Origin: Candidatus Zixiibacteriota bacterium
GTDB lineage: Bacteria > Zixibacteria > MSB-5A5 > GN15 > JAAZOE01
Direction: 5' to 3'
Assembly: GCA_036480375.1 (NCBI GenBank)
Contig: JAZGGI010000042.1
Coordinates: forward strand, 62,001 to 126,000
Length of the DNA stretch: 64,000 nucleotides
Below, in pieces: positions 1 through 64,000 of this stretch (positions are counted from its first letter, which is position 1; every line of letters begins with the position of its first letter). Both the position numbers and the translations under genes were made by a program. A model generated the notes under the pieces. That model saw only the letters and a list, made by a program, of their open reading frames with translations. It was not told the origin of the DNA and did no database searches.

Positions 1-2399
1 TCGTCCTCAACCTCCGCAATAAGAGCTACAGCGGGATTATTAAACGGGGCTCCTGTTATTATACCGGTTGAGTCCAATAATAAACCATTATAGGTAAAAC
101 TGTTACCCACTTCTGACCAGAAATAGTCTCCCACACCTCCGCTTGCTGTGATTTTATTTGTATAGGGGCGATGCTTTGTCCATTCACCCAGATCATATTC
201 TGCAATCTCAAGCGGGTCAGAATCATATAGTAAAATCTTAAAATCATCTATCCCCGCTTCAACATTAGACGCGGACCAAATATCGGATACGTCAAATTTT
301 ATGCGAACTGAAGGGCTCATTCCGACAAATTTATTTACAATAAACGAATAATTCCGCCAACCGCCAATCGCTTCATTGTGGATGTCACCGATTGTATCGA
401 CTATCTCCCACGATACGCCGTCATCTCCGCTGGCATATACGAAGATCATATCCTTTCTGTCAATCTCATTGCTAAGCCAGGCCGAGTATCTGACTTCACC
501 GTAATATTCAGATAAATCAAATGAAGGGGAAATTAACGATGTCGTTCCATCGTCAACATCGGATTCGCCAGGGTTGTTACCAGTCACAAAGCAATATCCG
601 GAATTATCATAATCCGCGACAGGATCACCGTGGGTCCCATCGCCTGCCGGAATCCCTCGTTCCCAGTGGCCATTCTCGGCATCCCCCTCAATTATCCAAT
701 CCTGACCTTCATTGAAGTTATCCTCAAATAACATTTCATCAAAATATAAAAAATAGCCCTGTTTATAAGATCCTGGATTTTCGCATAGCATCTGACCCGT
801 TTGCTCTTCTTCGGCATTAACACAATATTTCATTTTTGAACCGGCTGCCTCTGAGGGTATTGGTACAACATAAATACCCCCCGATTCTTCCGTTAATGAC
901 GATGTGTATGGTTCTGATTCATCTATGATATAATTAAATTCGGCTGTCTGAGGATCAACCAGGCCGCCATTTACTCCTTCCAATGCCACTGTTATCGATG
1001 ATGACTCTAAGGCCGGAAATACAGATGGCTGACCTCCCCAATATTCTACATTTAGCATAGGCCCGGGAGATACCGCTTTGTCGGCTGACAAAACTGTAAT
1101 CAATGCGATTTTGGTTATATCCGTTACATAATCGAAATCAACATAAATCATGGAATCGTGTGCTGAGTGATATAAGTAATTGTTTCCGTTCTCATGGAGA
1201 AAATTAGCGATAAAACCCCGTTTTTTAAATGAATAAGTATCAGAACGTAATCGACCACCGAGTAAATGCACTCCAAATCCGAGCAGAGAATCAGCCAAAT
1301 GCTCGCACATGGTTGCAAAGAAAAGATCATCTCCGTGATAAAGTTTTACGCTATTATTAGACCTTCCTCTGTAACCAATCATGTCTATATTTAGCATAAA
1401 CTGAATATTTTGGCGGGAAGCCCATGCATTAAAGGCATAATGTTCTGAGCCTAATAATACTGTTTCCTCGCCATCAAACATCACAAAGATTATTGATAAA
1501 TCGGTCTCAATCTCGCTTATAACTCTGGAAATTTCCAACACGGCCGCAACACCAGTACCATTATCGTCCGCACCAGGGCTCATATCCCCGGGCTGCCCCA
1601 TACACTCAGCCCAACCATTATATGTATCAAAATGAGCACCTATTATTATTTGATGATTTGGAAACTTATTGCCAGGTTTTATTGCAACCACATTTGCACC
1701 AGTTACTTCAATACCATAATTGCAATCAATACCATCCCAATAGTGATAACCTTTAGTAAAGTGGTCATAATATGTCGAATCATAACCAAACTCTTGGAAT
1801 TTACCCCTTAACCATTTTCTGGCGGCAATATTTTGCGGTGTGTTTGATTGTCGTCCATCGAAGCTTTCAAGTACTACTGAATAAGAAATTAGTGAATCCA
1901 TACTGATTCGGTCCATCGCGATTTCCAAATCCTGAGGCAATTGATAATAATTCTTGTCAAAAACTCGAGGGGCAATATATTGAAATATAATGCCATCTGA
2001 ATTGAGCGGTTGCAAATCTAACGGCTGTGCAAGCGGTTGTTTATCAATTGATTCCAATATTTGATAAAGATTGTATGAATCCTCGCTGTAAACTAATTCA
2101 AGGGATTTATTATCAACTATCTCATGTGAGAATCCGGTTACCAAGCGATTTACGTCGACATTGGATTTTATTGCCTCTATTTCTATCCCGGCAGTACTCA
2201 ACTCATCGGCCTGAATCGCATCCGCCAGAACCAAATAACCTTGAAATAATACAGCCACCGGCTTAACCTGAAGTGAATCGACAAATCTTGCTTCGGCACC
2301 ACTCGAAAGGCGAATCCGATATAAATCATCGCCATAAGATACGGATAGCATTAACGAAAATACCAAAAAAACAAATATGGATGTAGTGATAATTCGCAT
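1..2399 (-). CDS. Secreted M28-family zinc peptidase, C-terminus beyond the left edge
   Basis: An open frame of about 799 codons runs off the left edge without a stop. The start is the ATG at 2399, 7 nt after AGGAGG; an ATG four bases upstream is in another frame and soon stops. An N-terminal hydrophobic signal segment is followed by a propeptide-like region and then a peptidase M28 (aminopeptidase) domain. Its zinc-site motifs are GAHFDTY near residue 253, PGADDNGTG near 276, FDGEE near 307 and a late histidine in YHSAHDS near 410. Residues about 555-700 (FNEGQDWIIEG, then a TSLISPSFDLS-type segment) look like the jelly-roll/MAM-like module that often follows secreted peptidases. A putative-Ig (He_PIG-like) repeat, with DSTGIITGAP, lies at the visible end. 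Secretion and peptidase activity are inferred from family. A sorting or dockerin domain may follow outside the window. Confidence 0.88.
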   Translation of the reverse strand, partial: MRIITTSIFVFLVFSLMLSVSYGDDLYRIRLSSGAEARFVDSLQVKPVAVLFQGYLVLADAIQADELSTAGIEIEAIKSNVDVNRLVTGFSHEIVDNKSLELVYSEDSYNLYQILESIDKQPLAQPLDLQPLNSDGIIFQYIAPRVFDKNYYQLPQDLEIAMDRISMDSLISYSVVLESFDGRQSNTPQNIAARKWLRGKFQEFGYDSTYYDHFTKGYHYWDGIDCNYGIEVTGANVVAIKPGNKFPNHQIIIGAHFDTYNGWAECMGQPGDMSPGADDNGTGVAAVLEISRVISEIETDLSIIFVMFDGEETVLLGSEHYAFNAWASRQNIQFMLNIDMIGYRGRSNNSVKLYHGDDLFFATMCEHLADSLLGFGVHLLGGRLRSDTYSFKKRGFIANFLHENGNNYLYHSAHDSMIYVDFDYVTDITKIALITVLSADKAVSPGPMLNVEYWGGQPSVFPALESSSITVALEGVNGGLVDPQTAEFNYIIDESEPYTSSLTEESGGIYVVPIPSEAAGSKMKYCVNAEEEQTGQMLCENPGSYKQGYFLYFDEMLFEDNFNEGQDWIIEGDAENGHWERGIPAGDGTHGDPVADYDNSGYCFVTGNNPGESDVDDGTTSLISPSFDLSEYYGEVRYSAWLSNEIDRKDMIFVYASGDDGVSWEIVDTIGDIHNEAIGGWRNYSFIVNKFVGMSPSVRIKFDVSDIWSASNVEAGIDDFKILLYDSDPLEIAEYDLGEWTKHRPYTNKITASGGVGDYFWSEVGNSFTYNGLLLDSTGIITGAPFNNPAVALIAEVED

Positions 2400-2591
2400 A
2401 CATTATCCTCCTTTGCCAACTTTCCCCTTTATTTTGTTGCCCCCGAGAAATATGGATCGAGATGATCCTAAAACGATTGGCCGGAAGTGATTCTCTATCC
2501 CAACAATATTAATATAACGATTTATTTTAATCCCGCAAGATCAAAGTAGTTTACATCGAATTGTTATGCAATTGTTCGCAAATTCAATTTG

Positions 2592-4982
2592 TTACATCTG
2601 AAACATATACTGCAGTTTCATGAAAAATTGCCTTGACCGGAGCCGCGTCGTCTTTTTCTCGTAATCCCCCTGGTTCATAAGTTTTGTTTTGTCAGTATCA
2701 AGATAGAGGCGGTCATAATCATAAGTCGAACCTATATAGAACAATGAAAATGGGCTCAACCGATAAGTGAGTAACGGATCAAAATCCCAGGTTTTAACGA
2801 AATCATTATATTGAGTAACGAATCGGAGAGACAGCTCGCGATTGAAATTCAAGCTCATCTTTGATCTGACGATATATCCATCCCAGAGTTCTTTCTTTGT
2901 TTCAGCGTGCTCTGCCTTGGTATAATTGATATTGCTTTCAATCAGGAGACGGTCAATCGGTTTTACATCAACCCAAAGCCAACCGCGCTTCGCATCAGCC
3001 ATTGTTAAAGCCGACCGGGCAATCTGACGGGATATTTCATATAATCCGCCACAGGAAAATCGATCGCTTGGGATGTTAAAATGGTGAAAACTGATTTTCC
3101 AGATATTGTCAAATTCAATCCCAGAATATCTTTCGCTACCTTTCCGGTATTGAATCATGAAATGGATTTGGGCCTTTTTTAATACCGCTTCATACATTGC
3201 CTCAAAAGAAGTAAATTTGTCAAATCCATCAGTGTTCCATTGCTTTTCAGCGCCAACCCAAGCCATCATATATTCAAGTAAGTCACCCTCGAATCGGTAA
3301 GTATAATTAATCCCCATGGTGGCACGACGCATATTATTCTTCGTCAAAAATCCATTTTCAAATCTAAGCGTTGGGTTCGTTTGTCGATAATCCCCATTAA
3401 TAGTTAAATCGCGGGCACTATATCTCAACTCCCCCAAAAATGCGTGCCCGCTGAATTTCTCACCATCAAAGGCTGGAGTGTGTTTATCATCAAAAGTGAA
3501 TGTTTGATAATGGTAAGGAGAGGAAATTAAATCATCGCGATATTTTTCCCACGATAACTTCGTTATATGGGGATCATTTGGTTCATTAGTGAATGATTTG
3601 ATTCCTTGATATTTAAATTGGAAATTCTTGGTAAGTCTGCTTATACCATCAACGGCAATTGCCGTGCCGGAACCGCCCTGCTTGAACCTTCTATCTGTTA
3701 ACAGTAATCCAATATATGAGCTGGAGCCCAATGAACGGTTAACGCGCAAGATATTGGAAAAGCTGGTGTCGGCCAGTAATTCAGGCGAACTGAATTCTTC
3801 AAACGGTATGATAAGAGGACTCTTTTCATCCATTGCCGCAAGATAGGCAATCGAAGTTTTTCCCAGACGAGCAGTTGTCTTGGCGGCAATGAAGGGGTCG
3901 TTAATCATTCTCGTATGAACGACATCAAACGAAGTCCTGAACAGATCGCTTCCCTCCTGAAAGAAAGGTCGTTTTTCAGGGAAATACAGAGCGGTGGTAG
4001 AATTGACGTCGATTTGGTCGGCGTCGGCCTCGACCTGGCTATAATCAGGATTGATGAAAATTTCAGACGTTATATTCGAAGAAATATTGTACTTTATACC
4101 TATAGAATAATCATCGAGTACATCATCGTTAACAAATTTCATAGAATCGATAAGAGGAAATCCCAGGGAATCGTAACCTGTCGAATAAATCCCGTGCTCG
4201 CCCGATTGAGTGCCCGTCACCGCCGCAATAATTTCAATTCCTTTTCCGGGAGAAACTCCTTCAATTCCGGTTAAATAACCCCATTGACAAGCAAAGCACG
4301 GATCGTCTCGATCTCTGGCTGCCCAGGAAATTTTGTGCCTTGTTCCGCGCCTATGATTGCGCCAGAAATCAATCCGCCAGGTTTGTTTCTCTTGCCGGGG
4401 AAATCGTAAGCTGGAAAATGGAACAGCCATTTCCACCTGGAAACCCGAATCGGTAATTTGACCGGCCGATTCCCAGATTAAATCATAGCTTGCATCCTGA
4501 CCATAATTCAACGACCAGAGATCATCACCCTGAATTCCATAGGGATTAACTTTCAGGAAATATGCCATCATGCCATCGCCATATGTGTCGAGCATTATAA
4601 CAGCATTGTCGTCGGTGTTTATCATGTCCCGTTCACGAAGCGAGGTACGTATATCTTTTGGATTATCATAACAGAGAAAAGCAACATATAATCGATCATT
4701 GTCATAAGTAATAAAAACTCTGGTTTCAACTGGCGGTTTAATCTGGTCGCCGGGATAATTCTCGACAAATTTATCAGTCGTGGTTGCCGTTTTCCAACCG
4801 CTATCGTTCAATTTCCCGTCGATTTTTATTTCTCCCTGAACGCGGGAAATATTGATAGTGGGGTTAAAAACCGGCTTAAATTCTTCATCCCCCCACGCGA
4901 AATTATTACACGAAATAACTAAGACAGTTGCCAAAATAGATAGGATATGGCCCCCGGTGCCAAACTTTGGTACTGCTCTCAT
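2592..4982 (-). CDS. DUF5916 outer-membrane protein with N-terminal CBM9-like domain (copy 1)
   Basis: About 796 residues from the preferred start at 4982, which is followed by a signal peptide and preceded by GGGAGG. An in-frame ATG at 5054 would add 24 residues before the signal sequence and is less likely. Residues about 40-240 form a CBM9-like beta sandwich (EIKIDGKLNDSGWKTA). Next comes the DUF5916 core with its conserved block INPDYSQVEADADQIDVNST and FPEKRPFFQEGSDLF. The rest is aromatic-rich alternating strand sequence ending in MKLQYMFQM, typical of an outer-membrane barrel. The family's function is not established. It is a tandem paralogue of the next gene upstream (5152-7557) and of the gene at 60778. 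Confidence 0.85.
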   Translation of the reverse strand: MRAVPKFGTGGHILSILATVLVISCNNFAWGDEEFKPVFNPTINISRVQGEIKIDGKLNDSGWKTATTTDKFVENYPGDQIKPPVETRVFITYDNDRLYVAFLCYDNPKDIRTSLRERDMINTDDNAVIMLDTYGDGMMAYFLKVNPYGIQGDDLWSLNYGQDASYDLIWESAGQITDSGFQVEMAVPFSSLRFPRQEKQTWRIDFWRNHRRGTRHKISWAARDRDDPCFACQWGYLTGIEGVSPGKGIEIIAAVTGTQSGEHGIYSTGYDSLGFPLIDSMKFVNDDVLDDYSIGIKYNISSNITSEIFINPDYSQVEADADQIDVNSTTALYFPEKRPFFQEGSDLFRTSFDVVHTRMINDPFIAAKTTARLGKTSIAYLAAMDEKSPLIIPFEEFSSPELLADTSFSNILRVNRSLGSSSYIGLLLTDRRFKQGGSGTAIAVDGISRLTKNFQFKYQGIKSFTNEPNDPHITKLSWEKYRDDLISSPYHYQTFTFDDKHTPAFDGEKFSGHAFLGELRYSARDLTINGDYRQTNPTLRFENGFLTKNNMRRATMGINYTYRFEGDLLEYMMAWVGAEKQWNTDGFDKFTSFEAMYEAVLKKAQIHFMIQYRKGSERYSGIEFDNIWKISFHHFNIPSDRFSCGGLYEISRQIARSALTMADAKRGWLWVDVKPIDRLLIESNINYTKAEHAETKKELWDGYIVRSKMSLNFNRELSLRFVTQYNDFVKTWDFDPLLTYRLSPFSLFYIGSTYDYDRLYLDTDKTKLMNQGDYEKKTTRLRSRQFFMKLQYMFQM

Positions 4983-5151
4983 CTCCCTATTCCTCCCAAT
5001 CTCGGTTTTTATCTTTATATATGTATTGCTGTAAAATCCAGGGGATTCTTTCAACTCAACATTTCAAATATTAAGGACGAGCCAGAGGCATATTAGTTTA
5101 AAAAAGGCTCAAAACTTTTAGGTATTGAGCCTATCCCATGTCCGTTCAATA

Positions 5152-7557
5152 TTAGAGTTGGAATAAATACTGCAACTTCATAAAAAATTGACGGGAGCCA
5201 AGTTTGGTCCCGGCGTGTCCTGTCTCCGATGCCGGAAGGATCATATCTTTCGCATTATTAAGATTTGAGTATTTCATAAAATCATAAGTTGTACCTATGT
5301 AGAATAACGAAAAGGGAGTGAGCCGATAGGTAACCAGAGGATCAATGTCCCAGCTTTTGGAGAAATCATTATATTGCACTACAAAACGGACTGATAATTC
5401 GCGATTATATTGAACACTCAATTTGTTTCGCATCAGGAATCCCTTGAATAGCATATCATCCTTATTGTAGCGGGCAGTAGAATCGGCCGCTCGGCTTTGA
5501 GTGTATCTAAAGTCGGTTTCAATACGAATGCGGTTGGTTGGTCTGAAATCAATAAGCGCTCCTCCCGTTGTTTCATATCCCATTATCCTGGCCCCGCGTG
5601 CGATTCGATGGCCGTAATCAATACTGCAATGCAGACTAAAATTGCCGGAAGGCGTAATACTAAAACAGTTATGCACATTCCAAATATCATCAAACTGGAT
5701 TCCGGCATAGTTCTCGCGGCTGAGCATAAATAGCGGATGATAACCAATTTGTAATTTCCGCAGGCTAAGGTCGCAGGAAAAGTTCACCCATTCGTCTTTT
5801 ATCTGCCCGTCGAAGTTCCACACGCGACCTAACATTATGCTGGGACGAATTGTTTCAATTATCCCCTCATCATAGCGCAGTTGGTAGCCGCTGTTGAAAT
5901 TAACCTGACGACGATTGTTGCGCGGCTCAAATCCATTATCAAGACGAAAGGTGGGGCTGAATTCCCAATAACTTGTTTGGATATTCAAATTACGGTCGTT
6001 ATAATTGATTGCGGCTCTTAGACCGTGCCCGGTGAAAGACTCGCCATCAAATGCAGGTGTATGTTTACCATCAAAGGTAATTGCTTCATAATAATTATAA
6101 TATGAAGTATCGTTAGATACTGGGTCAATACTCATTTGCGGATCCGAGCCTAATAACGTAATTGTCGCATCATCCGGCTCATTCGTGCGCGTAGCGATAA
6201 CCTGCCCTCGCAGAGTAAAATTGCCGTTAATTCTTATATTCCCGTCGATACTGGCAATGGAACCTGAGCCTCCGCCCTTAAATCGACGATCGGTAGCCAG
6301 AAAACCGACTTGTGAATTATCACCGAAAGTTTGCCGAACGCGAATAATATTTGTAAAACTGCTATCGGCATTAAATACGGGTGAACTACTTTCATCGAAC
6401 GGGATCATAACTGGTGATTTTTCATCAAAAGCTCCCATGTAGCCGATACTGGTGCGGCCGATACGAACTGTGGCTTTGGCGGCGATAAAGGGATCATTGA
6501 TCATTCGAGTGTAAACCGCATTAAATTGACTGCGAAAGATATCTATCCCTTCCTGGAAAAAAGGCCTTTTCTCCGGGAAAAACAAAGCGGTGGTGGAATT
6601 GACATCTATTTGATCGGCGTCGGCTTCGACCTGGCTGAAATCAGGATTGATTGCCGCTTCCAGAGTAAAGTTGGAAGAAGGAGCATATTTTATTCCCAAC
6701 GACGCATCCCCGTCCATATCCTCGTTATGAAATCTTAGTGTATCAGGGAAAATATCACTACCATCATCGTCAATACTTATTTGATTTAAGGCACCTGATT
6801 GAAATCCGATGGCAGAGGCCAGAATTTCAACACCTTTGCCCGGTTCGATATTCTTAATTCCGGTCATGGTACCCCAATTACATCGCCAGCATGATTCATC
6901 TCGATCATAAGCGGCCCAGGAAATACTGTGATAACTATCACGCGAATAGTGCCTCCAGAATTCTATCCGCCATTCCTGCTCTTCTATGTTGGGAAAGCGC
7001 AACCCGGAAAAAGGCATAGCGACTTCCACCTGCCATCCGGAATCGGTTATTTGTCCTTCCGACTGCCAGACAAGATCAAATCCTCCGTCTTCTCCGTAAC
7101 CGTCAACCCCGATGGCATCATACTGAAAGCCGTAAGGATTAACATTAAACATATATGACCAGGTCGCTTCACCATAAGTATCGAAGAAAAATCCAATATT
7201 ATCGTCGGAATTTATTCGGTCGCGTTCGCAATATGAAGCGCGAACATCTTCCGGATTATCGTAGCAGAAAAAAGCCAGGTACAGGTTTTTATCATCATAA
7301 GTGACAAGCACTTTGGTATCGACTGGCGGCTTTATCTGATCGCCCGGATCGTTTTCGACAAAATGATCGGCAACGGCGGCATTTTTCCAGCCCGGATCAT
7401 TTATTACTCCATCGATTTTTATTTCCCCTGGCGCGCGGGAAATATGAATCTTTGGATGGAAAACCGGTTCATAATCATCATCAGCCGCCACAATCGTGCT
7501 TGTAGATAAAATTAAAACTAGCCCCCAAAATCCATAAAACTTCATTAATAAACGCAT
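5152..7557 (-). CDS. DUF5916 outer-membrane protein with N-terminal CBM9-like domain (copy 2)
   Basis: About 801 residues. The preferred ATG at 7557 lies 9 nt after GGAG; a TTG two codons upstream is possible. A signal peptide ends near VAAD, followed by a CBM9-like domain (EIKIDGVINDPGW) and the DUF5916 signature INPDFSQVEADADQIDVNST with FFPEKRPFFQEGIDIF. The C-terminal barrel ends in FFMKLQYLFQL. The same architecture as its neighbour and clear residue-level similarity point to tandem duplication. It has its own Shine-Dalgarno and only about 170 bp separate the copies, so co-transcription is possible. Surface location and ligand binding are inferred; no catalytic residues are recognisable. 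Confidence 0.85.
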   Translation of the reverse strand: MRLLMKFYGFWGLVLILSTSTIVAADDDYEPVFHPKIHISRAPGEIKIDGVINDPGWKNAAVADHFVENDPGDQIKPPVDTKVLVTYDDKNLYLAFFCYDNPEDVRASYCERDRINSDDNIGFFFDTYGEATWSYMFNVNPYGFQYDAIGVDGYGEDGGFDLVWQSEGQITDSGWQVEVAMPFSGLRFPNIEEQEWRIEFWRHYSRDSYHSISWAAYDRDESCWRCNWGTMTGIKNIEPGKGVEILASAIGFQSGALNQISIDDDGSDIFPDTLRFHNEDMDGDASLGIKYAPSSNFTLEAAINPDFSQVEADADQIDVNSTTALFFPEKRPFFQEGIDIFRSQFNAVYTRMINDPFIAAKATVRIGRTSIGYMGAFDEKSPVMIPFDESSSPVFNADSSFTNIIRVRQTFGDNSQVGFLATDRRFKGGGSGSIASIDGNIRINGNFTLRGQVIATRTNEPDDATITLLGSDPQMSIDPVSNDTSYYNYYEAITFDGKHTPAFDGESFTGHGLRAAINYNDRNLNIQTSYWEFSPTFRLDNGFEPRNNRRQVNFNSGYQLRYDEGIIETIRPSIMLGRVWNFDGQIKDEWVNFSCDLSLRKLQIGYHPLFMLSRENYAGIQFDDIWNVHNCFSITPSGNFSLHCSIDYGHRIARGARIMGYETTGGALIDFRPTNRIRIETDFRYTQSRAADSTARYNKDDMLFKGFLMRNKLSVQYNRELSVRFVVQYNDFSKSWDIDPLVTYRLTPFSLFYIGTTYDFMKYSNLNNAKDMILPASETGHAGTKLGSRQFFMKLQYLFQL

Positions 7558-7674
7558 ACTCAATTACTCCACAGATTTTGGTTTACTTTATTGACGATAT
7601 AGTCCTAAAAAAGGTTCAAATATTTTCCAAATTTCAGGGAAGATTTGTGGAGAAAAAGCGAGCAAAATGAATTT

Positions 7675-8868
7675 CTATTTCAAGCTGTTTTCGAGATTAT
7701 CTTTCATTCGCTGCAATTCTTTGGCATAATAGGCGTGAGAAGGCTCTTCTTCGACAGCCAGTTTCATTATCCTGACCGCCTGATCGTATTTCTTTCGCAA
7801 ATCGAGAATGCTGGCTAATTGATGATAAGCCATCGCCTTATACGCCCCGGGTTCTGCCCAGTCGGCGGCAGTGCGAGCGTACGTTTCGGCTTTGGCTAAG
7901 TTTATCTGCCGTTCGAGACACCAGGCGGCGTAACGGTAAAATCGTTTGGGATCATTTTGCCAACCTGTGCCCATGCTGAATTCCCTGGCTCTGATAGCCG
8001 CCAACGTATCCCGGGTGACATATAAAATAGTATCAATCGCGAATTCGGTGTGGGCGCTTTTGAGTTTATTATCTTTGGAGTTGGCCGTAATTTCCAGGCC
8101 AAATCTTAAATACCTTCCCAACTCTTCGGTTCTATCTTTTTTACGAGTCGCCCGTCCGAGGATTTTTATGGTCTGAACGATGTTATTGACATTTTGGCGA
8201 TTTTGTAAAACGTAGTTGGCGGCGTTCAGCAAAGTATCAAACGACAGTGAATCGGACCAGACGGCGTTGGCGGTATTGGTAAAAATCTGATAAGAATAAT
8301 CGAGCCTTCTTCCGGTAACAAGAGTTTGGACTTTTTCGTAATATTCAATTGCCTTTAAATATTGCCTTGTATCGGAATGGTATTTGGCAAGCACTAAAGC
8401 GTCCCGAAACGAGGGTGATTTTTCAAAGCGCTTTACTCGTTCATTAGTTGATGTTAAATCCGACATTGATGATTTCAGTTGAGTGACGAATCTCTGGGCG
8501 GTTGAAAAACCGGTCCAGCGTTGAATCGGTTCACCGAGATAATTGGCCAGAATAAAGACCGGATAAGTGCTTCCTACATGATAGCGGGGGGATAGTTCAA
8601 GTCCCTCTCCGTATTGCACACACATTGAGTAATGAACAACGCCTTTCAATGCGTTCATCATCGCCGCTTCACTTTCCGCTTCACGAGCGGCCAGTTCGCA
8701 GTATTCTCAGTCGTCGCGATAAAATTCAAGAAGAAGCGGTTTGCCGGTCTGTTTGGAAAGAGCCTTGGCTTCTTCCATTGATTTTGGCTCGTCCGCGAAA
8801 CCCGGGACCGCCAAATATAAAACGGCGCATAAGACAAAAAGTAATTTTCTTATCGATTCATTTCTCAT
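7675..8868 (-). CDS. Putative selenoprotein: secreted thioredoxin-fold/TPR protein with a UxxC active site
   Basis: Read with UGA as selenocysteine the frame gives 397 residues. A signal peptide (1-25, ending GFA) is followed by a thioredoxin-like domain (about 28-160) with KPLLLEFYRDD before U54-E-Y-C57 and a cis-proline loop at TYPVFIL, then a helical TPR-like region to the end. The UGA is codon 54 (8709-8707) and replaces the first cysteine of a CxxC motif. Starting instead at the Met codon at 8661 would lose the signal peptide, the first strand and the active site. A SECIS-like hairpin follows the UGA. The ATG at 8868 has no good Shine-Dalgarno. The role is probably periplasmic thiol redox or protein folding. 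The alternative is a recent nonsense mutation, but reading-frame coherence on both sides and the exact site argue against it. Confidence 0.8.
8671..8695 (-). promoter_or_regulatory. Bacterial SECIS-like hairpin after the UGA of the thioredoxin-fold gene
   Basis: On the mRNA strand ACT pairs with AGT, a 2x2 internal loop (GG/AA) follows, then CCGCT pairs with AGCGG around the loop CGTGA. The loop begins 21 nt after the UGA and has a G in its first two positions. Both features match the published bacterial SECIS consensus as I know it (loop about 16-37 nt from UGA). The fold was worked out by eye, not computed. Confidence 0.65.
8707..8709 (-). other. In-frame UGA read as selenocysteine (codon 54)
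   Basis: The codon between GAC-GAC and GAA-TAC-TGC is TGA. It sits precisely at the redox-active first position of a thioredoxin-type CxxC. In selenoprotein families UxxC is a recurrent arrangement, and cysteine homologues would be expected to read CxxC. Confidence 0.75.
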
Positions 8869-8965
8869 ATCAGGTTATACCAAAAATACGACAAAAGGGA
8901 TTGTTGTAAAGCAAGAATATGAGATATTCATAAAAATATTTTCAGGTAAATTAAATAAAAACTCC

Positions 8966-8993
8966 TTGCGTTTCGTAAAATATTTGTTATATA
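8966..8993 (+). promoter_or_regulatory. Predicted sigma-70 promoter of the marR-type gene
   Basis: TTGCGT at 8966-8971 and TATATA at 8988-8993 are separated by 16 bp. The palindromic operator begins inside the -10 element, so bound regulator would block the promoter. Confidence 0.5.
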
Positions 8994-9008
8994 TGCAACT
9001 GTTGCATA
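8992..9008 (+). promoter_or_regulatory. Perfect 17-bp palindrome, probable MarR autoregulatory operator
   Basis: TATGCAAC and GTTGCATA are perfect inverted arms around a single central T. The TTGCAA-type half-site resembles known MarR-family boxes. It starts at the -10 element and ends 22 bp before the regulator's ATG, in the divergent region between the selenoprotein gene and the regulator. Confidence 0.7.
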
Positions 9009-9030
9009 CGCAACCATATTTGGATTTTTT

Positions 9031-9483
9031 ATGCTTGACGCTAAGGACAGATTTCATCAGGCTCTGGGCCGCATGATCGGTATTACTCGCAAAAACATGC
9101 GCAATCGCCTCCAGAAGATACTTATCAAGCAGGGATACGAAGTTACCGCCGAGCAGTTGATTGTTCTTTGCAATCTCTGGCATCGCGAGGGAATGAATCA
9201 GCAGCAGATTTCGGAGATCCTCGACAATAATAAAACCAGCACCACGCGCATGATTGATGGCCTCGAAAAACGCAATCTGGCGGTGCGGGTGCCGGATAAG
9301 ACCGACCGCCGGCAGAATATGATTTATTTGACCCATGAAGGAAAATCTCTCTGCCCCAAATTAATCGAGGTTGTCGACTGGGTACATGAAGAGGCTTTGA
9401 AGGGGGTCACTAAGAAACAGCTAATGGCTTGCAAAGAGGTTCTTGAAATAATAATGAATAACCTCTCGAAATTGGATAAATAG
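9031..9483 (+). CDS. MarR-family transcriptional regulator
   Basis: A 150-residue protein of usual MarR length. The winged helix-turn-helix occupies about residues 35-105, with QQQISEILDNNKTSTTRMIDG as recognition helix region and the wing at DRRQNMIYLT. Flanking helices provide the dimer interface. It precedes an RND efflux operon, and the classical arrangement is repression of efflux relieved by phenolic or other small ligands. A palindrome over its own promoter supports autoregulation. The ATG at 9031 has only a weak Shine-Dalgarno. A terminator overlaps its stop codon, so it is probably transcribed separately from the pump genes. Confidence 0.92.
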   Translation: MLDAKDRFHQALGRMIGITRKNMRNRLQKILIKQGYEVTAEQLIVLCNLWHREGMNQQQISEILDNNKTSTTRMIDGLEKRNLAVRVPDKTDRRQNMIYLTHEGKSLCPKLIEVVDWVHEEALKGVTKKQLMACKEVLEIIMNNLSKLDK

Positions 9484-9503
9484 TTGTGCTTCCAACTATT
9501 TTT
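9480..9503 (+). terminator. Rho-independent terminator after the marR-type gene
   Basis: ATAGTTG pairs with CAACTAT around TGCTTC, then a run of T. The stem is short and AT-rich and overlaps the stop codon, so termination may be partial. Confidence 0.6.
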
Positions 9504-9619
9504 GGTCAATGATTGATTTAACGAGGGTACGAACTTTGTTTACAAATTTTGGGTTAATAAACTAACGGATTTTTAACATTTGAGGGGAACGGCGAATGAT
9601 TAAAGGAAGGAAAATATAA

Positions 9620-10762
9620 ATGAGTACCGGTGGGAAGATATTGACGTTTGTAATAATCGTGGCGGCGGGGATAATATCCCTGGTTGTTTTGATAGGTCTG
9701 AAGGAAGATCCTCCTAAAAGATCATCGTCGCCAAGAGTAAAAATTGTCGAATCGGTAGTTATTGAAACCGGAACCGTTCCAGCCACGATAACCGCTTTCG
9801 GCCGGGTTTCGAGTTCGCAACCGGTGCAGCTTTTTAGCGAGGCAACCGGGACTATAATGGAAGGCGGCACACCTTTTCAACCGGCTCAATCTTTCAAACG
9901 CGGCGATCTGTTATTGAAAATTGATGACCGGCAAGCGTGGCTTGACCTGAATAGCACCAAAAGCGATTTGTTGACCGCTTTGGCTTCGTTACTACCCGAA
10001 ATTAAAGTTGATTTTCCGGACGAATTCAAAGTCTGGCAGGATTATTTCAATTTCTGCGAATTTGATAAATCCCTTGGAGATTTACCGGAAACTACAAACC
10101 AGAAAATAAAGCTCTTCCTGTCTCGATTCAATGTCTATAAACTATACTTCGCCGTTAGGGATTTAGAAATTAGACTGGAAAAACATTATATTCGGGCGCC
10201 GTTTGACGGCTCGATCACGCGGGCCGATTTACGAATCGGATCCACGGTCAGGGCGGGTTCATCATTGGGCGAAATTATTAATCTGGAAAATCTTGAAGTT
10301 GAAGTTACTGTCGGGATTCAGGATTTGACCCAGATAGATAAAAAAGCCACAATTAAATTTACTTCATCCGAGATAGAGGGTGAATGGACGGGCAAAATAC
10401 TGCGAATCGGGAGCGCGATTGATTCGCGTACTCAAACCGTGCCCGTATATATTTCAATTAACAACGGCGATAATGCGGCCATATTAAACGGAGCTTTTTT
10501 AAGAGCCGACATACCGGGAATACAATTTGATAACGCTGTTTTGGTACCCCGCAAAGCGTTGTACAATGAGAAATATGTTTATCTCGTCAATTCGGGCAAG
10601 TTGGATTTGCGCGAAGTTTCAATCATTCGCAAAGAAACCAATGAGGTTATCATCAATCAGGGCTTGACCACCGGGGATACGATGGTAGTCGAAGTTTTGC
10701 AGGGCGTGGCGCCGGGGATGCCGGCTGAGGCGAAATTAATCTCTAACGATCTCTTGGAGTAG
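9620..10762 (+). CDS. RND efflux periplasmic adaptor (HlyD/MFP family)
   Basis: 380 residues. One N-terminal membrane anchor (about 5-27) is followed by a split lipoyl/barrel-sandwich domain (about 55-110 and 190-225, with YIRAPFDGSITRADL), a short helical hairpin, a beta-barrel domain and a membrane-proximal domain near the end (LTTGDTMVVEV). The adaptor links the inner-membrane pump to the TolC channel. Its hairpin is short for the family. Its stop lies only a few bases before the start of the pump gene, so the two are translationally coupled. Substrates cannot be read from sequence; the MarR neighbour suggests lipophilic or aromatic compounds. Confidence 0.92.
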   Translation: MSTGGKILTFVIIVAAGIISLVVLIGLKEDPPKRSSSPRVKIVESVVIETGTVPATITAFGRVSSSQPVQLFSEATGTIMEGGTPFQPAQSFKRGDLLLKIDDRQAWLDLNSTKSDLLTALASLLPEIKVDFPDEFKVWQDYFNFCEFDKSLGDLPETTNQKIKLFLSRFNVYKLYFAVRDLEIRLEKHYIRAPFDGSITRADLRIGSTVRAGSSLGEIINLENLEVEVTVGIQDLTQIDKKATIKFTSSEIEGEWTGKILRIGSAIDSRTQTVPVYISINNGDNAAILNGAFLRADIPGIQFDNAVLVPRKALYNEKYVYLVNSGKLDLREVSIIRKETNEVIINQGLTTGDTMVVEVLQGVAPGMPAEAKLISNDLLE

Positions 10763-10764
10763 TT

Positions 10765-13700
10765 ATGAATAGATTAATCGCCTACATGATTCGTTTTCCC
10801 GTCTGGGTCACGGTTCTGAAACTAAGCGTCATCGCATTCGGTTTAATTGCCCTGTCACAGATGACTTTTTCGTTTTTCCCGGAAACGACACCCGATATCA
10901 TAAACGTCATGGTGCCTTATCCCGGGGCTTCACCGGACGAGGTTGCTGAAGGAGTAGTCTTAAAGATTGAAGAACAACTGGATGGTCTGGAGGGCGTGGA
11001 TCGTATCACCTCGGTTTCAAGGGAAAATATCGGCCGGGTCACGATTGAAATAACCAAAGGCGCTGATATTGAAAAAGCCCTCAACGACGTCAAGAATGCT
11101 GTCGACCGAATCGGATCGTTTCCGGAAGACAGCGAAAAACCGGTTATTTTTCAGCAGGAATTTCGGATGCGATCCTTGTCGGTCGTTTTGTACGGTGAGG
11201 CCGATTTATATAACCTGAAATTTATCGCCGAGGAGTTTCGTGATAATTTGCTGGCCCGTCCTAAGATTTCCCAGGTATCTCTTCAGGGTCTGCCCGATCT
11301 GGAATTTTCCATAGAAGTATCCGAATCCGATTTGCGCCGCTACCAACTTACATTTGATGAGATAACTAATGCTATCAGACAGGCGAATGTTAATATTTCC
11401 GGGGGGAAATTCGAAACCCCCGACGAAGAGATTCTTATTCGCGCCTGGGGTCAGGGTTATTTCATGACTGAGCTTTTAAATATTCCTATCCGCGGTAATC
11501 CGAACGGAACCAGTATTTATCTGAGCGATATCGCCGAGGTCAAAGAACAATGGGAAGATGTTCCGGATAAGAGTTTCTATAACGGTCGCAACGCGGTCAT
11601 AATAAACATCGATCGCACCCAACAGGAAGATATAATTAAGATCGCTAATGTCACCAAAGAGGAAATCGCGAAATTCAATCTTGAGCATGATACCGTTGAG
11701 GCCAAAATCCTCGACGACCGAACGATTCCCTTGCGCCAGCGTGTTGAGCTTTTGGTTAAAAACGGTATAATCGGTTTGATTCTGGTAGTTATCTCTCTCG
11801 GATTTTTCCTTAATCTAAGATTATCTTTCTGGGTCGCGATAAGTATCCCCTTTTCCTTCGCGGGGATGTTTATCGTCGCTAACGCAGTCGGCATCACTAT
11901 CAACGTCATTTCTTTGTTCGGCATGATAATTGTTGTAGGTATTTTAGTCGATGACGCCATTGTCGTCGGGGAAAAAATTTACACTCGTTTTGAAAGGGGG
12001 GAAAGCGCCTTCACGGCGGCGATTAACGGAACCAGGGACGTGATGGCTCCCGTTACAACTTCTGTTCTAACGACTGTCATGGCCTTTATGCCGTTTTTTT
12101 TTCTTGACGGCATGATGGGCAAATTCATCTGGCAGATGGCGCTGGTCGTCAGTGCGTCGCTTATGTTTTCTCTTGTCGAAGCCTTCCTGATTCTCCCCTC
12201 GCATCTGGCTCATTCAAAGGGACTGCGGCCGCACAAACAGGATCCCCCGATCCGAAAAAAGATTGAAAAATTCATTCACAAACTGACGCATGATATATAT
12301 TCCCCGATCCTCCGGACGACTCTGAAATATAAATGGCTGGTGATAACCGCTCCTCTCGCGTTAGTCTTAATGACTATCGGTCTGGTATTCGGCGGACATA
12401 TCGGAGTGACATTCTTCCCTTATGTCGATTCGGACGTAATCCCGGTCAATGTTTCTTTAGTTTCAGGCCGACAGGAAGCCGACACCGACGCCATATTGCA
12501 AAGAATTGAAAAAGCTGCCCGGGAAGTTAACGAAGAAATTAAAGACGAACGGGATGATTCGTTAGATATCATTTTGGGCATCAAGAGGGATGTTGGATCT
12601 AATGCTTTGGGAGAATCGGGCAGTCATGCCGGTAGTTTGACTATCCAATTACTCGACGGCGAAGAACGGGAGATGGAAAGTTACTTAATCGGGAATCGCA
12701 TTCGGGACAAGGTCGGCAACATCCCCGAAGTGCGCAATATGACCTTTGGTCGATCGGGGCATTTTGGAAAAGCGGTCTCGCTCAGCTTGCTGAGCAAGGA
12801 TCCCGATCAATTGCAGACCGCCAAAAAATTATTGGTGGCGGAACTTAGGAATTTTACTACACTGAAAGACATAACTGATTCTGATTATAAAGGACGCCGG
12901 GAAGTTAATATCACTCTCAAGCCGAGAGCCCATGCCCTGGGATTGACATTGAGGGATATCGCCGGGCAGGTACGTCAGGGATTTTTCGGGCAGGAAATTC
13001 AGAGAATTCAGCGCGGGCGCGATGAGATTCGCGTCTGGGTTCGGTACCGACCGGAAGAGCGAGCGGCTCTGGGATTTCTCGATAATATGCGTATTCGCAC
13101 CCGGACCGGCGAGGAATATCCTTTTTCCGAATTGGCCGATTATAATATTGAGCGGGGTGTGACCAGTATTAATCATCTCAATCGTATGCGCGAGGTTAAA
13201 GTCGAGGCCAATCAGGCCAATATCGGCGATGATTTGCCGCCGATTCTAAACGAAATAGAATTTGAAGTCCTGCCGCGGGTTCTGTCACAAGTTTCGGGCG
13301 TTACCTATTCCTTTGAAGGCCAGACGCGCGATCAGGCCAAGAGTCAGGCGTCAATTCGGCGGGCATTCCCGATTGCGCTGATGGCCATGGTGATATTGGT
13401 GATTCTTGTCTTCCGGTCATACCTGCAGGCGATGATAATATTTTCACTGATTCCCATCGGATTTCTCGGAGCAATCTGGGGTCATGGCATTCAGGGAATT
13501 CAGCTAAACATGTTATCGATGTTCGGCACCATTGCTCTATCCGGCATTATCATCAATGACAGCATCGTCCTTGTCGACCAGATCAATCGAAATTTAAGAA
13601 ATGGCCAAAAAGTTATCGATGCCATTCATAACGCAGGATTGATCAGACTACGCCCGATTATTCTGACGACGATGACGACCGCATTGGGGCTGGCGCCGCT

Positions 13701-13926
13701 GATTCTGGAAACCAGCCGACAGGCGCAGTTTTTAATTCCGATGGCGGTTTCGGTCGCTTATGGTTTGGTGTTCGGGACTTTGATTCTTCTGCTGATATTA
13801 CCGGCGACATTTTTGGCAGTCAATGATATTCGCGTGCGTGCGACCAGATTTTTTCTGAATCGACAAGCAACCAGTGAATCGGTGGAACCGGCGGTCAAGG
13901 AAATGCAAACTTTACCTATTGAGTAA
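10765..13926 (+). CDS. RND efflux pump inner-membrane permease (AcrB/HAE1 superfamily)
   Basis: 1053 residues, the normal length for this class. The duplicated architecture is clear: TM1 near residues 10-30, a first large periplasmic loop (porter and docking domains), TM2-6, TM7 near 530-550, a second loop and TM8-12. TM4 carries the paired aspartates of proton relay in GILVDDAIVVGE. The second half has the equivalent GIIINDSIVLVDQ. It moves substrates from periplasm or inner leaflet to the TolC channel using the proton gradient. It is the middle gene of the adaptor-pump-channel operon. Confidence 0.95.
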   Translation: MNRLIAYMIRFPVWVTVLKLSVIAFGLIALSQMTFSFFPETTPDIINVMVPYPGASPDEVAEGVVLKIEEQLDGLEGVDRITSVSRENIGRVTIEITKGADIEKALNDVKNAVDRIGSFPEDSEKPVIFQQEFRMRSLSVVLYGEADLYNLKFIAEEFRDNLLARPKISQVSLQGLPDLEFSIEVSESDLRRYQLTFDEITNAIRQANVNISGGKFETPDEEILIRAWGQGYFMTELLNIPIRGNPNGTSIYLSDIAEVKEQWEDVPDKSFYNGRNAVIINIDRTQQEDIIKIANVTKEEIAKFNLEHDTVEAKILDDRTIPLRQRVELLVKNGIIGLILVVISLGFFLNLRLSFWVAISIPFSFAGMFIVANAVGITINVISLFGMIIVVGILVDDAIVVGEKIYTRFERGESAFTAAINGTRDVMAPVTTSVLTTVMAFMPFFFLDGMMGKFIWQMALVVSASLMFSLVEAFLILPSHLAHSKGLRPHKQDPPIRKKIEKFIHKLTHDIYSPILRTTLKYKWLVITAPLALVLMTIGLVFGGHIGVTFFPYVDSDVIPVNVSLVSGRQEADTDAILQRIEKAAREVNEEIKDERDDSLDIILGIKRDVGSNALGESGSHAGSLTIQLLDGEEREMESYLIGNRIRDKVGNIPEVRNMTFGRSGHFGKAVSLSLLSKDPDQLQTAKKLLVAELRNFTTLKDITDSDYKGRREVNITLKPRAHALGLTLRDIAGQVRQGFFGQEIQRIQRGRDEIRVWVRYRPEERAALGFLDNMRIRTRTGEEYPFSELADYNIERGVTSINHLNRMREVKVEANQANIGDDLPPILNEIEFEVLPRVLSQVSGVTYSFEGQTRDQAKSQASIRRAFPIALMAMVILVILVFRSYLQAMIIFSLIPIGFLGAIWGHGIQGIQLNMLSMFGTIALSGIIINDSIVLVDQINRNLRNGQKVIDAIHNAGLIRLRPIILTTMTTALGLAPLILETSRQAQFLIPMAVSVAYGLVFGTLILLLILPATFLAVNDIRVRATRFFLNRQATSESVEPAVKEMQTLPIE

Positions 13927-13941
13927 TTGCGGGAGGTTATT

Positions 13942-15261
13942 TTGCGCTTCATATATTTGAGACAATTTCTTTTAATTATATTCATCGCCGCGTTCTGCGC
14001 GATAAATTCGCACGGTCAAAACGAATTAACGCTGGAGGACGCGGTCAAAATTGGATTGAAGCAAAACAACAATATTCAGATAGCTCGCAATTCCGCTCGC
14101 ATCGCTCAACAAAACACATCTCTGGGAACAGCCGGATTTTTGCCCAAAATCGACGCCACGGGTAATTTTTTATTGAGCCACGGCGACGTGGAAACTAACT
14201 CTCCGTTTAGTTTTGGAAGTACCGACGTAGAAAATATATCCGGACAATTATCACTCAACTGGACGCTCTTTGACGGTATGGGGATGTTTTCGAATAAATC
14301 TCGATTCAATGCCCTGTCCCGCTTGGGAACTTATCAATCCCGGGAAATAATTGAAAATTATGTGGTCGCCATTTCGGCGTCCTATTTCAATCTCATACGT
14401 CAGGAGATGCTCCTTGATGTTGCCCGGGAAACCATGGGAATTTCGCGCACCCGTTTGGAAAAAGAACAGGTACGTCATGATGTTGGAGGAGCGTCATCGA
14501 CTGATTTATTAAACGCTCGGGTATCGTTCAATAATGACGAAGCCGCATTTTTGAATCAGGAGATACGGGTTGTTATCGCCCGCAAGGATTTGAACGTCCT
14601 GCTCGGCCAGAATCCGACGAAAGATATTTCCGTTAGGAAAGAAATCGAAATCCCTTCCTTAAATATAACTTATGACCAGCTTCTTGATTTGGCTATGGAG
14701 AAAAACAGTGGCTTGCGTCTAACCCGTCAGGGGAAAATCGTGGCCGATAAAGACGTCGCCCTGGCTCGTACCAGATTTTTGCCTCGTTTATCCTTGCAGG
14801 CTACATATGGATATTCCGACCGTACGACGAGACGTGATGCAGGCGAAGATATAACTTCCCAGAGCACCGATGGCAGTATCGGCCTTAACCTGTCATATAA
14901 TTTATTCAACGGAGGCAGCGACCGGATCAACTTCAGGGCAGCCCAACTTACAGCAAAAAATCAGGCATTGAACCTGCGTGAACAGGAAATTCAATTGTCG
15001 GGATTGGTTAATGAAAAATATGAATCATTCCTGCGCCAGTTGAAACTGGTCGAGCTCGAAGAGCAGAATGTGACGGCCGCCTCGCAAAATCTCGAATTGC
15101 AGAACGACCGTTATCAACTGGGAACTTCAAGCTCGCTTGAATTTCGAGATGCCCAGGTGAATTTCAACAGGTCTCAAATTTTTTTAATCTCGGCTCGGTA
15201 CAGCGCTCGTATTACTTTTCTGGAAATACAAAAACTGATTGGTCAGCTTGACATTGATTAA
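13942..15261 (+). CDS. TolC-family outer-membrane efflux channel
   Basis: About 439 residues from a TTG start at 13942, which lies 5 nt after GGGAGG and begins a clean signal peptide (ending near NSHGQ). A TTG at 13927 in the same frame has no Shine-Dalgarno. Two repeated outer-membrane-efflux-protein halves carry the long helices (LTLEDAVKIGLKQNNNIQIA in the first; YDQLLDLAMEKNSGLRL in the second). It completes the tripartite pump. No terminator is evident directly after it; the next gene begins 100 bp downstream. Confidence 0.92.
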   Translation: MRFIYLRQFLLIIFIAAFCAINSHGQNELTLEDAVKIGLKQNNNIQIARNSARIAQQNTSLGTAGFLPKIDATGNFLLSHGDVETNSPFSFGSTDVENISGQLSLNWTLFDGMGMFSNKSRFNALSRLGTYQSREIIENYVVAISASYFNLIRQEMLLDVARETMGISRTRLEKEQVRHDVGGASSTDLLNARVSFNNDEAAFLNQEIRVVIARKDLNVLLGQNPTKDISVRKEIEIPSLNITYDQLLDLAMEKNSGLRLTRQGKIVADKDVALARTRFLPRLSLQATYGYSDRTTRRDAGEDITSQSTDGSIGLNLSYNLFNGGSDRINFRAAQLTAKNQALNLREQEIQLSGLVNEKYESFLRQLKLVELEEQNVTAASQNLELQNDRYQLGTSSSLEFRDAQVNFNRSQIFLISARYSARITFLEIQKLIGQLDID

Positions 15262-15361
15262 ATATCACTCGTTTTCAGATATTTCTTGTATCAATACAAT
15301 TGAGTATTTATAATCGGGCGATTATACTTTTTATTGAAAGCTCATATAGCGGGGTCAAAAC

Positions 15362-17038
15362 ATGGACAAAAGCCTGGGATTTAATATCGCGGATGAACGG
15401 TTGTCGTATGACGGCTATCAGGATACCCAATCATTTAACGAAGATCAAATCATTGAATTTAATCATCGCCATAAAGCCGTTTTGGCCAATTATGATTTGA
15501 CGCTCAATGCCTGTGACATCGTCACTCTCTGCGAAGAAATTAATTATAAGTCCAATCTCGGTGCGCTTCGTAATCGGCAATTGCGGCAATCGGTAATTTT
15601 ATCAGCGGCGTTGTCAGCCGTGGCCGTTGGGCTGCATGGGCGAGGCAGTTTGTGTAACGTACCAAAAGAGCTTATCACCAAAGAACTCACCAATAATCTT
15701 AAGCGTGCCAACGACCGAACGGCGGCGCAAATCATGTCGGAAGTACTCCAGACAACGACCGAGACTTTGCCAATCGGTGAGGAAGTATTGATTGAATCGA
15801 CCATCACCGAAGGCGCCCGCGCCAAGCCGGGAAAAGAGCCGGGCGGTAATCCGACTATCGCCGTTGGGGCGGTCTTTGGAAAAGAACACCATCGCGCCCA
15901 ATACGGCTTGACCATGCCGCGAAACGTTACTCTTCTTTCGATGGGAAGCGACGTTGTCGAAGGTACGACCAAATCGGTCAAGGGGCTCCATTCCAGTATG
16001 ACGGCTCTGTTCGTAACCGAATCAGGAGTCAAGCGGCATTTGCCGGATATTTATGTTCAACGATGGGGTTCTGGAAATTATTTTAAGGAATTCAATCCAC
16101 GGGAACTGGATACTTCCGAGATTACCGATATCATTTCACAGTCATACGGTTTTTCCGACAAAAGCAAATTAAGCGCTTTCTTTCTCGACCGGGCTCGGCA
16201 TCAGCCAATGATTAGTCAACTGCACCTGGAGGGGATTACCACTCCAATGGACAAAGACGGTGACTTACTACCGGCAGTGTTTCTCGGTCTGAATGGTTTG
16301 CGATTCCCCGATGGCCACGGATTACATTCAATGATAGGCGAAATTGGTGGATCGGCAGAATGGGCTATCGGTGTACTGCCATTGGTCTGGCGGGGCGGCC
16401 AGATGATCGGGATGCTGACGAGCCAGACGGCATTAACAAATTCCAAGCTTACCCCAGATGAACGCTGGAAGGAAAGATTCCATTTTACCGAAGAGGAATT
16501 CCTGACAATTCAGGACGCTCGTTTTGAACGAAAGCCGTATTTTACCGTTGCCGACATCGTCGAAGATCCGTTTGCCGGAGGCCTCAGCGCTTTTGGGGCC
16601 ATCACCGATAATTATTATATCCCGATGGTCAAAGGGGTCGAGGCCAAGTCCGATAAAAAAACAATCAATGTCAATGTTATAACCGTCAATTCGCTGGGCA
16701 TTGTGGAATGCTGGCTGATGCGGTTTAAGGCCAATCAGAATATAGATTACACGATCGATTTAATGTGCTCCCCCAAAGAAAAACTCGATGACCTTACCGG
16801 TAAAGAGTTGGAAAAAGCGATTGGGAAGATGCTCGATGACGAGCGGATGAGAGAAAGATTCCGGATATTTTTCACCAATGAGTATTACCCGGCATTGATT
16901 CCCGCCAGAGATAAGATGCTTCTTTTGAAAAATACAATTCGTAGCCTCATTGAGCGGTCGGCTCTTCAGGAAAAAAACGAAGAAATAGTCGAAGTTACTC
17001 AGAGACTCGCTAACGACTGGTTTATCAATTCCGATTAA
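15362..17038 (+). CDS. Long divergent GlpX-like (class II fructose-bisphosphatase family) protein
   Basis: 558 residues, against about 320-340 for typical GlpX. The recognisable core lies at about residues 120-460: ANDRTAAQ, SDVVEGTTKSV (equivalent to the metal/substrate DPIEGT motif), ALFVTESGVKRHLPDIYV, FFLDRARHQPMI (equivalent to KPRHDAVI), GEIGGSAEWAIGVLPL (equivalent to GIGGAPEGV) and AFGAITDNYY (equivalent to SATGITKGD). The N-terminal 110 residues and the C-terminal 100 are extra. The phosphatase fold is well supported; the substrate (fructose-1,6-bisphosphate or another sugar bisphosphate) is inference. The start ATG has a poor Shine-Dalgarno. A strong terminator follows. Confidence 0.72.
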   Translation: MDKSLGFNIADERLSYDGYQDTQSFNEDQIIEFNHRHKAVLANYDLTLNACDIVTLCEEINYKSNLGALRNRQLRQSVILSAALSAVAVGLHGRGSLCNVPKELITKELTNNLKRANDRTAAQIMSEVLQTTTETLPIGEEVLIESTITEGARAKPGKEPGGNPTIAVGAVFGKEHHRAQYGLTMPRNVTLLSMGSDVVEGTTKSVKGLHSSMTALFVTESGVKRHLPDIYVQRWGSGNYFKEFNPRELDTSEITDIISQSYGFSDKSKLSAFFLDRARHQPMISQLHLEGITTPMDKDGDLLPAVFLGLNGLRFPDGHGLHSMIGEIGGSAEWAIGVLPLVWRGGQMIGMLTSQTALTNSKLTPDERWKERFHFTEEEFLTIQDARFERKPYFTVADIVEDPFAGGLSAFGAITDNYYIPMVKGVEAKSDKKTINVNVITVNSLGIVECWLMRFKANQNIDYTIDLMCSPKEKLDDLTGKELEKAIGKMLDDERMRERFRIFFTNEYYPALIPARDKMLLLKNTIRSLIERSALQEKNEEIVEVTQRLANDWFINSD

Positions 17039-17056
17039 TAAATGATTTTGGGATAT

Positions 17057-17087
17057 AACCGGCCGAATCATCTCGGCCGGTTTTTTT
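17057..17087 (+). terminator. Rho-independent terminator after the GlpX-like gene
   Basis: A perfect 10-bp stem (AACCGGCCGA with TCGGCCGGTT) closes a 6-nt loop and runs into seven T. It abuts the end of the convergent selenoprotein gene, whose stop codon lies in the T tract. Confidence 0.9.
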
Positions 17088-18045
17088 ATGCTTTAGAAAT
17101 TTCCAGAATAGTCCCGCCTTCGCCAGCAGTATCGATGAGATTGAGGGCTTCATTCAGGATATACAATTGCCTTTTTTCGTCATGAGGCAAACCCAACGGA
17201 CGCCCTAAAAGATGCGGAGTGGTCACTAACCGCGGCAGTGACATAGCTTCCAGAGTAGTGCAAAAGGCCTGAATGGCGATAACTACGGTGGCAATCCCGG
17301 CCTTTTCAAAGGCTCGCGCGATGTGCCCCACGGACACATGACACACCGGTCAGACGGGGATTATGATAACCGCCTCAATTTCTTCATCCTGAAATGCTTT
17401 CGTCCATTCGGGAACGGATTTTTGATTCAATAATAATTGCGAGCAGGCTCCCACAAAGGAATAAGCGTATTGACTCAGGGAACCGATAACACTTTCGTTA
17501 TGTAGTCTATTTAATAGTTTATACGGAAAGCAAACATTACTATTGGCTCGCGCTCCCCGAATATCATAACCCGCATGGCGAACCATGATATCTTTTTCTG
17601 ATATATCAAAAGGAATCTTAGATAATTCGGGCTGGAGCTTGATTGTTTCGCCTATGGTTTTTATCGCTTCTTCCTGAGTCATATTCTTGCGTCCCAGCGG
17701 TTCGGGATCGTCGCCTCTGGCAAAATGACCGGTGGAGGTGAGGAGGGTCAGTTTCATTTGTGATACCGGTTTGGCGGGGCGAGCAAATGGTTTATCGTCA
17801 TACTGCCATTTGCCTTTTGAGTCATAAGCCTTCATTTGCCATTCGGTCACATGCTCAATGATCCCATCAAAATCTTTATCATCAAACGAATCGCCGATTT
17901 TCCAGAGCAACTGTTGAAAGAAATCAGCCGCCAATTCCGGGGTGAGATTGGATAGAAATTTGAAATTCAAATCAGTACGCGATCCATAGCTGAATGAATT
18001 TTTAAAATCCTCAAATGATTCCGGTTTTGTTGTTTTCTTATTCAT
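17086..18045 (-). CDS. Putative selenoprotein of the glycine/sarcosine/betaine reductase subunit B (GrdB-like) family
   Basis: Read through one UGA the frame gives 319 residues. Residue 232 is the UGA, in the context IIIPV-U-PVCH followed by VGHIARAFEKAGI. This matches short GrdB-family proteins, which I recall carrying PVUPxCHQTVG or PVCPxCHQTVG at this place. Upstream family features include VRHAGYDIRGA (about 172-182), VCFPYKLLNRL and YSFVGA. True GrdB subunits are longer and sit with GrdA/C/D; none is nearby. This is therefore a stand-alone, probably redox-active, family member of unknown substrate. A strong SECIS-like hairpin follows the UGA. Routine calling would split it into 17350-18045 and 17086-17346. 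The start at 18045 follows AAGGAC. Confidence 0.85.
17321..17339 (-). promoter_or_regulatory. Bacterial SECIS-like hairpin after the UGA of the GrdB-like gene
   Basis: On the mRNA strand ATGTGTCC pairs with GGGCACAT (eight pairs, one of them G-U) around the loop GTG. The loop starts 18 nt after the UGA and its first base is G. This is a textbook fit to the bacterial SECIS model; it was folded by eye. Confidence 0.8.
17350..17352 (-). other. In-frame UGA read as selenocysteine (codon 232)
   Basis: The TGA lies between GTC and CCG-GTG-TGT. The downstream reading frame continues without interruption for 87 codons and aligns with the same family as the upstream part. The motif formed is UPVC. 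Confidence 0.85.
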
Positions 18046-18236
18046 AGCAGTCCTTGCCGTTAAAAATATTGGCCTTAAATATATCTGTTTCTAATAGACA
18101 CGACAAGTCCATATAATTTTTTCCATTTCCGGGTTGCATTTCCGAGAATTTATTAAGTTGTCAGACCGTCTATTTTGATTTATTATCAGGCGTAATTAGT
18201 ACCCAAAAGCGAATACATTAAAAGCGGTAGATTGGC

Positions 18237-18896
18237 ATGACTGATAATATTGAATTTAAGCATATTTTCCTGCCCTCGAATTTGATGTCAATCACTCGCA
18301 TAATTCTGGCCCCGATAATTATTCTGATAATGATTTCAGATTCACATAATGCCGATCGAATCGCACTATTAGTTTTAATTATAGCGGGAATCACTGATTT
18401 TCTTGATGGCTTTCTGGCCCGCAAACTAAATCAGGTAACAAAGCTGGGGTTAATTCTCGATCCTCTGGCCGATAAAATTCTCGCGATTTTTCTAATTGTC
18501 GCGTTGGTAGTAATCCGTGATTTTCCGCTATGGTTAGTGCTTTTGGTTATTGGACGTGATATTTTAATTGTGCTGGCCGGGTTGTTTGTGATGGGTAAAC
18601 GGGATGCTGTTCCCGCTTCGGATATTATTGGGAAATACTATTTTGGCGCCCTGGCCCATCTAATGGGCAGTTATATGGTTTCGTTTTCGTTCGGTCAATC
18701 GTTGATGTTTACTTTCACGCTGATCTTCTTTGTTTTTTCGACAATCAATTACGCTACGGCCTTTATTACTTTTGTAAAACATGGAAAGCCTTACTATTTG
18801 TTCAAAGGACGAGTCGTAGTTTTTATTGTGCGAGCATTGGCGATTGTCCTTTTGCCGATTTTTTACTACAAATTGATTATTTTCCTGTTTTTGTAG
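18237..18896 (+). CDS. CDP-alcohol phosphatidyltransferase (PgsA-like) membrane enzyme
   Basis: 219 residues with about six hydrophobic segments. The diagnostic motif D-x2-DG-x2-AR-x8-G-x3-D-x3-D is complete: DFLDGFLARKLNQVTKLG (residues about 60-77) continuing to LILDPLADK. The enzyme transfers a phosphatidyl group from CDP-diacylglycerol to a small alcohol in the inner membrane. Glycerol-3-phosphate (PgsA) is most likely but the acceptor cannot be fixed from sequence. It is transcribed divergently from the GrdB-like gene. A weak hairpin without an adjacent T run lies just after the stop (18903-18922). Confidence 0.88.
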   Translation: MTDNIEFKHIFLPSNLMSITRIILAPIIILIMISDSHNADRIALLVLIIAGITDFLDGFLARKLNQVTKLGLILDPLADKILAIFLIVALVVIRDFPLWLVLLVIGRDILIVLAGLFVMGKRDAVPASDIIGKYYFGALAHLMGSYMVSFSFGQSLMFTFTLIFFVFSTINYATAFITFVKHGKPYYLFKGRVVVFIVRALAIVLLPIFYYKLIIFLFL

Positions 18897-19387
18897 CATT
18901 GTCGAAATCCTCAGGAATTTCGCCCCATTAGTTTTTCAAAGTTATCCACATTATTTTTCATAAAATTTCGTGTAATGCGATATTCTCCTATAGGTTACAG
19001 CAAATTGGATTTGTTTTGTCAAATAAACATTTTTCAATCCCAAATGGGTTTGTTTCCTCAGAATAACGTTTTGGGTCATATCAAACCGGTGGTGATTACG
19101 ACAGGCGAAGGGTAATACACTTTATCATTCCCCCGAAAGCGGGAATCCATACAGCCTTTGTCCATTCTCATACAAAGTCTTTTTCTCATTTGACTTTTTG
19201 CCTTTATATACTCCATCTTACATATTCGGATAAATTCTGAAAATACATCAGATTGGTTGAATAATTGCGATTACTCCAAGCGGGAACCCTCCAGAAAAAG
19301 TTGCAGTAGGCCATCGGTCATCTATTACATTGCAAATACTTAATCAATTAACTATTTTTTTCTTATTAAACGCATTTGGAGGAAATT
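18897..19387 (+). other. 491-bp AT-rich intergenic stretch with a REP-like repeat
   Basis: No gene is supported here. It contains a weak hairpin at 18903-18922 (CGAAATCC with GGAATTTCG, one bulge) and a REP-like palindromic unit at 19124-19150. The last 150 bp are very AT-rich and lead into the SIR2-like gene. No promoter is called with confidence. Confidence 0.6.
19124..19150 (+). repeat. REP-like palindromic unit (ATTCCC / GGGAAT)
   Basis: ATTCCC pairs with GGGAAT over an inner C-G pair closing a GAAA tetraloop, with one C-C mismatch. The sequence resembles the TCATTCCCGCGAAAGCGGGAA-type dispersed elements found between genes in many bacteria. Only one copy is in this window, so repetition here is inferred from general knowledge. 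Confidence 0.45.
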
Positions 19388-20566
19388 GTGTCAGACAAAA
19401 TATATAGCTCAAATAGTGAAACTTCAAGAATGTTAGTATTTTTGGGTTCAGGGGTTTCATATAAATCTGGTTTGCCGGATGTTAATAAAATTACCAATGA
19501 AGTATTAGATGGCAAATGGTTTAAGTATACCGATCAGAATTACTGGCCAATAACTTCTGATATAGTAATACCCTCTAATGATAACACAAAAGAGATACAG
19601 GCATTTTTGAGTATTTTGAAAGATGTCATCGATCCTTACTATTTAGAACGAACGGGTGAGGCATGTAATTATGAAGATTTATATTATGTATGCCAACAAA
19701 TTTCGGAGAATGAGTACGGTATAACTAACAATCCTGCTGTAAATCCATTTATAAAAGAAATGAAAATGCAAACCGAATCATTAGGACAACTAAATAAGCT
19801 TGCTAAATATGCAGTATACTTAATTCATTGCGTAGTATGGCGATTGTTAACAAATGAAAATATAGTTAAAGGTTTTGATTTAATAAAGGAACTTATTGAA
19901 AACAATATTGGTGTAGATATTGCTACTTTAAATCATGATTTATTGATTGAAAGGTATTTGGAAAGTTCAGGTATTGAATATTCTGATGGATTTGACAAAA
20001 AGGAAGTCGATATTAGGTTTATTAGTGAAAATCCATTCGAATCTTGCGACAAGGTTCGTGTTTTCAAATTACATGGTTCAATAAATTGGTTTCGCTTTGA
20101 AAGAGAAATTATTGAAAACGGAAAACCAGTTGTGCTCAAAAGGTATGGAGTAGATACAATAAACGATTATATGCATTGTCGTGATTTGAATGGTGAATAT
20201 TATGATGTTTCTACTTGGATGCCGATGTTTTTATCCGGATCTGTTAATAAGTTATTTAAGTACAATTTTGGCATTTTCAAGCATATTCTTTATCATTTTG
20301 ATGAATGTCTGAACAAACATAATAGAATCTTAATGTCAGGATATGGATGGTCGGACATTGGCATAAATGGCCGTTTGTTGGAGTGGCTTGGTTCAAGTAT
20401 GGATAATGCACTTGTTTTGTTGCATGAAAATCCTCAAGAGATTAGCCACAAAATGGTCAATTCAGGAAAAAATGTTTATGATGAATATAAAAACGATGGA
20501 AGATTGATAATGATTAAAAAATGGTTTTGCGATAGCAATTTTGATGACTTAAATCAACAAGCATAA
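19388..20566 (+). CDS. SIR2-like domain protein (stand-alone, AT-rich)
   Basis: About 392 residues from a GTG start at 19388, 5 nt after GGAGG. The SIR2-like NAD-binding fold is marked by LVFLGSGVSYKSGLPD at the N-terminus, ATLNHD near residue 180 and KLHGSINWF near 225, matching the glycine-rich loop, the TxNxD and the HGS motifs. The family (SIR2_2-like) includes NAD-hydrolysing effectors of antiphage systems and uncharacterised enzymes. There is no partner (Argonaute, helicase, HerA or sensor) next to it. Codon use is much more AT-rich than in the flanking genes, which suggests transfer. An NADase role is inference. Confidence 0.75.
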   Translation: MSDKIYSSNSETSRMLVFLGSGVSYKSGLPDVNKITNEVLDGKWFKYTDQNYWPITSDIVIPSNDNTKEIQAFLSILKDVIDPYYLERTGEACNYEDLYYVCQQISENEYGITNNPAVNPFIKEMKMQTESLGQLNKLAKYAVYLIHCVVWRLLTNENIVKGFDLIKELIENNIGVDIATLNHDLLIERYLESSGIEYSDGFDKKEVDIRFISENPFESCDKVRVFKLHGSINWFRFEREIIENGKPVVLKRYGVDTINDYMHCRDLNGEYYDVSTWMPMFLSGSVNKLFKYNFGIFKHILYHFDECLNKHNRILMSGYGWSDIGINGRLLEWLGSSMDNALVLLHENPQEISHKMVNSGKNVYDEYKNDGRLIMIKKWFCDSNFDDLNQQA

Positions 20567-20592
20567 AAAAAGCCCGGCTATCAAACCGGGCT
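20565..20592 (-). terminator. Rho-independent terminator of the tricorn-like gene
   Basis: On the minus strand AGCCCGG and CCGGGCT form a 7-bp stem with an 8-nt loop followed by seven T. It lies between two convergent genes and overlaps the SIR2-like stop codon. Confidence 0.85.
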
Positions 20593-20600
20593 CACAGTTC

Positions 20601-23600
20601 TTATTTCTTCCTGAATGATTTATCCGGGTATGGCGGAGGTGTGGGAATCTCAACCGGATGCTGTCTAATTTGTTCTTTCAGATATTCGATAGCCGCTTCC
20701 AGTTGGGCATCTTTGCCCATAAACGTTTCATGCGGCGGATTATCCAAAATTATATCCGGTTCAAATCCGTGTCCTTCAATAACCCATTCGCTATCGTCGT
20801 TATAAACACCGGACTGAGCTGCTGACGCGATACCCCGGTCCACCATGCGATTGTTAAATGATAGCCAGATTTCGCCGCCCCAGGTTCGGACCCCGATGAC
20901 TTTGCCGATTTCGAGCTGTCTGATTCCTTCACAGAACAGCTCGCCGTCGGAGGCCGTCCACTCATTACACAGCACCACAATATGACCACCGAAAGAACTT
21001 TGCATATTGGGGTATGGCCGACCAGTTCTCGATTTCCAATAAACCCACGGTTTGCGAATTAATGATGATAAAATCCAACTATCGGTATTCCCGCCGGTAT
21101 TATTGCGTACATCGACAATGAGTCCTTTTTTATGGAGAGACGCATAAAAATCGCGCACCCAGTAGGTATAACTGCTGGTTCCCATATTTCTAAGATGCAC
21201 ATATCCGATGTCATCATCGCTGTCTTCCTCGACTTTCAGACGCCGCGAATATTCCCAGTCTATATACCTGAGATTGCGAGCCGTTCTGGTCGAAATCGGT
21301 TTTACGATAACATCACGACTGTCGCCCTTATCGGTAGATTTGACTTTTATGCGAACCTGATTCCCAACTTGACCACGAAGCAGCATCTCCAGTTGAGGAA
21401 CTGAAAGGGCTGATACGCCATTAACTTCGATGATTATATCTCCTTTATTGACATCAACACCCGGAGCATTTAGGGGGCTGCCGGTATGAGGCTCGTCGGG
21501 ATCGGATTGATAAATATATTCAACTCGGAAACCGTCCTGCTTTTCATCCCGCATCAAAAGCGCTCCCAGCGAGGCGGTTTTGATATCATCATCGCCTTTG
21601 CGGAAATCACCGCCAGAGACATAAATATGGAGGGCCGATAATTCTCCAACCATTTCTCCGATGAGATCGGAAAGTTCACTGCGGTCGGTGATACGATCTA
21701 CAAGGGGAAGATATTTCTTTAGGATGCCTTCCCAATCTACTTGATGCATTCCGGGATCGTAGAAATAATCGCGCTCCAACCGCCAGGCGTCGATAAACAT
21801 CTGGCGCCATTCCCGTTTGGGATCGACGGTAAACGTCCAATCGCTTAGATCAACTTTGCTTTTTGACAACTCAGATGGGGCCGATGTTTTGGCATCGATG
21901 ACATAAAAAGCGTCGCCTTTTTTAACCAGTAATTTTTTACCGTCCTGCGACAATTCATAACTGTTAACCCCGGATAACAAAGTTTTTACTTCGGCATCTT
22001 TGTTTTTTATCTCAATAGTCTGGAGTTTATTTTTATTGTCATGCAGGGCACGGGACAACCAGAAAAACTGCTCGTCGTTCGCGCTTAGTGAAAAATAATT
22101 TCCCGCCGGGACGGGGACATCCAGCAGGCGCGAGGCAATGCCATCGGCATCAATCGAGATAACTAATTTTTCCTTCTCCTCGTCATCATCCTTGTTATCC
22201 TTGTCATTTTTTTCCTCTTTTTTGGGGGATAATTCGTTTTCCGGTTTGAAGGGGGATACTTGATCTTTCAGAAGGGGAATCATAAAGATTTTGGTCATTT
22301 TATCCAAAGCTGTAAAGGGCTGACGAGAGCCCCAGGGACTGCCGGTGATGGGTTGGAAATTCCGATCAGACAGGAAATAAAGCCATTTACCATCAGGGCT
22401 CCAGACCGGACTGAAATCTTCATATCGTTCGGACGTCAACGCGATTTTGGTTTTATCCTTGAGGTCATAGACGATAATCTGGAAAAGGCCTGCGCCAACA
22501 TTCTTGCAGTAAGCCAGCCAGCGATTATCCGGAGCCCAGTAAGCGTTTGAGATGCCGTATATTTCCGAGGTATCAATAACCGTATGCGAGTTATCATTGA
22601 TATCATACAGCCAGAGTTTTTGATTTTTATCGGTGTAGGCCAGATACTTCCCATCCGGGGATGGAATTCCGTCAAACCGTAATATTTTTCCGTTATCCGT
22701 AAGCTGTTTCGGATTTCCGATTCCATTGCCCGGAATTTGCCAGAATTCCATCTCGCCTGAGGCGTCGGATAAAGCAATCAATGAATCGGTACCAGGCAGG
22801 AAGCGGGTATCGCGATAACGGATACCGTCTTCGTGAGTGGCTTCAATCAAGCGACCCTTCTCGACCGGCGCGACAAAAATCCGCCCTCTTGATGTCAGCA
22901 CAATTTTATCGTTGTCTGCCGACAAATGCGTACTGGTCAAATAGGTAAACGGTTCTTTAATCCATTTTTCCCGCAGGTGATCGAAATCGGATGAAAGATG
23001 AATATCGAGTTTTTTTTCGGTGTCGTCGATGAAATCATACAGATACAAATCGGCCCCGGCCTGATATACTATTTTCCCTTTTGATAATGACGGTGACTTG
23101 GCGTCGAAACTGGTTTGAAAAGTATGCTGCTTTTTATCGCTTCCGCCTTCGTCCATCGACCAGACATTCATAATACCGTCGCGATCAGTCAGAAAATATA
23201 TGCGGCCATCATAATACATCGGCGAACTATTTGTGCCGGTATAATCGTCAGTTAGATTAACCGCCTCCTCGGAGCCGTTTTCGAATTTCCAGATATTCTG
23301 CGCTGAGCCGCCGCGATAACGTTTGGTATAACTTCCCTGAAACGGCAATCGCGTGAAATATAGAGTGCCGCCCGAAGAATTATAGGTTCCCTGGGCCGCC
23401 TGGCTAAGCGGAATGATTTCAAATTTCGCACTGGCGGGATTCAAACTAACTAACTGAGTATTGGGAAGAGTCGAATAGGAACCGGTCGAATACAGAATTT
23501 TTCCGTCCGGCGACCATCCCTGCACGTATGAAGCGCGGCTGTTGCTGGTCAACCGTTGCGGAAGTCCGCCGTTTATCGGCATGATATAAACATCCGCGGG

Positions 23601-23885
23601 GCCTTCATAACGAGCCGTGAACGCGATAATTTTACCGTCATGCGAAATTACCGGATGCGTTTCCTGATCGGGATGAGTAGTTAATCTCCGCGCCGCGCCG
23701 CCGTTAACGTTTACTTTCCATACATCACCTTCGGCGACAAAGACAATAGTTTCACCATGGATAGCCGGAAAACGATAATATCCGATCTTTCCCGATGCGC
23801 TGTTTTGATCGGCCCGGATTATCTCTGAATAAGAAAAGGCTAACAGAATTAAAAAAAGAAAGGATAAAAAGAAGGTCCGCCTCAT
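20601..23885 (-). CDS. Tricorn-like secreted S41 protease
   Basis: 1094 residues, start behind GGAGGAAATT. A signal peptide (1-25) is followed by two WD40/TolB-type beta-propellers (about 30-330 and 330-680, repeats such as SHDGKIIAFT, SPDGKWLYFLS), with a lysine/aspartate-rich linker near 550-575 between blades. A helical C1 region (about 690-770), a PDZ domain (about 790-860, GDIIIEVNGVSA) and an S41 catalytic domain follow. The nucleophile serine is in NEWTASDGELF and the GELSALHIYV segment corresponds to the histidine-bearing strand of tricorn. Archaeal tricorn is cytosolic and degrades proteasome products; the signal peptide here suggests a periplasmic peptide-processing role. Confidence 0.9.
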   Translation of the reverse strand: MRRTFFLSFLFLILLAFSYSEIIRADQNSASGKIGYYRFPAIHGETIVFVAEGDVWKVNVNGGAARRLTTHPDQETHPVISHDGKIIAFTARYEGPADVYIMPINGGLPQRLTSNSRASYVQGWSPDGKILYSTGSYSTLPNTQLVSLNPASAKFEIIPLSQAAQGTYNSSGGTLYFTRLPFQGSYTKRYRGGSAQNIWKFENGSEEAVNLTDDYTGTNSSPMYYDGRIYFLTDRDGIMNVWSMDEGGSDKKQHTFQTSFDAKSPSLSKGKIVYQAGADLYLYDFIDDTEKKLDIHLSSDFDHLREKWIKEPFTYLTSTHLSADNDKIVLTSRGRIFVAPVEKGRLIEATHEDGIRYRDTRFLPGTDSLIALSDASGEMEFWQIPGNGIGNPKQLTDNGKILRFDGIPSPDGKYLAYTDKNQKLWLYDINDNSHTVIDTSEIYGISNAYWAPDNRWLAYCKNVGAGLFQIIVYDLKDKTKIALTSERYEDFSPVWSPDGKWLYFLSDRNFQPITGSPWGSRQPFTALDKMTKIFMIPLLKDQVSPFKPENELSPKKEEKNDKDNKDDDEEKEKLVISIDADGIASRLLDVPVPAGNYFSLSANDEQFFWLSRALHDNKNKLQTIEIKNKDAEVKTLLSGVNSYELSQDGKKLLVKKGDAFYVIDAKTSAPSELSKSKVDLSDWTFTVDPKREWRQMFIDAWRLERDYFYDPGMHQVDWEGILKKYLPLVDRITDRSELSDLIGEMVGELSALHIYVSGGDFRKGDDDIKTASLGALLMRDEKQDGFRVEYIYQSDPDEPHTGSPLNAPGVDVNKGDIIIEVNGVSALSVPQLEMLLRGQVGNQVRIKVKSTDKGDSRDVIVKPISTRTARNLRYIDWEYSRRLKVEEDSDDDIGYVHLRNMGTSSYTYWVRDFYASLHKKGLIVDVRNNTGGNTDSWILSSLIRKPWVYWKSRTGRPYPNMQSSFGGHIVVLCNEWTASDGELFCEGIRQLEIGKVIGVRTWGGEIWLSFNNRMVDRGIASAAQSGVYNDDSEWVIEGHGFEPDIILDNPPHETFMGKDAQLEAAIEYLKEQIRQHPVEIPTPPPYPDKSFRKK

Positions 23886-24261
23886 AATTTCCTCCGGGTG
23901 AAAGATTAACTTAGAAAATTCGTTGCTTTATTAAATATTATAATACTGAATACGATTAATCAGGTCAACTGATTCAGGAAATTCAATTTTGCTGACTTGA
24001 GCTTATTTTATATTCCGCTGTTTTTGTATTTAAGGCAATCATTGATTATATGAAATAGTGGGGAACTGGTGATTTTAGTTATCGGAATAATGTTACGGTT
24101 GTTATTAATATTCCTCCAAAATACCCGATAGCAATTATCAGAGGAATATACCGGGTAAAATGAGTGCGCTCTTAATATAGTAGAAGATACTTACTCAGGT
24201 TGAAGTGATATGATATTTCACTTACCTGAAATATAAAAAAAATAATAGGCGACAATCAGAT
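23886..24261. other. 376-bp divergent intergenic region, AT-rich, no gene seen
   Basis: It lies between the divergent tricorn-like and HD-GYP genes. The only clear structure is the inverted repeat at 24195-24229, just before the HD-GYP gene. No coding frame or RNA gene is supported. Confidence 0.6.
24195..24229 (+). promoter_or_regulatory. Inverted repeat in the leader of the HD-GYP gene
   Basis: TCAGGT and ACCTGA form outer arms and AAGTGA and TCACTT inner arms, with a 2-nt bulge and a 9-nt loop. It ends 32 nt before the ATG. It could be an operator or an mRNA hairpin; function unknown. Confidence 0.45.
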
Positions 24262-25230
24262 ATGGCCGAAATGGTTCAAATCGACAGCAAGGAATTAATG
24301 CCGATTAATCTAAGCTCTCTTCGCATTGACAGTACGCTTGATTTCAATCTATACATAGAGATGGAACAGGAGTTTGTATTATTTCGCGCGCCAAGTCTCC
24401 CATTTACCGAAAAAACTCGAAAGACATTATTGGATAATGGGGTTGAACGGCTATATGTGCCCCAGGAGGACAAAAAATCTTACCACAGGTATATTGAACG
24501 TCATTTGAGCAACATAATAAACGATGATACCATCACTGAGGATTCAAAATCCGCGATTATTTACGATAGCGCTAAGATGGTTGTCAAGGATTTGCTTGAG
24601 AAACCATCATTACCGGAAAATCTCCAGCGCAGTCTGGCTTTGGTGGAATCGACAACGCTACACCTGCTAAAAACCGAGAGTTCCTTTCAGACTATGCTGA
24701 AAGTCATGTCCTTTAATTATACTACATATACGCATTCGGTAAATGTATGCACTATCGCGCTTGCCCTGGCCAGAAAAATGGGGATTCGGGATAATCAAAA
24801 CCTTCACCATCTGGGAATCGGCGCATTATTACATGATATTGGAAAATCGAAAATTTCCGCAAAAATACTGGACAAGAAAGGTCCGTTGGATACTTCTGAA
24901 ATGGAAATTATAAAACGCCACCCTCAATACGGATTTGAATTAATCATTAATTCGGAAATTATTCCCCACGAGTCGCATTATCCAATCTTGCAGCATCATG
25001 AGCGTGAAGACGGGAGCGGATATCCTCATAATTTGATTTCTAAAGAAATTCATAGATTCAGTAAAATCGTGGCTATCGCCGATGTTTTTGACGCCATGAC
25101 GACTCAGCGATCATATCGAAACGCAAAAGACGCTTATCCTGCCCTCACGGAAATGTATGATACTATTCATACTTTCGATAAAGAAATGTTGGTGACGCTG
25201 ACAAATCTTCTGGGTGCAGGCTCAAATTAA
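24262..25230 (+). CDS. HD-GYP domain protein (probable cyclic-di-GMP phosphodiesterase)
   Basis: 322 residues. An N-terminal region of about 100 residues resembles the DUF3391-like sensor part of this family. The HD-GYP domain spans about 150-320 with HDIGK near residue 194, RHPQYGFE, HHEREDGSGYP near 247 and a C-terminal ADVFDAMTTQRSYR block. All metal ligands and the GYP signature are present, so c-di-GMP hydrolysis is expected from the family. It has no receiver domain and no membrane segment, so it is probably soluble. It is monocistronic; the next gene is convergent. Confidence 0.9.
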   Translation: MAEMVQIDSKELMPINLSSLRIDSTLDFNLYIEMEQEFVLFRAPSLPFTEKTRKTLLDNGVERLYVPQEDKKSYHRYIERHLSNIINDDTITEDSKSAIIYDSAKMVVKDLLEKPSLPENLQRSLALVESTTLHLLKTESSFQTMLKVMSFNYTTYTHSVNVCTIALALARKMGIRDNQNLHHLGIGALLHDIGKSKISAKILDKKGPLDTSEMEIIKRHPQYGFELIINSEIIPHESHYPILQHHEREDGSGYPHNLISKEIHRFSKIVAIADVFDAMTTQRSYRNAKDAYPALTEMYDTIHTFDKEMLVTLTNLLGAGSN

Positions 25231-25256
25231 AATAATTCCCAAAACGATCAACTCCA

Positions 25257-26198
25257 TTAAAATTTCTTCTGATACGCGTGGCAATAAGGCTGGCCCTTTT
25301 TGTTGGAATAATAATCCTGATGATAATCTTCCGCCTTCCAGAAAGTACCGACGGGAGTTAATTCGGTTGCGACTTTGTAACCCTTATCTTTAAGAATACA
25401 GATAAGTTTTTCAGAAATTTGTTTTTGTTTTTCATCGGTATAGAAGATGGCTGAGCGGTATTGTTTTCCGATATCGGGTCCCTGGCGATCAATTTGAGTA
25501 GGATCATGAATTTCAAAAAATAATTTTGCGAGATCTTCATAACTAACAAGGCTGGGATCAAAGACGACTTCAACCGCCTCGGCATGGCCCGTGTTTTCGT
25601 AACAAACTTCTTTATAAGATGGGTTTTCAGTGCGGCCCCCTATATAACCAACCGTAGTTGAAATTACCCCGCCGGTCTTTTGCAAATAATATTCAACACC
25701 CCAGAAACAACCGCCTGCGATATACGCTTTTTGATATCTTTCAGGTTTTTCTTCGGGGATAAACTTCATGGAAATGGAATTGACACAATGCCGCGCATTT
25801 TTATCGGTGAAACCTTCGCCCAAAAACAGATGTCCGAGATGAGCGTCACAGTTTGCACAAAGGATTTCAGTTCTTCTACCATCGGCATCGGTTTGATGTT
25901 TCACGGCGCCTTTTATCTCATCATCGAAGCTGGGCCAACCACAATGGGCATCAAACTTATCTTCGGATTTATAAAGCGGAGCGTCGCAGCGTTTACAAAC
26001 GTAAGTTCCTGCTTTCCAATGATCATATAATTCACCGCTGAAGGGACGCTCGGTTCCTTTGTGAATAATTACCGCCGTTTCTGCGGGAGTAAGATCATTA
26101 TATTTTTTATTCTTAATTTCATCAGCCATTATTGTAATCTCAAATAGTAAAAGCAGGCAAACCGTCGCCCCTAATGTAAATTTGCTTAATCCTAACAT
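25257..26198 (-). CDS. msrAB: Fused methionine sulfoxide reductase MsrB-MsrA, exported
   Basis: 313 residues. A hydrophobic N-terminus (about 5-25) suggests export. An MsrB domain follows (about 35-155) with zinc cysteines CKRC and CANC and the catalytic cysteine in RHCVNS. An MsrA domain completes it (about 160-313) with the GGCFWG active site. MsrB reduces R- and MsrA S-methionine sulfoxide. The order MsrB then MsrA is less common than MsrA-MsrB but known. The catalytic MsrB residue is Cys, not Sec, which is notable given the UGA genes elsewhere in the window. It is convergent with the HD-GYP gene and about 25 bp from it. Confidence 0.93.
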   Translation of the reverse strand: MLGLSKFTLGATVCLLLLFEITIMADEIKNKKYNDLTPAETAVIIHKGTERPFSGELYDHWKAGTYVCKRCDAPLYKSEDKFDAHCGWPSFDDEIKGAVKHQTDADGRRTEILCANCDAHLGHLFLGEGFTDKNARHCVNSISMKFIPEEKPERYQKAYIAGGCFWGVEYYLQKTGGVISTTVGYIGGRTENPSYKEVCYENTGHAEAVEVVFDPSLVSYEDLAKLFFEIHDPTQIDRQGPDIGKQYRSAIFYTDEKQKQISEKLICILKDKGYKVATELTPVGTFWKAEDYHQDYYSNKKGQPYCHAYQKKF

Positions 26199-26406
26199 AC
26201 CGACCGGCTTTTAAAGTATTCTCAGATTCCATTCCTGTCATACATTAAAAACCATCGGGTAAGATTTTTGTTCCATTGGGGAAAATATAAAGGGAAAGAA
26301 TAAAGAAGCAGGCTGACAAATATTCCTGATAAAAATATCAGCCGGAAATTAAACACTTCCGGCCAATTAATGCATTCGGAGATAACTTTAAACCTGATAC
26401 CGTGAG

Positions 26407-27951
26407 TTATTCTCCCCGATTAGCCGCAATCTCCAAAAATTCAATTAAATCCCCGCGTAATTTTGCCAAAGAGGCTTCACGAATATACATCATGTGTCCG
26501 GCCTCATAAAAGCCCATGGTAACATTATCTCTCAGACTTTTATCCAGACCGAGATGATTGAAAGTATACTGAGTCGCGAAATAAGGCGTGGCCAAATCGT
26601 AATAGCCGTTGGCGACAAAAACTTTCAAATAGGGATTTTTCGTCATGGCGCTACGCAATCTTTCGGCGGTATTGACATATCGATTCTGATATCGCTTGTA
26701 ACTCCAGGGGCGAACCCGGCCGGTTAAAATTTCATAAGATAATTCGCTTTCGAATTTCAACTCCCGGCGCACGTAATCATTAAAGGTTGTGGAATATGGT
26801 CCCAGAATAACGGCGTCATAGCTGGGATCGTAATCGACGCCTTCCCCGGCGGCATCTGAATCGATACCTTTGAAACGGCTATCGAGACGGCCCACGGTTC
26901 TATGCTCATCCCGAAGCAGTTCTTTGACAAAACGATAGATCATAATGCGCATGTTGGTCTGCCTGACATATTCTTCCGAGAGCCCGGTAAAGCGAGCCAG
27001 TTTGGCCACTATTTCGTTACATTTCTCATCTGGCAGGTTGTCGCCCTTTAGCAATGCGGTGGCGTATTCACCCAGGGCAAATTCCTCAACCTGCTGCAAA
27101 GTTGCTTTCAAATCCGCCTGCAATTCGCCATCGAGTTGCTTGTGATACCAGGCCGTCGCCGTATAGGTAGGCAAAAAGAGAATATACGGCAGGTCGTTAC
27201 CGGCGCTGAAGCGGGCCGTTTGAAACTGAAGTATTGACGAAACGAGCATGATGCCGTTCAAGTACATACCATGTCGCCCCTGAAGATAATCGGAAAGCCC
27301 GGCGGCGCGCAGGGTTCCGTAACTTTCGCCAATCAAAAATTTGGGCGAGCTCCATCGTTCGTACCTGGTAAGACATAATCGGATAAATTCACCCACTGAG
27401 GAGATATCTTCATCGACGCCATGAAACTGTTTTGGATCCTCGCCTTCCACCGCACGGCTGAAGCCGGTACTGACCGGATCGATAAAGACCAGATCAGTTT
27501 TATCGATAAGTGAGTACTCATTATCGATTAATTCATACGGGGGCGGTAAGGCGTCGCCTTCCGGGGTCATCAGGACCCGGCGCGGCCCCAGAAGCCCCAT
27601 GTGCAACCAGACCGACGACGAACCCGGACCGCCATTGAAGGAAAAAGTTATCGGACGTCCGGCGAGATCTCCGGCATCGGTGCGAAAATATGCGATAAAA
27701 AATATCTCGGCGGTGGCGTCTTTGGTGTCAATTTTCAATGGCATCGTTCCCGCGATAGCTTTATATTCTATTTTCTTACCGTTAATCACAATCTCATGGG
27801 TTGTCTCTTTTAGATTTTCTTTTACTTCTGTCCTGGCCGGTTTTTTTCCTTCTTTGCCTTCCGGCTTTTTGTTGTCCTGAGAATAAACGCCTACGACAGC
27901 AAATAAGGATAAAATAAGGATTAAAAATATCGCGCGTGAAATCTTATACAT
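26407..27951 (-). CDS. Serine carboxypeptidase-like S10 family peptidase, secreted
   Basis: 514 residues with a signal peptide (about 1-24) and a charged lysine-rich linker (25-45). The alpha/beta-hydrolase peptidase S10 domain shows the substrate-binding block FNGGPGSSSVW near residue 105 and the nucleophile serine in GESYG near 207. The aspartate is in NGYYDLATPY near 447 and the histidine in YEAGHMMYI near 489. The triad is intact, so a carboxypeptidase acting in the periplasm or outside the cell is expected. It stands alone. The stem GCCGGAA/TTCCGGC just downstream (26341-26363) is a weak possible terminator. Confidence 0.9.
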   Translation of the reverse strand: MYKISRAIFLILILSLFAVVGVYSQDNKKPEGKEGKKPARTEVKENLKETTHEIVINGKKIEYKAIAGTMPLKIDTKDATAEIFFIAYFRTDAGDLAGRPITFSFNGGPGSSSVWLHMGLLGPRRVLMTPEGDALPPPYELIDNEYSLIDKTDLVFIDPVSTGFSRAVEGEDPKQFHGVDEDISSVGEFIRLCLTRYERWSSPKFLIGESYGTLRAAGLSDYLQGRHGMYLNGIMLVSSILQFQTARFSAGNDLPYILFLPTYTATAWYHKQLDGELQADLKATLQQVEEFALGEYATALLKGDNLPDEKCNEIVAKLARFTGLSEEYVRQTNMRIMIYRFVKELLRDEHRTVGRLDSRFKGIDSDAAGEGVDYDPSYDAVILGPYSTTFNDYVRRELKFESELSYEILTGRVRPWSYKRYQNRYVNTAERLRSAMTKNPYLKVFVANGYYDLATPYFATQYTFNHLGLDKSLRDNVTMGFYEAGHMMYIREASLAKLRGDLIEFLEIAANRGE

Positions 27952-28150
27952 CTCCTCACCTCCGATTTGAAGTGAACATAAAAGGAGCCGGCAAACATGT
28001 CAATGGCAATCACCGATCGATTCGGTCAGGATATCATTATTATGTAATCTGGCGTTGCTTTCTATAAGATCATCGATTATAATTCCTGTCGATTTCGTTA
28101 GCCTCTTCTTAATAATAAACCTTAATTGCATTTTTGTATTAGGAGAGAAA

Positions 28151-29497
28151 ATGACACCTGCAGTTCAACTTCGAATCGCGATAATTCTGGTGTGTTCACT
28201 TATTATTCTGGTTGGTTCGATTTCGGCTCAGGGGGCTAATGAAGAAACCCAAACAGCCGAGGAAAACGCCATTAACATATTCGTTGATGGTCCCTACGGC
28301 GGTTCTGATTATTTTCGCGAAAATATTACGATGGCTAATTTTGTCCGGGACCGCAAGCAGGCGGATATTCATATCTTAATTACTCGCCAGAGTACCGGCA
28401 GCGGCGGGCGAGAATATACGATCGAATTTATGGGTCAAAAAGATTTCTCCGGTATGCGAGATACACTGGTGTTCTATTCAAAAGAATCGGATACTGAGGA
28501 TATCATCCGGGAAGACCTGGTTAAAAAAATCAATGCTGGGCTGGTTCGATATGTCGCACGAACTCCGCAGATAGAGCACCTTTCAGTCTCATATTCCGCT
28601 CCGATTAAAAAAGAAAAAGTCAAAGATAAGTGGAACTACTGGGTCTTTCGTCTGGGAGGAAGTATTTGGGCTAACGGTCAAAAGTCAAGCAGTTCAATAA
28701 GTACATCCGGTAATTTTTCGGCCAGGCGAGTTACAGAAAACCTGCGATTGCAATTTTCAGGTTCCGGCCATTTTAACCGGGATCGATATGAATACAATGA
28801 TTTCTATGATGTGGTTATTGGTCAGGATATATCCCCCGAAGGAGATACAACAGTTATACTCGAAGAAAGGGATTCGCTGGTTGTTACTATTGATAAGTCT
28901 AATAGTAAATACACATCGGCAATTGTCTTTTGGGGCTTGAATGATCACTGGTCGATTGGAATTGCAGTTGAGGCTAATTCCTCAACATATAGTAATTTGA
29001 GATTCGGAACCGAAATATTCCCGGGACTGGAGTTTAACTATTTCCCGTATTCTGAATCAACCAGACGACAACTCAGATTTACATATTACCTTGGCGCCAA
29101 ATATCAGGACTACCAAGAGGAAACCCTCTACGATAAGCATAATGAATGGCTCTATAAGGAACACTTGGAAATTAGCCTGGAAATGATCGAACCCTGGGGC
29201 GAAGCAGATATAAATGTATCAGGCTCGCATCACTTTCATGATTTCTCGAAATATCGCCTAAATTTACACGGGGATTTAGAAATGCGCATTTTTGAAGGTT
29301 TATCATTTAATATGTACGGCAGCATATCCCGTATTCATGATCAGCTATCACTCAAAAAGGGTGGCGGAACCCGGGAAGATGTTTTATTACGCCGCACTGA
29401 ATTAGCTACCAATTACAATTATTCTATATCCTTCGGAATCAACTACAGCTTCGGCTCAATATATAACAACATTGTCAATCCTCGCTTTGGGTACTGA
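28151..29497 (+). CDS. Conserved outer-membrane-type protein of unknown function
   Basis: About 448 residues from the ATG at 28151 (AGGAGA Shine-Dalgarno), which starts a signal peptide ending near SISAQG; an ATG at 28055 would precede it by 32 residues and is less likely. The N-terminal part (about 40-150) contains FVDGPYGGSDYFRENI, FVRDRKQADIHILITRQ, GREYTIEFMGQ and INAGLVRYVARTP. I recall these blocks from an uncharacterised family seen in several Bacteroidota/Gemmatimonadota-type genomes. The remainder is alternating aromatic strands ending in a phenylalanine/tyrosine-rich tail, consistent with a beta barrel. No catalytic motif is visible. It has its own terminator. Confidence 0.78.
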   Translation: MTPAVQLRIAIILVCSLIILVGSISAQGANEETQTAEENAINIFVDGPYGGSDYFRENITMANFVRDRKQADIHILITRQSTGSGGREYTIEFMGQKDFSGMRDTLVFYSKESDTEDIIREDLVKKINAGLVRYVARTPQIEHLSVSYSAPIKKEKVKDKWNYWVFRLGGSIWANGQKSSSSISTSGNFSARRVTENLRLQFSGSGHFNRDRYEYNDFYDVVIGQDISPEGDTTVILEERDSLVVTIDKSNSKYTSAIVFWGLNDHWSIGIAVEANSSTYSNLRFGTEIFPGLEFNYFPYSESTRRQLRFTYYLGAKYQDYQEETLYDKHNEWLYKEHLEISLEMIEPWGEADINVSGSHHFHDFSKYRLNLHGDLEMRIFEGLSFNMYGSISRIHDQLSLKKGGGTREDVLLRRTELATNYNYSISFGINYSFGSIYNNIVNPRFGY

Positions 29498-29540
29498 TGC
29501 GTAAGTTTCTGGTATATTACGATTTTCATGAATCCTAAAA

Positions 29541-29573
29541 AACCACTCCCTGACCGAGGGAGCGGTTTTTTTT
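29541..29573 (+). terminator. Rho-independent terminator before the tetR-type gene
   Basis: AACC and CTCCCT pair with AGGGAG and GGTT (one mismatch) around GACCG, followed by eight T. It insulates the catabolic block from upstream transcription. The next promoter's -35 begins 3 bp later. Confidence 0.88.
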
Positions 29574-29575
29574 AC

Positions 29576-29604
29576 TTGACTTGATGGCTCACATGTGATA
29601 TAAT
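29576..29604 (+). promoter_or_regulatory. Strong predicted sigma-70 promoter of the catabolic block
   Basis: TTGACT at 29576-29581, a 17-bp spacer, and a consensus TATAAT at 29599-29604. This is the best promoter match in the window and lies 35 bp before the TetR start codon. Confidence 0.8.
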
Positions 29605-29606
29605 TA

Positions 29607-29618
29607 GAACAAACGTTC
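29607..29618 (+). promoter_or_regulatory. Candidate TetR operator
   Basis: GAAC and GTTC form an inverted repeat spaced by 4 bp, immediately downstream of the TATAAT box and over the expected transcription start. The position suits repression by the adjacent TetR protein. The palindrome is short, so this is tentative. Confidence 0.45.
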
Positions 29619-29638
29619 GATTTATTTCAGAGGAGATA

Positions 29639-30250
29639 ATGGGTATGCCTCAACCCGGAGCCAAAGCCTCGCCTCAGCGCCGAAACCGTCAGTTTCACAA
29701 ACGGCAGGATGCGATTTTAAAGGCTGCCTCACGCATTATCGCCCGCGATGGATTTGAAGGGGCTACTATTCGAGGCGTGGCGGCTCGCGCCAGGATTAAC
29801 CTGTCGGGCATCTATTACTATTTTGAGAACAAGGAAGAGCTTCTATATGCTTTGCAACATCACGCCTTTTCGACTCTGGCCGACACTCTCCGCCAACGAC
29901 TGGAAGAAATATCATCACCGGAAGAAAAACTGAAAGCCGTCATCGAAAATCATTTTGAATTTTTTGTCAGCAATATGGATAATCTCAAGGTCTGCGTTCA
30001 TGAAATCGAATCATTATCAGGAAAATACTACAACGAGATATTGAAGCTCAGGCGGAAATATTTTGGGCTGGTAAAGGGTGTTATCTCGGAAATTACCAGC
30101 GGGTCCAAACACGATGTCGATCTGACGGCGTTATGCCTGTTTGGCTCTCTCAACTGGGTCTATATGTGGTATGACCCCAAAAAGAACTCGGATATAAAAA
30201 AGCTGTCATCGCAATATTTGAAAATATTCTTAAACGGAATAAAGTCTTGA
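29639..30250 (+). CDS. TetR-family regulator, first gene of the aromatic catabolic block
   Basis: 203 residues. The helix-turn-helix lies at about 25-70 (AASRIIARDGFEGATIRGVA followed by SGIYYYFENKEELLYAL). The C-terminal ligand domain is helical. It is separated from the first reductase gene by only 18 bp, which makes autoregulation of the whole block likely. Known anaerobic benzoate regulators (BzdR, BadR, BamVW) belong to other families, so TetR control is unusual here. The inducer would plausibly be a CoA thioester, by analogy to TetR regulators of fatty acid and phenylacetate pathways; this is inference. Confidence 0.9.
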   Translation: MGMPQPGAKASPQRRNRQFHKRQDAILKAASRIIARDGFEGATIRGVAARARINLSGIYYYFENKEELLYALQHHAFSTLADTLRQRLEEISSPEEKLKAVIENHFEFFVSNMDNLKVCVHEIESLSGKYYNEILKLRRKYFGLVKGVISEITSGSKHDVDLTALCLFGSLNWVYMWYDPKKNSDIKKLSSQYLKIFLNGIKS

Positions 30251-30268
30251 AAAACTCACAGGAGGATT

Positions 30269-31393
30269 ATGTTTACCAAATTTTTTGAATGGTACGAGAA
30301 AAGGCATGATTATGCTCGCGACTGGCTCGACAAGAACGACGGCGAGGTAGTCGGGTGTTTTTGCAGCTATGTTCCCGAAGAAATCATCTATGCCTCAGGC
30401 AACCTTCCGGTCAGGATGCTCGGCTCGCACGAACCGCAGGACGTGACCGAGCCGCATATCTTCGGAATGTTTTGCCCGTTCTGTCGCGATGTCCTCGCCC
30501 AGGGGCTCAAAGGACGTTATGATTACATGAAAGGCATCGTCATTGCCCAATCCTGCCTGCATCTGCGGCAGACTTATACCTCGTGGAAAAATCATGTCCC
30601 CGAAGATTTCAGCTATTACATTTATATGCCCAACAAAGTCCAGACCGAGCACGCTTACACCTACTATGCGACCGAACTGGCCAAATTCAAAAAGGCCATT
30701 GAAGAATGGACGGGCCAGCCGATTTCCGATGAAAAGTTGCGGGAGGCGGCCGAGCTGCACAACGAAAATCGCCGTCTGATGCGTGAAATTTATGAGCTTC
30801 GCCAGGCGACCGATCCTCCCCTGACCGGGCTGGAGGCGATGGTCATGGTGGCCTCGTCATTTTTCATTGACAAAAAAGATCACAATGCCGAATTGAAGCG
30901 CATCCTGCCGGAACTGAAATCCCGGACTCTGGATCGCGAAACCGGCGGACGATTGATGATTGTCGGCTCAGAAAACGATGATACCGAATTTATCAAGATG
31001 GTCGAAGGCGTTGGGGCAACGGTGGTCGTCGACGACCATTGTACCGGTTCGCGCTATTTCTGGAATGAAATTAAGTTCAACGGCAACATCGTTCAGGATA
31101 TTACCAATCGCTACATTGACCGTCCCCCCTGTCCGACCAAAGACTGGGAAGAACGAACTCGATTCCCGCATATCCTCAAGCTGGCTCAGGATTACAAAGT
31201 CGATGGCGTTATTCTCATCCAGCAAAAATTCTGTGACCCGCACGAATGCGACATGGTTCCGCTGAAAGAATATCTAAACGGCAACGACTTCCCCACCCTA
31301 TTCCTTGAATTCGATGTCACCGTTCCTGTCGGTCAGATTAGAATCAGGATCGAGGCGTTTTTGGAAATGTTGGGTGTGGAAGAATTATTCTAA
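30269..31393 (+). CDS. bzdN: Class I benzoyl-CoA reductase subunit, BzdN/BcrC-like
   Basis: 374 residues (BcrC/BzdN proteins are about 380). It belongs to the 2-hydroxyacyl-CoA dehydratase D-component family and is soluble. Likely iron-sulfur ligand cysteines are in GCFCSYVPEEI, FCPFCRDVLAQG, AQSCLHLRQ and KFCDPHECD. The N-terminal half (VPEEIIYASGNLPVRMLG) and the C-terminal VDGVILIQQKFCDP match the BcrC pattern. With the next gene it forms the catalytic heterodimer that reduces the aromatic ring of benzoyl-CoA to the 1,5-dienoyl-CoA with electrons from ferredoxin. Shine-Dalgarno is AGGAGG. A substituted benzoyl-CoA could be the true substrate. Confidence 0.85.
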   Translation: MFTKFFEWYEKRHDYARDWLDKNDGEVVGCFCSYVPEEIIYASGNLPVRMLGSHEPQDVTEPHIFGMFCPFCRDVLAQGLKGRYDYMKGIVIAQSCLHLRQTYTSWKNHVPEDFSYYIYMPNKVQTEHAYTYYATELAKFKKAIEEWTGQPISDEKLREAAELHNENRRLMREIYELRQATDPPLTGLEAMVMVASSFFIDKKDHNAELKRILPELKSRTLDRETGGRLMIVGSENDDTEFIKMVEGVGATVVVDDHCTGSRYFWNEIKFNGNIVQDITNRYIDRPPCPTKDWEERTRFPHILKLAQDYKVDGVILIQQKFCDPHECDMVPLKEYLNGNDFPTLFLEFDVTVPVGQIRIRIEAFLEMLGVEELF

Positions 31394-31415
31394 GGTCACA
31401 AGAAAGGGAGAATAA

Positions 31416-32732
31416 ATGAATGAATATAAAACAGAGCCGTTGAAAAGCTGGAAGAAGGCTAAAGAACTGCGGCAAAAGTATTATGAGGATTACCAGAACG
31501 CCCACGCCAAAGGCGGTATCCGCTGGACGGGCGGAGCCTGGTCATTCGACGCGATTCCGGCCGGGCTGGGTAATGATGTTTACAATATCACTGGCGAACC
31601 GTACGGCGCCTCAATCGCGTTTGACAAAAAATTATCGATGGAATGCCTGGAAGCGGCCGAAGCCAAAGGCTGGGCGCGCGATCTGTGCAGTTATATGCGT
31701 AATTACTGGGGCTCAATGTATCTCAACAAATACGCCTTCGGCGGTGAGTACCCCCAGCCTGATTTTTGTTTTCAGGATCATATTTGCTGCAGCCATGCCA
31801 AATGGTATCAGCACGTCGCCGAATATAAAAAGATTCCGTATTTTTGCATCGACGTTTCGGTGGGGCCTTACAAAGACCTCGATGAAGATCGGTTGATGTT
31901 CGTCGTCAATCAGATGCATGAGTCTATTGAATGGCTCGAAAAGGTCACCGGACGCAAGTATCAGGATGAGCTTCTGATTGAAGCGGTTAAAAATGAGATG
32001 CGTTCGACATCGGTCTGGGCGGAAATATGCTATCTGAATATGAATAAACCGGCCCCGCTTGATGAAAAAACGATGTACTCGCTATATGTCCATGGCACCC
32101 TGGCCAAACATAACAAGGAAATTGCCGATTTTTATGAAGAATTGCGCGATGAAGTAAAGTATCGGGTGGATAACAATATTGCTGCTATCCCGGATGAAAA
32201 ATGCCGATTGATGTCCGATACTCAGCCCCCCTGGGGATTTTTAAAAGTTTTTCGATATCTCGAAAAGTTCGGCGCTATTTCAGTCGGATCATTGTACACT
32301 TTCGGCTTGATTGGTATTTGGGAGAACAAACCGGACGGCACCTGGGGTCCCCGAACAACTCCGATGCAAAAAGGCGAAAATATAACCACCCGCGATCAAG
32401 CCCTGAGGCTGCTGGCTGATTGGAATTTATGCAAACCGGAATGGCAGCATTTTTATGATCCCAATCTCAAAACCGAAATGATGCTGCAAATTGTCAAGCA
32501 GTGGAAACTTGACGGCGTCATGCTGCATCTTAACCGGGGCTGCGAAGGTCTTTCCTGCGGTATCATGGAAAATCGCCTGGGTATCGCCGAAGCCGGCGTT
32601 CCGGTTATGACGTTTGAAGGCAACATGGGCGATGAACGCGAATTTGATGAAAAGAGAACTGTGACGCGGATTGATTCCTTCATGGAGACATTAGGTTATG
32701 ACATGCAGGAAGAAACGGCAAAAACCGCGTGA
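31416..32732 (+). CDS. bzdO: Class I benzoyl-CoA reductase subunit, BzdO/BcrB-like
   Basis: 438 residues (BcrB/BzdO about 435-450). It has the same 2-hydroxyacyl-CoA dehydratase fold as its neighbour. Conserved cysteine-containing segments are [28 protein letters not shown] and [11 protein letters not shown]. The last of these is typical of the BcrB side, where GCEG/SCG ligate an iron-sulfur cluster near the active site. It starts 22 bp after the previous stop with its own AGGGAG. Function as part of the benzoyl-CoA reductase is supported by both partner ATPases, ferredoxin and the downstream ring-cleavage enzymes. Confidence 0.86.
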
Positions 32733-32770
32733 TGGAATTTGAAAAATAGATTTTATATAGAGGAGGAATA

Positions 32771-33544
32771 ATGATTACCGCAGGTATAGACATGGGCGCC
32801 AAATATGTTAAGGTGGTCATTCTGCAGGATGGAACTGTCAAGGGCAAAGCCATTGTCCTGATGGGTTTTGACCCGCTGGAAGCGGCTTCGGCCTGTATGA
32901 AAGAGGCGGCCGAAAAAGCCGGGATCGACCCCGGAACGATAGATCATATCACGGCAACCGGAGCCGGACGCAAAGCCGCCCCCAACGCCAATTCCGATAT
33001 TACCGATGTCGGCGCGGCCGCTAAGGGTATGGTTCATGTGAAAGAAGGTGTGCACACCGTAATTGATGTCGGCGCTGAAGAAGGCAGGGCTATCAAAATT
33101 GACGCAGAAGGAAAAGTCATTGATTTTGCCGTCAATGAAAAATGTGCCGCCGGAGCGGGAGCGTTCGCCGAATCGATGTCGCGCGCGCTGGAGGTCTCCC
33201 TCGAAGAATTCGGAAAACTATCGCTGCAATCGGACAAATCGATTCCGATGAACGCGCAATGCGCCGTTTTCGCCGAAAGCGAAGTGGTCTCGCTGGTTCA
33301 TGCCAAGACCCCGAAGCGGGATATTTCCAGGGCCGTGCATGACGCTATTGCCAGTCGTATCGTTTCGATGGTCCGCCGCGTGGGGATCAACAACGATATC
33401 GCCCTAATCGGAGGCGTTTCTCATAATCCCGGTTTTGTTGACGCCATCCAGAGAAGTTTGGAAACCGATCTGATAGTTCCCGAAGAACCGGATTACGTGA
33501 GCGCTCTCGGCGCCGCGATTGTCGCCGGGGAAAGGAATAAATGA
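32771..33544 (+). CDS. bzdP: Benzoyl-CoA reductase ATPase subunit, BzdP/BcrD-like
   Basis: 257 residues, BadF/BadG/BcrA/BcrD ATPase family (ASKHA fold). The phosphate loops are GIDMGAKYVKVV at the N-terminus and DVGAEEGRAIKI near residue 100. The cluster-bridging cysteines are in NEKCAAGAGAF near 124 and NAQCAVFAESE near 162. A C-terminal adenosine motif is at GGVSHNPGFVDAI. With the following subunit it would form a heterodimer sharing one [4Fe-4S] cluster and drive electrons into the reductase at the cost of ATP. The DVGAEEG loop departs from the DxGGQD found in its two paralogues here. It overlaps the next gene by 4 bp. Confidence 0.86.
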   Translation: MITAGIDMGAKYVKVVILQDGTVKGKAIVLMGFDPLEAASACMKEAAEKAGIDPGTIDHITATGAGRKAAPNANSDITDVGAAAKGMVHVKEGVHTVIDVGAEEGRAIKIDAEGKVIDFAVNEKCAAGAGAFAESMSRALEVSLEEFGKLSLQSDKSIPMNAQCAVFAESEVVSLVHAKTPKRDISRAVHDAIASRIVSMVRRVGINNDIALIGGVSHNPGFVDAIQRSLETDLIVPEEPDYVSALGAAIVAGERNK

Positions 33545-34431
33545 TGAATGAAAATAAAAAAGAATTCTGGCGCTGGAAAGAATATAACTGGCATGATGAA
33601 AATAAAGACCCCAAGAGCGCCGATATCATCTCGGCCGGAGTCGACGTCGGTTCGGTCAGCTCGCAGGCGGTCATACTTCTGGACGGCGAACTTTATGCGT
33701 ATTCCAACATGCGCACCGGTTCGGACAGCCCCAACAGCGCCAAAAACGCCATGAACTGGGCGCTGGAAAACACCGGATTGACCATTGATGATTTGCACTA
33801 CACGGTTGGAACCGGCTATGGCCGTGTCAATGTACCTTTCTCAGATCGAGCCATTACCGAAATCGCATGCCATGCCCGGGGCGGTAATTTGATGTACGGC
33901 AATACCGTCCGGACCATCCTCGATATGGGCGGTCAGGACTGCAAAGCTATCCTGTGCGACGAAAAAGGCAAAGTAAAAAACTTCCTGATGAACGATAAAT
34001 GCGCCGCCGGAACCGGACGGGGCATGGAAGTTTTCGCCGATCTTCTCGCGATCCCGATTGAGGAAGTGGGCGAGATGTCACTTGATGTTGAGGAAGAGCC
34101 TCCGCCGGTTTCGTCAACCTGCGTCGTTTTCGCCAAATCGGAAGCGTCATCGCTCCTGCGCGAAGGCTGGTCCAAAAAGAAAGTTCTTGCGGCTTACTGC
34201 TCGGCCATGGCTCATCGTGTCGTTTCGCTATTGGAGAGGGTCGGAGTTGAGAAAGATTTTGCCATAACCGGTGGAATCGCCAAAAATGCCGGTGTCGTCA
34301 AACGTCTGGAAAAGGAATTAAACGTAACCGCTCTCAAATCAAAATACGATACTCAAATTGCCGGAGCTTTTGGAGCGGCTTTATTTGCCAGAACATTAAC
34401 GGAAAAGCAAAGGAAGAAAGCGTCAGCATGA
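33541..34431 (+). CDS. bzdQ: Benzoyl-CoA reductase ATPase subunit, BzdQ/BcrA-like
   Basis: 296 residues of the BadF-type ATPase family. An N-terminal extension of about 35 residues precedes AGVDVGSVSSQAV. The second phosphate loop is DMGGQDCKAI near 128. Cluster cysteines are NDKCAAGTGRGME near 152 and SSTCVVFAKSE near 193. The length fits the Azoarcus BzdQ type rather than the much longer Thauera BcrA (about 438 residues). Start and stop overlaps with both neighbours (ATGA-type) indicate translational coupling of subunits and ferredoxin. Confidence 0.87.
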   Translation: MMNENKKEFWRWKEYNWHDENKDPKSADIISAGVDVGSVSSQAVILLDGELYAYSNMRTGSDSPNSAKNAMNWALENTGLTIDDLHYTVGTGYGRVNVPFSDRAITEIACHARGGNLMYGNTVRTILDMGGQDCKAILCDEKGKVKNFLMNDKCAAGTGRGMEVFADLLAIPIEEVGEMSLDVEEEPPPVSSTCVVFAKSEASSLLREGWSKKKVLAAYCSAMAHRVVSLLERVGVEKDFAITGGIAKNAGVVKRLEKELNVTALKSKYDTQIAGAFGAALFARTLTEKQRKKASA

Positions 34432-34709
34432 AGGCTAATTACGGTTATATGGATGGAAGCGGCGATTTTTTCATCACCATCGATACCGATAAATGCATCG
34501 AATGCGAACATCATGCCTGCGTGTCGGCCTGCCCGGTCGGCATGTTTGAAATTATCGTCGACGATTATGATGATGAAGTCGTTGCGATCAAGGAAGAGTA
34601 TCGCAAAAAAGTAAAATACGATTGCGGACCGTGCAAACCGACCAGTGAGAGGCCGCCTCTGCCCTGCGTCGAGGCCTGCACTCCCGGAGCGGTTTCGCAT
34701 TCCTGGTAA
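34428..34709 (+). CDS. bzdM: Two-[4Fe-4S] ferredoxin, electron donor to the reductase (BzdM/BadB-like)
   Basis: 93 residues. Two clusters are indicated: CIECEHHACVSACP, which has four rather than two residues between the second and third cysteines, and CGPC followed 11 residues later by CVEACTPG. The odd spacings resemble the Alvin-type ferredoxins found with benzoyl-CoA reductases. It overlaps the ATPase gene by 4 bp. It should carry electrons from the 2-oxoacid:ferredoxin oxidoreductase or the GltD-like flavoprotein to the ATPase subunits. An 11-bp hairpin follows the gene. Confidence 0.85.
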   Translation: MKANYGYMDGSGDFFITIDTDKCIECEHHACVSACPVGMFEIIVDDYDDEVVAIKEEYRKKVKYDCGPCKPTSERPPLPCVEACTPGAVSHSW

Positions 34710-34726
34710 GAAAATTATCTGGCTCG

Positions 34727-34755
34727 TCCTGGCCGTTTATCATTAACGGTCAGGA
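34727..34755 (+). other. Intercistronic hairpin between ferredoxin and flavoprotein genes
   Basis: TCCTGGCCGTT pairs with AACGGTCAGGA (11 pairs, one G-U) around a 7-nt loop, without a T run. It could stabilise or mark processing of the upstream reductase mRNA segment. Not a standard terminator. Confidence 0.5.
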
Positions 34756-34782
34756 TCGCATATTAAATTTCGAAAGTCGCCA

Positions 34783-37311
34783 ATGCCTGATTTGAAAATT
34801 AACATAGACGGTCAAAGCATTTCATGTGCATCCGGGATAACAATACTCGAAGCAGCCGACGGTGCCGGAATTTATATCCCTCGTTTGTGCCATCATCCCG
34901 ACATCTCCCCATCAGATGAAGTCAAATGGTCAGAGGCTGTCTATCAAACAAATACTAAAATCCCTTCAGAGAATACAGGCGAATCGGCTGGGGAAAACGG
35001 CCATTGCAATTTATGTCTTATTGAAATCGAAGGTCAACCGGAACCGGTAAATTCCTGTGTGACAGAAGTCGTTGATGGCATGAGCGTCTCTACCCTGTCT
35101 GAAAAAGTAATAAAGAAACGTCGCGATACCTTAAGTAAGATTTTATCCGACCACCCCCACGCCTGCCTGACCTGCGCCCAGAAAGAAGGATGCAGTCTCA
35201 CCGATTGTTCATCCAATGTTCCGGTGAACGAAAGATGCTGTCCGCTACTGGGACATTGCGAACTTGAGAAAATAAGCGATCACATCGGGATTCCGGGCGA
35301 AACGCCCAAATATATTCCCCAAAACCGGCCAATATCATCCGATGAGCCGTTTTTTATCCGCGATTATAATCTGTGCGTCGGTTGTCTTCGGTGCGTCAGG
35401 ATATGCGATGACATTCACCGAGCTGATATTCTCGGAGCCGTCTGGAAAGATGACCGGGCCTGGATCGGTTTTACCGACGGAAACGATTCGGATAAAAATC
35501 TTTGTCGCTATTGCGGAGCTTGTATCGAGATTTGTCCAACGGGTGCCCTGCGTGATAAAGAAGGCGCGACTCCCGTTAGGGCCGGTGCGGCTCTCCCCTG
35601 CGTTTCCGCTTGCCCGGCCGGGATTGATATTCCCCGCTATTTGCATTTAATTGCAAAAGGCGATTACCGGAAAGCATTGGAAGTAATTTGCGCCCGTGTT
35701 CCGTTTCCGGGCATTCTCGGGTATGTCTGTTTTCACCCCTGCGAAAGCGGTTGCCGTCGGAGCAAGATCGATAAACCGGTAGCGATATGTGACCTGAAAA
35801 GGTTCGCGGCGGATAAAGTCGGACATCTTGATTTTCTGATGTCAAATAAGAAGGTTGATACCGGCAAAAAAACCGCGATTATCGGTTCAGGGCCCGCCGG
35901 ATTGACGGCAGCCTATTATCTCATGATGCAGGGTCACACGGTAGAGATCTTTGAAAAAGAAAATCAAGCGGGCGGTATGCTCCGTCATGGCATCCCTGAT
36001 TACAGGCTGCCGCAGGATATTCTCGATCGTGAACTTAAGACAATAGAAAAGCTGGGAATTACGATTCACCTAAATCATGAATTTGGCGATGCGACCGGAA
36101 TTGATAGATTAAAATCTGATGGATACGATGCAATCTTAATAGCGGCAGGAGTATCGGCGAGCAAGAATTTAAATATCGAAAATTTAAATTTAAACGGAAT
36201 TTATTCGGCTTTGGATTTCTTAAAGTCGGCCAAATTATCGCGGGAGCCAAAACTCACCGGAAAAGTAATTGTCATAGGTGGAGGAAACGTCGGAATCGAC
36301 GCCGCCATGACCGCCAATCGATTGGGAGCCGATGAAGTCACTCTGGTGTGCCTCGAATCCCGAATCGAAATGCCCGCTCATGACTGGGAAATCGAGCAGG
36401 CCGAACAGGAAGGAATCACCATCGAAAATTCCTGGGGGCCGCGGAAATTTATCTCCGATGGGGATAAATTAACCGGAGTAGAATTTATCCGTTGCACTCG
36501 GGTCTTTGATGAGCAGAAACGATTTAATCCTCAATATGATGAAAACAAAAATAAAGAGATTGTCGCCGATGCGGTCATCGTCGCTATCGGGCAGGGAGTT
36601 GACGAAAAGCTAAATAGCTATTTCAATGATAAGCTCGGGATAAACATCGCGCAGGTCACTGATAGCCAATTATCTGAGAATATATTTGTCGCCGGAGATA
36701 TCGTGCGGGGACCGACATCGGTTATTGACGCCATTGCCGAAGGCCGAAAAGCGGCCGATCTGATCGATATCTTTCTTGAGGGTGATGGTATAATAGAGAC
36801 TGATTTTAATAATTCGGAATACGAATATTCCCGAATTGAAATTCCGCACGAAGATTTTCAGCATTCTCGAATTTCAGTTGAGTCGGTAAATTCGAAGCAG
36901 AGAAAAAATAATTTTGATTTAATCACCTCTACGATGGATGAGAAACAAGCCTGCCTCGAATCAAGGCGTTGTTTGCAATGCTATCAGAGGCAAAATATCA
37001 CTCCGGCGACTTTACCGCCTGAACCCTGGCTGCCGTTAAATCAGAAATCGATTGAAGATATTTCAAATACCGAGGGCGTCATTCGTTTGCTCGATGAAAA
37101 TAAAAAAGTTATTCGCATTTCAGGTGTGACCAATCTCCGAGACAGCCTGGGCAAATGCCTGGATAATCCCGGGGAAGCGAAATGGTTTATTTGGGAAGAA
37201 GACCCGATGTACACCAAACGCGAAAGTGAGCTGATTCAGCAATATCTTCAGGAGCATGGAGAAATGCCCGGCGGGGGCGGCGGCAATGATGATCTGGATG
37301 ATCTTTTTTGA
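34783..37311 (+). CDS. bzdV: NuoG-like / GltD-like iron-sulfur flavoprotein (putative NAD(P)H:ferredoxin oxidoreductase, BzdV-like)
   Basis: 842 residues. A plant-type [2Fe-2S] domain comes first (about 1-95, CNLCLIEIEG), then a NuoG-type His/Cys segment (about 110-145, HACLTCAQKEGC) and two [4Fe-4S] motifs (CVGCLRCVRICDD and CRYCGACIEICP, about 195-255). A GltD-like FAD/NAD(P)H reductase follows (about 280-680, IIGSGPAGLTAAYYL, VIGGGNVGIDAAM, NIFVAGDIVRG). The tail is glycine/aspartate-rich. The layout suits transfer between NAD(P)H and ferredoxin, possibly flavin-based. In Azoarcus a BzdV protein is encoded in the same kind of cluster; I assign this by context and domain content. It is out of frame with the ferredoxin gene and 73 bp from it. 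Confidence 0.75.
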   Translation: MPDLKINIDGQSISCASGITILEAADGAGIYIPRLCHHPDISPSDEVKWSEAVYQTNTKIPSENTGESAGENGHCNLCLIEIEGQPEPVNSCVTEVVDGMSVSTLSEKVIKKRRDTLSKILSDHPHACLTCAQKEGCSLTDCSSNVPVNERCCPLLGHCELEKISDHIGIPGETPKYIPQNRPISSDEPFFIRDYNLCVGCLRCVRICDDIHRADILGAVWKDDRAWIGFTDGNDSDKNLCRYCGACIEICPTGALRDKEGATPVRAGAALPCVSACPAGIDIPRYLHLIAKGDYRKALEVICARVPFPGILGYVCFHPCESGCRRSKIDKPVAICDLKRFAADKVGHLDFLMSNKKVDTGKKTAIIGSGPAGLTAAYYLMMQGHTVEIFEKENQAGGMLRHGIPDYRLPQDILDRELKTIEKLGITIHLNHEFGDATGIDRLKSDGYDAILIAAGVSASKNLNIENLNLNGIYSALDFLKSAKLSREPKLTGKVIVIGGGNVGIDAAMTANRLGADEVTLVCLESRIEMPAHDWEIEQAEQEGITIENSWGPRKFISDGDKLTGVEFIRCTRVFDEQKRFNPQYDENKNKEIVADAVIVAIGQGVDEKLNSYFNDKLGINIAQVTDSQLSENIFVAGDIVRGPTSVIDAIAEGRKAADLIDIFLEGDGIIETDFNNSEYEYSRIEIPHEDFQHSRISVESVNSKQRKNNFDLITSTMDEKQACLESRRCLQCYQRQNITPATLPPEPWLPLNQKSIEDISNTEGVIRLLDENKKVIRISGVTNLRDSLGKCLDNPGEAKWFIWEEDPMYTKRESELIQQYLQEHGEMPGGGGGNDDLDDLF

Positions 37312-37313
37312 TT

Positions 37314-37529
37314 ATGAGCGAACCTATAGAAAAATTGAAGGCAGATGATTGGGTACCTCAATTTACGGCTTCGGGCCCAAGGCTCGAAGAAGCGATTGAA
37401 AATTATAAGATACTGGGCTTTGAGGTTAAAACCGTCGCCGTTCGCGATCTCGATTGTGGCGAATGTACCATCTGTTTTGAGGATAAAAATGATAAAACCG
37501 TAATGATTTTCACTCGTAAGAAAAATTAA
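37314..37529 (+). CDS. Small CxxCxxC protein, unknown
   Basis: 71 residues from the ATG at 37314, which lies 2 bp after the flavoprotein stop. No family is recognised. The sequence contains LEEAIENYKILGFEVKTVAV, then DCGECTICFED, a CxxCxxC cluster that could bind metal, and ends in basic residues. Tight coupling to the GltD-like gene suggests an accessory or small electron-transfer role, or assembly of that flavoprotein. A 120-bp gap follows before the next dehydratase-family gene. Confidence 0.65.
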   Translation: MSEPIEKLKADDWVPQFTASGPRLEEAIENYKILGFEVKTVAVRDLDCGECTICFEDKNDKTVMIFTRKKN

Positions 37530-37649
37530 TTGGTTAAGCCTCTTGAATATTGAGTGTGAATTTCGTTATTTGTGGTTTATATCGTACTATCTGGGTGGGA
37601 AGGAGTTTTTGGGATAGCCAATCATAATGAAAATAATCGGGAGTAAATA

Positions 37650-38894
37650 ATGGGCGAAGAAAAAAAAGCTGTCATCAAAAAAATCCAAGCCACGGGACAA
37701 ATGAAAAAGATCATGGCGGATTATTTTTATGATTTGGATAATGCCGCGAAAGATGATTCTCAAAAGGTCGCCTGGTGTACCAGTGTCGGTCCGGCTGAGC
37801 TTCTTTTGAGCATGGGATTCAAAGTTTATTATCCGGAAAATCATGGAGCCATGCTGGGCGCCACCAGGATGGCATCCAATTTAATTCCCGCCGCCAATGC
37901 CATCGGCTATTCTCCTGATATTTGCTCATATCTAACCAGTGATATTGGCTCTTACCTGAAAAAGCAAACACCGCTGTCGATGGCCTACAAAGGCATTGAG
38001 GGTGTTCCCAAACCCGATGTCTTGGTATTCAATACCAATCAATGCCGAGACGTTCAGGATTGGTTGTCTTGGTATTCCCGGGAGTTTAACGCTCCCATCA
38101 TCGGCATTTCCACCTTTTGTAATATCGGCGACGTTACCGACGGCGTTTTGTCCGGCATCGTGCATCAGATAAAAGAACTGATCCCGATTCTGGAAAAAGT
38201 TTCGGGTAACAAGTTTGACATCGATAAATTCCGCGAGGTTATGGCCCGTTCCAAAAGATGCAGCGAATTATGGAAAAAGGTTCTGGAAACCAATACCGCC
38301 TCGCCCGCTCCCATGAGTTTCTTCGACGCTACTATACACATGGGACCGGCGGTTGTTCTGCGGGGTTCCGATACAGCTAACGATTATTACGAGCTACTGT
38401 TAAAAGAACTGGAAGAACGAGTTGCCAATAAAACCGGCGCCGTCGAGGATGAAAAATTCCGCCTCTATTGGGAAGGTATGCCGATCTGGGGGAAACTCCG
38501 CAATCTGTCGGAATTTTTTATTAGTCTCAATACGGCCGTTATCGCTTCGACCTACTGCAACAGCTGGATATTCAACGCCTTTGATCCGGACGATCCTTTC
38601 CTGAGTATGGCTCGCGCCTACACGGAAATATTTATCGTCCGCGATGAGAATTACAAAGAAAAGTATATTGAGGACATCGTAGATAGATTCAAACTCGATG
38701 GAATCGTATTTCACGATTCCAAAACCTGCCCGAATAATTCCAATAATCGTTACGGCATGCCCGAACGGCTGGCGAAGAAACTGAGCGTACCCACTTTGAC
38801 AATCAACGGCGATCTAAATGATTTGCGGTGTTATTCGGAAGAACAGGCTAAGACCAATATTGAAGCGTTTATCGAACAATTGGATTCAAAATAA
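37650..38894 (+). CDS. Second 2-hydroxyacyl-CoA dehydratase-family protein (unassigned, possibly DCCP-like)
   Basis: 414 residues of the 2-hydroxyacyl-CoA dehydratase D-component/HgdB family. Cysteines likely to bind an iron-sulfur centre are in VAWCTSVGPAE, PDICSYLTSDIG, NTNQCRDVQDW, STYCNSW and SKTCPNNSNN. It is followed directly by a single HgdC-type activase. It is a third dehydratase-like subunit in the block but has no second partner subunit, so it does not complete a normal HgdAB or BcrBC pair. One-subunit/one-activase pairs resemble E. coli YjiM/YjiL and the double-cubane cluster proteins. A dehydratase or reductase acting on another CoA ester is equally possible. Confidence 0.75.
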   Translation: MGEEKKAVIKKIQATGQMKKIMADYFYDLDNAAKDDSQKVAWCTSVGPAELLLSMGFKVYYPENHGAMLGATRMASNLIPAANAIGYSPDICSYLTSDIGSYLKKQTPLSMAYKGIEGVPKPDVLVFNTNQCRDVQDWLSWYSREFNAPIIGISTFCNIGDVTDGVLSGIVHQIKELIPILEKVSGNKFDIDKFREVMARSKRCSELWKKVLETNTASPAPMSFFDATIHMGPAVVLRGSDTANDYYELLLKELEERVANKTGAVEDEKFRLYWEGMPIWGKLRNLSEFFISLNTAVIASTYCNSWIFNAFDPDDPFLSMARAYTEIFIVRDENYKEKYIEDIVDRFKLDGIVFHDSKTCPNNSNNRYGMPERLAKKLSVPTLTINGDLNDLRCYSEEQAKTNIEAFIEQLDSK

Positions 38895-38927
38895 TTTTCG
38901 CGATTTATTTTAGATTTATCGATTTTT

Positions 38928-39713
38928 ATGGATTATTACGCAGGGATTGATATTGGGGCCTCGACGACCAAGGCTGTCATAATTGATGATAACCGTGAAA
39001 TCATCGGACATGCCGTTGTCGATTCGGGGGCCGATTTTGAAAAAGCCGGCAAACAGGCTTTCGACTCCGCTTGCGAAATGTGCCATTGTGATAACCCCGA
39101 TGAAATTATCGTAACCTCCACCGGATACGGGCGCAACAATGTTCCCTTCGCGAAGGGAACCATGACCGAGATCAGTTGCCATGCGACCGGTAGTTATCAT
39201 TATTTTCCTTTTACCCAAACTTTGATTGACATCGGCGGGCAGGACAGCAAAACCATAAAAATCAATGAAAGCGGAAAGCGAACCAATTTCAAAATGAACC
39301 GCAAATGCGCGGCCGGCACCGGCGCCTTCCTGGAAGAAATCGCCATCCGTTTGAAAATTCCGCTGGAACAATTAAATGAGTTGGCGGAAAAGGCAGAAAA
39401 GACTATTCCAATAGGCAGCTATTGTACCGTCTTTACCGGAACGGAAATTTTGGCTCGCATTCGCGAAGGAGTCGCAGTGGCGGACATTGTTAAAGGTATT
39501 TTTATTTCGGTGATAAAACGAGTTCTGGAGATGGACACTATGGACGGGAATATCGTGATGAGCGGGGGGGTCATCGCGCATAATCCCTATCTGGTAAAAA
39601 TGTTCGAAGAAAGAATCGGACAAAAGGTATATGTCCCCCCTCATCCTCAATTAACGGGAGCTTTCGGAGCGGCTCTTTATTCTATAAACGGCAAAGGAGG
39701 TTTCAATGCTTGA
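38928..39713 (+). CDS. HgdC-type ATP-dependent activase (BadF family)
   Basis: 261 residues, the length of homodimeric activators such as HgdC or YjiL. Phosphate loops are GIDIGASTTKAV and DIGGQDSKTI. The bridging cysteines are NRKCAAGTGAFLEE near residue 125 and GSYCTVFTGTE near 164, with GGVIAHNPYLV near the end. It should transfer one electron per ATP event to the preceding dehydratase-family protein. It ends in an 8-bp overlap with the acyl-CoA synthetase gene. It is distinct from the two reductase ATPases at 32771 and 33541. Confidence 0.88.
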   Translation: MDYYAGIDIGASTTKAVIIDDNREIIGHAVVDSGADFEKAGKQAFDSACEMCHCDNPDEIIVTSTGYGRNNVPFAKGTMTEISCHATGSYHYFPFTQTLIDIGGQDSKTIKINESGKRTNFKMNRKCAAGTGAFLEEIAIRLKIPLEQLNELAEKAEKTIPIGSYCTVFTGTEILARIREGVAVADIVKGIFISVIKRVLEMDTMDGNIVMSGGVIAHNPYLVKMFEERIGQKVYVPPHPQLTGAFGAALYSINGKGGFNA

Positions 39714-41784
39714 CGGTTTGTTCAAGCCCAGGTCGGTGGCAATTATCGGCGCTTCAAATAACCCTTTAAGCATTGGTCATATCGTTATACAAAATCTGGT
39801 TGACCATAATTTTAAGGGTCCCATCTACCCTATCAATCCCAAATCGAAACATATTAAGAGTTTTAAAACCTACGCGTCGGTTATGGATGTACCTGATGAG
39901 ATTGATCTGGTCAATATATCAATCAAAAATTCTTTGGTACCTATCGTTTTGGAAGATTGCGGTAAAAAGGGCGTCAAATATGCGATTGTCCATACCGCCG
40001 GGTTCAAAGAAGTCGGCGAAGAAGGATTGCAGCTTGAAAAGCAAATAGTCGAAATCGCTCATAAATATGGCATGCGTATCTATGGGCCCAATTCCCAGGG
40101 CATCCAGAACTCCGATCCGGATGTTTCAGTGTACGCCAATTTCACTTTTGTGCCTCAGATATCGGGGAATATCTCCATCGTCGCCCAGAGCGGCGGGGTC
40201 GGCGAAACCTTGAAGCTTCAGCTTTATAATATCGGTATCGGGACCCGGATGTATGCCAGCTTCGGTAACGAAGCCGACGTGAGCATGAACGAAATCATCG
40301 ACTATTACGGTCAGGATGATGGAACCAAAGTCATCATGACTCATATCGAGACGATAAAAGACCCGGCCGGTTTCCTTGAAGTCGCCAGTCGGGTTACCCA
40401 AAAGAAACCGATATTGACCGTTAAAACGGGACGGACTTCGGAAGGCGTCGTCGCCGTTGCGTCCCATACCGGATCTCTTATCGAGCAGGATACTCTGGCC
40501 GACGCCATCTTTGAAAAAGCGGGCGTGATGCGATTTGATTCCCAGCAGGATATGATTGAAGCGGCCATTGCGCTATCCACCCAACCGATTCCAAAATCTG
40601 AAAATATCGTAATCGTGACCAACACCGGCGGTCCGGCGATCATCGCCGTAGATGAGTGTATAAAATCGGGACTCAAACTGGCCAAACTCAGCCCGGATAC
40701 ATCCAAAGCCCTGGGAGAACTTCTCTTTTCCGAAGCCATTGTTTCCAATCCGGTCGACGTCATCGCGACGGCGGGGGCCAAAGAATACGGCGGCACAGTG
40801 GAGGCATTACTGAAAGATCCCAATATCGATTCGCTGATTCTCAATTTTGTCACGCCGCCCTTTGTTGATTGCGAAGCGGTCGCGCATAAGCTGGCGGAAA
40901 TCGGCCAATCGGCCAGTAAGCCGATCGTCTGCATCATTCTGACGATTGAGGAGAAATTCGGCGAAGTGGTCAGGCTGACTCGCGAGAGCGGAATTCCGGT
41001 TTATGATTTCCCCGAATCGGCCTCAAGAGCGCTGAATGCCATGATAAAATACGGTCAAATTATCCAGCGCGAAGAGCCGAAATATAAAACTATCGAATGT
41101 GATAAAAAGGCCGCCAAGAATATCATCGCCAAATATCGAGGGCAGGATAAATTCCTCCCGCAGGCTGATGTCTTCGCATTGTTGCAAAGCTATGGCATCC
41201 CCACGGTGAAAACCGTGCGGGTCGAAACCAAAGAAGACATGGTCAAACAAGCCGGGCAGATGGAGTACCCGCTGGTGCTCAAAGTTGACGCTGAGGAGGT
41301 TGTTCATAAATCCGACGAAGGCGGAGTTTATCTCAATCTCAAAGATGAAGCGGCGTTAACAATCGCTTTCGATGAAATGTCGAAGAAATTCGGCAAATTC
41401 AAACCAGCATTTGTCGTGCAGGAGCATCGCCAGGAAGGCAAAGAAGTCATTATCGGAGCCAAATCAAACGAAGGATTGGGTGCGACGATCATGTTCGGCC
41501 TTGGCGGTGTTTTTGTCGAGGTCTTGAAAGACGTTCAATTCCGTCTCGCTCCCCTTTCTGAGCAGGACGCCATGAACATGATTTCTTCTATCGACGGCTA
41601 TCCGATATTAAAAGGCCTCAGAGGCGAGAAAGCGGTCGATATTGAAATGCTGGCCGAAACGCTTCTCAGGATTTCCCAGCTCACATCCGATTTTCCGGAA
41701 ATCAACGAGATGGATTTGAATCCGGTCTTTGCGTTTGAGGCTGGCAAGGGCGTTGAAGTTGTCGACGCGCGTTTGAAAATATAG
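39706..41784 (+). CDS. ADP-forming acyl-CoA synthetase (acetate--CoA ligase family, fused alpha-beta)
   Basis: 692 residues. A CoA-binding Rossmann domain (about 5-130, VAIIGASNNPLSIG) is followed by two succinyl-CoA-synthetase-type flavodoxin domains, with the phosphorylatable histidine in VASHTGSL near 257. A C-terminal ATP-grasp domain completes it (about 480-692). The order is that of fused ADP-forming acetyl-CoA synthetases. The family interconverts acyl-CoA + ADP + Pi with acid + CoA + ATP. In this block it could activate benzoate for one ATP bond or recover ATP from an acyl-CoA product. No AMP-forming benzoate-CoA ligase is visible in the window. GGAGG precedes the ATG. Confidence 0.88.
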   Translation: MLDGLFKPRSVAIIGASNNPLSIGHIVIQNLVDHNFKGPIYPINPKSKHIKSFKTYASVMDVPDEIDLVNISIKNSLVPIVLEDCGKKGVKYAIVHTAGFKEVGEEGLQLEKQIVEIAHKYGMRIYGPNSQGIQNSDPDVSVYANFTFVPQISGNISIVAQSGGVGETLKLQLYNIGIGTRMYASFGNEADVSMNEIIDYYGQDDGTKVIMTHIETIKDPAGFLEVASRVTQKKPILTVKTGRTSEGVVAVASHTGSLIEQDTLADAIFEKAGVMRFDSQQDMIEAAIALSTQPIPKSENIVIVTNTGGPAIIAVDECIKSGLKLAKLSPDTSKALGELLFSEAIVSNPVDVIATAGAKEYGGTVEALLKDPNIDSLILNFVTPPFVDCEAVAHKLAEIGQSASKPIVCIILTIEEKFGEVVRLTRESGIPVYDFPESASRALNAMIKYGQIIQREEPKYKTIECDKKAAKNIIAKYRGQDKFLPQADVFALLQSYGIPTVKTVRVETKEDMVKQAGQMEYPLVLKVDAEEVVHKSDEGGVYLNLKDEAALTIAFDEMSKKFGKFKPAFVVQEHRQEGKEVIIGAKSNEGLGATIMFGLGGVFVEVLKDVQFRLAPLSEQDAMNMISSIDGYPILKGLRGEKAVDIEMLAETLLRISQLTSDFPEINEMDLNPVFAFEAGKGVEVVDARLKI

Positions 41785-41849
41785 AGGTTTTTTGGAATTT
41801 TATTTGAGGAGGATAAACACATTAGTAATCATGCAGGGATGATTGAGCT

Positions 41850-43262
41850 ATGAATTGGATTCCGCTCATTATCGTATGTGTTTATATCATTCTTCTCTAT
41901 GTTATCACATGGATGTCACGGCACCTTAGCCGGGGAGGAATGGTCGGTTATCTTCTGGCCGGACGGAGCCTGCCTGCCTGGGTTATTGCGCCTCTATTAA
42001 CCGGACTGGCCATCGGCGGAGCTTCAACTATCGGTGTCGCCGAGCGAGCCTACAATTCCGGAATATCGGCCGGATGGTACAACGCCGCCTGGGCTGCCGG
42101 AGCGCTTATGGTTGGACTGTTCGCCGCACGCCGTTATCGCAAATTGGAAGTAGCCACCCTGCCGGAGCTGTTTGAAAAACATTATAATACTTCTGGTCGA
42201 GTTGTCGGCGTTGCCGGTCAGTTGGTTTTGCAGATTGTCATCACGTCTCTGCAATATGTCGCGGGCGGAGCGATTTTGTCGTCTCTCCTGCCGGAAGTTT
42301 TCACTTTCCAAACGGGCATGCTGGTGACCGCGATTGTTTTCGTCGGCATTACATTGATAGGAGGATTCTGGGCCGCAGGATTGACTAATATCATCAACGT
42401 GATTTTCATTTATGCCGGAGTCATCCTGGGCGCTTTCATGGCGGTTACTAAAATCGGAGGATTCAGTGAGATAATTTCGAAACTCCCGGTTGAACATCCC
42501 GGCTTTGACCTTGGCGCGTTGGGGTGGGGACTAATAATAGCTTGGTTCGTCGTCATGTGTACAACGACTTTTTCCGTGCAATCCATCGTCCAGATCAGTT
42601 TTGCCGCCAAAAGTTCTAAAGCCGCTCGTAGTGGTTTCATTCTGGGAGCCTTTATAATTTTTCCGGTCGGATTCATAAGCGCCATAATCGGCATTTCCGC
42701 AGCCGTCCAATATCCCGGTATTATCCCTGCCGAAGCCTTGCCTCGCATGGTCTTGAGCCTGAGCCCCTTCGTGGCGGGAATAATATTGGCGGGATTGTGG
42801 GCCGCAGATGTTTCGACTGCGTCGGCTCTTTTGTTGGGTAGCGCGACGCTGGTTGTCGGAGATTTAATCAAACGGTTTTTCTCGCCGAATCTTTCAGAAC
42901 AAAAAGAAAGGGTTTATTCTCGCGTAACAGTTTTGGTATTAAGCGTATTCACTTATTTACTGGCGGTATCCGTGTCCGGTATTTTGAAAACTTTGTTGAT
43001 CGGTTTAACCCTGACGACTGCCTACACGCTCGTAACCCTAATGACACTATTCTGGCCCTGCATCTGCCGTCGCTCTCATGCCACCTGGACTTTGCTGATG
43101 GCAATGACAGCGCTGGTAATATGGCTTATAGTCCCGCAAATACCCGCATATTTCAAAAATATTGGCCTGGTGCATCCCATCTATTTTTGCTGGATAATAA
43201 GTCTCTTGACATTTTTCGCGATTCCTATATTCGATAAAAGAAAAATTAAACTGGGAACATAA
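41850..43262 (+). CDS. Sodium:solute symporter family transporter
   Basis: 470 residues with roughly thirteen hydrophobic helices; the N-terminal GGMVGYLLAGRSLPAWV and GGASTIGVAERAYNSGISAGWY are typical of the SSS/LeuT-fold family. It probably imports a carboxylate with sodium, plausibly benzoate or a related aromatic acid given its place in the block. It lies between the acyl-CoA synthetase and a reductase gene with short gaps, so it is most likely co-transcribed. Substrate is inference. Confidence 0.85.
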   Translation: MNWIPLIIVCVYIILLYVITWMSRHLSRGGMVGYLLAGRSLPAWVIAPLLTGLAIGGASTIGVAERAYNSGISAGWYNAAWAAGALMVGLFAARRYRKLEVATLPELFEKHYNTSGRVVGVAGQLVLQIVITSLQYVAGGAILSSLLPEVFTFQTGMLVTAIVFVGITLIGGFWAAGLTNIINVIFIYAGVILGAFMAVTKIGGFSEIISKLPVEHPGFDLGALGWGLIIAWFVVMCTTTFSVQSIVQISFAAKSSKAARSGFILGAFIIFPVGFISAIIGISAAVQYPGIIPAEALPRMVLSLSPFVAGIILAGLWAADVSTASALLLGSATLVVGDLIKRFFSPNLSEQKERVYSRVTVLVLSVFTYLLAVSVSGILKTLLIGLTLTTAYTLVTLMTLFWPCICRRSHATWTLLMAMTALVIWLIVPQIPAYFKNIGLVHPIYFCWIISLLTFFAIPIFDKRKIKLGT

Positions 43263-43277
43263 CCGAGGGATAAAGAT

Positions 43278-44225
43278 ATGACTGAAAATAAAAATCTGCG
43301 CGTCGCGGTAATTGGCATGGGTCCCGTGGGATCGGTTTTGGCGGCTCATTTCGCGAAAGCCGGAGCGTATGTGGTCGCCTGCGATATAATTCCGGATAGA
43401 ATAAAAAATATCAAAAATTCGGGTATCAAACTGTCGAATACAATCGAATTTCAAACTAACGTCTCAGAAACCTGCACTTCTATCGATGATCTCAAATCGC
43501 ATGATCTCGATTTGGCCGTAGTGTCTGTTAAAACCACCGCCAATGAAAAAGTCGTGGCACAATTATCGCAAATCGCATCAGATAAATTGCACATCCTGTG
43601 CGCCCAGAACGGCCTTGACGCCGAAGCCGAAGCGGCTCGAGTATTCGGCTTGGAAAAAATCCTGCGTATGGTGGTAAATTACGCCGGAGGCGTCGAAAAT
43701 AACGATATCGTTAATGTAACCTTTTTTAATCCACCCAACTATATCGCCGCCCTGTCTCCCAAATCTGAAGAAATAGCCAAAACTGTCACTGATTTTTTGA
43801 ATTCTGCAAATTTAAAAACTGAAATTCCTGAAGACATTTTGTTCTATGTCTGGGAAAAAGTCATCCTCAACTCATCTCTCAGCGCTATGTGCGCTATTAC
43901 CGGCAAAACCATGAAGCAGGTCATGGATTTTGATCTATCGGTCGACATCGTGCGGAGTATAATAGATGAAGGGGTAGCCGTAGCCGCAAAAGAAAATATT
44001 AAATTCAGGGAAGACTTTACTGATTTCTGTATCGGTTATCTAAAAAAAGCCGGTCATCACCGGCCTTCAATGTGGGTCGATATAGATGCCGGAGCCCTGA
44101 CCGAAGTGGATTATCTCAATGGGAAAATTGTCGAGTATGGAATTAAACATGGCATTTCCACTCCAATCAACAAAACGATAACAGCACAGGTACATCTGAT
44201 GGAATTGCCGGATATTGAGTATTGA
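43278..44225 (+). CDS. Ketopantoate reductase-family NAD(P)H oxidoreductase
   Basis: 315 residues, usual for the PanE/ApbA family. The Rossmann motif is VAVIGMGPVGSVLAAHFAKAG. The catalytic helix carries a lysine in VWEKVILNSSLSAMCAITG near residue 195, followed by the substrate-side DYLNGKIVEYG block. Canonical function is reduction of 2-dehydropantoate for CoA synthesis. Location in an aromatic-CoA operon suggests either support of the CoA pool or a different 2-oxo acid substrate; neither can be decided here. Confidence 0.82.
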   Translation: MTENKNLRVAVIGMGPVGSVLAAHFAKAGAYVVACDIIPDRIKNIKNSGIKLSNTIEFQTNVSETCTSIDDLKSHDLDLAVVSVKTTANEKVVAQLSQIASDKLHILCAQNGLDAEAEAARVFGLEKILRMVVNYAGGVENNDIVNVTFFNPPNYIAALSPKSEEIAKTVTDFLNSANLKTEIPEDILFYVWEKVILNSSLSAMCAITGKTMKQVMDFDLSVDIVRSIIDEGVAVAAKENIKFREDFTDFCIGYLKKAGHHRPSMWVDIDAGALTEVDYLNGKIVEYGIKHGISTPINKTITAQVHLMELPDIEY

Positions 44226-44276
44226 TTTATGACTAAGGATTTATGATGAGACAAAATAAATTCAAGGAGGGATTTT

Positions 44277-45332
44277 ATGGATAAAATACGAGCCTATCAG
44301 ATGGTTGCCAAAGATCAGCCGTTTGAGCTTGTTGAATTTGATCCACCCAAACTGGGAGCCGACGCCGCCCTGGTTGAAATTGCGGGATGCGGGGTCTGCC
44401 ATACTGATTTGAGCTTCTGGCATTATGGCGTTCCGACCAAAAAAGAACCGCCCCTTGTTCTGGGACACGAAATCAGTGGAATAGTGATAGACGGTCCATC
44501 CGAGCTAAAAGGAAAACCGGTTATCATCCCAGCCGTATTACCCTGCGGGGAATGCGAGTTATGTAAAGCCGGACGAGGCAATATTTGCCGCAAGCAATTG
44601 ATGCCGGGAAATGATTTCCATGGAGGATTCGCAAGCCATATTGCCGTTCCGTCGCGATTTTTGGCCGAAGTACCCGAAGCCGCTCTATCGGAACATTCAC
44701 TGGCCGAATTATCAGTCATTGCCGACGCCGTTTCGACACCCTATCAGGTGATAGTCAAAAGCGATCTTAAGGCCAGTGATTTCGCAATCGTCATCGGAGT
44801 CGGCGGAATCGGCATCTATACCGCTCAATTGGCGAATATACTGGGAGCCAAAGTTCTCGCGCTTGATATCGACCAGAAAAAACTGGATCAGTTAGGGCAA
44901 ATCGGAATCACATCAACTTTGAATATCAAGGATATGGATTTCAAGGCCATCAAAGGAGCCATCAAAGCGACCTGCAAAGAAATGGGCGCACCGCCCCATA
45001 GCTGGAAAATATTTGAGACTTCAGGAACCAAGCCCGGGCAGGAACTCGGATTTGGTCTGCTGGGTATTGCCGGAGTCTTGTCGGTCGTTGGCTTCACTCT
45101 TGATAAACTGGAAGTACGATTGAGCAATTTGATGGCCTTCGACGCCCAGGTTATCGGAACCTGGGGATGCAAACCGGAGCTTTATGACGATGTCATTAAA
45201 TTAGTCGCTGACGGAAAATTGAAACTGAAACCGTTTACCGATACATTCCCTCTCTCGCAAATAAATGACATCTTTCAGCAGACATTGGAGCATAAACTCT
45301 TGAAACGGTCGGTATTGACGCCCGATTTTTAA
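44277..45332 (+). CDS. had: 6-hydroxycyclohex-1-ene-1-carbonyl-CoA dehydrogenase
   Basis: 351 residues, zinc-dependent medium-chain dehydrogenase. The catalytic zinc site is in AGCGVCHTDLSFWHYG (about 38-52) with GHEISG. The structural zinc cysteines are in PCGECELCKAGRGNIC (about 92-107). The NAD-binding loop is GVGGIGIYTAQLA near 180. Its sequence pattern fits Had/BzdX, and it is immediately followed by the ring-opening hydrolase and dienoyl-CoA hydratase genes. It oxidises the hydrated diene product to 6-oxocyclohex-1-ene-1-carbonyl-CoA. GGAGG precedes the start. Confidence 0.9.
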   Translation: MDKIRAYQMVAKDQPFELVEFDPPKLGADAALVEIAGCGVCHTDLSFWHYGVPTKKEPPLVLGHEISGIVIDGPSELKGKPVIIPAVLPCGECELCKAGRGNICRKQLMPGNDFHGGFASHIAVPSRFLAEVPEAALSEHSLAELSVIADAVSTPYQVIVKSDLKASDFAIVIGVGGIGIYTAQLANILGAKVLALDIDQKKLDQLGQIGITSTLNIKDMDFKAIKGAIKATCKEMGAPPHSWKIFETSGTKPGQELGFGLLGIAGVLSVVGFTLDKLEVRLSNLMAFDAQVIGTWGCKPELYDDVIKLVADGKLKLKPFTDTFPLSQINDIFQQTLEHKLLKRSVLTPDF

Positions 45333-45375
45333 CTTTCGATAATTAACATTCCGGATATAAAGGAGGAACTGGAAT

Positions 45376-46464
45376 ATGAGTTTTGAACTGAGTAGCCACA
45401 ATATTGTGGATGTCGATTTTAAGGAAATTATTTATGAACGCCGCCCCTGTCTTGATAAAGACGGTAAAGAAGTTCCGGGACTTCACAACGCCTGGATATT
45501 TTTGAACAATCCCAAGCAGTATAATTCCTACACCACCGCCGCCGTTAAAGAAGTCATCCTGGCTTTCCGACAGGCGTCCAATGACCGCTCGGTCGTGGCG
45601 GTTGTCTTTTCCGCCGTGGGCGACAAAGCCTTTTGTACCGGCGGCAACACCAAGGAATACGCCGAATATTATACGGGACGCCCCCTGGAATACAAACAAT
45701 ATATGCGTCTCTTTAACGACATGGTCACGAACATTCTCATGTGCGACAAGCCGGTCATCTGCCGCGTTAACGGCATGCGCATCGCCGGTGGGCAGGAAAT
45801 CGGAATGGCCTGTGATTTTGCCATCGCCAGCGATCTGGCCATCTTCGGTCAGGCGGGTCCCAGGCACGGCAGCGCCCCCGAGGGCGGAAGCACCGATTTT
45901 CTGCACCTGTTCGTGGGTATCGAAAGGGCCATGCAGAGCTGTACCTTGTGTGAAATGTGGACCGCTTATGAAGCCAAAACCATCGGTCTTATAACCGATG
46001 CCATACCGGTTCTCAAAATCGATGATAAGTTCGTACGCAATCCGCTTCTGGTTACCAACAAATGGCTTGATGAAACCGGCGATATCGTTTATGGCAAAAG
46101 AAAATCGGGTGATGATTATAAAAGTGGCAAAGAGATGCTGGCGGGCGGAACGATTGACCTGACTCCCTTGGATAATGCCGTCAATGCTCTGTGCACAAAA
46201 CTGCTCTATATGATGCCCGACTGCATTAACAAGACCTTGAACAGCGTCCGGAAGAAAAAGCTTGAGCATTGGGATCGCAATCAGCAATCCAACCGCGACT
46301 GGCTCGGCTTGAACATGATGACCGAAGCCAAGGCCGGGTTCAGAGCGTTTAATGAAGGCCCCAAAAACAATCGCGAGGTCGATTTCATTAAACTCCGTTT
46401 GATGCTGGCCGAAGGTCATCCCTGGGATGATGAAATGCTCGACGCCATTTTACCGAAAGGATAA
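45376..46464 (+). CDS. oah: 6-oxocyclohex-1-ene-1-carbonyl-CoA hydrolase (ring-opening)
   Basis: 362 residues, close to Oah/BzdY/BamA (about 375). It belongs to the crotonase superfamily but has the long C-terminus of this enzyme. Diagnostic segments are SAVGDKAFCTGGNTKEYAEY, GMRIAGGQEIGMACDFAIA and GPRHGSAPEGGSTDF. It adds two water molecules and opens the alicyclic ring to 3-hydroxypimelyl-CoA. This is one of the best single-gene markers for anaerobic aromatic degradation. A 358-codon antisense frame lies opposite and is a shadow. Only 3 bp separate it from dch. Confidence 0.94.
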   Translation: MSFELSSHNIVDVDFKEIIYERRPCLDKDGKEVPGLHNAWIFLNNPKQYNSYTTAAVKEVILAFRQASNDRSVVAVVFSAVGDKAFCTGGNTKEYAEYYTGRPLEYKQYMRLFNDMVTNILMCDKPVICRVNGMRIAGGQEIGMACDFAIASDLAIFGQAGPRHGSAPEGGSTDFLHLFVGIERAMQSCTLCEMWTAYEAKTIGLITDAIPVLKIDDKFVRNPLLVTNKWLDETGDIVYGKRKSGDDYKSGKEMLAGGTIDLTPLDNAVNALCTKLLYMMPDCINKTLNSVRKKKLEHWDRNQQSNRDWLGLNMMTEAKAGFRAFNEGPKNNREVDFIKLRLMLAEGHPWDDEMLDAILPKG

Positions 46465-46467
46465 GAG

Positions 46468-47244
46468 ATGGCTAAAAAAATCGACGTGCAATATACGCAT
46501 GATAATCAGGTCGTGCGAATCACTCTCAATTCCCCCAAAGGGAATGTTCTCGACGCCGTTATGATGGATGATATTCGGAAAACGCTGGAGGAATTGAAGG
46601 ACCAACCCCAGGTAAAATTGATACAATTTACCGGAGCCGGTGGGCATTTTTGTTTCGGTGCCAGCGTCCCAGAACATACCAAAGACAAAGCGCCGCAAAT
46701 GCTCAAACAATTCCACGGGCTATTTTATACTTTGGCGGATCTGGCTATTCCTACGGCCGCTCTGGTATCAGGTCAATGTTTGGGCGGAGGAATGGAGCTG
46801 GCCTTGATGTGCAATTTCATGTTCCTCGACCAAACGGCACGACTTGGCCAGCCGGAAATCAGCCTCGCCGTTTTCGCGCCCCCGGCATCGGTTATCCTGC
46901 CAATGAAAATCGGTCAGGCCCGCGCTGACGATTTGCTTTTGACCGGACGTATTATCAAACCGGACGTCGCTCTTCAGATGGGTTTGGCGACGGAAGTCTA
47001 TGACGATCGGGATGCGATGATGTCCGGCGTCGATGGATGGCTGGAGAAACAGATCCTGCCCAAAAGCGCGTCATCATTGAAATTCGCGAACAAGGCTGCT
47101 CGCTCTCAATTTAATAAAATACTGAAGAAGCGTCTGGCTAAGTTGGAAAAATTCTATATTGACGACCTGATGGAATCGTGCGATGCCAACGAAGGCATCG
47201 GTTCATTTTTGGAACGCCGCAAACCGGAATGGAAGAACCGGTAG
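46468..47244 (+). CDS. dch: Cyclohexa-1,5-diene-1-carbonyl-CoA hydratase
   Basis: 258 residues, matching Dch/BzdW. Crotonase fold with oxyanion-hole segments GAGGHFCFGASVPEH (about 52-66) and GQCLGGGMELALM (about 98-110) and the LGQPEISLAVFAPPAS block. It hydrates the dienoyl-CoA produced by the reductase to 6-hydroxycyclohex-1-ene-1-carbonyl-CoA. It is the last gene of the plus-strand block and is followed by a bidirectional terminator. Confidence 0.92.
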   Translation: MAKKIDVQYTHDNQVVRITLNSPKGNVLDAVMMDDIRKTLEELKDQPQVKLIQFTGAGGHFCFGASVPEHTKDKAPQMLKQFHGLFYTLADLAIPTAALVSGQCLGGGMELALMCNFMFLDQTARLGQPEISLAVFAPPASVILPMKIGQARADDLLLTGRIIKPDVALQMGLATEVYDDRDAMMSGVDGWLEKQILPKSASSLKFANKAARSQFNKILKKRLAKLEKFYIDDLMESCDANEGIGSFLERRKPEWKNR

Positions 47245-47272
47245 CGTAATCTTTTTTGAAGCATTTAAAATT

Positions 47273-47305
47273 AAAAAAGGAATCCTCAATAGGGATTCCT
47301 TTTTT
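47273..47305. terminator. Bidirectional Rho-independent terminator between convergent operons
   Basis: A perfect 13-bp inverted repeat (AAAAAAGGAATCC with GGATTCCTTTTTT) around a 7-nt loop gives T runs on both strands. It ends both the dch transcript and the opposing thiolase operon. Confidence 0.93.
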
Positions 47306-47326
47306 GGTGAATTCTATTGACTGAAA

Positions 47327-47779
47327 TTATGTCATCGAATTGCCGGTTGACCAGGTCGTTCCCGATTTCTCAAGCGAATAATACACTTTAATTTCTTCCA
47401 GTTCCTCAAAGATGCGGGGTACTACCTGGAGTTCCATGCCGATTTCGATATCATCATCGGCCACTGTATCTCCAATCCACGCCAATAACCGGCCCGTTTC
47501 CTTGAGGTCCACAACTCCGATTGTATAGGGAACAACGTCTTCAAACCCGGTCGGAGCGGCGTGAATAACGGTGTACGAAACCAGTTTCGCCTCACCTGAT
47601 AATTCGATAAACTCAAAATCACCCGATAAACAGATATTGCAATCGGCTCGGGGAGGAAATGACTCAGTGCCGCATTTTTTGCATTTGGAACCCATAAGAC
47701 GACCGTCTTTAAGGTGTTTGGCAAAATCGGTAACTTTCGTATAGGGAGAAAAATTCACTTTTCCAAACCATTTAAACAT
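47327..47779 (-). CDS. DUF35 OB-fold/zinc-ribbon protein, thiolase partner
   Basis: 150 residues. The zinc ribbon is CKKC (about 33-36) with CNIC 11 residues later, followed by an OB-fold with SYTVIHAAPTGFEDVVPYTIG, the CoA-binding-type strand of the family. DUF35 proteins form complexes with thiolases of the type encoded by the adjacent gene (BbsA with BbsB; archaeal thiolase/HMG-CoA synthase channels). It is last in the SDR-thiolase-DUF35 operon, 4 bp after the thiolase. Confidence 0.9.
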   Translation of the reverse strand: MFKWFGKVNFSPYTKVTDFAKHLKDGRLMGSKCKKCGTESFPPRADCNICLSGDFEFIELSGEAKLVSYTVIHAAPTGFEDVVPYTIGVVDLKETGRLLAWIGDTVADDDIEIGMELQVVPRIFEELEEIKVYYSLEKSGTTWSTGNSMT

Positions 47780-47783
47780 AAGC

Positions 47784-48938
47784 CTAATCCCTTCTCAGAA
47801 CATGGACAAAGCAATATTGCCCGATTCCGCCGACGTTATGAGTAAGCCCGACATCAGCATCCGGGATCTGCCGCTCACCCGCCTCGCCCCTGAGCTGTTT
47901 GACGATTTCAACCGTCATGGAAACTCCGGTAGCTCCGATCGGATGACCTTTGGCCTTTAATCCGCCGTCAATATTGACCGGTGTAGAGCCACCGATATAA
48001 GATTGCTTGTCCTCGATGAATTTTCCGCCATCGCCTTTGGCGCAAAAACCAAGGTCTTCATAGGCCATAATTTCCGCTATCGTAAAGCAGTCATGCACCT
48101 CGGCAACTTTGATTTCTTTGGCCGTTACACCAGCCATATCATACGCGATCCGCGATGCTTCCGAGGCGCTGGGGAGCCCGACCAAATCGGGACGGCGCAA
48201 AACCGACATACTCGAAGTCGCGCATCCCATACCGTCGAGCCAAGCAACCGGCTTTTTCGATTTTTTCGCGATTTCTTCCGAAGCCAAAATCACGCACGCC
48301 GCTCCGTCGGCATTGGCGCAGCAATCATAAACCTGAAAGGGATCCGACACCGGATCGGAAGCCAGGGCTTTTTCAATCGTGATTTCTTTCTTAAATAGAG
48401 CATTCGGGTTTTTGGCTCCGTAAAAATGATTCTTGACCGCTACCTGAAGTAGCTGCTCTCTGGTCGTTCCGAATTTGTGCATGTGGCTCTTGGCGAATAG
48501 CGCGTAATAAGCTGGAAAGGTCGTGCCGAAAACCGATTCCCACTGGACTTCGCCGACCCTCCCCATCAGAGCTAATATCTCGGGCGTCGAAAGCTCGGTC
48601 ATTTTCTGGCAGCCGATGACGGCCATTAATTTGTGAGCTCCGGATTTAATCCCCATCCAGGCCGTCCGGATAGCCGCGCTTCCTGATGAACAGGCTACTT
48701 CAGTCAGCCACGTCGGCCGTGGATTGAGCCCCAGATATTCCTGAACGACTCCGGGCAGTGAACGCTGTTTATGATATTCGGGAACCGAACCAATGACCGA
48801 ACCGTCAATATCTTTAGGATCAATCTCCGCGTCATGAACCGCGTCGCGATAAGCCTCAAAAGCCAATTCCTGAACGGTGGCATCGCTTCTCCGCCCGAAT
48901 TCTCCATGCCCTATACCAATAATTCCCACTCGGGACAT
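47784..48938 (-). CDS. SCP-x/archaeal-type thiolase
   Basis: 384 residues. The nucleophilic cysteine lies in TEVACSSGSAAIRT near residue 83; EVHDCFTIAE near 281 and GGLKAKGHPIGATG near 328 supply the other active-site histidines, with HNVGGIGQYC at the end. It cleaves a 3-oxoacyl-CoA with CoA. In this setting 3-oxopimelyl-CoA to glutaryl-CoA plus acetyl-CoA is the natural candidate. BbsAB-type benzoylsuccinyl-CoA cleavage is an alternative because the operon also holds a DUF35 protein and an SDR. Shine-Dalgarno is GGAGGG. Confidence 0.9.
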   Translation of the reverse strand: MSRVGIIGIGHGEFGRRSDATVQELAFEAYRDAVHDAEIDPKDIDGSVIGSVPEYHKQRSLPGVVQEYLGLNPRPTWLTEVACSSGSAAIRTAWMGIKSGAHKLMAVIGCQKMTELSTPEILALMGRVGEVQWESVFGTTFPAYYALFAKSHMHKFGTTREQLLQVAVKNHFYGAKNPNALFKKEITIEKALASDPVSDPFQVYDCCANADGAACVILASEEIAKKSKKPVAWLDGMGCATSSMSVLRRPDLVGLPSASEASRIAYDMAGVTAKEIKVAEVHDCFTIAEIMAYEDLGFCAKGDGGKFIEDKQSYIGGSTPVNIDGGLKAKGHPIGATGVSMTVEIVKQLRGEAGERQIPDADVGLTHNVGGIGQYCFVHVLRRD

Positions 48939-48950
48939 AAATTTTCCCTC

Positions 48951-49700
48951 CTAAATGTATTGACCGCCGTCGATTTTGAAAACTTCACCGGTTATATGCC
49001 GGGCTTTGTCCGAGCATAAAAATGTCACCAAATAAGCGACATCATCGGGGGTCGCGATTCGTCCCAAAACGGTTTCATCAATAGCCGTATTGAGAAATTC
49101 GGCGGGGATATTTTTGGCCATGTCGGTTAAAACCATGCCCGGCGCGACGACGTTGACATTGACGTTGAACTTACCCAGCTCTTTGGCCAGAGCTTTACTC
49201 ATGGCGATCTCTCCGCCTTTGGAGGCCGAATAATTAGTCTGTCCAAATTTGCCGCGAAGGCCATTGATGGATGAAATATTTACTATTTTGCCACCCTTTT
49301 GGTCTTTGAAAACTAACGCCGCAGCCTTATTGTAATTGAAATATCCTTTGAGGTTCACATTAATAACGCTGTCCCACTGCTTTTCAGTCATCTTCCATAT
49401 GACGCCATCCCAGTTGATTCCGGCATTGCAGACTAAGATATCAAAACAGCCGAACTCCTTTATAACGGTATCAGCCATGTTCTGGGCGTCGTCATAGCTG
49501 GAAACGTCGGCTTTGATAGCCAGACCTTTGCGGCCCATCGCCTCGATTTCTTCGACAACTTTTTTTGCCTCGTTATCATGACGCCGGTAATTGATGGCCA
49601 CGTTGCAGCCCTCGCGGGCCAGGTCCAGAGCTATTGCCGTTCCGATACCCAGGCTTCCGCCGGTAACAATTGCTCCTTTCCCATCAAGACCCAGGTCCAT
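48951..49700 (-). CDS. Short-chain dehydrogenase (FabG/PhaB-like 3-hydroxyacyl-CoA dehydrogenase candidate)
   Basis: 249 residues, classical SDR. The cofactor motif is TGGSLGIGTAIA (about 14-25), NAG is present near 91, and the catalytic Ser and YSASK are near 142 and 156. It is the first gene of the minus-strand thiolase operon and starts 7 nt after GGGAGG. It could oxidise 3-hydroxypimelyl-CoA before thiolysis. BbsCD-like and acetoacetyl-CoA reductase roles are alternatives. The upstream region carries a promoter with a palindrome over the -10. Confidence 0.9.
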   Translation of the reverse strand: MDLGLDGKGAIVTGGSLGIGTAIALDLAREGCNVAINYRRHDNEAKKVVEEIEAMGRKGLAIKADVSSYDDAQNMADTVIKEFGCFDILVCNAGINWDGVIWKMTEKQWDSVINVNLKGYFNYNKAAALVFKDQKGGKIVNISSINGLRGKFGQTNYSASKGGEIAMSKALAKELGKFNVNVNVVAPGMVLTDMAKNIPAEFLNTAIDETVLGRIATPDDVAYLVTFLCSDKARHITGEVFKIDGGQYI

Positions 49701-49751
49701 ATTTCATCCTCCCTTTATTATCAAAATATAATTTTTGCATAAAAAATCTTA

Positions 49752-49770
49752 GGTGTGAATATATCACACC
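49752..49770 (-). promoter_or_regulatory. 19-bp palindromic operator over the -10 of the thiolase operon
   Basis: GGTGTGA and TCACACC are perfect arms around ATATA. The -10 hexamer lies in the centre. TGTGA/TCACA resembles CRP half-sites but the spacer is 5, not 6. Its position indicates repression rather than activation. Confidence 0.7.
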
Positions 49771-49785
49771 AAATACAAAAATCAA
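49758..49785 (-). promoter_or_regulatory. Predicted sigma-70 promoter of the SDR-thiolase-DUF35 operon
   Basis: On the minus strand TTGATT (49785-49780), a 16-bp spacer and TATATT (49763-49758). The start codon of the SDR gene is about 57 nt downstream. Confidence 0.6.
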
Positions 49786-49841
49786 CGGCTTTTTGGGGTT
49801 ATCTATTACACAAGTATGCATAACAATTATAAAATAAATTG

Positions 49842-49870
49842 TTGACAATTTATCTTATAATTGGTATATA
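49842..49870 (+). promoter_or_regulatory. Predicted sigma-70 promoter of the dockerin/collar gene pair
   Basis: Consensus TTGACA at 49842-49847, a 17-bp spacer, and TATATA at 49865-49870. The -35 lies in the palindrome AATTGT-TG-ACAATT (49837-49850), which may be an operator. Confidence 0.65.
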
Positions 49871-49935
49871 AAATATAGTTACTATAACACTGTGCGCATT
49901 ATATAGAATATCTTGAAATTATGGGGAGGGGTAGC

Positions 49936-50508
49936 ATGAATTTTCCCTTAATCTTAATTTACTTGATTTTAGTCGCCCAATTATATTTACCAGAGAAAAA
50001 TGAAGATAGCAAAACAGAAAATGCTCAATCAAAAAATCAGATTGATAGTCAAAACATGCCACACCCAATATTCTCTTCTACTGATGTTCAATCGGGCGTT
50101 GATATAAAATGGCATGTGATTTCGAGCGGCGCCGGCATAACAGGGAAATCGATAGCGTTCAATTTAAGTTCAACAATCGGACAGCTTGCAGTTGGAACAG
50201 GCACTTCAGGAACCATCAAATTATCCCATGGTTTTCTGCAATATTCCGCTCATTGTGATTGTATTCCGGGTGAAGCTAATGGCGATGGATCCATCAATGT
50301 AGGTGATGCCGTTTACATTATTAACTTTGTTTTTAGAGGCGGTCCAGCCCCCATTCCTTATGAAACGTGCAGCGGCGATGCAAATTGTGATTGCGAGTGT
50401 AATATTGGAGATGCAGTCTATATTATAGGCTATATTTTTAAGAGTGGAGCGCCGCCTTGCGATTGCGAAACATGGTTGAATACGTGCGGTCTGCCATTGA
50501 GGAATTAA
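49936..50508 (+). CDS. Secreted dockerin type I repeat protein
   Basis: 190 residues from the ATG at 49936, which follows GGAGGGG and starts a signal peptide; the ATG at 49921 lacks a Shine-Dalgarno. The middle is short and featureless. The C-terminal 75 residues hold two dockerin-type calcium loops: GEANGDGSINVGDAVYIINF and GDANCDCECNIGDAVYIIGY. Cysteines (CDC, DCDCE) are interleaved and may form disulfides. Dockerins of this GDAVYIIN style are very common at the ends of secreted proteins in Zixibacteria-like genomes, often without known cohesins. Confidence 0.82.
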   Translation: MNFPLILIYLILVAQLYLPEKNEDSKTENAQSKNQIDSQNMPHPIFSSTDVQSGVDIKWHVISSGAGITGKSIAFNLSSTIGQLAVGTGTSGTIKLSHGFLQYSAHCDCIPGEANGDGSINVGDAVYIINFVFRGGPAPIPYETCSGDANCDCECNIGDAVYIIGYIFKSGAPPCDCETWLNTCGLPLRN

Positions 50509-50539
50509 AAATGGGTAACTTATCAATGAAGGAGGTATT

Positions 50540-51376
50540 ATGCGTCAATTATACATCTATTTGATTGGAATATTATGTTTTATGGGATTAGTCCGATTTA
50601 CCAACGCCGAGGTTCCCCAATTGATTAATTACCAGGGCGTGTTAACTGATTTTGATAACAAGCCAATCCGTAATCAAATAATCAGCTTAGAATTTAGAAT
50701 TTATGATGCTCCAATTGGAGGTGACCAAAAATGGATGGAAACCCAAATAGATACAACTGATAATAATGGCGCTATCAATATCAATCTTGGTGCGACTGGT
50801 ACGATCCCAGACAGCGTCTTCTCCGGATTGGATCGATGGCTCGGAGTACGTATAGACACTAATCCCGAAATTTCCCCCCGCATTAGATTAGTCTCGGTTC
50901 CTTACGCCTATAAAGCGATACAGGCTGATACCGCCACATTTGCCCGAAATGGCATTCCGGCGGGAGTAATTGTAATGTGGTCGGGAACATTAGATGACAT
51001 TCCGGATGGTTGGGCTCTGTGCGATGGCTCCAATGGAACCCCCAACCTGAGAGATAAATTCATCAAGTCCATTCCGAATAATTCTACAGACCCTGGCGCA
51101 ATTGGAGGTTCCCTATCACATGGCCATGGTTCACAGACTGGAGATCACACGCTGACAATTGATGAGATGCCATCGCATTCTCATGAAATTGCCTTTTTCC
51201 CCCATGAGGGTGGCGGTGCGGTTTATCCACATTCTCACCAAGCGTGGGATGCATACGATCCGGTTAACCGATCCACTTCGGGTTCCGGAGGAAACCAGCC
51301 CCATTCCCATCCGATAAATAGTACCGGTAGTAACCAGCCGCCTTATTATGAAATGGCGTTCATAATAAAGCTCTAA
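50540..51376 (+). CDS. Exported protein with phage tail-collar-like domain
   Basis: 278 residues with a signal peptide ending near TNAEV. Residues about 25-125 form a beta-rich N-terminal domain (INYQGVLTDFDNKP). The segment PAGVIVMWSGTLDDIPDGWA with LCDGSNGTPNLRDKFI (about 138-175) is the tail-collar motif. The tail is rich in HxH (SHGHG, SHSHE, HSHQ, PHSHP) and ends in PPYYEMAFIIKL, as in short tail fibres. No phage genes are nearby, and the signal peptide and the preceding dockerin gene point to a cell-surface adhesin. GGAGG precedes the ATG, 31 bp after the dockerin stop. Confidence 0.8.
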   Translation: MRQLYIYLIGILCFMGLVRFTNAEVPQLINYQGVLTDFDNKPIRNQIISLEFRIYDAPIGGDQKWMETQIDTTDNNGAININLGATGTIPDSVFSGLDRWLGVRIDTNPEISPRIRLVSVPYAYKAIQADTATFARNGIPAGVIVMWSGTLDDIPDGWALCDGSNGTPNLRDKFIKSIPNNSTDPGAIGGSLSHGHGSQTGDHTLTIDEMPSHSHEIAFFPHEGGGAVYPHSHQAWDAYDPVNRSTSGSGGNQPHSHPINSTGSNQPPYYEMAFIIKL

Positions 51377-51753
51377 ATATATTGCGTGGCCTGGAATATA
51401 AGATTTGCAATCGGCCACTGGATAATTCAAAATATGGATATAGGCCTACTTAGTGGAATCTTCAGAACTTATTCGGCCTAATCAAAACAGTGCTATCCCA
51501 ACAATCATGCGGTCCCAGACCCTGCGCCAATTGCCCCTAAATGTGCTGGCTTCAAAACAGGGGGATTTTTGGTTAAAACAGAAGAAGACCTTGCTTAGCA
51601 ACCGTTTTCTTAAATCAAGTCATATCCTCTTATTTGCTATTGAATACTGGCCGGCAATCTGTTATACTTGGCCTCGTAAAAAAGCAGCCAGATCCGATAA
51701 AGAGCAATGATTTCGATTCGGCATTGAAACTTTGAAAACGGAACTAAAGATTT
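51377..51753 (+). other. 377-bp intergenic leader of the 2-oxoacid:ferredoxin oxidoreductase operon
   Basis: No gene is supported. A GTG-started frame at 51453-51710 has no Shine-Dalgarno and no recognisable domain, and the operon promoter lies inside it. The last 85 bp form the likely 5' leader. Confidence 0.6.
51640..51668 (+). promoter_or_regulatory. Predicted sigma-70 promoter of the kor operon
   Basis: TTGAAT at 51640-51645, a 17-bp spacer, and TATACT at 51663-51668. The ferredoxin-like subunit begins about 85 nt downstream. Confidence 0.65.
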
Positions 51754-51987
51754 ATGGCGTTGTCCAAAAAACCCGATACTCTGGTTGAGATCAACGAGGA
51801 TTTATGCAAGGGCTGCGATATCTGCATCGAATTTTGCCCCACTGATGTCTTCGATAAATCAAATAAGTTAAATCGCAGGGGATATTATCTTCCCGTAATC
51901 GTAAACATGAAAGCCTGTACCGGTTGTCGATTGTGCGACCTGATGTGTCCCGAATTCGCGATCGTCCTGACCGAAAAGGAAAAATAA
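51754..51987 (+). CDS. korD: 2-oxoacid:ferredoxin oxidoreductase, ferredoxin-like delta subunit
   Basis: 77 residues with two canonical [4Fe-4S] motifs, CKGCDICIEFCP (about 21-32) and CTGCRLCDLMCP (about 55-66). It wires the TPP enzyme to external ferredoxin. First gene of a DABC operon. Confidence 0.9.
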   Translation: MALSKKPDTLVEINEDLCKGCDICIEFCPTDVFDKSNKLNRRGYYLPVIVNMKACTGCRLCDLMCPEFAIVLTEKEK

Positions 51988-52004
51988 ACGGCAATATACA
52001 TACT

Positions 52005-53171
52005 ATGGCACTTAACGAAAACAAAAAACAATATCTCCGTACCCTCGAAGGAAAAAAGTATTTTCTCCTCGGCGACGAAGCCTGCGCCTACGGCGCAATA
52101 TATGCCGGTTGTGATTTCTTCGCCGGCTATCCCATCACTCCGGCCAGCGAAATAGCCGAATTGATGGCTCGGGAACTTCCCAAAGCGGGCGGCATCTGCA
52201 TCCAGATGGAAGACGAAATTGCCAGCATCGCAGCCATTATCGGGGCCGCCTGGACCGGCTCGCGAACAATGACTGCAACCAGCGGTCCCGGATTTTCACT
52301 CATGCAGGAAAACCTGGGTTACGCGGTCATGACCGAAACTCCGACTGTTGTAGTTGATGTCCAGCGATCCGGCCCCTCCACCGGGCAAGCGACCAAACCG
52401 GCTCAGGGCGATGTCATGCAGGCTCGCTGGGGTACACACGGCGATCATTCCATCATTGCTCTATCCCCGAACTCGGTTCAGGAATGTTTTGATCTGATGT
52501 TCGACTGTTTTGATTTGGCCGACACTTATCGCACCCCGATTATTTTCCTAATGGACGGAGAAATCGGGCATATCCGCGAAAGCGTCACTATGCCGGAAAT
52601 ATCGAAAGTCAAATATGCCTCAAGGAAAAAAGCTCAACCGGGTGAACAGGTTTTCGGCGGCGGGGATTTGGTACCCGGGATTGTTCATTACGGCGAAGGA
52701 CAGAACGTTCATGTCACAGGTTCAACCCATCTCGCCAATGGTATGCGGGACGTGACAACCCAGGGAGTTCATGAAGTTCTCGTCAGAAGAATTCATGAGA
52801 AAATTGATTCCAATCGGGATAAAATTATAAAGGTTAAGGAAGATAAAAACCCCGGCGGGAAGGCCAAAATCGGCGTTATTTCATTCGGCGCCAGCTCGCG
52901 TCCGGCTCTCGGAGCTGTCAAAAAAGCCCGCGAGGAAAAGCTTGAAATTGATTTTCTGAGGCTCATTACTATCTGGCCTTTTGCCGGCAAGCAAGTAACC
53001 GAATTTGCCAAAAACCTCAATCTGATTTTGGTGCCGGAGATGAATCTGGGACAAATATCCCGCGAAATCGAAAGATTTGTTGAATGCAAAGTTATTCCTG
53101 TTTCCAAAATCGGTGGCATCGCTCATTCGGTTGATGATATTTACGGAGCTATTCGGGAGGTGAACTCATGA
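52005..53171 (+). CDS. korA: 2-oxoacid (2-oxoglutarate):ferredoxin oxidoreductase alpha subunit
   Basis: 388 residues from the ATG at 52005. An earlier in-frame start at 51924 overlaps korD and is unlikely. The POR N-terminal domain has GCDFFAGYPITPASEIAE and the TPP-activating glutamate in QMEDEIASIAAIIGA. The transketolase C-terminal-like domain II follows (RLITIWPFAGKQV). Subunit make-up and sequence style fit the 2-oxoglutarate enzyme, though branched-chain or other 2-oxoacid specificity is possible. In Thauera a 2-oxoglutarate:ferredoxin oxidoreductase supplies electrons to benzoyl-CoA reductase, which fits this location. A 4-bp overlap links it to korB. Confidence 0.88.
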   Translation: MALNENKKQYLRTLEGKKYFLLGDEACAYGAIYAGCDFFAGYPITPASEIAELMARELPKAGGICIQMEDEIASIAAIIGAAWTGSRTMTATSGPGFSLMQENLGYAVMTETPTVVVDVQRSGPSTGQATKPAQGDVMQARWGTHGDHSIIALSPNSVQECFDLMFDCFDLADTYRTPIIFLMDGEIGHIRESVTMPEISKVKYASRKKAQPGEQVFGGGDLVPGIVHYGEGQNVHVTGSTHLANGMRDVTTQGVHEVLVRRIHEKIDSNRDKIIKVKEDKNPGGKAKIGVISFGASSRPALGAVKKAREEKLEIDFLRLITIWPFAGKQVTEFAKNLNLILVPEMNLGQISREIERFVECKVIPVSKIGGIAHSVDDIYGAIREVNS

Positions 53172-54016
53172 GTCAGCCCAGACATAGATTGATGGATTAC
53201 GTTCGCGAGGACATCTTCCCCCATCGTTTCTGCGTCGGATGCGGATGTGGAACCGTCCTGAATGTTTTCACCAATGCCGTTGCAGAATTGAAACTTGATA
53301 CATCTCAAATGGTCTGCGTATCTGGCATCGGATGTTCGGCCTGGATTCCCAGCCCGTATTTCAAGGCCGACACTCTCCATACCACCCACGGCCGACCAAT
53401 TGCTTTTGCCACCGGCGTCAAAATGATGCGGCCGGATCTGAAAGTTATTATCATCGCCGGTGATGGAGATATTTCGGGTATCGGCGGCAATCATCTTATA
53501 CATGCCGCCCGGCGCAATATCGACCTCACCGTTATCATGGTCAACAACATGATCTACGGCATGACCGGTGGGCAGGTGGCCCCAACCACCCCGGTCGGCG
53601 TAAAAACAACAACCACGCCTCACAACAATGTCGAACCGCCTTTCAAAGTTGCCGAACTCGTCCAGGCTGCCGGAGCCAGCTTCGTGGCGCGCTGGACGAC
53701 GTTTCATGTTTTCCAGACAATGAGAACATTGCAAAAAGCGATCAACAAAAAAGGCTTTAGCTTTGTGGAAATCGTTTCCCAGTGTCCCGATAATTTCGGC
53801 AAACGGGTCGGAATGGGTAAGGCGACCGATTTCTTGAAATATCTAAAAGACCAATCGGTGCGCCTTTCCAAGGCTAAAGATATGTCGGAAGAAGAACTGG
53901 AAAATAAAATCATCGTGGGTACCTTATGCGACCGGGATCGTCCGGAATTTGCTACTCAGGTGCACAATATAACCAATCAGATAGTGAAACAGGTTGCCGA
54001 GGAGAATAAAAATTGA
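53168..54016 (+). CDS. korB: 2-oxoacid:ferredoxin oxidoreductase beta subunit
   Basis: 282 residues. The TPP-binding motif is GDGDISGIGGNH with MVNNMIYGMTGGQ about 27 residues on. The N-terminal RFCVGCGCGTVLN and SGIGCSAW cysteines ligate a [4Fe-4S] cluster as in the KorB/PorB family. It pairs with korA to decarboxylate the 2-oxoacid oxidatively. It overlaps korC by 4 bp (TTGA). Confidence 0.9.
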   Translation: MSQPRHRLMDYVREDIFPHRFCVGCGCGTVLNVFTNAVAELKLDTSQMVCVSGIGCSAWIPSPYFKADTLHTTHGRPIAFATGVKMMRPDLKVIIIAGDGDISGIGGNHLIHAARRNIDLTVIMVNNMIYGMTGGQVAPTTPVGVKTTTTPHNNVEPPFKVAELVQAAGASFVARWTTFHVFQTMRTLQKAINKKGFSFVEIVSQCPDNFGKRVGMGKATDFLKYLKDQSVRLSKAKDMSEEELENKIIVGTLCDRDRPEFATQVHNITNQIVKQVAEENKN

Positions 54017-54561
54017 TTATCAGGTTGGCCGGATTCGGGGGACAGGGGATTGTCATGTCAAGTTATATACTGGGACAATCGGCGGCATTGGATGGCAAAA
54101 AAGCCATTCAAAATCAATCATACGGCAGCGAATCGCGAGGCGGCGAATGCCGGGGCGATGTGATTATATCCGATCAAGACATATATGAACTGGAACCGTC
54201 CATGTTCGATATTCTGGTGGCTATAGCCCAACCCGCTTATGAAAAATTTATTCCTTTTTTAAAACCCGGCGGGACGCTTATTGTAGATAAAGATCTCGTG
54301 ATAACCGATGATGCCAACGAACCCGAGAATATCAAAAAACATGCCATCAGCGCGACTGATATCGCATTCACGAAATTCAATCGGAAAATCATCGCCAACA
54401 TGATAATCCTGGGTTATCTGAATCGGCTTTCAAATCTGATTTCACCTGAAGTGCTGGAGCAGGTCATTTCGGAAAATGTTCCTCCCGGTACTCAGGAAGT
54501 AAACCTGAAGGCCATGCGGGAAGGAATCAGTCTGGCCGAGCAGGAATTGGCTACCGCCTGA
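54013..54561 (+). CDS. korC: 2-oxoacid:ferredoxin oxidoreductase gamma subunit
   Basis: 182 residues from a TTG start at 54013, 8 nt after GAGGAG and overlapping the korB stop. The gamma-domain signature is RLAGFGGQGIVMSSYILGQ followed by NQSYGSESRGGECRGDV. It binds CoA and closes the four-subunit complex. Confidence 0.9.
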   Translation: MIIRLAGFGGQGIVMSSYILGQSAALDGKKAIQNQSYGSESRGGECRGDVIISDQDIYELEPSMFDILVAIAQPAYEKFIPFLKPGGTLIVDKDLVITDDANEPENIKKHAISATDIAFTKFNRKIIANMIILGYLNRLSNLISPEVLEQVISENVPPGTQEVNLKAMREGISLAEQELATA

Positions 54562-54654
54562 TTTGAAGCATTTCTGAATAGGACTTCCTGTTTTTCGAAA
54601 GTTATTTATCTTACCCGAACCGTATAGTCGCTCATGAGAGCTTTTCTGTGCACC

Positions 54655-54682
54655 TTGACAATTCAATATCGTTTGGTAATAT
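54655..54682 (+). promoter_or_regulatory. Strong predicted promoter of the molybdenum-hydroxylase accessory genes
   Basis: Consensus TTGACA at 54655-54660, a 16-bp spacer, and TAATAT at 54677-54682. The expected transcription start is at about 54689, essentially at the ATG at 54690. Confidence 0.6.
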
Positions 54683-54689
54683 GATTATC

Positions 54690-55298
54690 ATGTGCAGTGT
54701 CGGGATTATAATTACTGGAATTATTCTGGCGGCCGGTAAATCCGAAAGAATGGGACCTGTCAACAAGCTTCTTTTAGAATACAACGGACAGACGATCATC
54801 GAAGAAGTACTGGCGCAGATGATAAAATCAAGTGTCGATAATATTGTCATCGTTACCGGATACGAAAGCAATTTGATCGAGGAAACGCTCATGGGGCAGA
54901 TTAACGAAACCGTATCGATTATCAGAAATGCGAATTATAATAAGGGACGAATCGAATCGATCAAATGCGCTCTACGCTTTTTATCCGGTAAAACCGACGC
55001 GGCGCTTTTTATGGTCGGCGATAAACCCGGAGTTAAAAGCGATTTGATATCAAAGGCAATCAATAAATTCAGAAAGTATAATCCTTCGATATTAACGACT
55101 CAAACCCCGTCTGGCCCCGGACATCCTATTATCTTTTCGTCCCGGATTTTTGATGAGATTCTGGAATTTAAAGGCGCGAATTTACGGGATAATCTGATTG
55201 CCCGGCATAAGGAAGATGTTTTTGAACTGAATGATGACGCCTTGCAGCTTGATATTGATACGGAAGGCGATTACCAAAAATTACTGGAGAGTTTTTAG
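54690..55298 (+). CDS. MobA-like nucleotidyltransferase (MocA/YgfJ family)
   Basis: About 202 residues from the ATG at 54690. Alternative ATGs at 54681 and 54648 lie in or before the -10 element. Nucleotide-binding motif TGIILAAGKSERMGPVNKLL, then MVGDKPG (usually GDQP) and SGPGHPIIF. The family transfers CMP or GMP to the pterin of molybdenum cofactor for xanthine-dehydrogenase-type hydroxylases. It is the first gene of a mocA-xdhC-yqeB set. The hydroxylase itself is not in the window. Confidence 0.85.
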   Translation: MCSVGIIITGIILAAGKSERMGPVNKLLLEYNGQTIIEEVLAQMIKSSVDNIVIVTGYESNLIEETLMGQINETVSIIRNANYNKGRIESIKCALRFLSGKTDAALFMVGDKPGVKSDLISKAINKFRKYNPSILTTQTPSGPGHPIIFSSRIFDEILEFKGANLRDNLIARHKEDVFELNDDALQLDIDTEGDYQKLLESF

Positions 55299-55322
55299 CT
55301 ATGGGCTCGTATCGTTTTTGAT

Positions 55323-56120
55323 ATGATTGATATTTACAAAGAAATCGTCCGCAATCGGGAAGAAGGCCGTCTGTTCGTTGTTGTCACCATCGTCCGCACA
55401 TCCGGCTCCTCCCCCCGGAAAACCGGAGCCAAGATGATTGTCTTCCCCGATGGTTCCATACTCGGAACAATCGGCGGCGGATTGTTTGAAAAACAGGTGA
55501 TCGATGACTGCCTCTCACTCTTGAAGAACTGCAATCGCTATTTATTAAAGAAATACCGCTTTAGCAAAAACGGTCCCGATGCGACCGGTATGCATTGTGG
55601 CGGGGAAGCCGAAGTATATATGGAAGTAAACACTCGTCCCAATAAACTTATAATTTTTGGCGCCGGACATGTCGGCGGAGAACTGGCATCGCTCGCTCGA
55701 AGATTTGAATTTTCAATCACTGTCATCGATAGCCGCCGGGAATTGCTGGATAAACTGGATAGAAACACAAATGTAATTTTGACAGACGAGTATTATTCCG
55801 ACAACTTACCCGACATTGATGATGCTTCGTATGTCGTCATCGTTACCAGTTCACATGAAAGCGATCTGGCGGTATTGAAGAATATCTTGAAACAAAATTT
55901 CGCCTATCTTGGAATGATCGGCTCGAAATCGAAAATTAATAAAGTGTTTACCAAGCTCGAACAGGACGGTTTTACAAAAGAACAAATCGGTAAAATTCAT
56001 TCGCCTATCGGTCTTGATATCGGAGCCGAAGGGCCAGCCGAAATCGCATTGGCCATAATGGCGGAAATAGTAAAAATAAAAAATTCCTGCTCGATAATTT
56101 CAGATGACAAGCAAACATGA
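55323..56120 (+). CDS. XdhC/CoxI-family molybdenum hydroxylase maturation protein
   Basis: 265 residues. The N-terminal CoxI segment is TIVRTSGSSPRKTGAKM with GTIGGGLFEKQV, and a mid-region MHCGGEAEVYME follows. The C-terminal Rossmann domain has LIIFGAGHVGGELASLA near residue 105 and YLGMIGSKSKINKV. XdhC-type proteins bind and sulfurate molybdenum cofactor before insertion. It overlaps yqeB by 17 bp, indicating coupled expression. Confidence 0.9.
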   Translation: MIDIYKEIVRNREEGRLFVVVTIVRTSGSSPRKTGAKMIVFPDGSILGTIGGGLFEKQVIDDCLSLLKNCNRYLLKKYRFSKNGPDATGMHCGGEAEVYMEVNTRPNKLIIFGAGHVGGELASLARRFEFSITVIDSRRELLDKLDRNTNVILTDEYYSDNLPDIDDASYVVIVTSSHESDLAVLKNILKQNFAYLGMIGSKSKINKVFTKLEQDGFTKEQIGKIHSPIGLDIGAEGPAEIALAIMAEIVKIKNSCSIISDDKQT

Positions 56121-56919
56121 TCAAAATTTAATCATCATTCGCGGTGCCGGGGAAATGGCGTCCGGAGTAATAAAAAAACTATTCATGGCCGGTTTTGACA
56201 TTGTCGCGTTTGAAAAACCCTCCCCGACATGCATCAGACGCGAAGTATGTTTCGCCGAAGCCGTATATCAAAAGGAGATTACGGTTGAATGCGTAACGGC
56301 GATATTGGTATCATCGGTAAACGATGCATTATCACAAGTTAAGTCCCGCCGCATTCCAATCTTGATTGATCCCGATGCCGAATGCCTCAAATCGTTCAAT
56401 CCTTTTTTCCTGATAGATGCGCGCATGATGAAATCCAAAAACGATACGAATCTCAGTATGGCTCCGATTGTGATTGGTATGGGTCCCGGATTTACCGCCG
56501 GAGAAAACTGCCTTGCTGCCATTGAGACTAACCGGGGTTTTGATTTGGGTCGAGTCTTGTACGAAGGCTCGACACAAGCTCATACCGGCATACCGGCCAG
56601 CGTTGACGGCATCAGCGATGCCAGGGTACTGCGAGCTTCGGACGACGGCGTTTTTATCTCAAATCATGAAATCACCGACACGGTTCACGTCGGGCAGGAG
56701 ATCGGAAAAGTCGGCAATACCGTGGTTGCCTGTGGTACCAGCGGAATAATCAGGGGTTTGATACAAAACGGTATTGTAGTCAAGCGTGGGCAAAAGATAG
56801 GCGATATCGATCCTCGGGGAATACGCGAATTTTGTTTTCGAATATCCGACAAGGCTAATGCCATCGGCGGCGGGGCGCTCGAAGCTGTTCTGGCGCTTAA
56901 ATCCAAAAACCAAATTTAA
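56104..56919 (+). CDS. yqeB: YqeB-family selenium-dependent molybdenum hydroxylase accessory protein
   Basis: 271 residues. Family blocks present: IIRGAGEMASGVIKKLFMAG at the N-terminus, CIRREVCFAEAVY, GMGPGFTAGENC, DARVLRASDDGVF, GDIDPRGIREFCF and ISDKANAIGGGALEAVL. YqeB (EF2563 type) co-occurs with selenium-dependent molybdenum hydroxylases and with SelD in genomes that use selenium as a labile cofactor. It is therefore a marker for that trait. The partner hydroxylase is not visible here; a xanthine-dehydrogenase-like or 4-hydroxybenzoyl-CoA-reductase-like enzyme elsewhere is a reasonable guess. Confidence 0.87.
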   Translation: MTSKHDQNLIIIRGAGEMASGVIKKLFMAGFDIVAFEKPSPTCIRREVCFAEAVYQKEITVECVTAILVSSVNDALSQVKSRRIPILIDPDAECLKSFNPFFLIDARMMKSKNDTNLSMAPIVIGMGPGFTAGENCLAAIETNRGFDLGRVLYEGSTQAHTGIPASVDGISDARVLRASDDGVFISNHEITDTVHVGQEIGKVGNTVVACGTSGIIRGLIQNGIVVKRGQKIGDIDPRGIREFCFRISDKANAIGGGALEAVLALKSKNQI

Positions 56920-57099
56920 AAGTGTTTTTTCAAATGTAAATCTTTTTTATTCTCTTTGTGACATTTCTCTAAAATTCATCAATAAAGTACGGCCATACCC
57001 CTTGCCAAGTGAGGACATTTCTTATAATTTCATAAGATTATGATGATACTTTGCAATACGCGCGATAATTAAAAAATATATATACAGGAGTGGATAATA

Positions 57100-58308
57100 A
57101 TGAAATCCGACAAAATGATGTTCGGTAATGCCAGGATTCCCTACGGAACCTGGGGGAGCAGCTATTTCCCCGCCTGGCAAACGTCAGCCCTGGCCGAAGT
57201 AAATATCGGTCAGTTTGCCGGTGAAGCCGCCAATCGAATCTTGGGACTAAGGAAAGTCCCCATAAGCGAACTTGAATATCTTGTCATCGGGTCCACAATT
57301 CCCTGGCACTGGAAATTCTGGACGGCCCCGTTGGTATCCAGTTGTATGGGCGTTCGCATCCCTGGATATCATATGGAACAGGCCTGCGCGACCGGTCTCC
57401 AGGCGATCGTGTTGGCCGCGTCGGAAGTTCACGGCGGTTCCCATGATATCGTCGGTGTTTTGACTTTTGATCGTACCAGTGATTCTCCGGTAGGAGTTTT
57501 CCCCGAAAGAAGAACTTATCAAAGAACGGCCGCTCTCAGCGATGTCTGGGATAATTTTGGATTTGATCCGGCAACCGGAAAGGCGATGATCGCCTGCGCC
57601 GGAAAAGCGTCGCGAAAATACAAATGCGACCGCCGCGAAATAGATGAGTTGGCTTTTCATCGCTACCAACAATATTTCGATACAAAAAAATCAGGATTCT
57701 TTGATAATATCCTTGTCTCACTCGAAGTGTTAAATGTCCAGGGCCGATATTTGGGAACTATCGATGACGATTTGGGAGTCAGGCAAGTTACTATGGACAG
57801 CCTGAGAGCTATGTTCGAACTCGATGATGGCGTTACGGCCGGAACCCAAACCCACGCCTCAGATGGCATGGCGACGCTTCTGGTTACGTCACCGGAGAAA
57901 GCCAAAGAACTCAGCCCGCGGCCGGAAATCGATATCAGGTTTGTCGGAAAAATTGAAATCCGCACTCACCCCAGCCTGATGCCCGAATCGCCCGCGCTGG
58001 CGGTGCAAAAACTATTGAAGAAAACGGGACTGACCATGGCCGATATGACCGTCGTCAAAAATCATAATCCCTTTGCCATCAATGATGTCATCTTTTCCAA
58101 GGTTCTCGAATATGACTGGCACAAAATGAACAATACCGGTTGTCCTCTCGTCTGGGGTCATCCCCAGGGACCAACCCTAATGCGGGTCACTATCGAAGCA
58201 CTGGAAGAAGCGGTGATGCTGGGCGGAGGTTATGTGCTTATTTTCGGATGCGCCGCCGGAGATGTCGGTATTGCGGCCATTCTTAAAGTGACGGACGGGG
58301 GTAAATGA
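57100..58308 (+). CDS. Divergent thiolase, partner of the dehydrogenase-hydratase fusion
   Basis: 402 residues. The nucleophilic cysteine is in MEQACATGLQAIVLAA near residue 93. The second site is VKNHNPFAIND, the third GCPLVWGHPQGPTL, and the C-terminal cysteine is in FGCAAGDVG. These depart from classical NEAFA and GHPLGASG motifs, indicating a specialised subfamily. It is coupled to the next gene by a 4-bp overlap, so the two form a beta-oxidation module. Likely substrate is the 3-oxo form of the ring-opened dicarboxylyl-CoA; not proven. Shine-Dalgarno CAGGAG. Confidence 0.82.
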   Translation: MKSDKMMFGNARIPYGTWGSSYFPAWQTSALAEVNIGQFAGEAANRILGLRKVPISELEYLVIGSTIPWHWKFWTAPLVSSCMGVRIPGYHMEQACATGLQAIVLAASEVHGGSHDIVGVLTFDRTSDSPVGVFPERRTYQRTAALSDVWDNFGFDPATGKAMIACAGKASRKYKCDRREIDELAFHRYQQYFDTKKSGFFDNILVSLEVLNVQGRYLGTIDDDLGVRQVTMDSLRAMFELDDGVTAGTQTHASDGMATLLVTSPEKAKELSPRPEIDIRFVGKIEIRTHPSLMPESPALAVQKLLKKTGLTMADMTVVKNHNPFAINDVIFSKVLEYDWHKMNNTGCPLVWGHPQGPTLMRVTIEALEEAVMLGGGYVLIFGCAAGDVGIAAILKVTDGGK

Positions 58309-60395
58309 TTATGAAAGCAATGAGAAAATCTACTCTGGAAACTATGGGGCTCGGTTCGGTTTTGGAAATATTCCAATCCGGAAAACTGCCCGCCCGCGCC
58401 GATGAATTAGTCGATCAGGTATTTGGCAATTCAGGCAATCGCGGAGCGTTGGTCATATCCGGCGCTAACGGTATCGTCGGCGCCGGAAAAACGATGCAGT
58501 TAGGCTCACGATTAATGCCTTATAATATTCCTGTCGCCTGTCTCGATTTCCCTGGAGCTCCCGATGGAATCGGGGTGCAATATCAGGGTCTCAGAGCCGC
58601 CTTTGGGCAGGGGCAGGCCGATCAGATTATGTCGAACGTCATCCGCTTAAATTATGATGGCAAACAATTACCATCTGCTCTTAAAGAAATGAATCCGCGC
58701 TTCTTGCTTGAGGCAATACCGGAAATTCTTGAGATAAAAAAGGCTCACTATCAGGTTTTCCGAAAAGCCTTCCCGGAAATACAAATTCGTTCCGTCACAT
58801 CAGGATTCCCGCAATCAGAACTTGGCGTCGGAATCGCGCATCCGGCCTTCCCCCATCAGATCAACAAAATGTGGGAAATTGTCGAAGACGAAGCTTCGCC
58901 TATCACGAAATTATTCTGGGCCATTGGCATGATTCCCGTGCCGGTCAGCGATAACTGGTCGTTTGTTCTTGATGTTCTCTTCTGCGGCTTGATGCTGGCG
59001 GGACTTAGATATCATCGGGCCTCCAATATGCCATACTGGAAAATCGATAAGTTCGTCAGAAAAATAATGGGTCCTAACCCGTTCCGGGCGCATGACGCTA
59101 TCGGAGCCGCCGGGGCGAATTATCTGACATGGTCATGCCTACATCATCTCAGTAAAAACTACGGCGACCTGTTTGAGCCGACGCCGGAGCTCAATGAGCG
59201 TGCGGTAACCGGCCAGAACTGGTATCCGCTCGACCATTTCCGTCCCGTCGTAAACTGGAAACTCGATGACGCTGAAACTGTAGGGATGCACAATTGGCTA
59301 TTCGGTCCGATGATTCAGATGACGTCGCTCTTGATTCACGAAAACCGTTCCCATTTTTCGCATATCAATGCTATCGGCGAGATTTGCGCCCAGTTCCGCA
59401 AAGGAGTCATGGCGGCTATCCGGGATCTCGGTGCTAAGCGGGCGATTAAAACCGTCGAGGCTTATCATATTCTGCATCCGGAAGCCAAAGGTGATTCATG
59501 GCATCCGGAAGTATTTGATATGATGAATGACTCCGACTGGCAACAGCTTTACGTTAATGCCGAGCATGACGGCACTGTCGGAGTTATCAGCATCAACCGG
59601 GAAAGCTATAACAGCGATGTTGACGCCGAATTAAACCGGGCAATTGACTGGCTGAAGGCGGAGGGGATTGAACGGGTGATTCTCACTGGCGATTTTCATC
59701 TGGCGACACAGATGGTCGGGGCCGATACCAGCGAATTCTACCCGGCTCTGAAAAATCCCGAAAAGGGTTTGGAGATTTCCGCCAATTGGTCCAGGACCGC
59801 TCGGCGTTTCAATAACGAATTCAAAGTTTCGGTTGGTTTCTTAAACGGTAAAAGATGTCTGGGCGGCATGCTGGAGCTTCTGGTTCATTGTCATTATCTG
59901 GTTGCTGACGAAGGCAGCCAGTTTGGAATGCCGGAAGTTACCCTGCCTGTTGTACCGGGCATGGAAGGCTGTCATTGGCCTTTTCGGAAAACCAAATCCG
60001 ATGACTGGCCTAAAATTATGCGGATGCTTTTGACAGGTAAGTTCGTCAAGGCCAAAGATTCCGTTGGCTGGCTGACCGATTATGCCGGCTCAATGGAAGA
60101 TGCCATTAAAACTGCCTGGTCAATCGCTTCCGGCGGCGATCATGGCTTGCCTCTCAGAAAAGCGGAAGAAAAACCGCTTTCCGGAATCCCAAACAATATA
60201 GGTTTGACTGATTCGGGCAATCCGGCCACCGAGGCGGCTCGAAAAGTCATCATGGATTGTATTCGGAACTCCTGTGAGAGTCCTATTAGTGAAGCTTTAG
60301 AAATTCAAGCCAAACATTCGGCTGATTTTATGAGCAGCAAGTATTGTCAAAAAGGAATGATCGGTTCCGAAGCCGTCAAGGTAATGTCAGTCTAA
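58305..60395 (+). CDS. 3-hydroxyacyl-CoA dehydrogenase / enoyl-CoA hydratase fusion (dehydrogenase first)
   Basis: 696 residues. The N-terminal half is a divergent 3-hydroxyacyl-CoA dehydrogenase: ALVISGANGIVGAGKTMQLG replaces the usual GAGxMGxGIA. VTSGFPQSELGVGIAHPAFP then NKMWEIVED follow the family pattern, and the C-terminal helical domain has IMGPNPFRAHDAIG. The C-terminal half (about 420-640) is crotonase-like, with SVGFLNGKRCLGGMLELLVH and FGMPEVTLPVVPGMEG. FadB-type enzymes have the opposite domain order. A weaker start at 58305 (ATG inside the thiolase stop region) or 58311 is possible. It ends with a strong terminator. Confidence 0.82.
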   Translation: MIMKAMRKSTLETMGLGSVLEIFQSGKLPARADELVDQVFGNSGNRGALVISGANGIVGAGKTMQLGSRLMPYNIPVACLDFPGAPDGIGVQYQGLRAAFGQGQADQIMSNVIRLNYDGKQLPSALKEMNPRFLLEAIPEILEIKKAHYQVFRKAFPEIQIRSVTSGFPQSELGVGIAHPAFPHQINKMWEIVEDEASPITKLFWAIGMIPVPVSDNWSFVLDVLFCGLMLAGLRYHRASNMPYWKIDKFVRKIMGPNPFRAHDAIGAAGANYLTWSCLHHLSKNYGDLFEPTPELNERAVTGQNWYPLDHFRPVVNWKLDDAETVGMHNWLFGPMIQMTSLLIHENRSHFSHINAIGEICAQFRKGVMAAIRDLGAKRAIKTVEAYHILHPEAKGDSWHPEVFDMMNDSDWQQLYVNAEHDGTVGVISINRESYNSDVDAELNRAIDWLKAEGIERVILTGDFHLATQMVGADTSEFYPALKNPEKGLEISANWSRTARRFNNEFKVSVGFLNGKRCLGGMLELLVHCHYLVADEGSQFGMPEVTLPVVPGMEGCHWPFRKTKSDDWPKIMRMLLTGKFVKAKDSVGWLTDYAGSMEDAIKTAWSIASGGDHGLPLRKAEEKPLSGIPNNIGLTDSGNPATEAARKVIMDCIRNSCESPISEALEIQAKHSADFMSSKYCQKGMIGSEAVKVMSV

Positions 60396-60422
60396 GTAAT
60401 TAACATAAATATTTAATCGATT

Positions 60423-60454
60423 AAAACCCGCGAGACTTATTTCGCGGGTTTTTT
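60423..60454 (+). terminator. Rho-independent terminator after the fusion gene
   Basis: AAAACCCGCGA pairs with TCGCGGGTTTT around an 8-nt loop, continuing into T. Closes the thiolase-fusion operon. Confidence 0.9.
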
Positions 60455-60635
60455 AATAATCTTTGGGCGAAAATTCAAAAATTATTAAGCAATCCGGCCT
60501 CTATAAACGTCATGATTGTAACAATGGCGAAATTGCCTAATTCAATATGGCATTTAGCATTAATGGGAGGACTTGAGATTTTAGTTTTCAGAAAAATATC
60601 AGGTCAAAAAAATAAACAAGAATTTTGGCCATTTT

Positions 60636-60665
60636 TTGAACCCCGGGCAACTTTTGCCGTATATA
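60636..60665 (+). promoter_or_regulatory. Possible promoter of the third DUF5916 gene
   Basis: TTGAAC and TATATA with an 18-bp spacer, about 113 bp before the start codon. Moderate match only. Confidence 0.4.
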
Positions 60666-60777
60666 GAATACTCTTCTGTCATATCCCTCACAATCTGTCA
60701 AAACCCTCAAACAGAAATTAAAAGGTAGGGCGCCAATTTATGGGGAAATCGGGCAAAAATTTTTAAGGAGCTTTACT

Positions 60778-63225
60778 ATGAAAAGCACGGTAATGAAATC
60801 AGATATCAGGATATTGCAATTTCTAATTTTTTCATTGGCTTTGATTATAATGATATTCTGGGTCAGTTCCGCTCAAGGTTCAACGACCTTTGAGCCGATT
60901 TATCAGCCATCTATGGATATTTTCAAGGTAAAAAGTGAAATTAAAATCGATGGGAATCTCAGCATGCTGGAATGGAATGAGGCCAGCCAGACTATCAACT
61001 TTGTCGAGAATTTTCCCGGTGATAATACCGAGCCGCAGGTGCGGACAAAAGCGTTTATAACCTATGATGACGATAAACTTTATATAGCTTTTTTGTGCTA
61101 TGATACGCCTGACGCCATCAGGGCCACGATGTGTCAGCGCGATCGCTTCGGGAGCGATGATGCCGTCGGGCTTTTAATTGATACTTACGGCACGGCTTCG
61201 TGGGCTTATCAATTTTTTGTTAATCCATACGGAATTCAAAAAGACCTCCTCTGGACCAAAGTCGGAATGCCCGATATCGGTTTTGATTTGATCTGGGAAT
61301 CGGCGGCGCAGATTACCGATTCCGGTTACCAGGTCGAGATCGCTATTCCATTTTCGGGGATGCGCTTCCCCAGCAAGGATATCCAGAGCTGGAAAGTAGA
61401 TTTTCAGCGCAATCGCCCCCGTGGAAGTTATTATCAATATTCCTGGACAGCTTACGATCGCAACGAACAGTGCTTCCCCTGTCAATGGGGCACGGTCGAA
61501 GGCATCAAAGATGTCCGACCGGGGAAAGGCTTTGAAATCCTGCCATCGTTTATAGCCAATCAATCCGGTGAGCTTCCCAGGGGAGATCCTCAAAATCAAT
61601 TTGATGAAGGTCCAATTATGGGCGAGCCGTCGCTGGGCGCCAAATATTCCCTTTCATCCGATGTTACATTTGAAGCTACTCTCAATCCCGATTTTAGTCA
61701 GATTGAAGCCGACGCTGCCCAGATTGATGTTAATTCGACTATGTCTTTATATTATCCTGAACGTCGCCCGTTTTTCCAGGAAGGAAGCGACATCTTTTTG
61801 ACATTATTCAATTCATTTTATACTCGTACCGTCAATGATCCATCTTTTGCGTCCAAACTGACGGGACGAAAAGAAAAACTGCGTTTCGGATTTACATCCG
61901 CAATCGATGAAAACTCACCATATACAATCCCAACGGATGATGAAGATATCATGTTCAATGGCGGTAAGAGCTATATTAATGCCTTCCGCCTTTCACAATC
62001 AATCGGCAGCTCATCACAAATTGGCATTCTTTTGGGCGATCGAAGATTTGATGGCAGTGGATCTAATACCATTGCGGCTTTCGATGGCGATATTCGCCTG
62101 GGTCAGAATTATAGTATTGACGGCCAATATGTTCTTACTCATACCTCGGAACAGGATAATCATAGTAGAACTAAGATTTTTGGATCGGATAGGAGTGAAG
62201 AATTCGTATTAGACAGTACGCGAGTAAATGGTGAAATGACAAGCACTTTTAATGATGGAAAACATACCTTAAAACTTGATGGCGAATCATTTTCAGGACT
62301 TGGATTAATAACTCGTTTCCACCGCCGTGCTCGCCACTGGAATTTCACTGTCGATTATAACCAGGTTGATAAAACATATCGAACCCAGCTGGGGTATGAT
62401 CCATACAACAATTATCGAAATCTGGATATTCGCTCATTCTATGTTATTTATCCGAAAAATAGTAGCTTTCAAAGAATTACACCATTTTTTGCAATGTATA
62501 ATCGCTGGAATTTTGAATCCGAACACAAAATCAGAAATATATACGGAAATATTCAAGCTCAGCTTGATCTCGCTCAAACCAATATTCAAATCGGCGGCTC
62601 TCAATCAGAGAAAGTGTACCAGGGACAGATGTATGAGGATCTTTGGAACGTTAACCTGAACTCCAATAGCCGATTTAGCGATAAATTTGCCTATGGAATG
62701 AATATCAGATATGGACGCGATATCGGTCGTGGATTCGGCGTTAGAGATAATGAATTCCGCTTTAACATGTTTGTAAATATCAAACCGCTGGATCGTCTTA
62801 CCATCGAACCCAGTTTCAATTATCTAAAAGGGACGAATGACGACAGGATTGACACCTACGGAATCGTAAACGACGAATTGACGTTGATACATTCACTTGA
62901 ATCGGGTGCGGAAATTTTCGAGCAGATGATTTTCCGCTCACGTCTTCAGTTGCAGGTCAACAAACAATTGTCATTAAGGCTTGTAACCCAGTTTAATAAA
63001 TTTGAATATCTTGCGGACCCGGCCTCGGGAACTTACCTTGAATTCAAACGCTGGGAAGTTGATCCTTTGATTACCTATCGTTTAGGATCATTTTCGGTCT
63101 TCTATATTGGATCAACGTCGGATGTGAATTATCTCAGCCCGGAGATATCCAATGTTAATGAATCAATTTGGAAATTGAATAATCAGCAATTCTTCATGAA
63201 ATTACAGTACCTGTTCCAGATGTAA
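60778..63225 (+). CDS. DUF5916 outer-membrane protein with N-terminal CBM9-like domain (copy 3)
   Basis: 815 residues; AAGGAG precedes the ATG. A signal peptide ends near SSAQG. The CBM9-like domain (EIKIDGNLSMLEWNEA) is followed by the DUF5916 core LNPDFSQIEADAAQIDVNST with YYPERRPFFQEGSDIF, and a barrel ends in FFMKLQYLFQM. It is a paralogue of the two tandem copies at 2.6-7.6 kb. Position directly after the catabolic island could mean a role in uptake, but the family is generally uncharacterised. Confidence 0.85.
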   Translation: MKSTVMKSDIRILQFLIFSLALIIMIFWVSSAQGSTTFEPIYQPSMDIFKVKSEIKIDGNLSMLEWNEASQTINFVENFPGDNTEPQVRTKAFITYDDDKLYIAFLCYDTPDAIRATMCQRDRFGSDDAVGLLIDTYGTASWAYQFFVNPYGIQKDLLWTKVGMPDIGFDLIWESAAQITDSGYQVEIAIPFSGMRFPSKDIQSWKVDFQRNRPRGSYYQYSWTAYDRNEQCFPCQWGTVEGIKDVRPGKGFEILPSFIANQSGELPRGDPQNQFDEGPIMGEPSLGAKYSLSSDVTFEATLNPDFSQIEADAAQIDVNSTMSLYYPERRPFFQEGSDIFLTLFNSFYTRTVNDPSFASKLTGRKEKLRFGFTSAIDENSPYTIPTDDEDIMFNGGKSYINAFRLSQSIGSSSQIGILLGDRRFDGSGSNTIAAFDGDIRLGQNYSIDGQYVLTHTSEQDNHSRTKIFGSDRSEEFVLDSTRVNGEMTSTFNDGKHTLKLDGESFSGLGLITRFHRRARHWNFTVDYNQVDKTYRTQLGYDPYNNYRNLDIRSFYVIYPKNSSFQRITPFFAMYNRWNFESEHKIRNIYGNIQAQLDLAQTNIQIGGSQSEKVYQGQMYEDLWNVNLNSNSRFSDKFAYGMNIRYGRDIGRGFGVRDNEFRFNMFVNIKPLDRLTIEPSFNYLKGTNDDRIDTYGIVNDELTLIHSLESGAEIFEQMIFRSRLQLQVNKQLSLRLVTQFNKFEYLADPASGTYLEFKRWEVDPLITYRLGSFSVFYIGSTSDVNYLSPEISNVNESIWKLNNQQFFMKLQYLFQM

Positions 63226-63597
63226 TAGATGCAATTATAAGGGGGCTTTCTTCGGGGCTTGTTCTTAACCACAAGCCCTGTTCTCTATTAAAGTATTGCG
63301 CACCTTCTTCTTACCTTATTTTATAATCTCAAATCACAAGTATGCAATAATTTGGAATTTGAACTTAAAAACAATTTTCTGGAATTGCAATTCTTTACCG
63401 CTGCCGAACAGTTGAATAATTTACCCAGTCAATTACCCAAACATATTCCCGCATAGGCAAAACCTATAATATTTCTTTTAAGACAACATAGACCGTCGAT
63501 TTTCTTGGCTCTGAAGTTATTATTTTCTTATTATCAGGCAGAACAGCGGTTAACTCGGTTCCGAAATAAAAATCCAATTAATTTTTTGGAGGAAATC
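63226..63597 (+). other. 372-bp intergenic region with a terminator-like hairpin
   Basis: GGGCTTG (63255-63261) pairs with CAAGCCC (63272-63278) and a weak T-rich tail follows. The remainder is AT-rich with no frame worth calling. Confidence 0.5.
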
Positions 63598-64000
63598 ATG
63601 AATTTAAAAAGCGTCTCAATACTATTGATCACTTTGTTATCATTCGGCATTTACGGTTGCTCAATGCAGGAAAAAGTTCCTGAACTGCGCGGTCCGTACC
63701 TGGGTCAAACACCGCCCGATACTATCCCTGAAGTTTTCGCGCCCGGAATTGTATCACATGGATTTCACGAGTTGGGTGCGGCCTTCTCATCGGATAGTGA
63801 TGAACTGTTTTATATCATGACGGATAAAAATTATTCTCACTATGCCATTGTTACAATTAAAGAAAAAAACGGCGTCTGGGGTTCACCCGAAATTCTTCCC
63901 TGGTCGGGCGAGTATAAAGACATATCGGTAGCGTTTTCCCATGACGGCAAAGGAATGTACTTTACCTCCAATCGCCCGGCTCCCAATGATACAACTCTTA
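63598..64000 (+). CDS. PD40/WD40-like beta-propeller lipoprotein, N-terminal part only
   Basis: 134 codons visible, running off the right edge. The ATG follows GGAGG. A lipoprotein-type signal peptide ends at GIYGC. Propeller-type repeats begin at ELGAAFSSDSDELFYIMTD and SVAFSHDGKGMYFTSNR, the style of TolB/PD40 proteins of this phylum. Function beyond that cannot be stated. Confidence 0.8.
   Translation, partial: MNLKSVSILLITLLSFGIYGCSMQEKVPELRGPYLGQTPPDTIPEVFAPGIVSHGFHELGAAFSSDSDELFYIMTDKNYSHYAIVTIKEKNGVWGSPEILPWSGEYKDISVAFSHDGKGMYFTSNRPAPNDTTL

Follow-up and report, generated by a model that had tools for sequence, protein, structure and literature searches.

The question raised by this locus is whether a TGA codon within an otherwise open reading frame is a stop or a codon for selenocysteine (Sec), and what kind of protein would result. 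The window, i.e., the whole 64-kb stretch of DNA analyzed here, belongs to a genome of 3.59 Mb, which is 97% complete. With TGA translated as U, positions 7675-8868 (-) encode one protein of 397 aa in which codon 54 is the single TGA. Without read-through, the product ends after the first strand of the thioredoxin domain, and the next ATG of the gene (ORF 8661-7675) lies past the active site. Standard gene callers would truncate these genes at the TGA, thereby losing the catalytic residue. The features of the gene are listed in Table 1.

Table 1. Features of the thioredoxin-TPR gene and its product; positions refer to the window.
Feature	Position	Strand	Remarks
Selenoprotein gene (very probable), apparently exported thioredoxin-TPR protein	7675..8868	-	397 residues, Sec at 54, ends in TAG
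UGA codon 54, very probably read as selenocysteine	8707..8709	-	first position of the UxxC motif (U-E-Y-C); TGA in 38 homologues, a Cys codon in 12
Cys57, resolving position of UxxC (+3 from Sec)	8698..8700	-	invariant (50/50)
SECIS-like hairpin core	8676..8690	-	CCGCU 8686-8690, loop CGUGA 8681-8685, AGCGG 8676-8680
Likely signal peptide	8794..8868	-	hydrophobic N-terminus KLLFVLCAVLYLAVPGFA, about residues 1-25; by sequence inspection
Thioredoxin-fold domain	8470..8781	-	residues 30-133; PF13899, fold, profile matches to DsbD gamma
Pro103, cis-Pro position	8560-8562	-	invariant in homologues
TPR-like helical array	7681..8448	-	residues 141-396; Pfam and predicted model
Cys317 (TPR part, motif W-C-L-E-R)	7918-7920	-	conserved in 48 of the 49 rows that cover this position

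For the comparison with related genes, relatives were taken from whole-genome searches, since a contig scan with the single protein had yielded only three distant loci. The searches covered 132 genomes, which make up the class set and the phylum set (Zixibacteria) alike, and resulted in about 50 relatives matching over most of the length (family A). All 50 long matches were fetched, so that the ratio of 38 TGA to 12 TGC or TGT codons found in the codon-54 column is free of selection bias. No other codon was found in this column, and a Cys was present three positions after the Sec/Cys site in all 50 homologues. Further in-frame TGA codons in the aligned homologues were confined to the C-terminal end and represent the regular stops of these genes. 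The observation is far beyond chance. The first-pass annotation had described a single TGA at codon 54 with coherent coding on both sides, had expected close homologues with Cys or UGA at residue 54, and had named scattered stops in relatives as an observation against its reading. Re-reading of the sequence and the 50 homologues bore out the first two points, and scattered stops were not seen in the aligned homologues.

The TGA-bearing relatives span many genera. In the tree of family A, 8 changes between Sec and Cys are needed, at least 6 of which are forced by well-supported branches. Because the identical TGA occurs in 38 genes from many separately assembled genomes, a sequencing error is very unlikely.

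The sequence downstream of the TGA was analyzed for a bacterial selenocysteine insertion sequence (SECIS). A hairpin with the sequence CCGCU-CGUGA-AGCGG begins 16 nt past the UGA, and its loop starts 21 nt past the UGA, as originally reported. This stretch folds at −17.2 kcal/mol compared to a shuffle mean of −11.4 (z = −2.67). Of the 38 TGA genes, 36 can form every one of the five pairs of the stem, while synonymous recoding, in which codons were swapped at each gene's own usage, led to an expectation of 5.0 and a maximum of 13 in 2000 trials. The two remaining TGA homologues have just four of the five pairs. Among the 12 Cys genes, the stem is fully paired in one (0.4 expected). With regard to the SECIS search suggested earlier, a SECIS-like hairpin is kept in the TGA forms and lost in nearly all Cys forms. 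Furthermore, a G is located within the first two loop bases in all 38 TGA genes, and the codons +6 to +10 after Sec take ranks 1, 2, 3, 4, and 6 in synonymous conservation among 290 columns.

The loop-closing pair of the TGA genes was found to be U-A (31), C-G (3), U-G (3) or A-U (1), and the pair at the base of the stem C-G (30) or U-A (4), while the remaining four differ from both. The stem varies with compensation, pair changes at the loop-closing and base positions keeping the pairing. The mean folding energy of the family A TGA genes differed only mildly from that of synonymous shuffles (mean z −0.64); the specific stem test is much sharper than average folding energy. The peptide Ala-Ala-Arg-Glu-Ala (AAREA) is conserved in genes with Sec and varied in those with Cys, which is as expected if the RNA hairpin constrains the peptide and the constraint is relaxed after Sec loss. 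A SECIS-like hairpin persists in two Cys genes: the one at locus L048 retains GCCGCTCGTGAA with a broken stem, resembling a decaying SECIS, and in the one at locus L068 the stem is still intact. Both are probably recent changes from Sec to Cys.

A broken gene, in which a nonsense mutation or an error of sequencing or assembly has placed the TGA in what is otherwise an ordinary thioredoxin-TPR gene with Cys, is very improbable. Plain Cys codons do occur at this position in 12 relatives, but the same TGA, without other disruption, recurs in 38 relatives belonging to many genera, and the hairpin is maintained by synonymous selection in the TGA genes only, which refutes a broken gene in substance.

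The genome was also searched for the Sec machinery. The selA and selB genes are adjacent (C7:14981-18189), and a tRNA-Sec with the anticodon tca (UCA) is present. The selD gene (locus L020, 1399-2469, -) itself encodes a selenoprotein with the active site GAGUASK. All four components whose presence was to be checked according to the first-pass annotation were therefore located in the same genome. The Rfam scan and the tRNA scan of the 64-kb window gave no matches. Within the phylum, selA was above the cut-off in 116 of 132 genomes. No contrast was observed between selA presence and the Sec or Cys state, a comparison that is uninformative in a phylum where selA is nearly universal.

TGA terminates 12 of the 40 other long ORFs of the window; the raw count of 13 out of 41 includes the TGA of a second selenoprotein gene in the window. 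TGA is thus an ordinary stop here, which argues against a reassignment of the code. The amino acid cannot be told from an in-frame TGA by itself, and in principle a general change of the code, a suppressor tRNA or regulated read-through could account for the translation of the codon instead of Sec; this is highly improbable, since TGA functions as a regular stop in the window and also terminates some members of family A, Cys is the sole alternative residue in the relatives, and the genome encodes the Sec machinery with a UCA tRNA-Sec. The gene very probably encodes a selenoprotein.

A scan of the window for TGA read-through revealed only two genes that were convincing by eye, the one at 7675-8868 and the one at 17086-18045 (-). 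The latter, located 8 kb from the thioredoxin-TPR gene, is a GrdB/PrdB-like selenoprotein gene of 319 aa with an in-frame TGA at codon 232 (context IIPVUPVCHV). Its product scored 40.1 bits with PF07355 and 82 bits with TIGR04483, the latter below the cut-off of 300.

The same genome encodes a diverged, exported-looking thioredoxin-TPR selenoprotein paralogue (family B; locus L002, G000:C12:61168-61623, ORF 1024-2040, -), which has a SECIS-like hairpin of its own and in which the motif SFWRIDUPWC is followed by TPRs. Among 42 relatives fetched, the site is TGA in 28 and Cys in 14; as the TGA cases were the first to be fetched, this ratio is biased. Of the 28 TGA genes, 23 matched a general SECIS criterion (7.1 expected), as did 2 of the 14 Cys genes (1.4 expected). 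The sequence of these hairpins is unlike that of the family A hairpins.

The proposed combination of thioredoxin and TPR domains is backed by both Pfam and a high-confidence structural model. Thioredoxin_7 (PF13899) was found at residues 30-76 with 27.4 bits (cut-off 27), and TPR repeats were detected near residues 345-378. The AlphaFold2 model, based on a 39-row alignment, has a pLDDT of 94.8 and a pTM of 0.86. It consists of an N-terminal helix (2-19) and a thioredoxin fold (residues 31-135), followed by helix pairs up to the C-terminal end. U54 starts the helix 55-66, and the invariant Pro103 is placed right before the strand 104-108. Using Foldseek, TPR arrays and thioredoxin domains were matched separately (2LST, 1VRS, 3F9U), and no good full-length match to the model was obtained. 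The profile search against the PDB identified a putative disulphide isomerase (2KUC), DsbD gamma domains (2FWE, 4IP1) and TPR proteins. In the TPR part, Cys317 is a possible third redox residue.

From these data, the following course of events can be proposed. SelB with Sec-tRNA(Sec) would bind the hairpin that closely follows the UGA, and given this hairpin and the machinery present, selenocysteine would be inserted at codon 54. The 397-aa product would then be exported, as its N-terminus suggests. Sec54 would attack client disulfides or oxidised thiols and Cys57 would resolve the intermediate, with the TPR array holding the client or a partner. DsbD may re-reduce the protein: the genome encodes a full-length DsbD, a possible source of electrons. 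No VKOR was found in the genome. On balance, we favor the main role of an extracytoplasmic thiol-disulfide (selenenylsulfide) reductase, which is moderately probable.

The gene neighborhood contributed nothing to this assignment. An operon-based function was dropped, because no conserved partner was found in the flanks of the relatives examined. Just downstream of the selenoprotein gene, two DUF5916/CBM9-like proteins, each about 800 aa long, are encoded in tandem at 2592-7563 (-); they are not conserved as neighbors among the relatives whose flanks were examined.

Alternatively, the protein could be a selenoprotein whose main work is not disulfide reduction, for instance a TPR holdase with a client-protecting thioredoxin domain, i.e., an extracytoplasmic counterpart of CnoX, or a peroxidase or isomerase. 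CnoX has the same overall architecture, combining thioredoxin and TPR domains in a redox-linked holdase (PMC8129009). However, it works with the cytosolic GroEL/ES, whereas the Zixibacteria protein looks exported. Among the best PDB matches listed, nothing close to CnoX/YbbN was found in sequence or fold, CnoX (3QOU) being absent from the best 60 sequence and the best 50 fold matches, and the profile matches are to DsbD gamma domains. Such a role is therefore possible but rather unlikely, and the reductase is kept as the preferred reading.

UxxC selenoproteins of the thioredoxin fold are a well-known kind. The thioredoxin-TPR gene represents a real and new selenoprotein family of this already known type. 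In NCBIfam release 20, no model scored above its cut-off for the protein. A 2026 inventory comprises 119 prokaryotic selenoprotein families, among which thioredoxin-fold proteins with UxxC are numerous and a single Trx7/PDZ protein has CxxU (PMC13188914). A thioredoxin-TPR UxxC family is not among the 119, and the terms "TPR" and "tetratricopeptide" are absent from the text (PMC13188914). The initial impression that a secreted thioredoxin/TPR selenoprotein corresponds to no described family is consequently supported within the contents of these two sources. A literature search for selenoproteins in Zixibacteria found no relevant reports.

The list of roughly 119 selenoprotein families grows by at least one and probably by two. 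With about 50 genes and at least 6 to 8 changes between Sec and Cys, the family is unusually good evolutionary material, and it offers a testable case of selenium in extracytoplasmic thiol chemistry in a little-studied bacterial phylum. More broadly, it may be that the Zixibacteria use Sec nearly throughout and that their two or more exported thioredoxin-TPR selenoprotein families together constitute a selenium-based system for thiol redox chemistry outside the cytoplasm, Sec and Cys having been exchanged repeatedly and SECIS gain and decay being readable from the sequences; we consider this wider view evenly balanced.

Compared to known systems, the C-terminal (gamma) domain of DsbD and other Thioredoxin_7 proteins resemble the thioredoxin-TPR protein in the thioredoxin fold, in an active-site pair (CxxC) and in the extracytoplasmic thiol chemistry predicted for the latter. 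They differ in the lack of Sec and of a TPR array, and DsbD gamma also in being part of a membrane protein. The CnoX/YbbN chaperedoxin likewise has a thioredoxin domain followed by a TPR domain (PMC8129009), but its partner GroEL is cytosolic and its site is occupied by Cys or Ser. The Trx7/PDZ selenoprotein NF041199 also contains a Thioredoxin_7-type domain, with Sec in CxxU and PDZ instead of TPR; the score of our protein was 12.9 bits with a cut-off of 300, and membership was rejected. The thiol:disulfide interchange selenoprotein has UxxC in a thioredoxin fold as well. It is listed as a PF13098 protein, whereas the thioredoxin-TPR protein has a TPR array and reached 20.8 bits, below the PF13098 gathering cut-off of 27, so that this assignment was also rejected.

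Among 395 genomes of the Bacteroidota, the phylum of the Flavobacteriales locus L052, no profile match with an in-frame TGA was found, and the best six loci, which were read, all have WCxxC. The exported-looking Cys thioredoxin-TPR proteins of this phylum (e.g., at L150, L151 and L153) resemble the Zixibacteria protein in their signal-peptide-like N-terminus, the thioredoxin domain, the helical or TPR-like C-terminal part and a size of about 360-410 aa. They differ from it by WCxxC in place of UxxC, and the similarity is mainly located in the first 160-190 residues.
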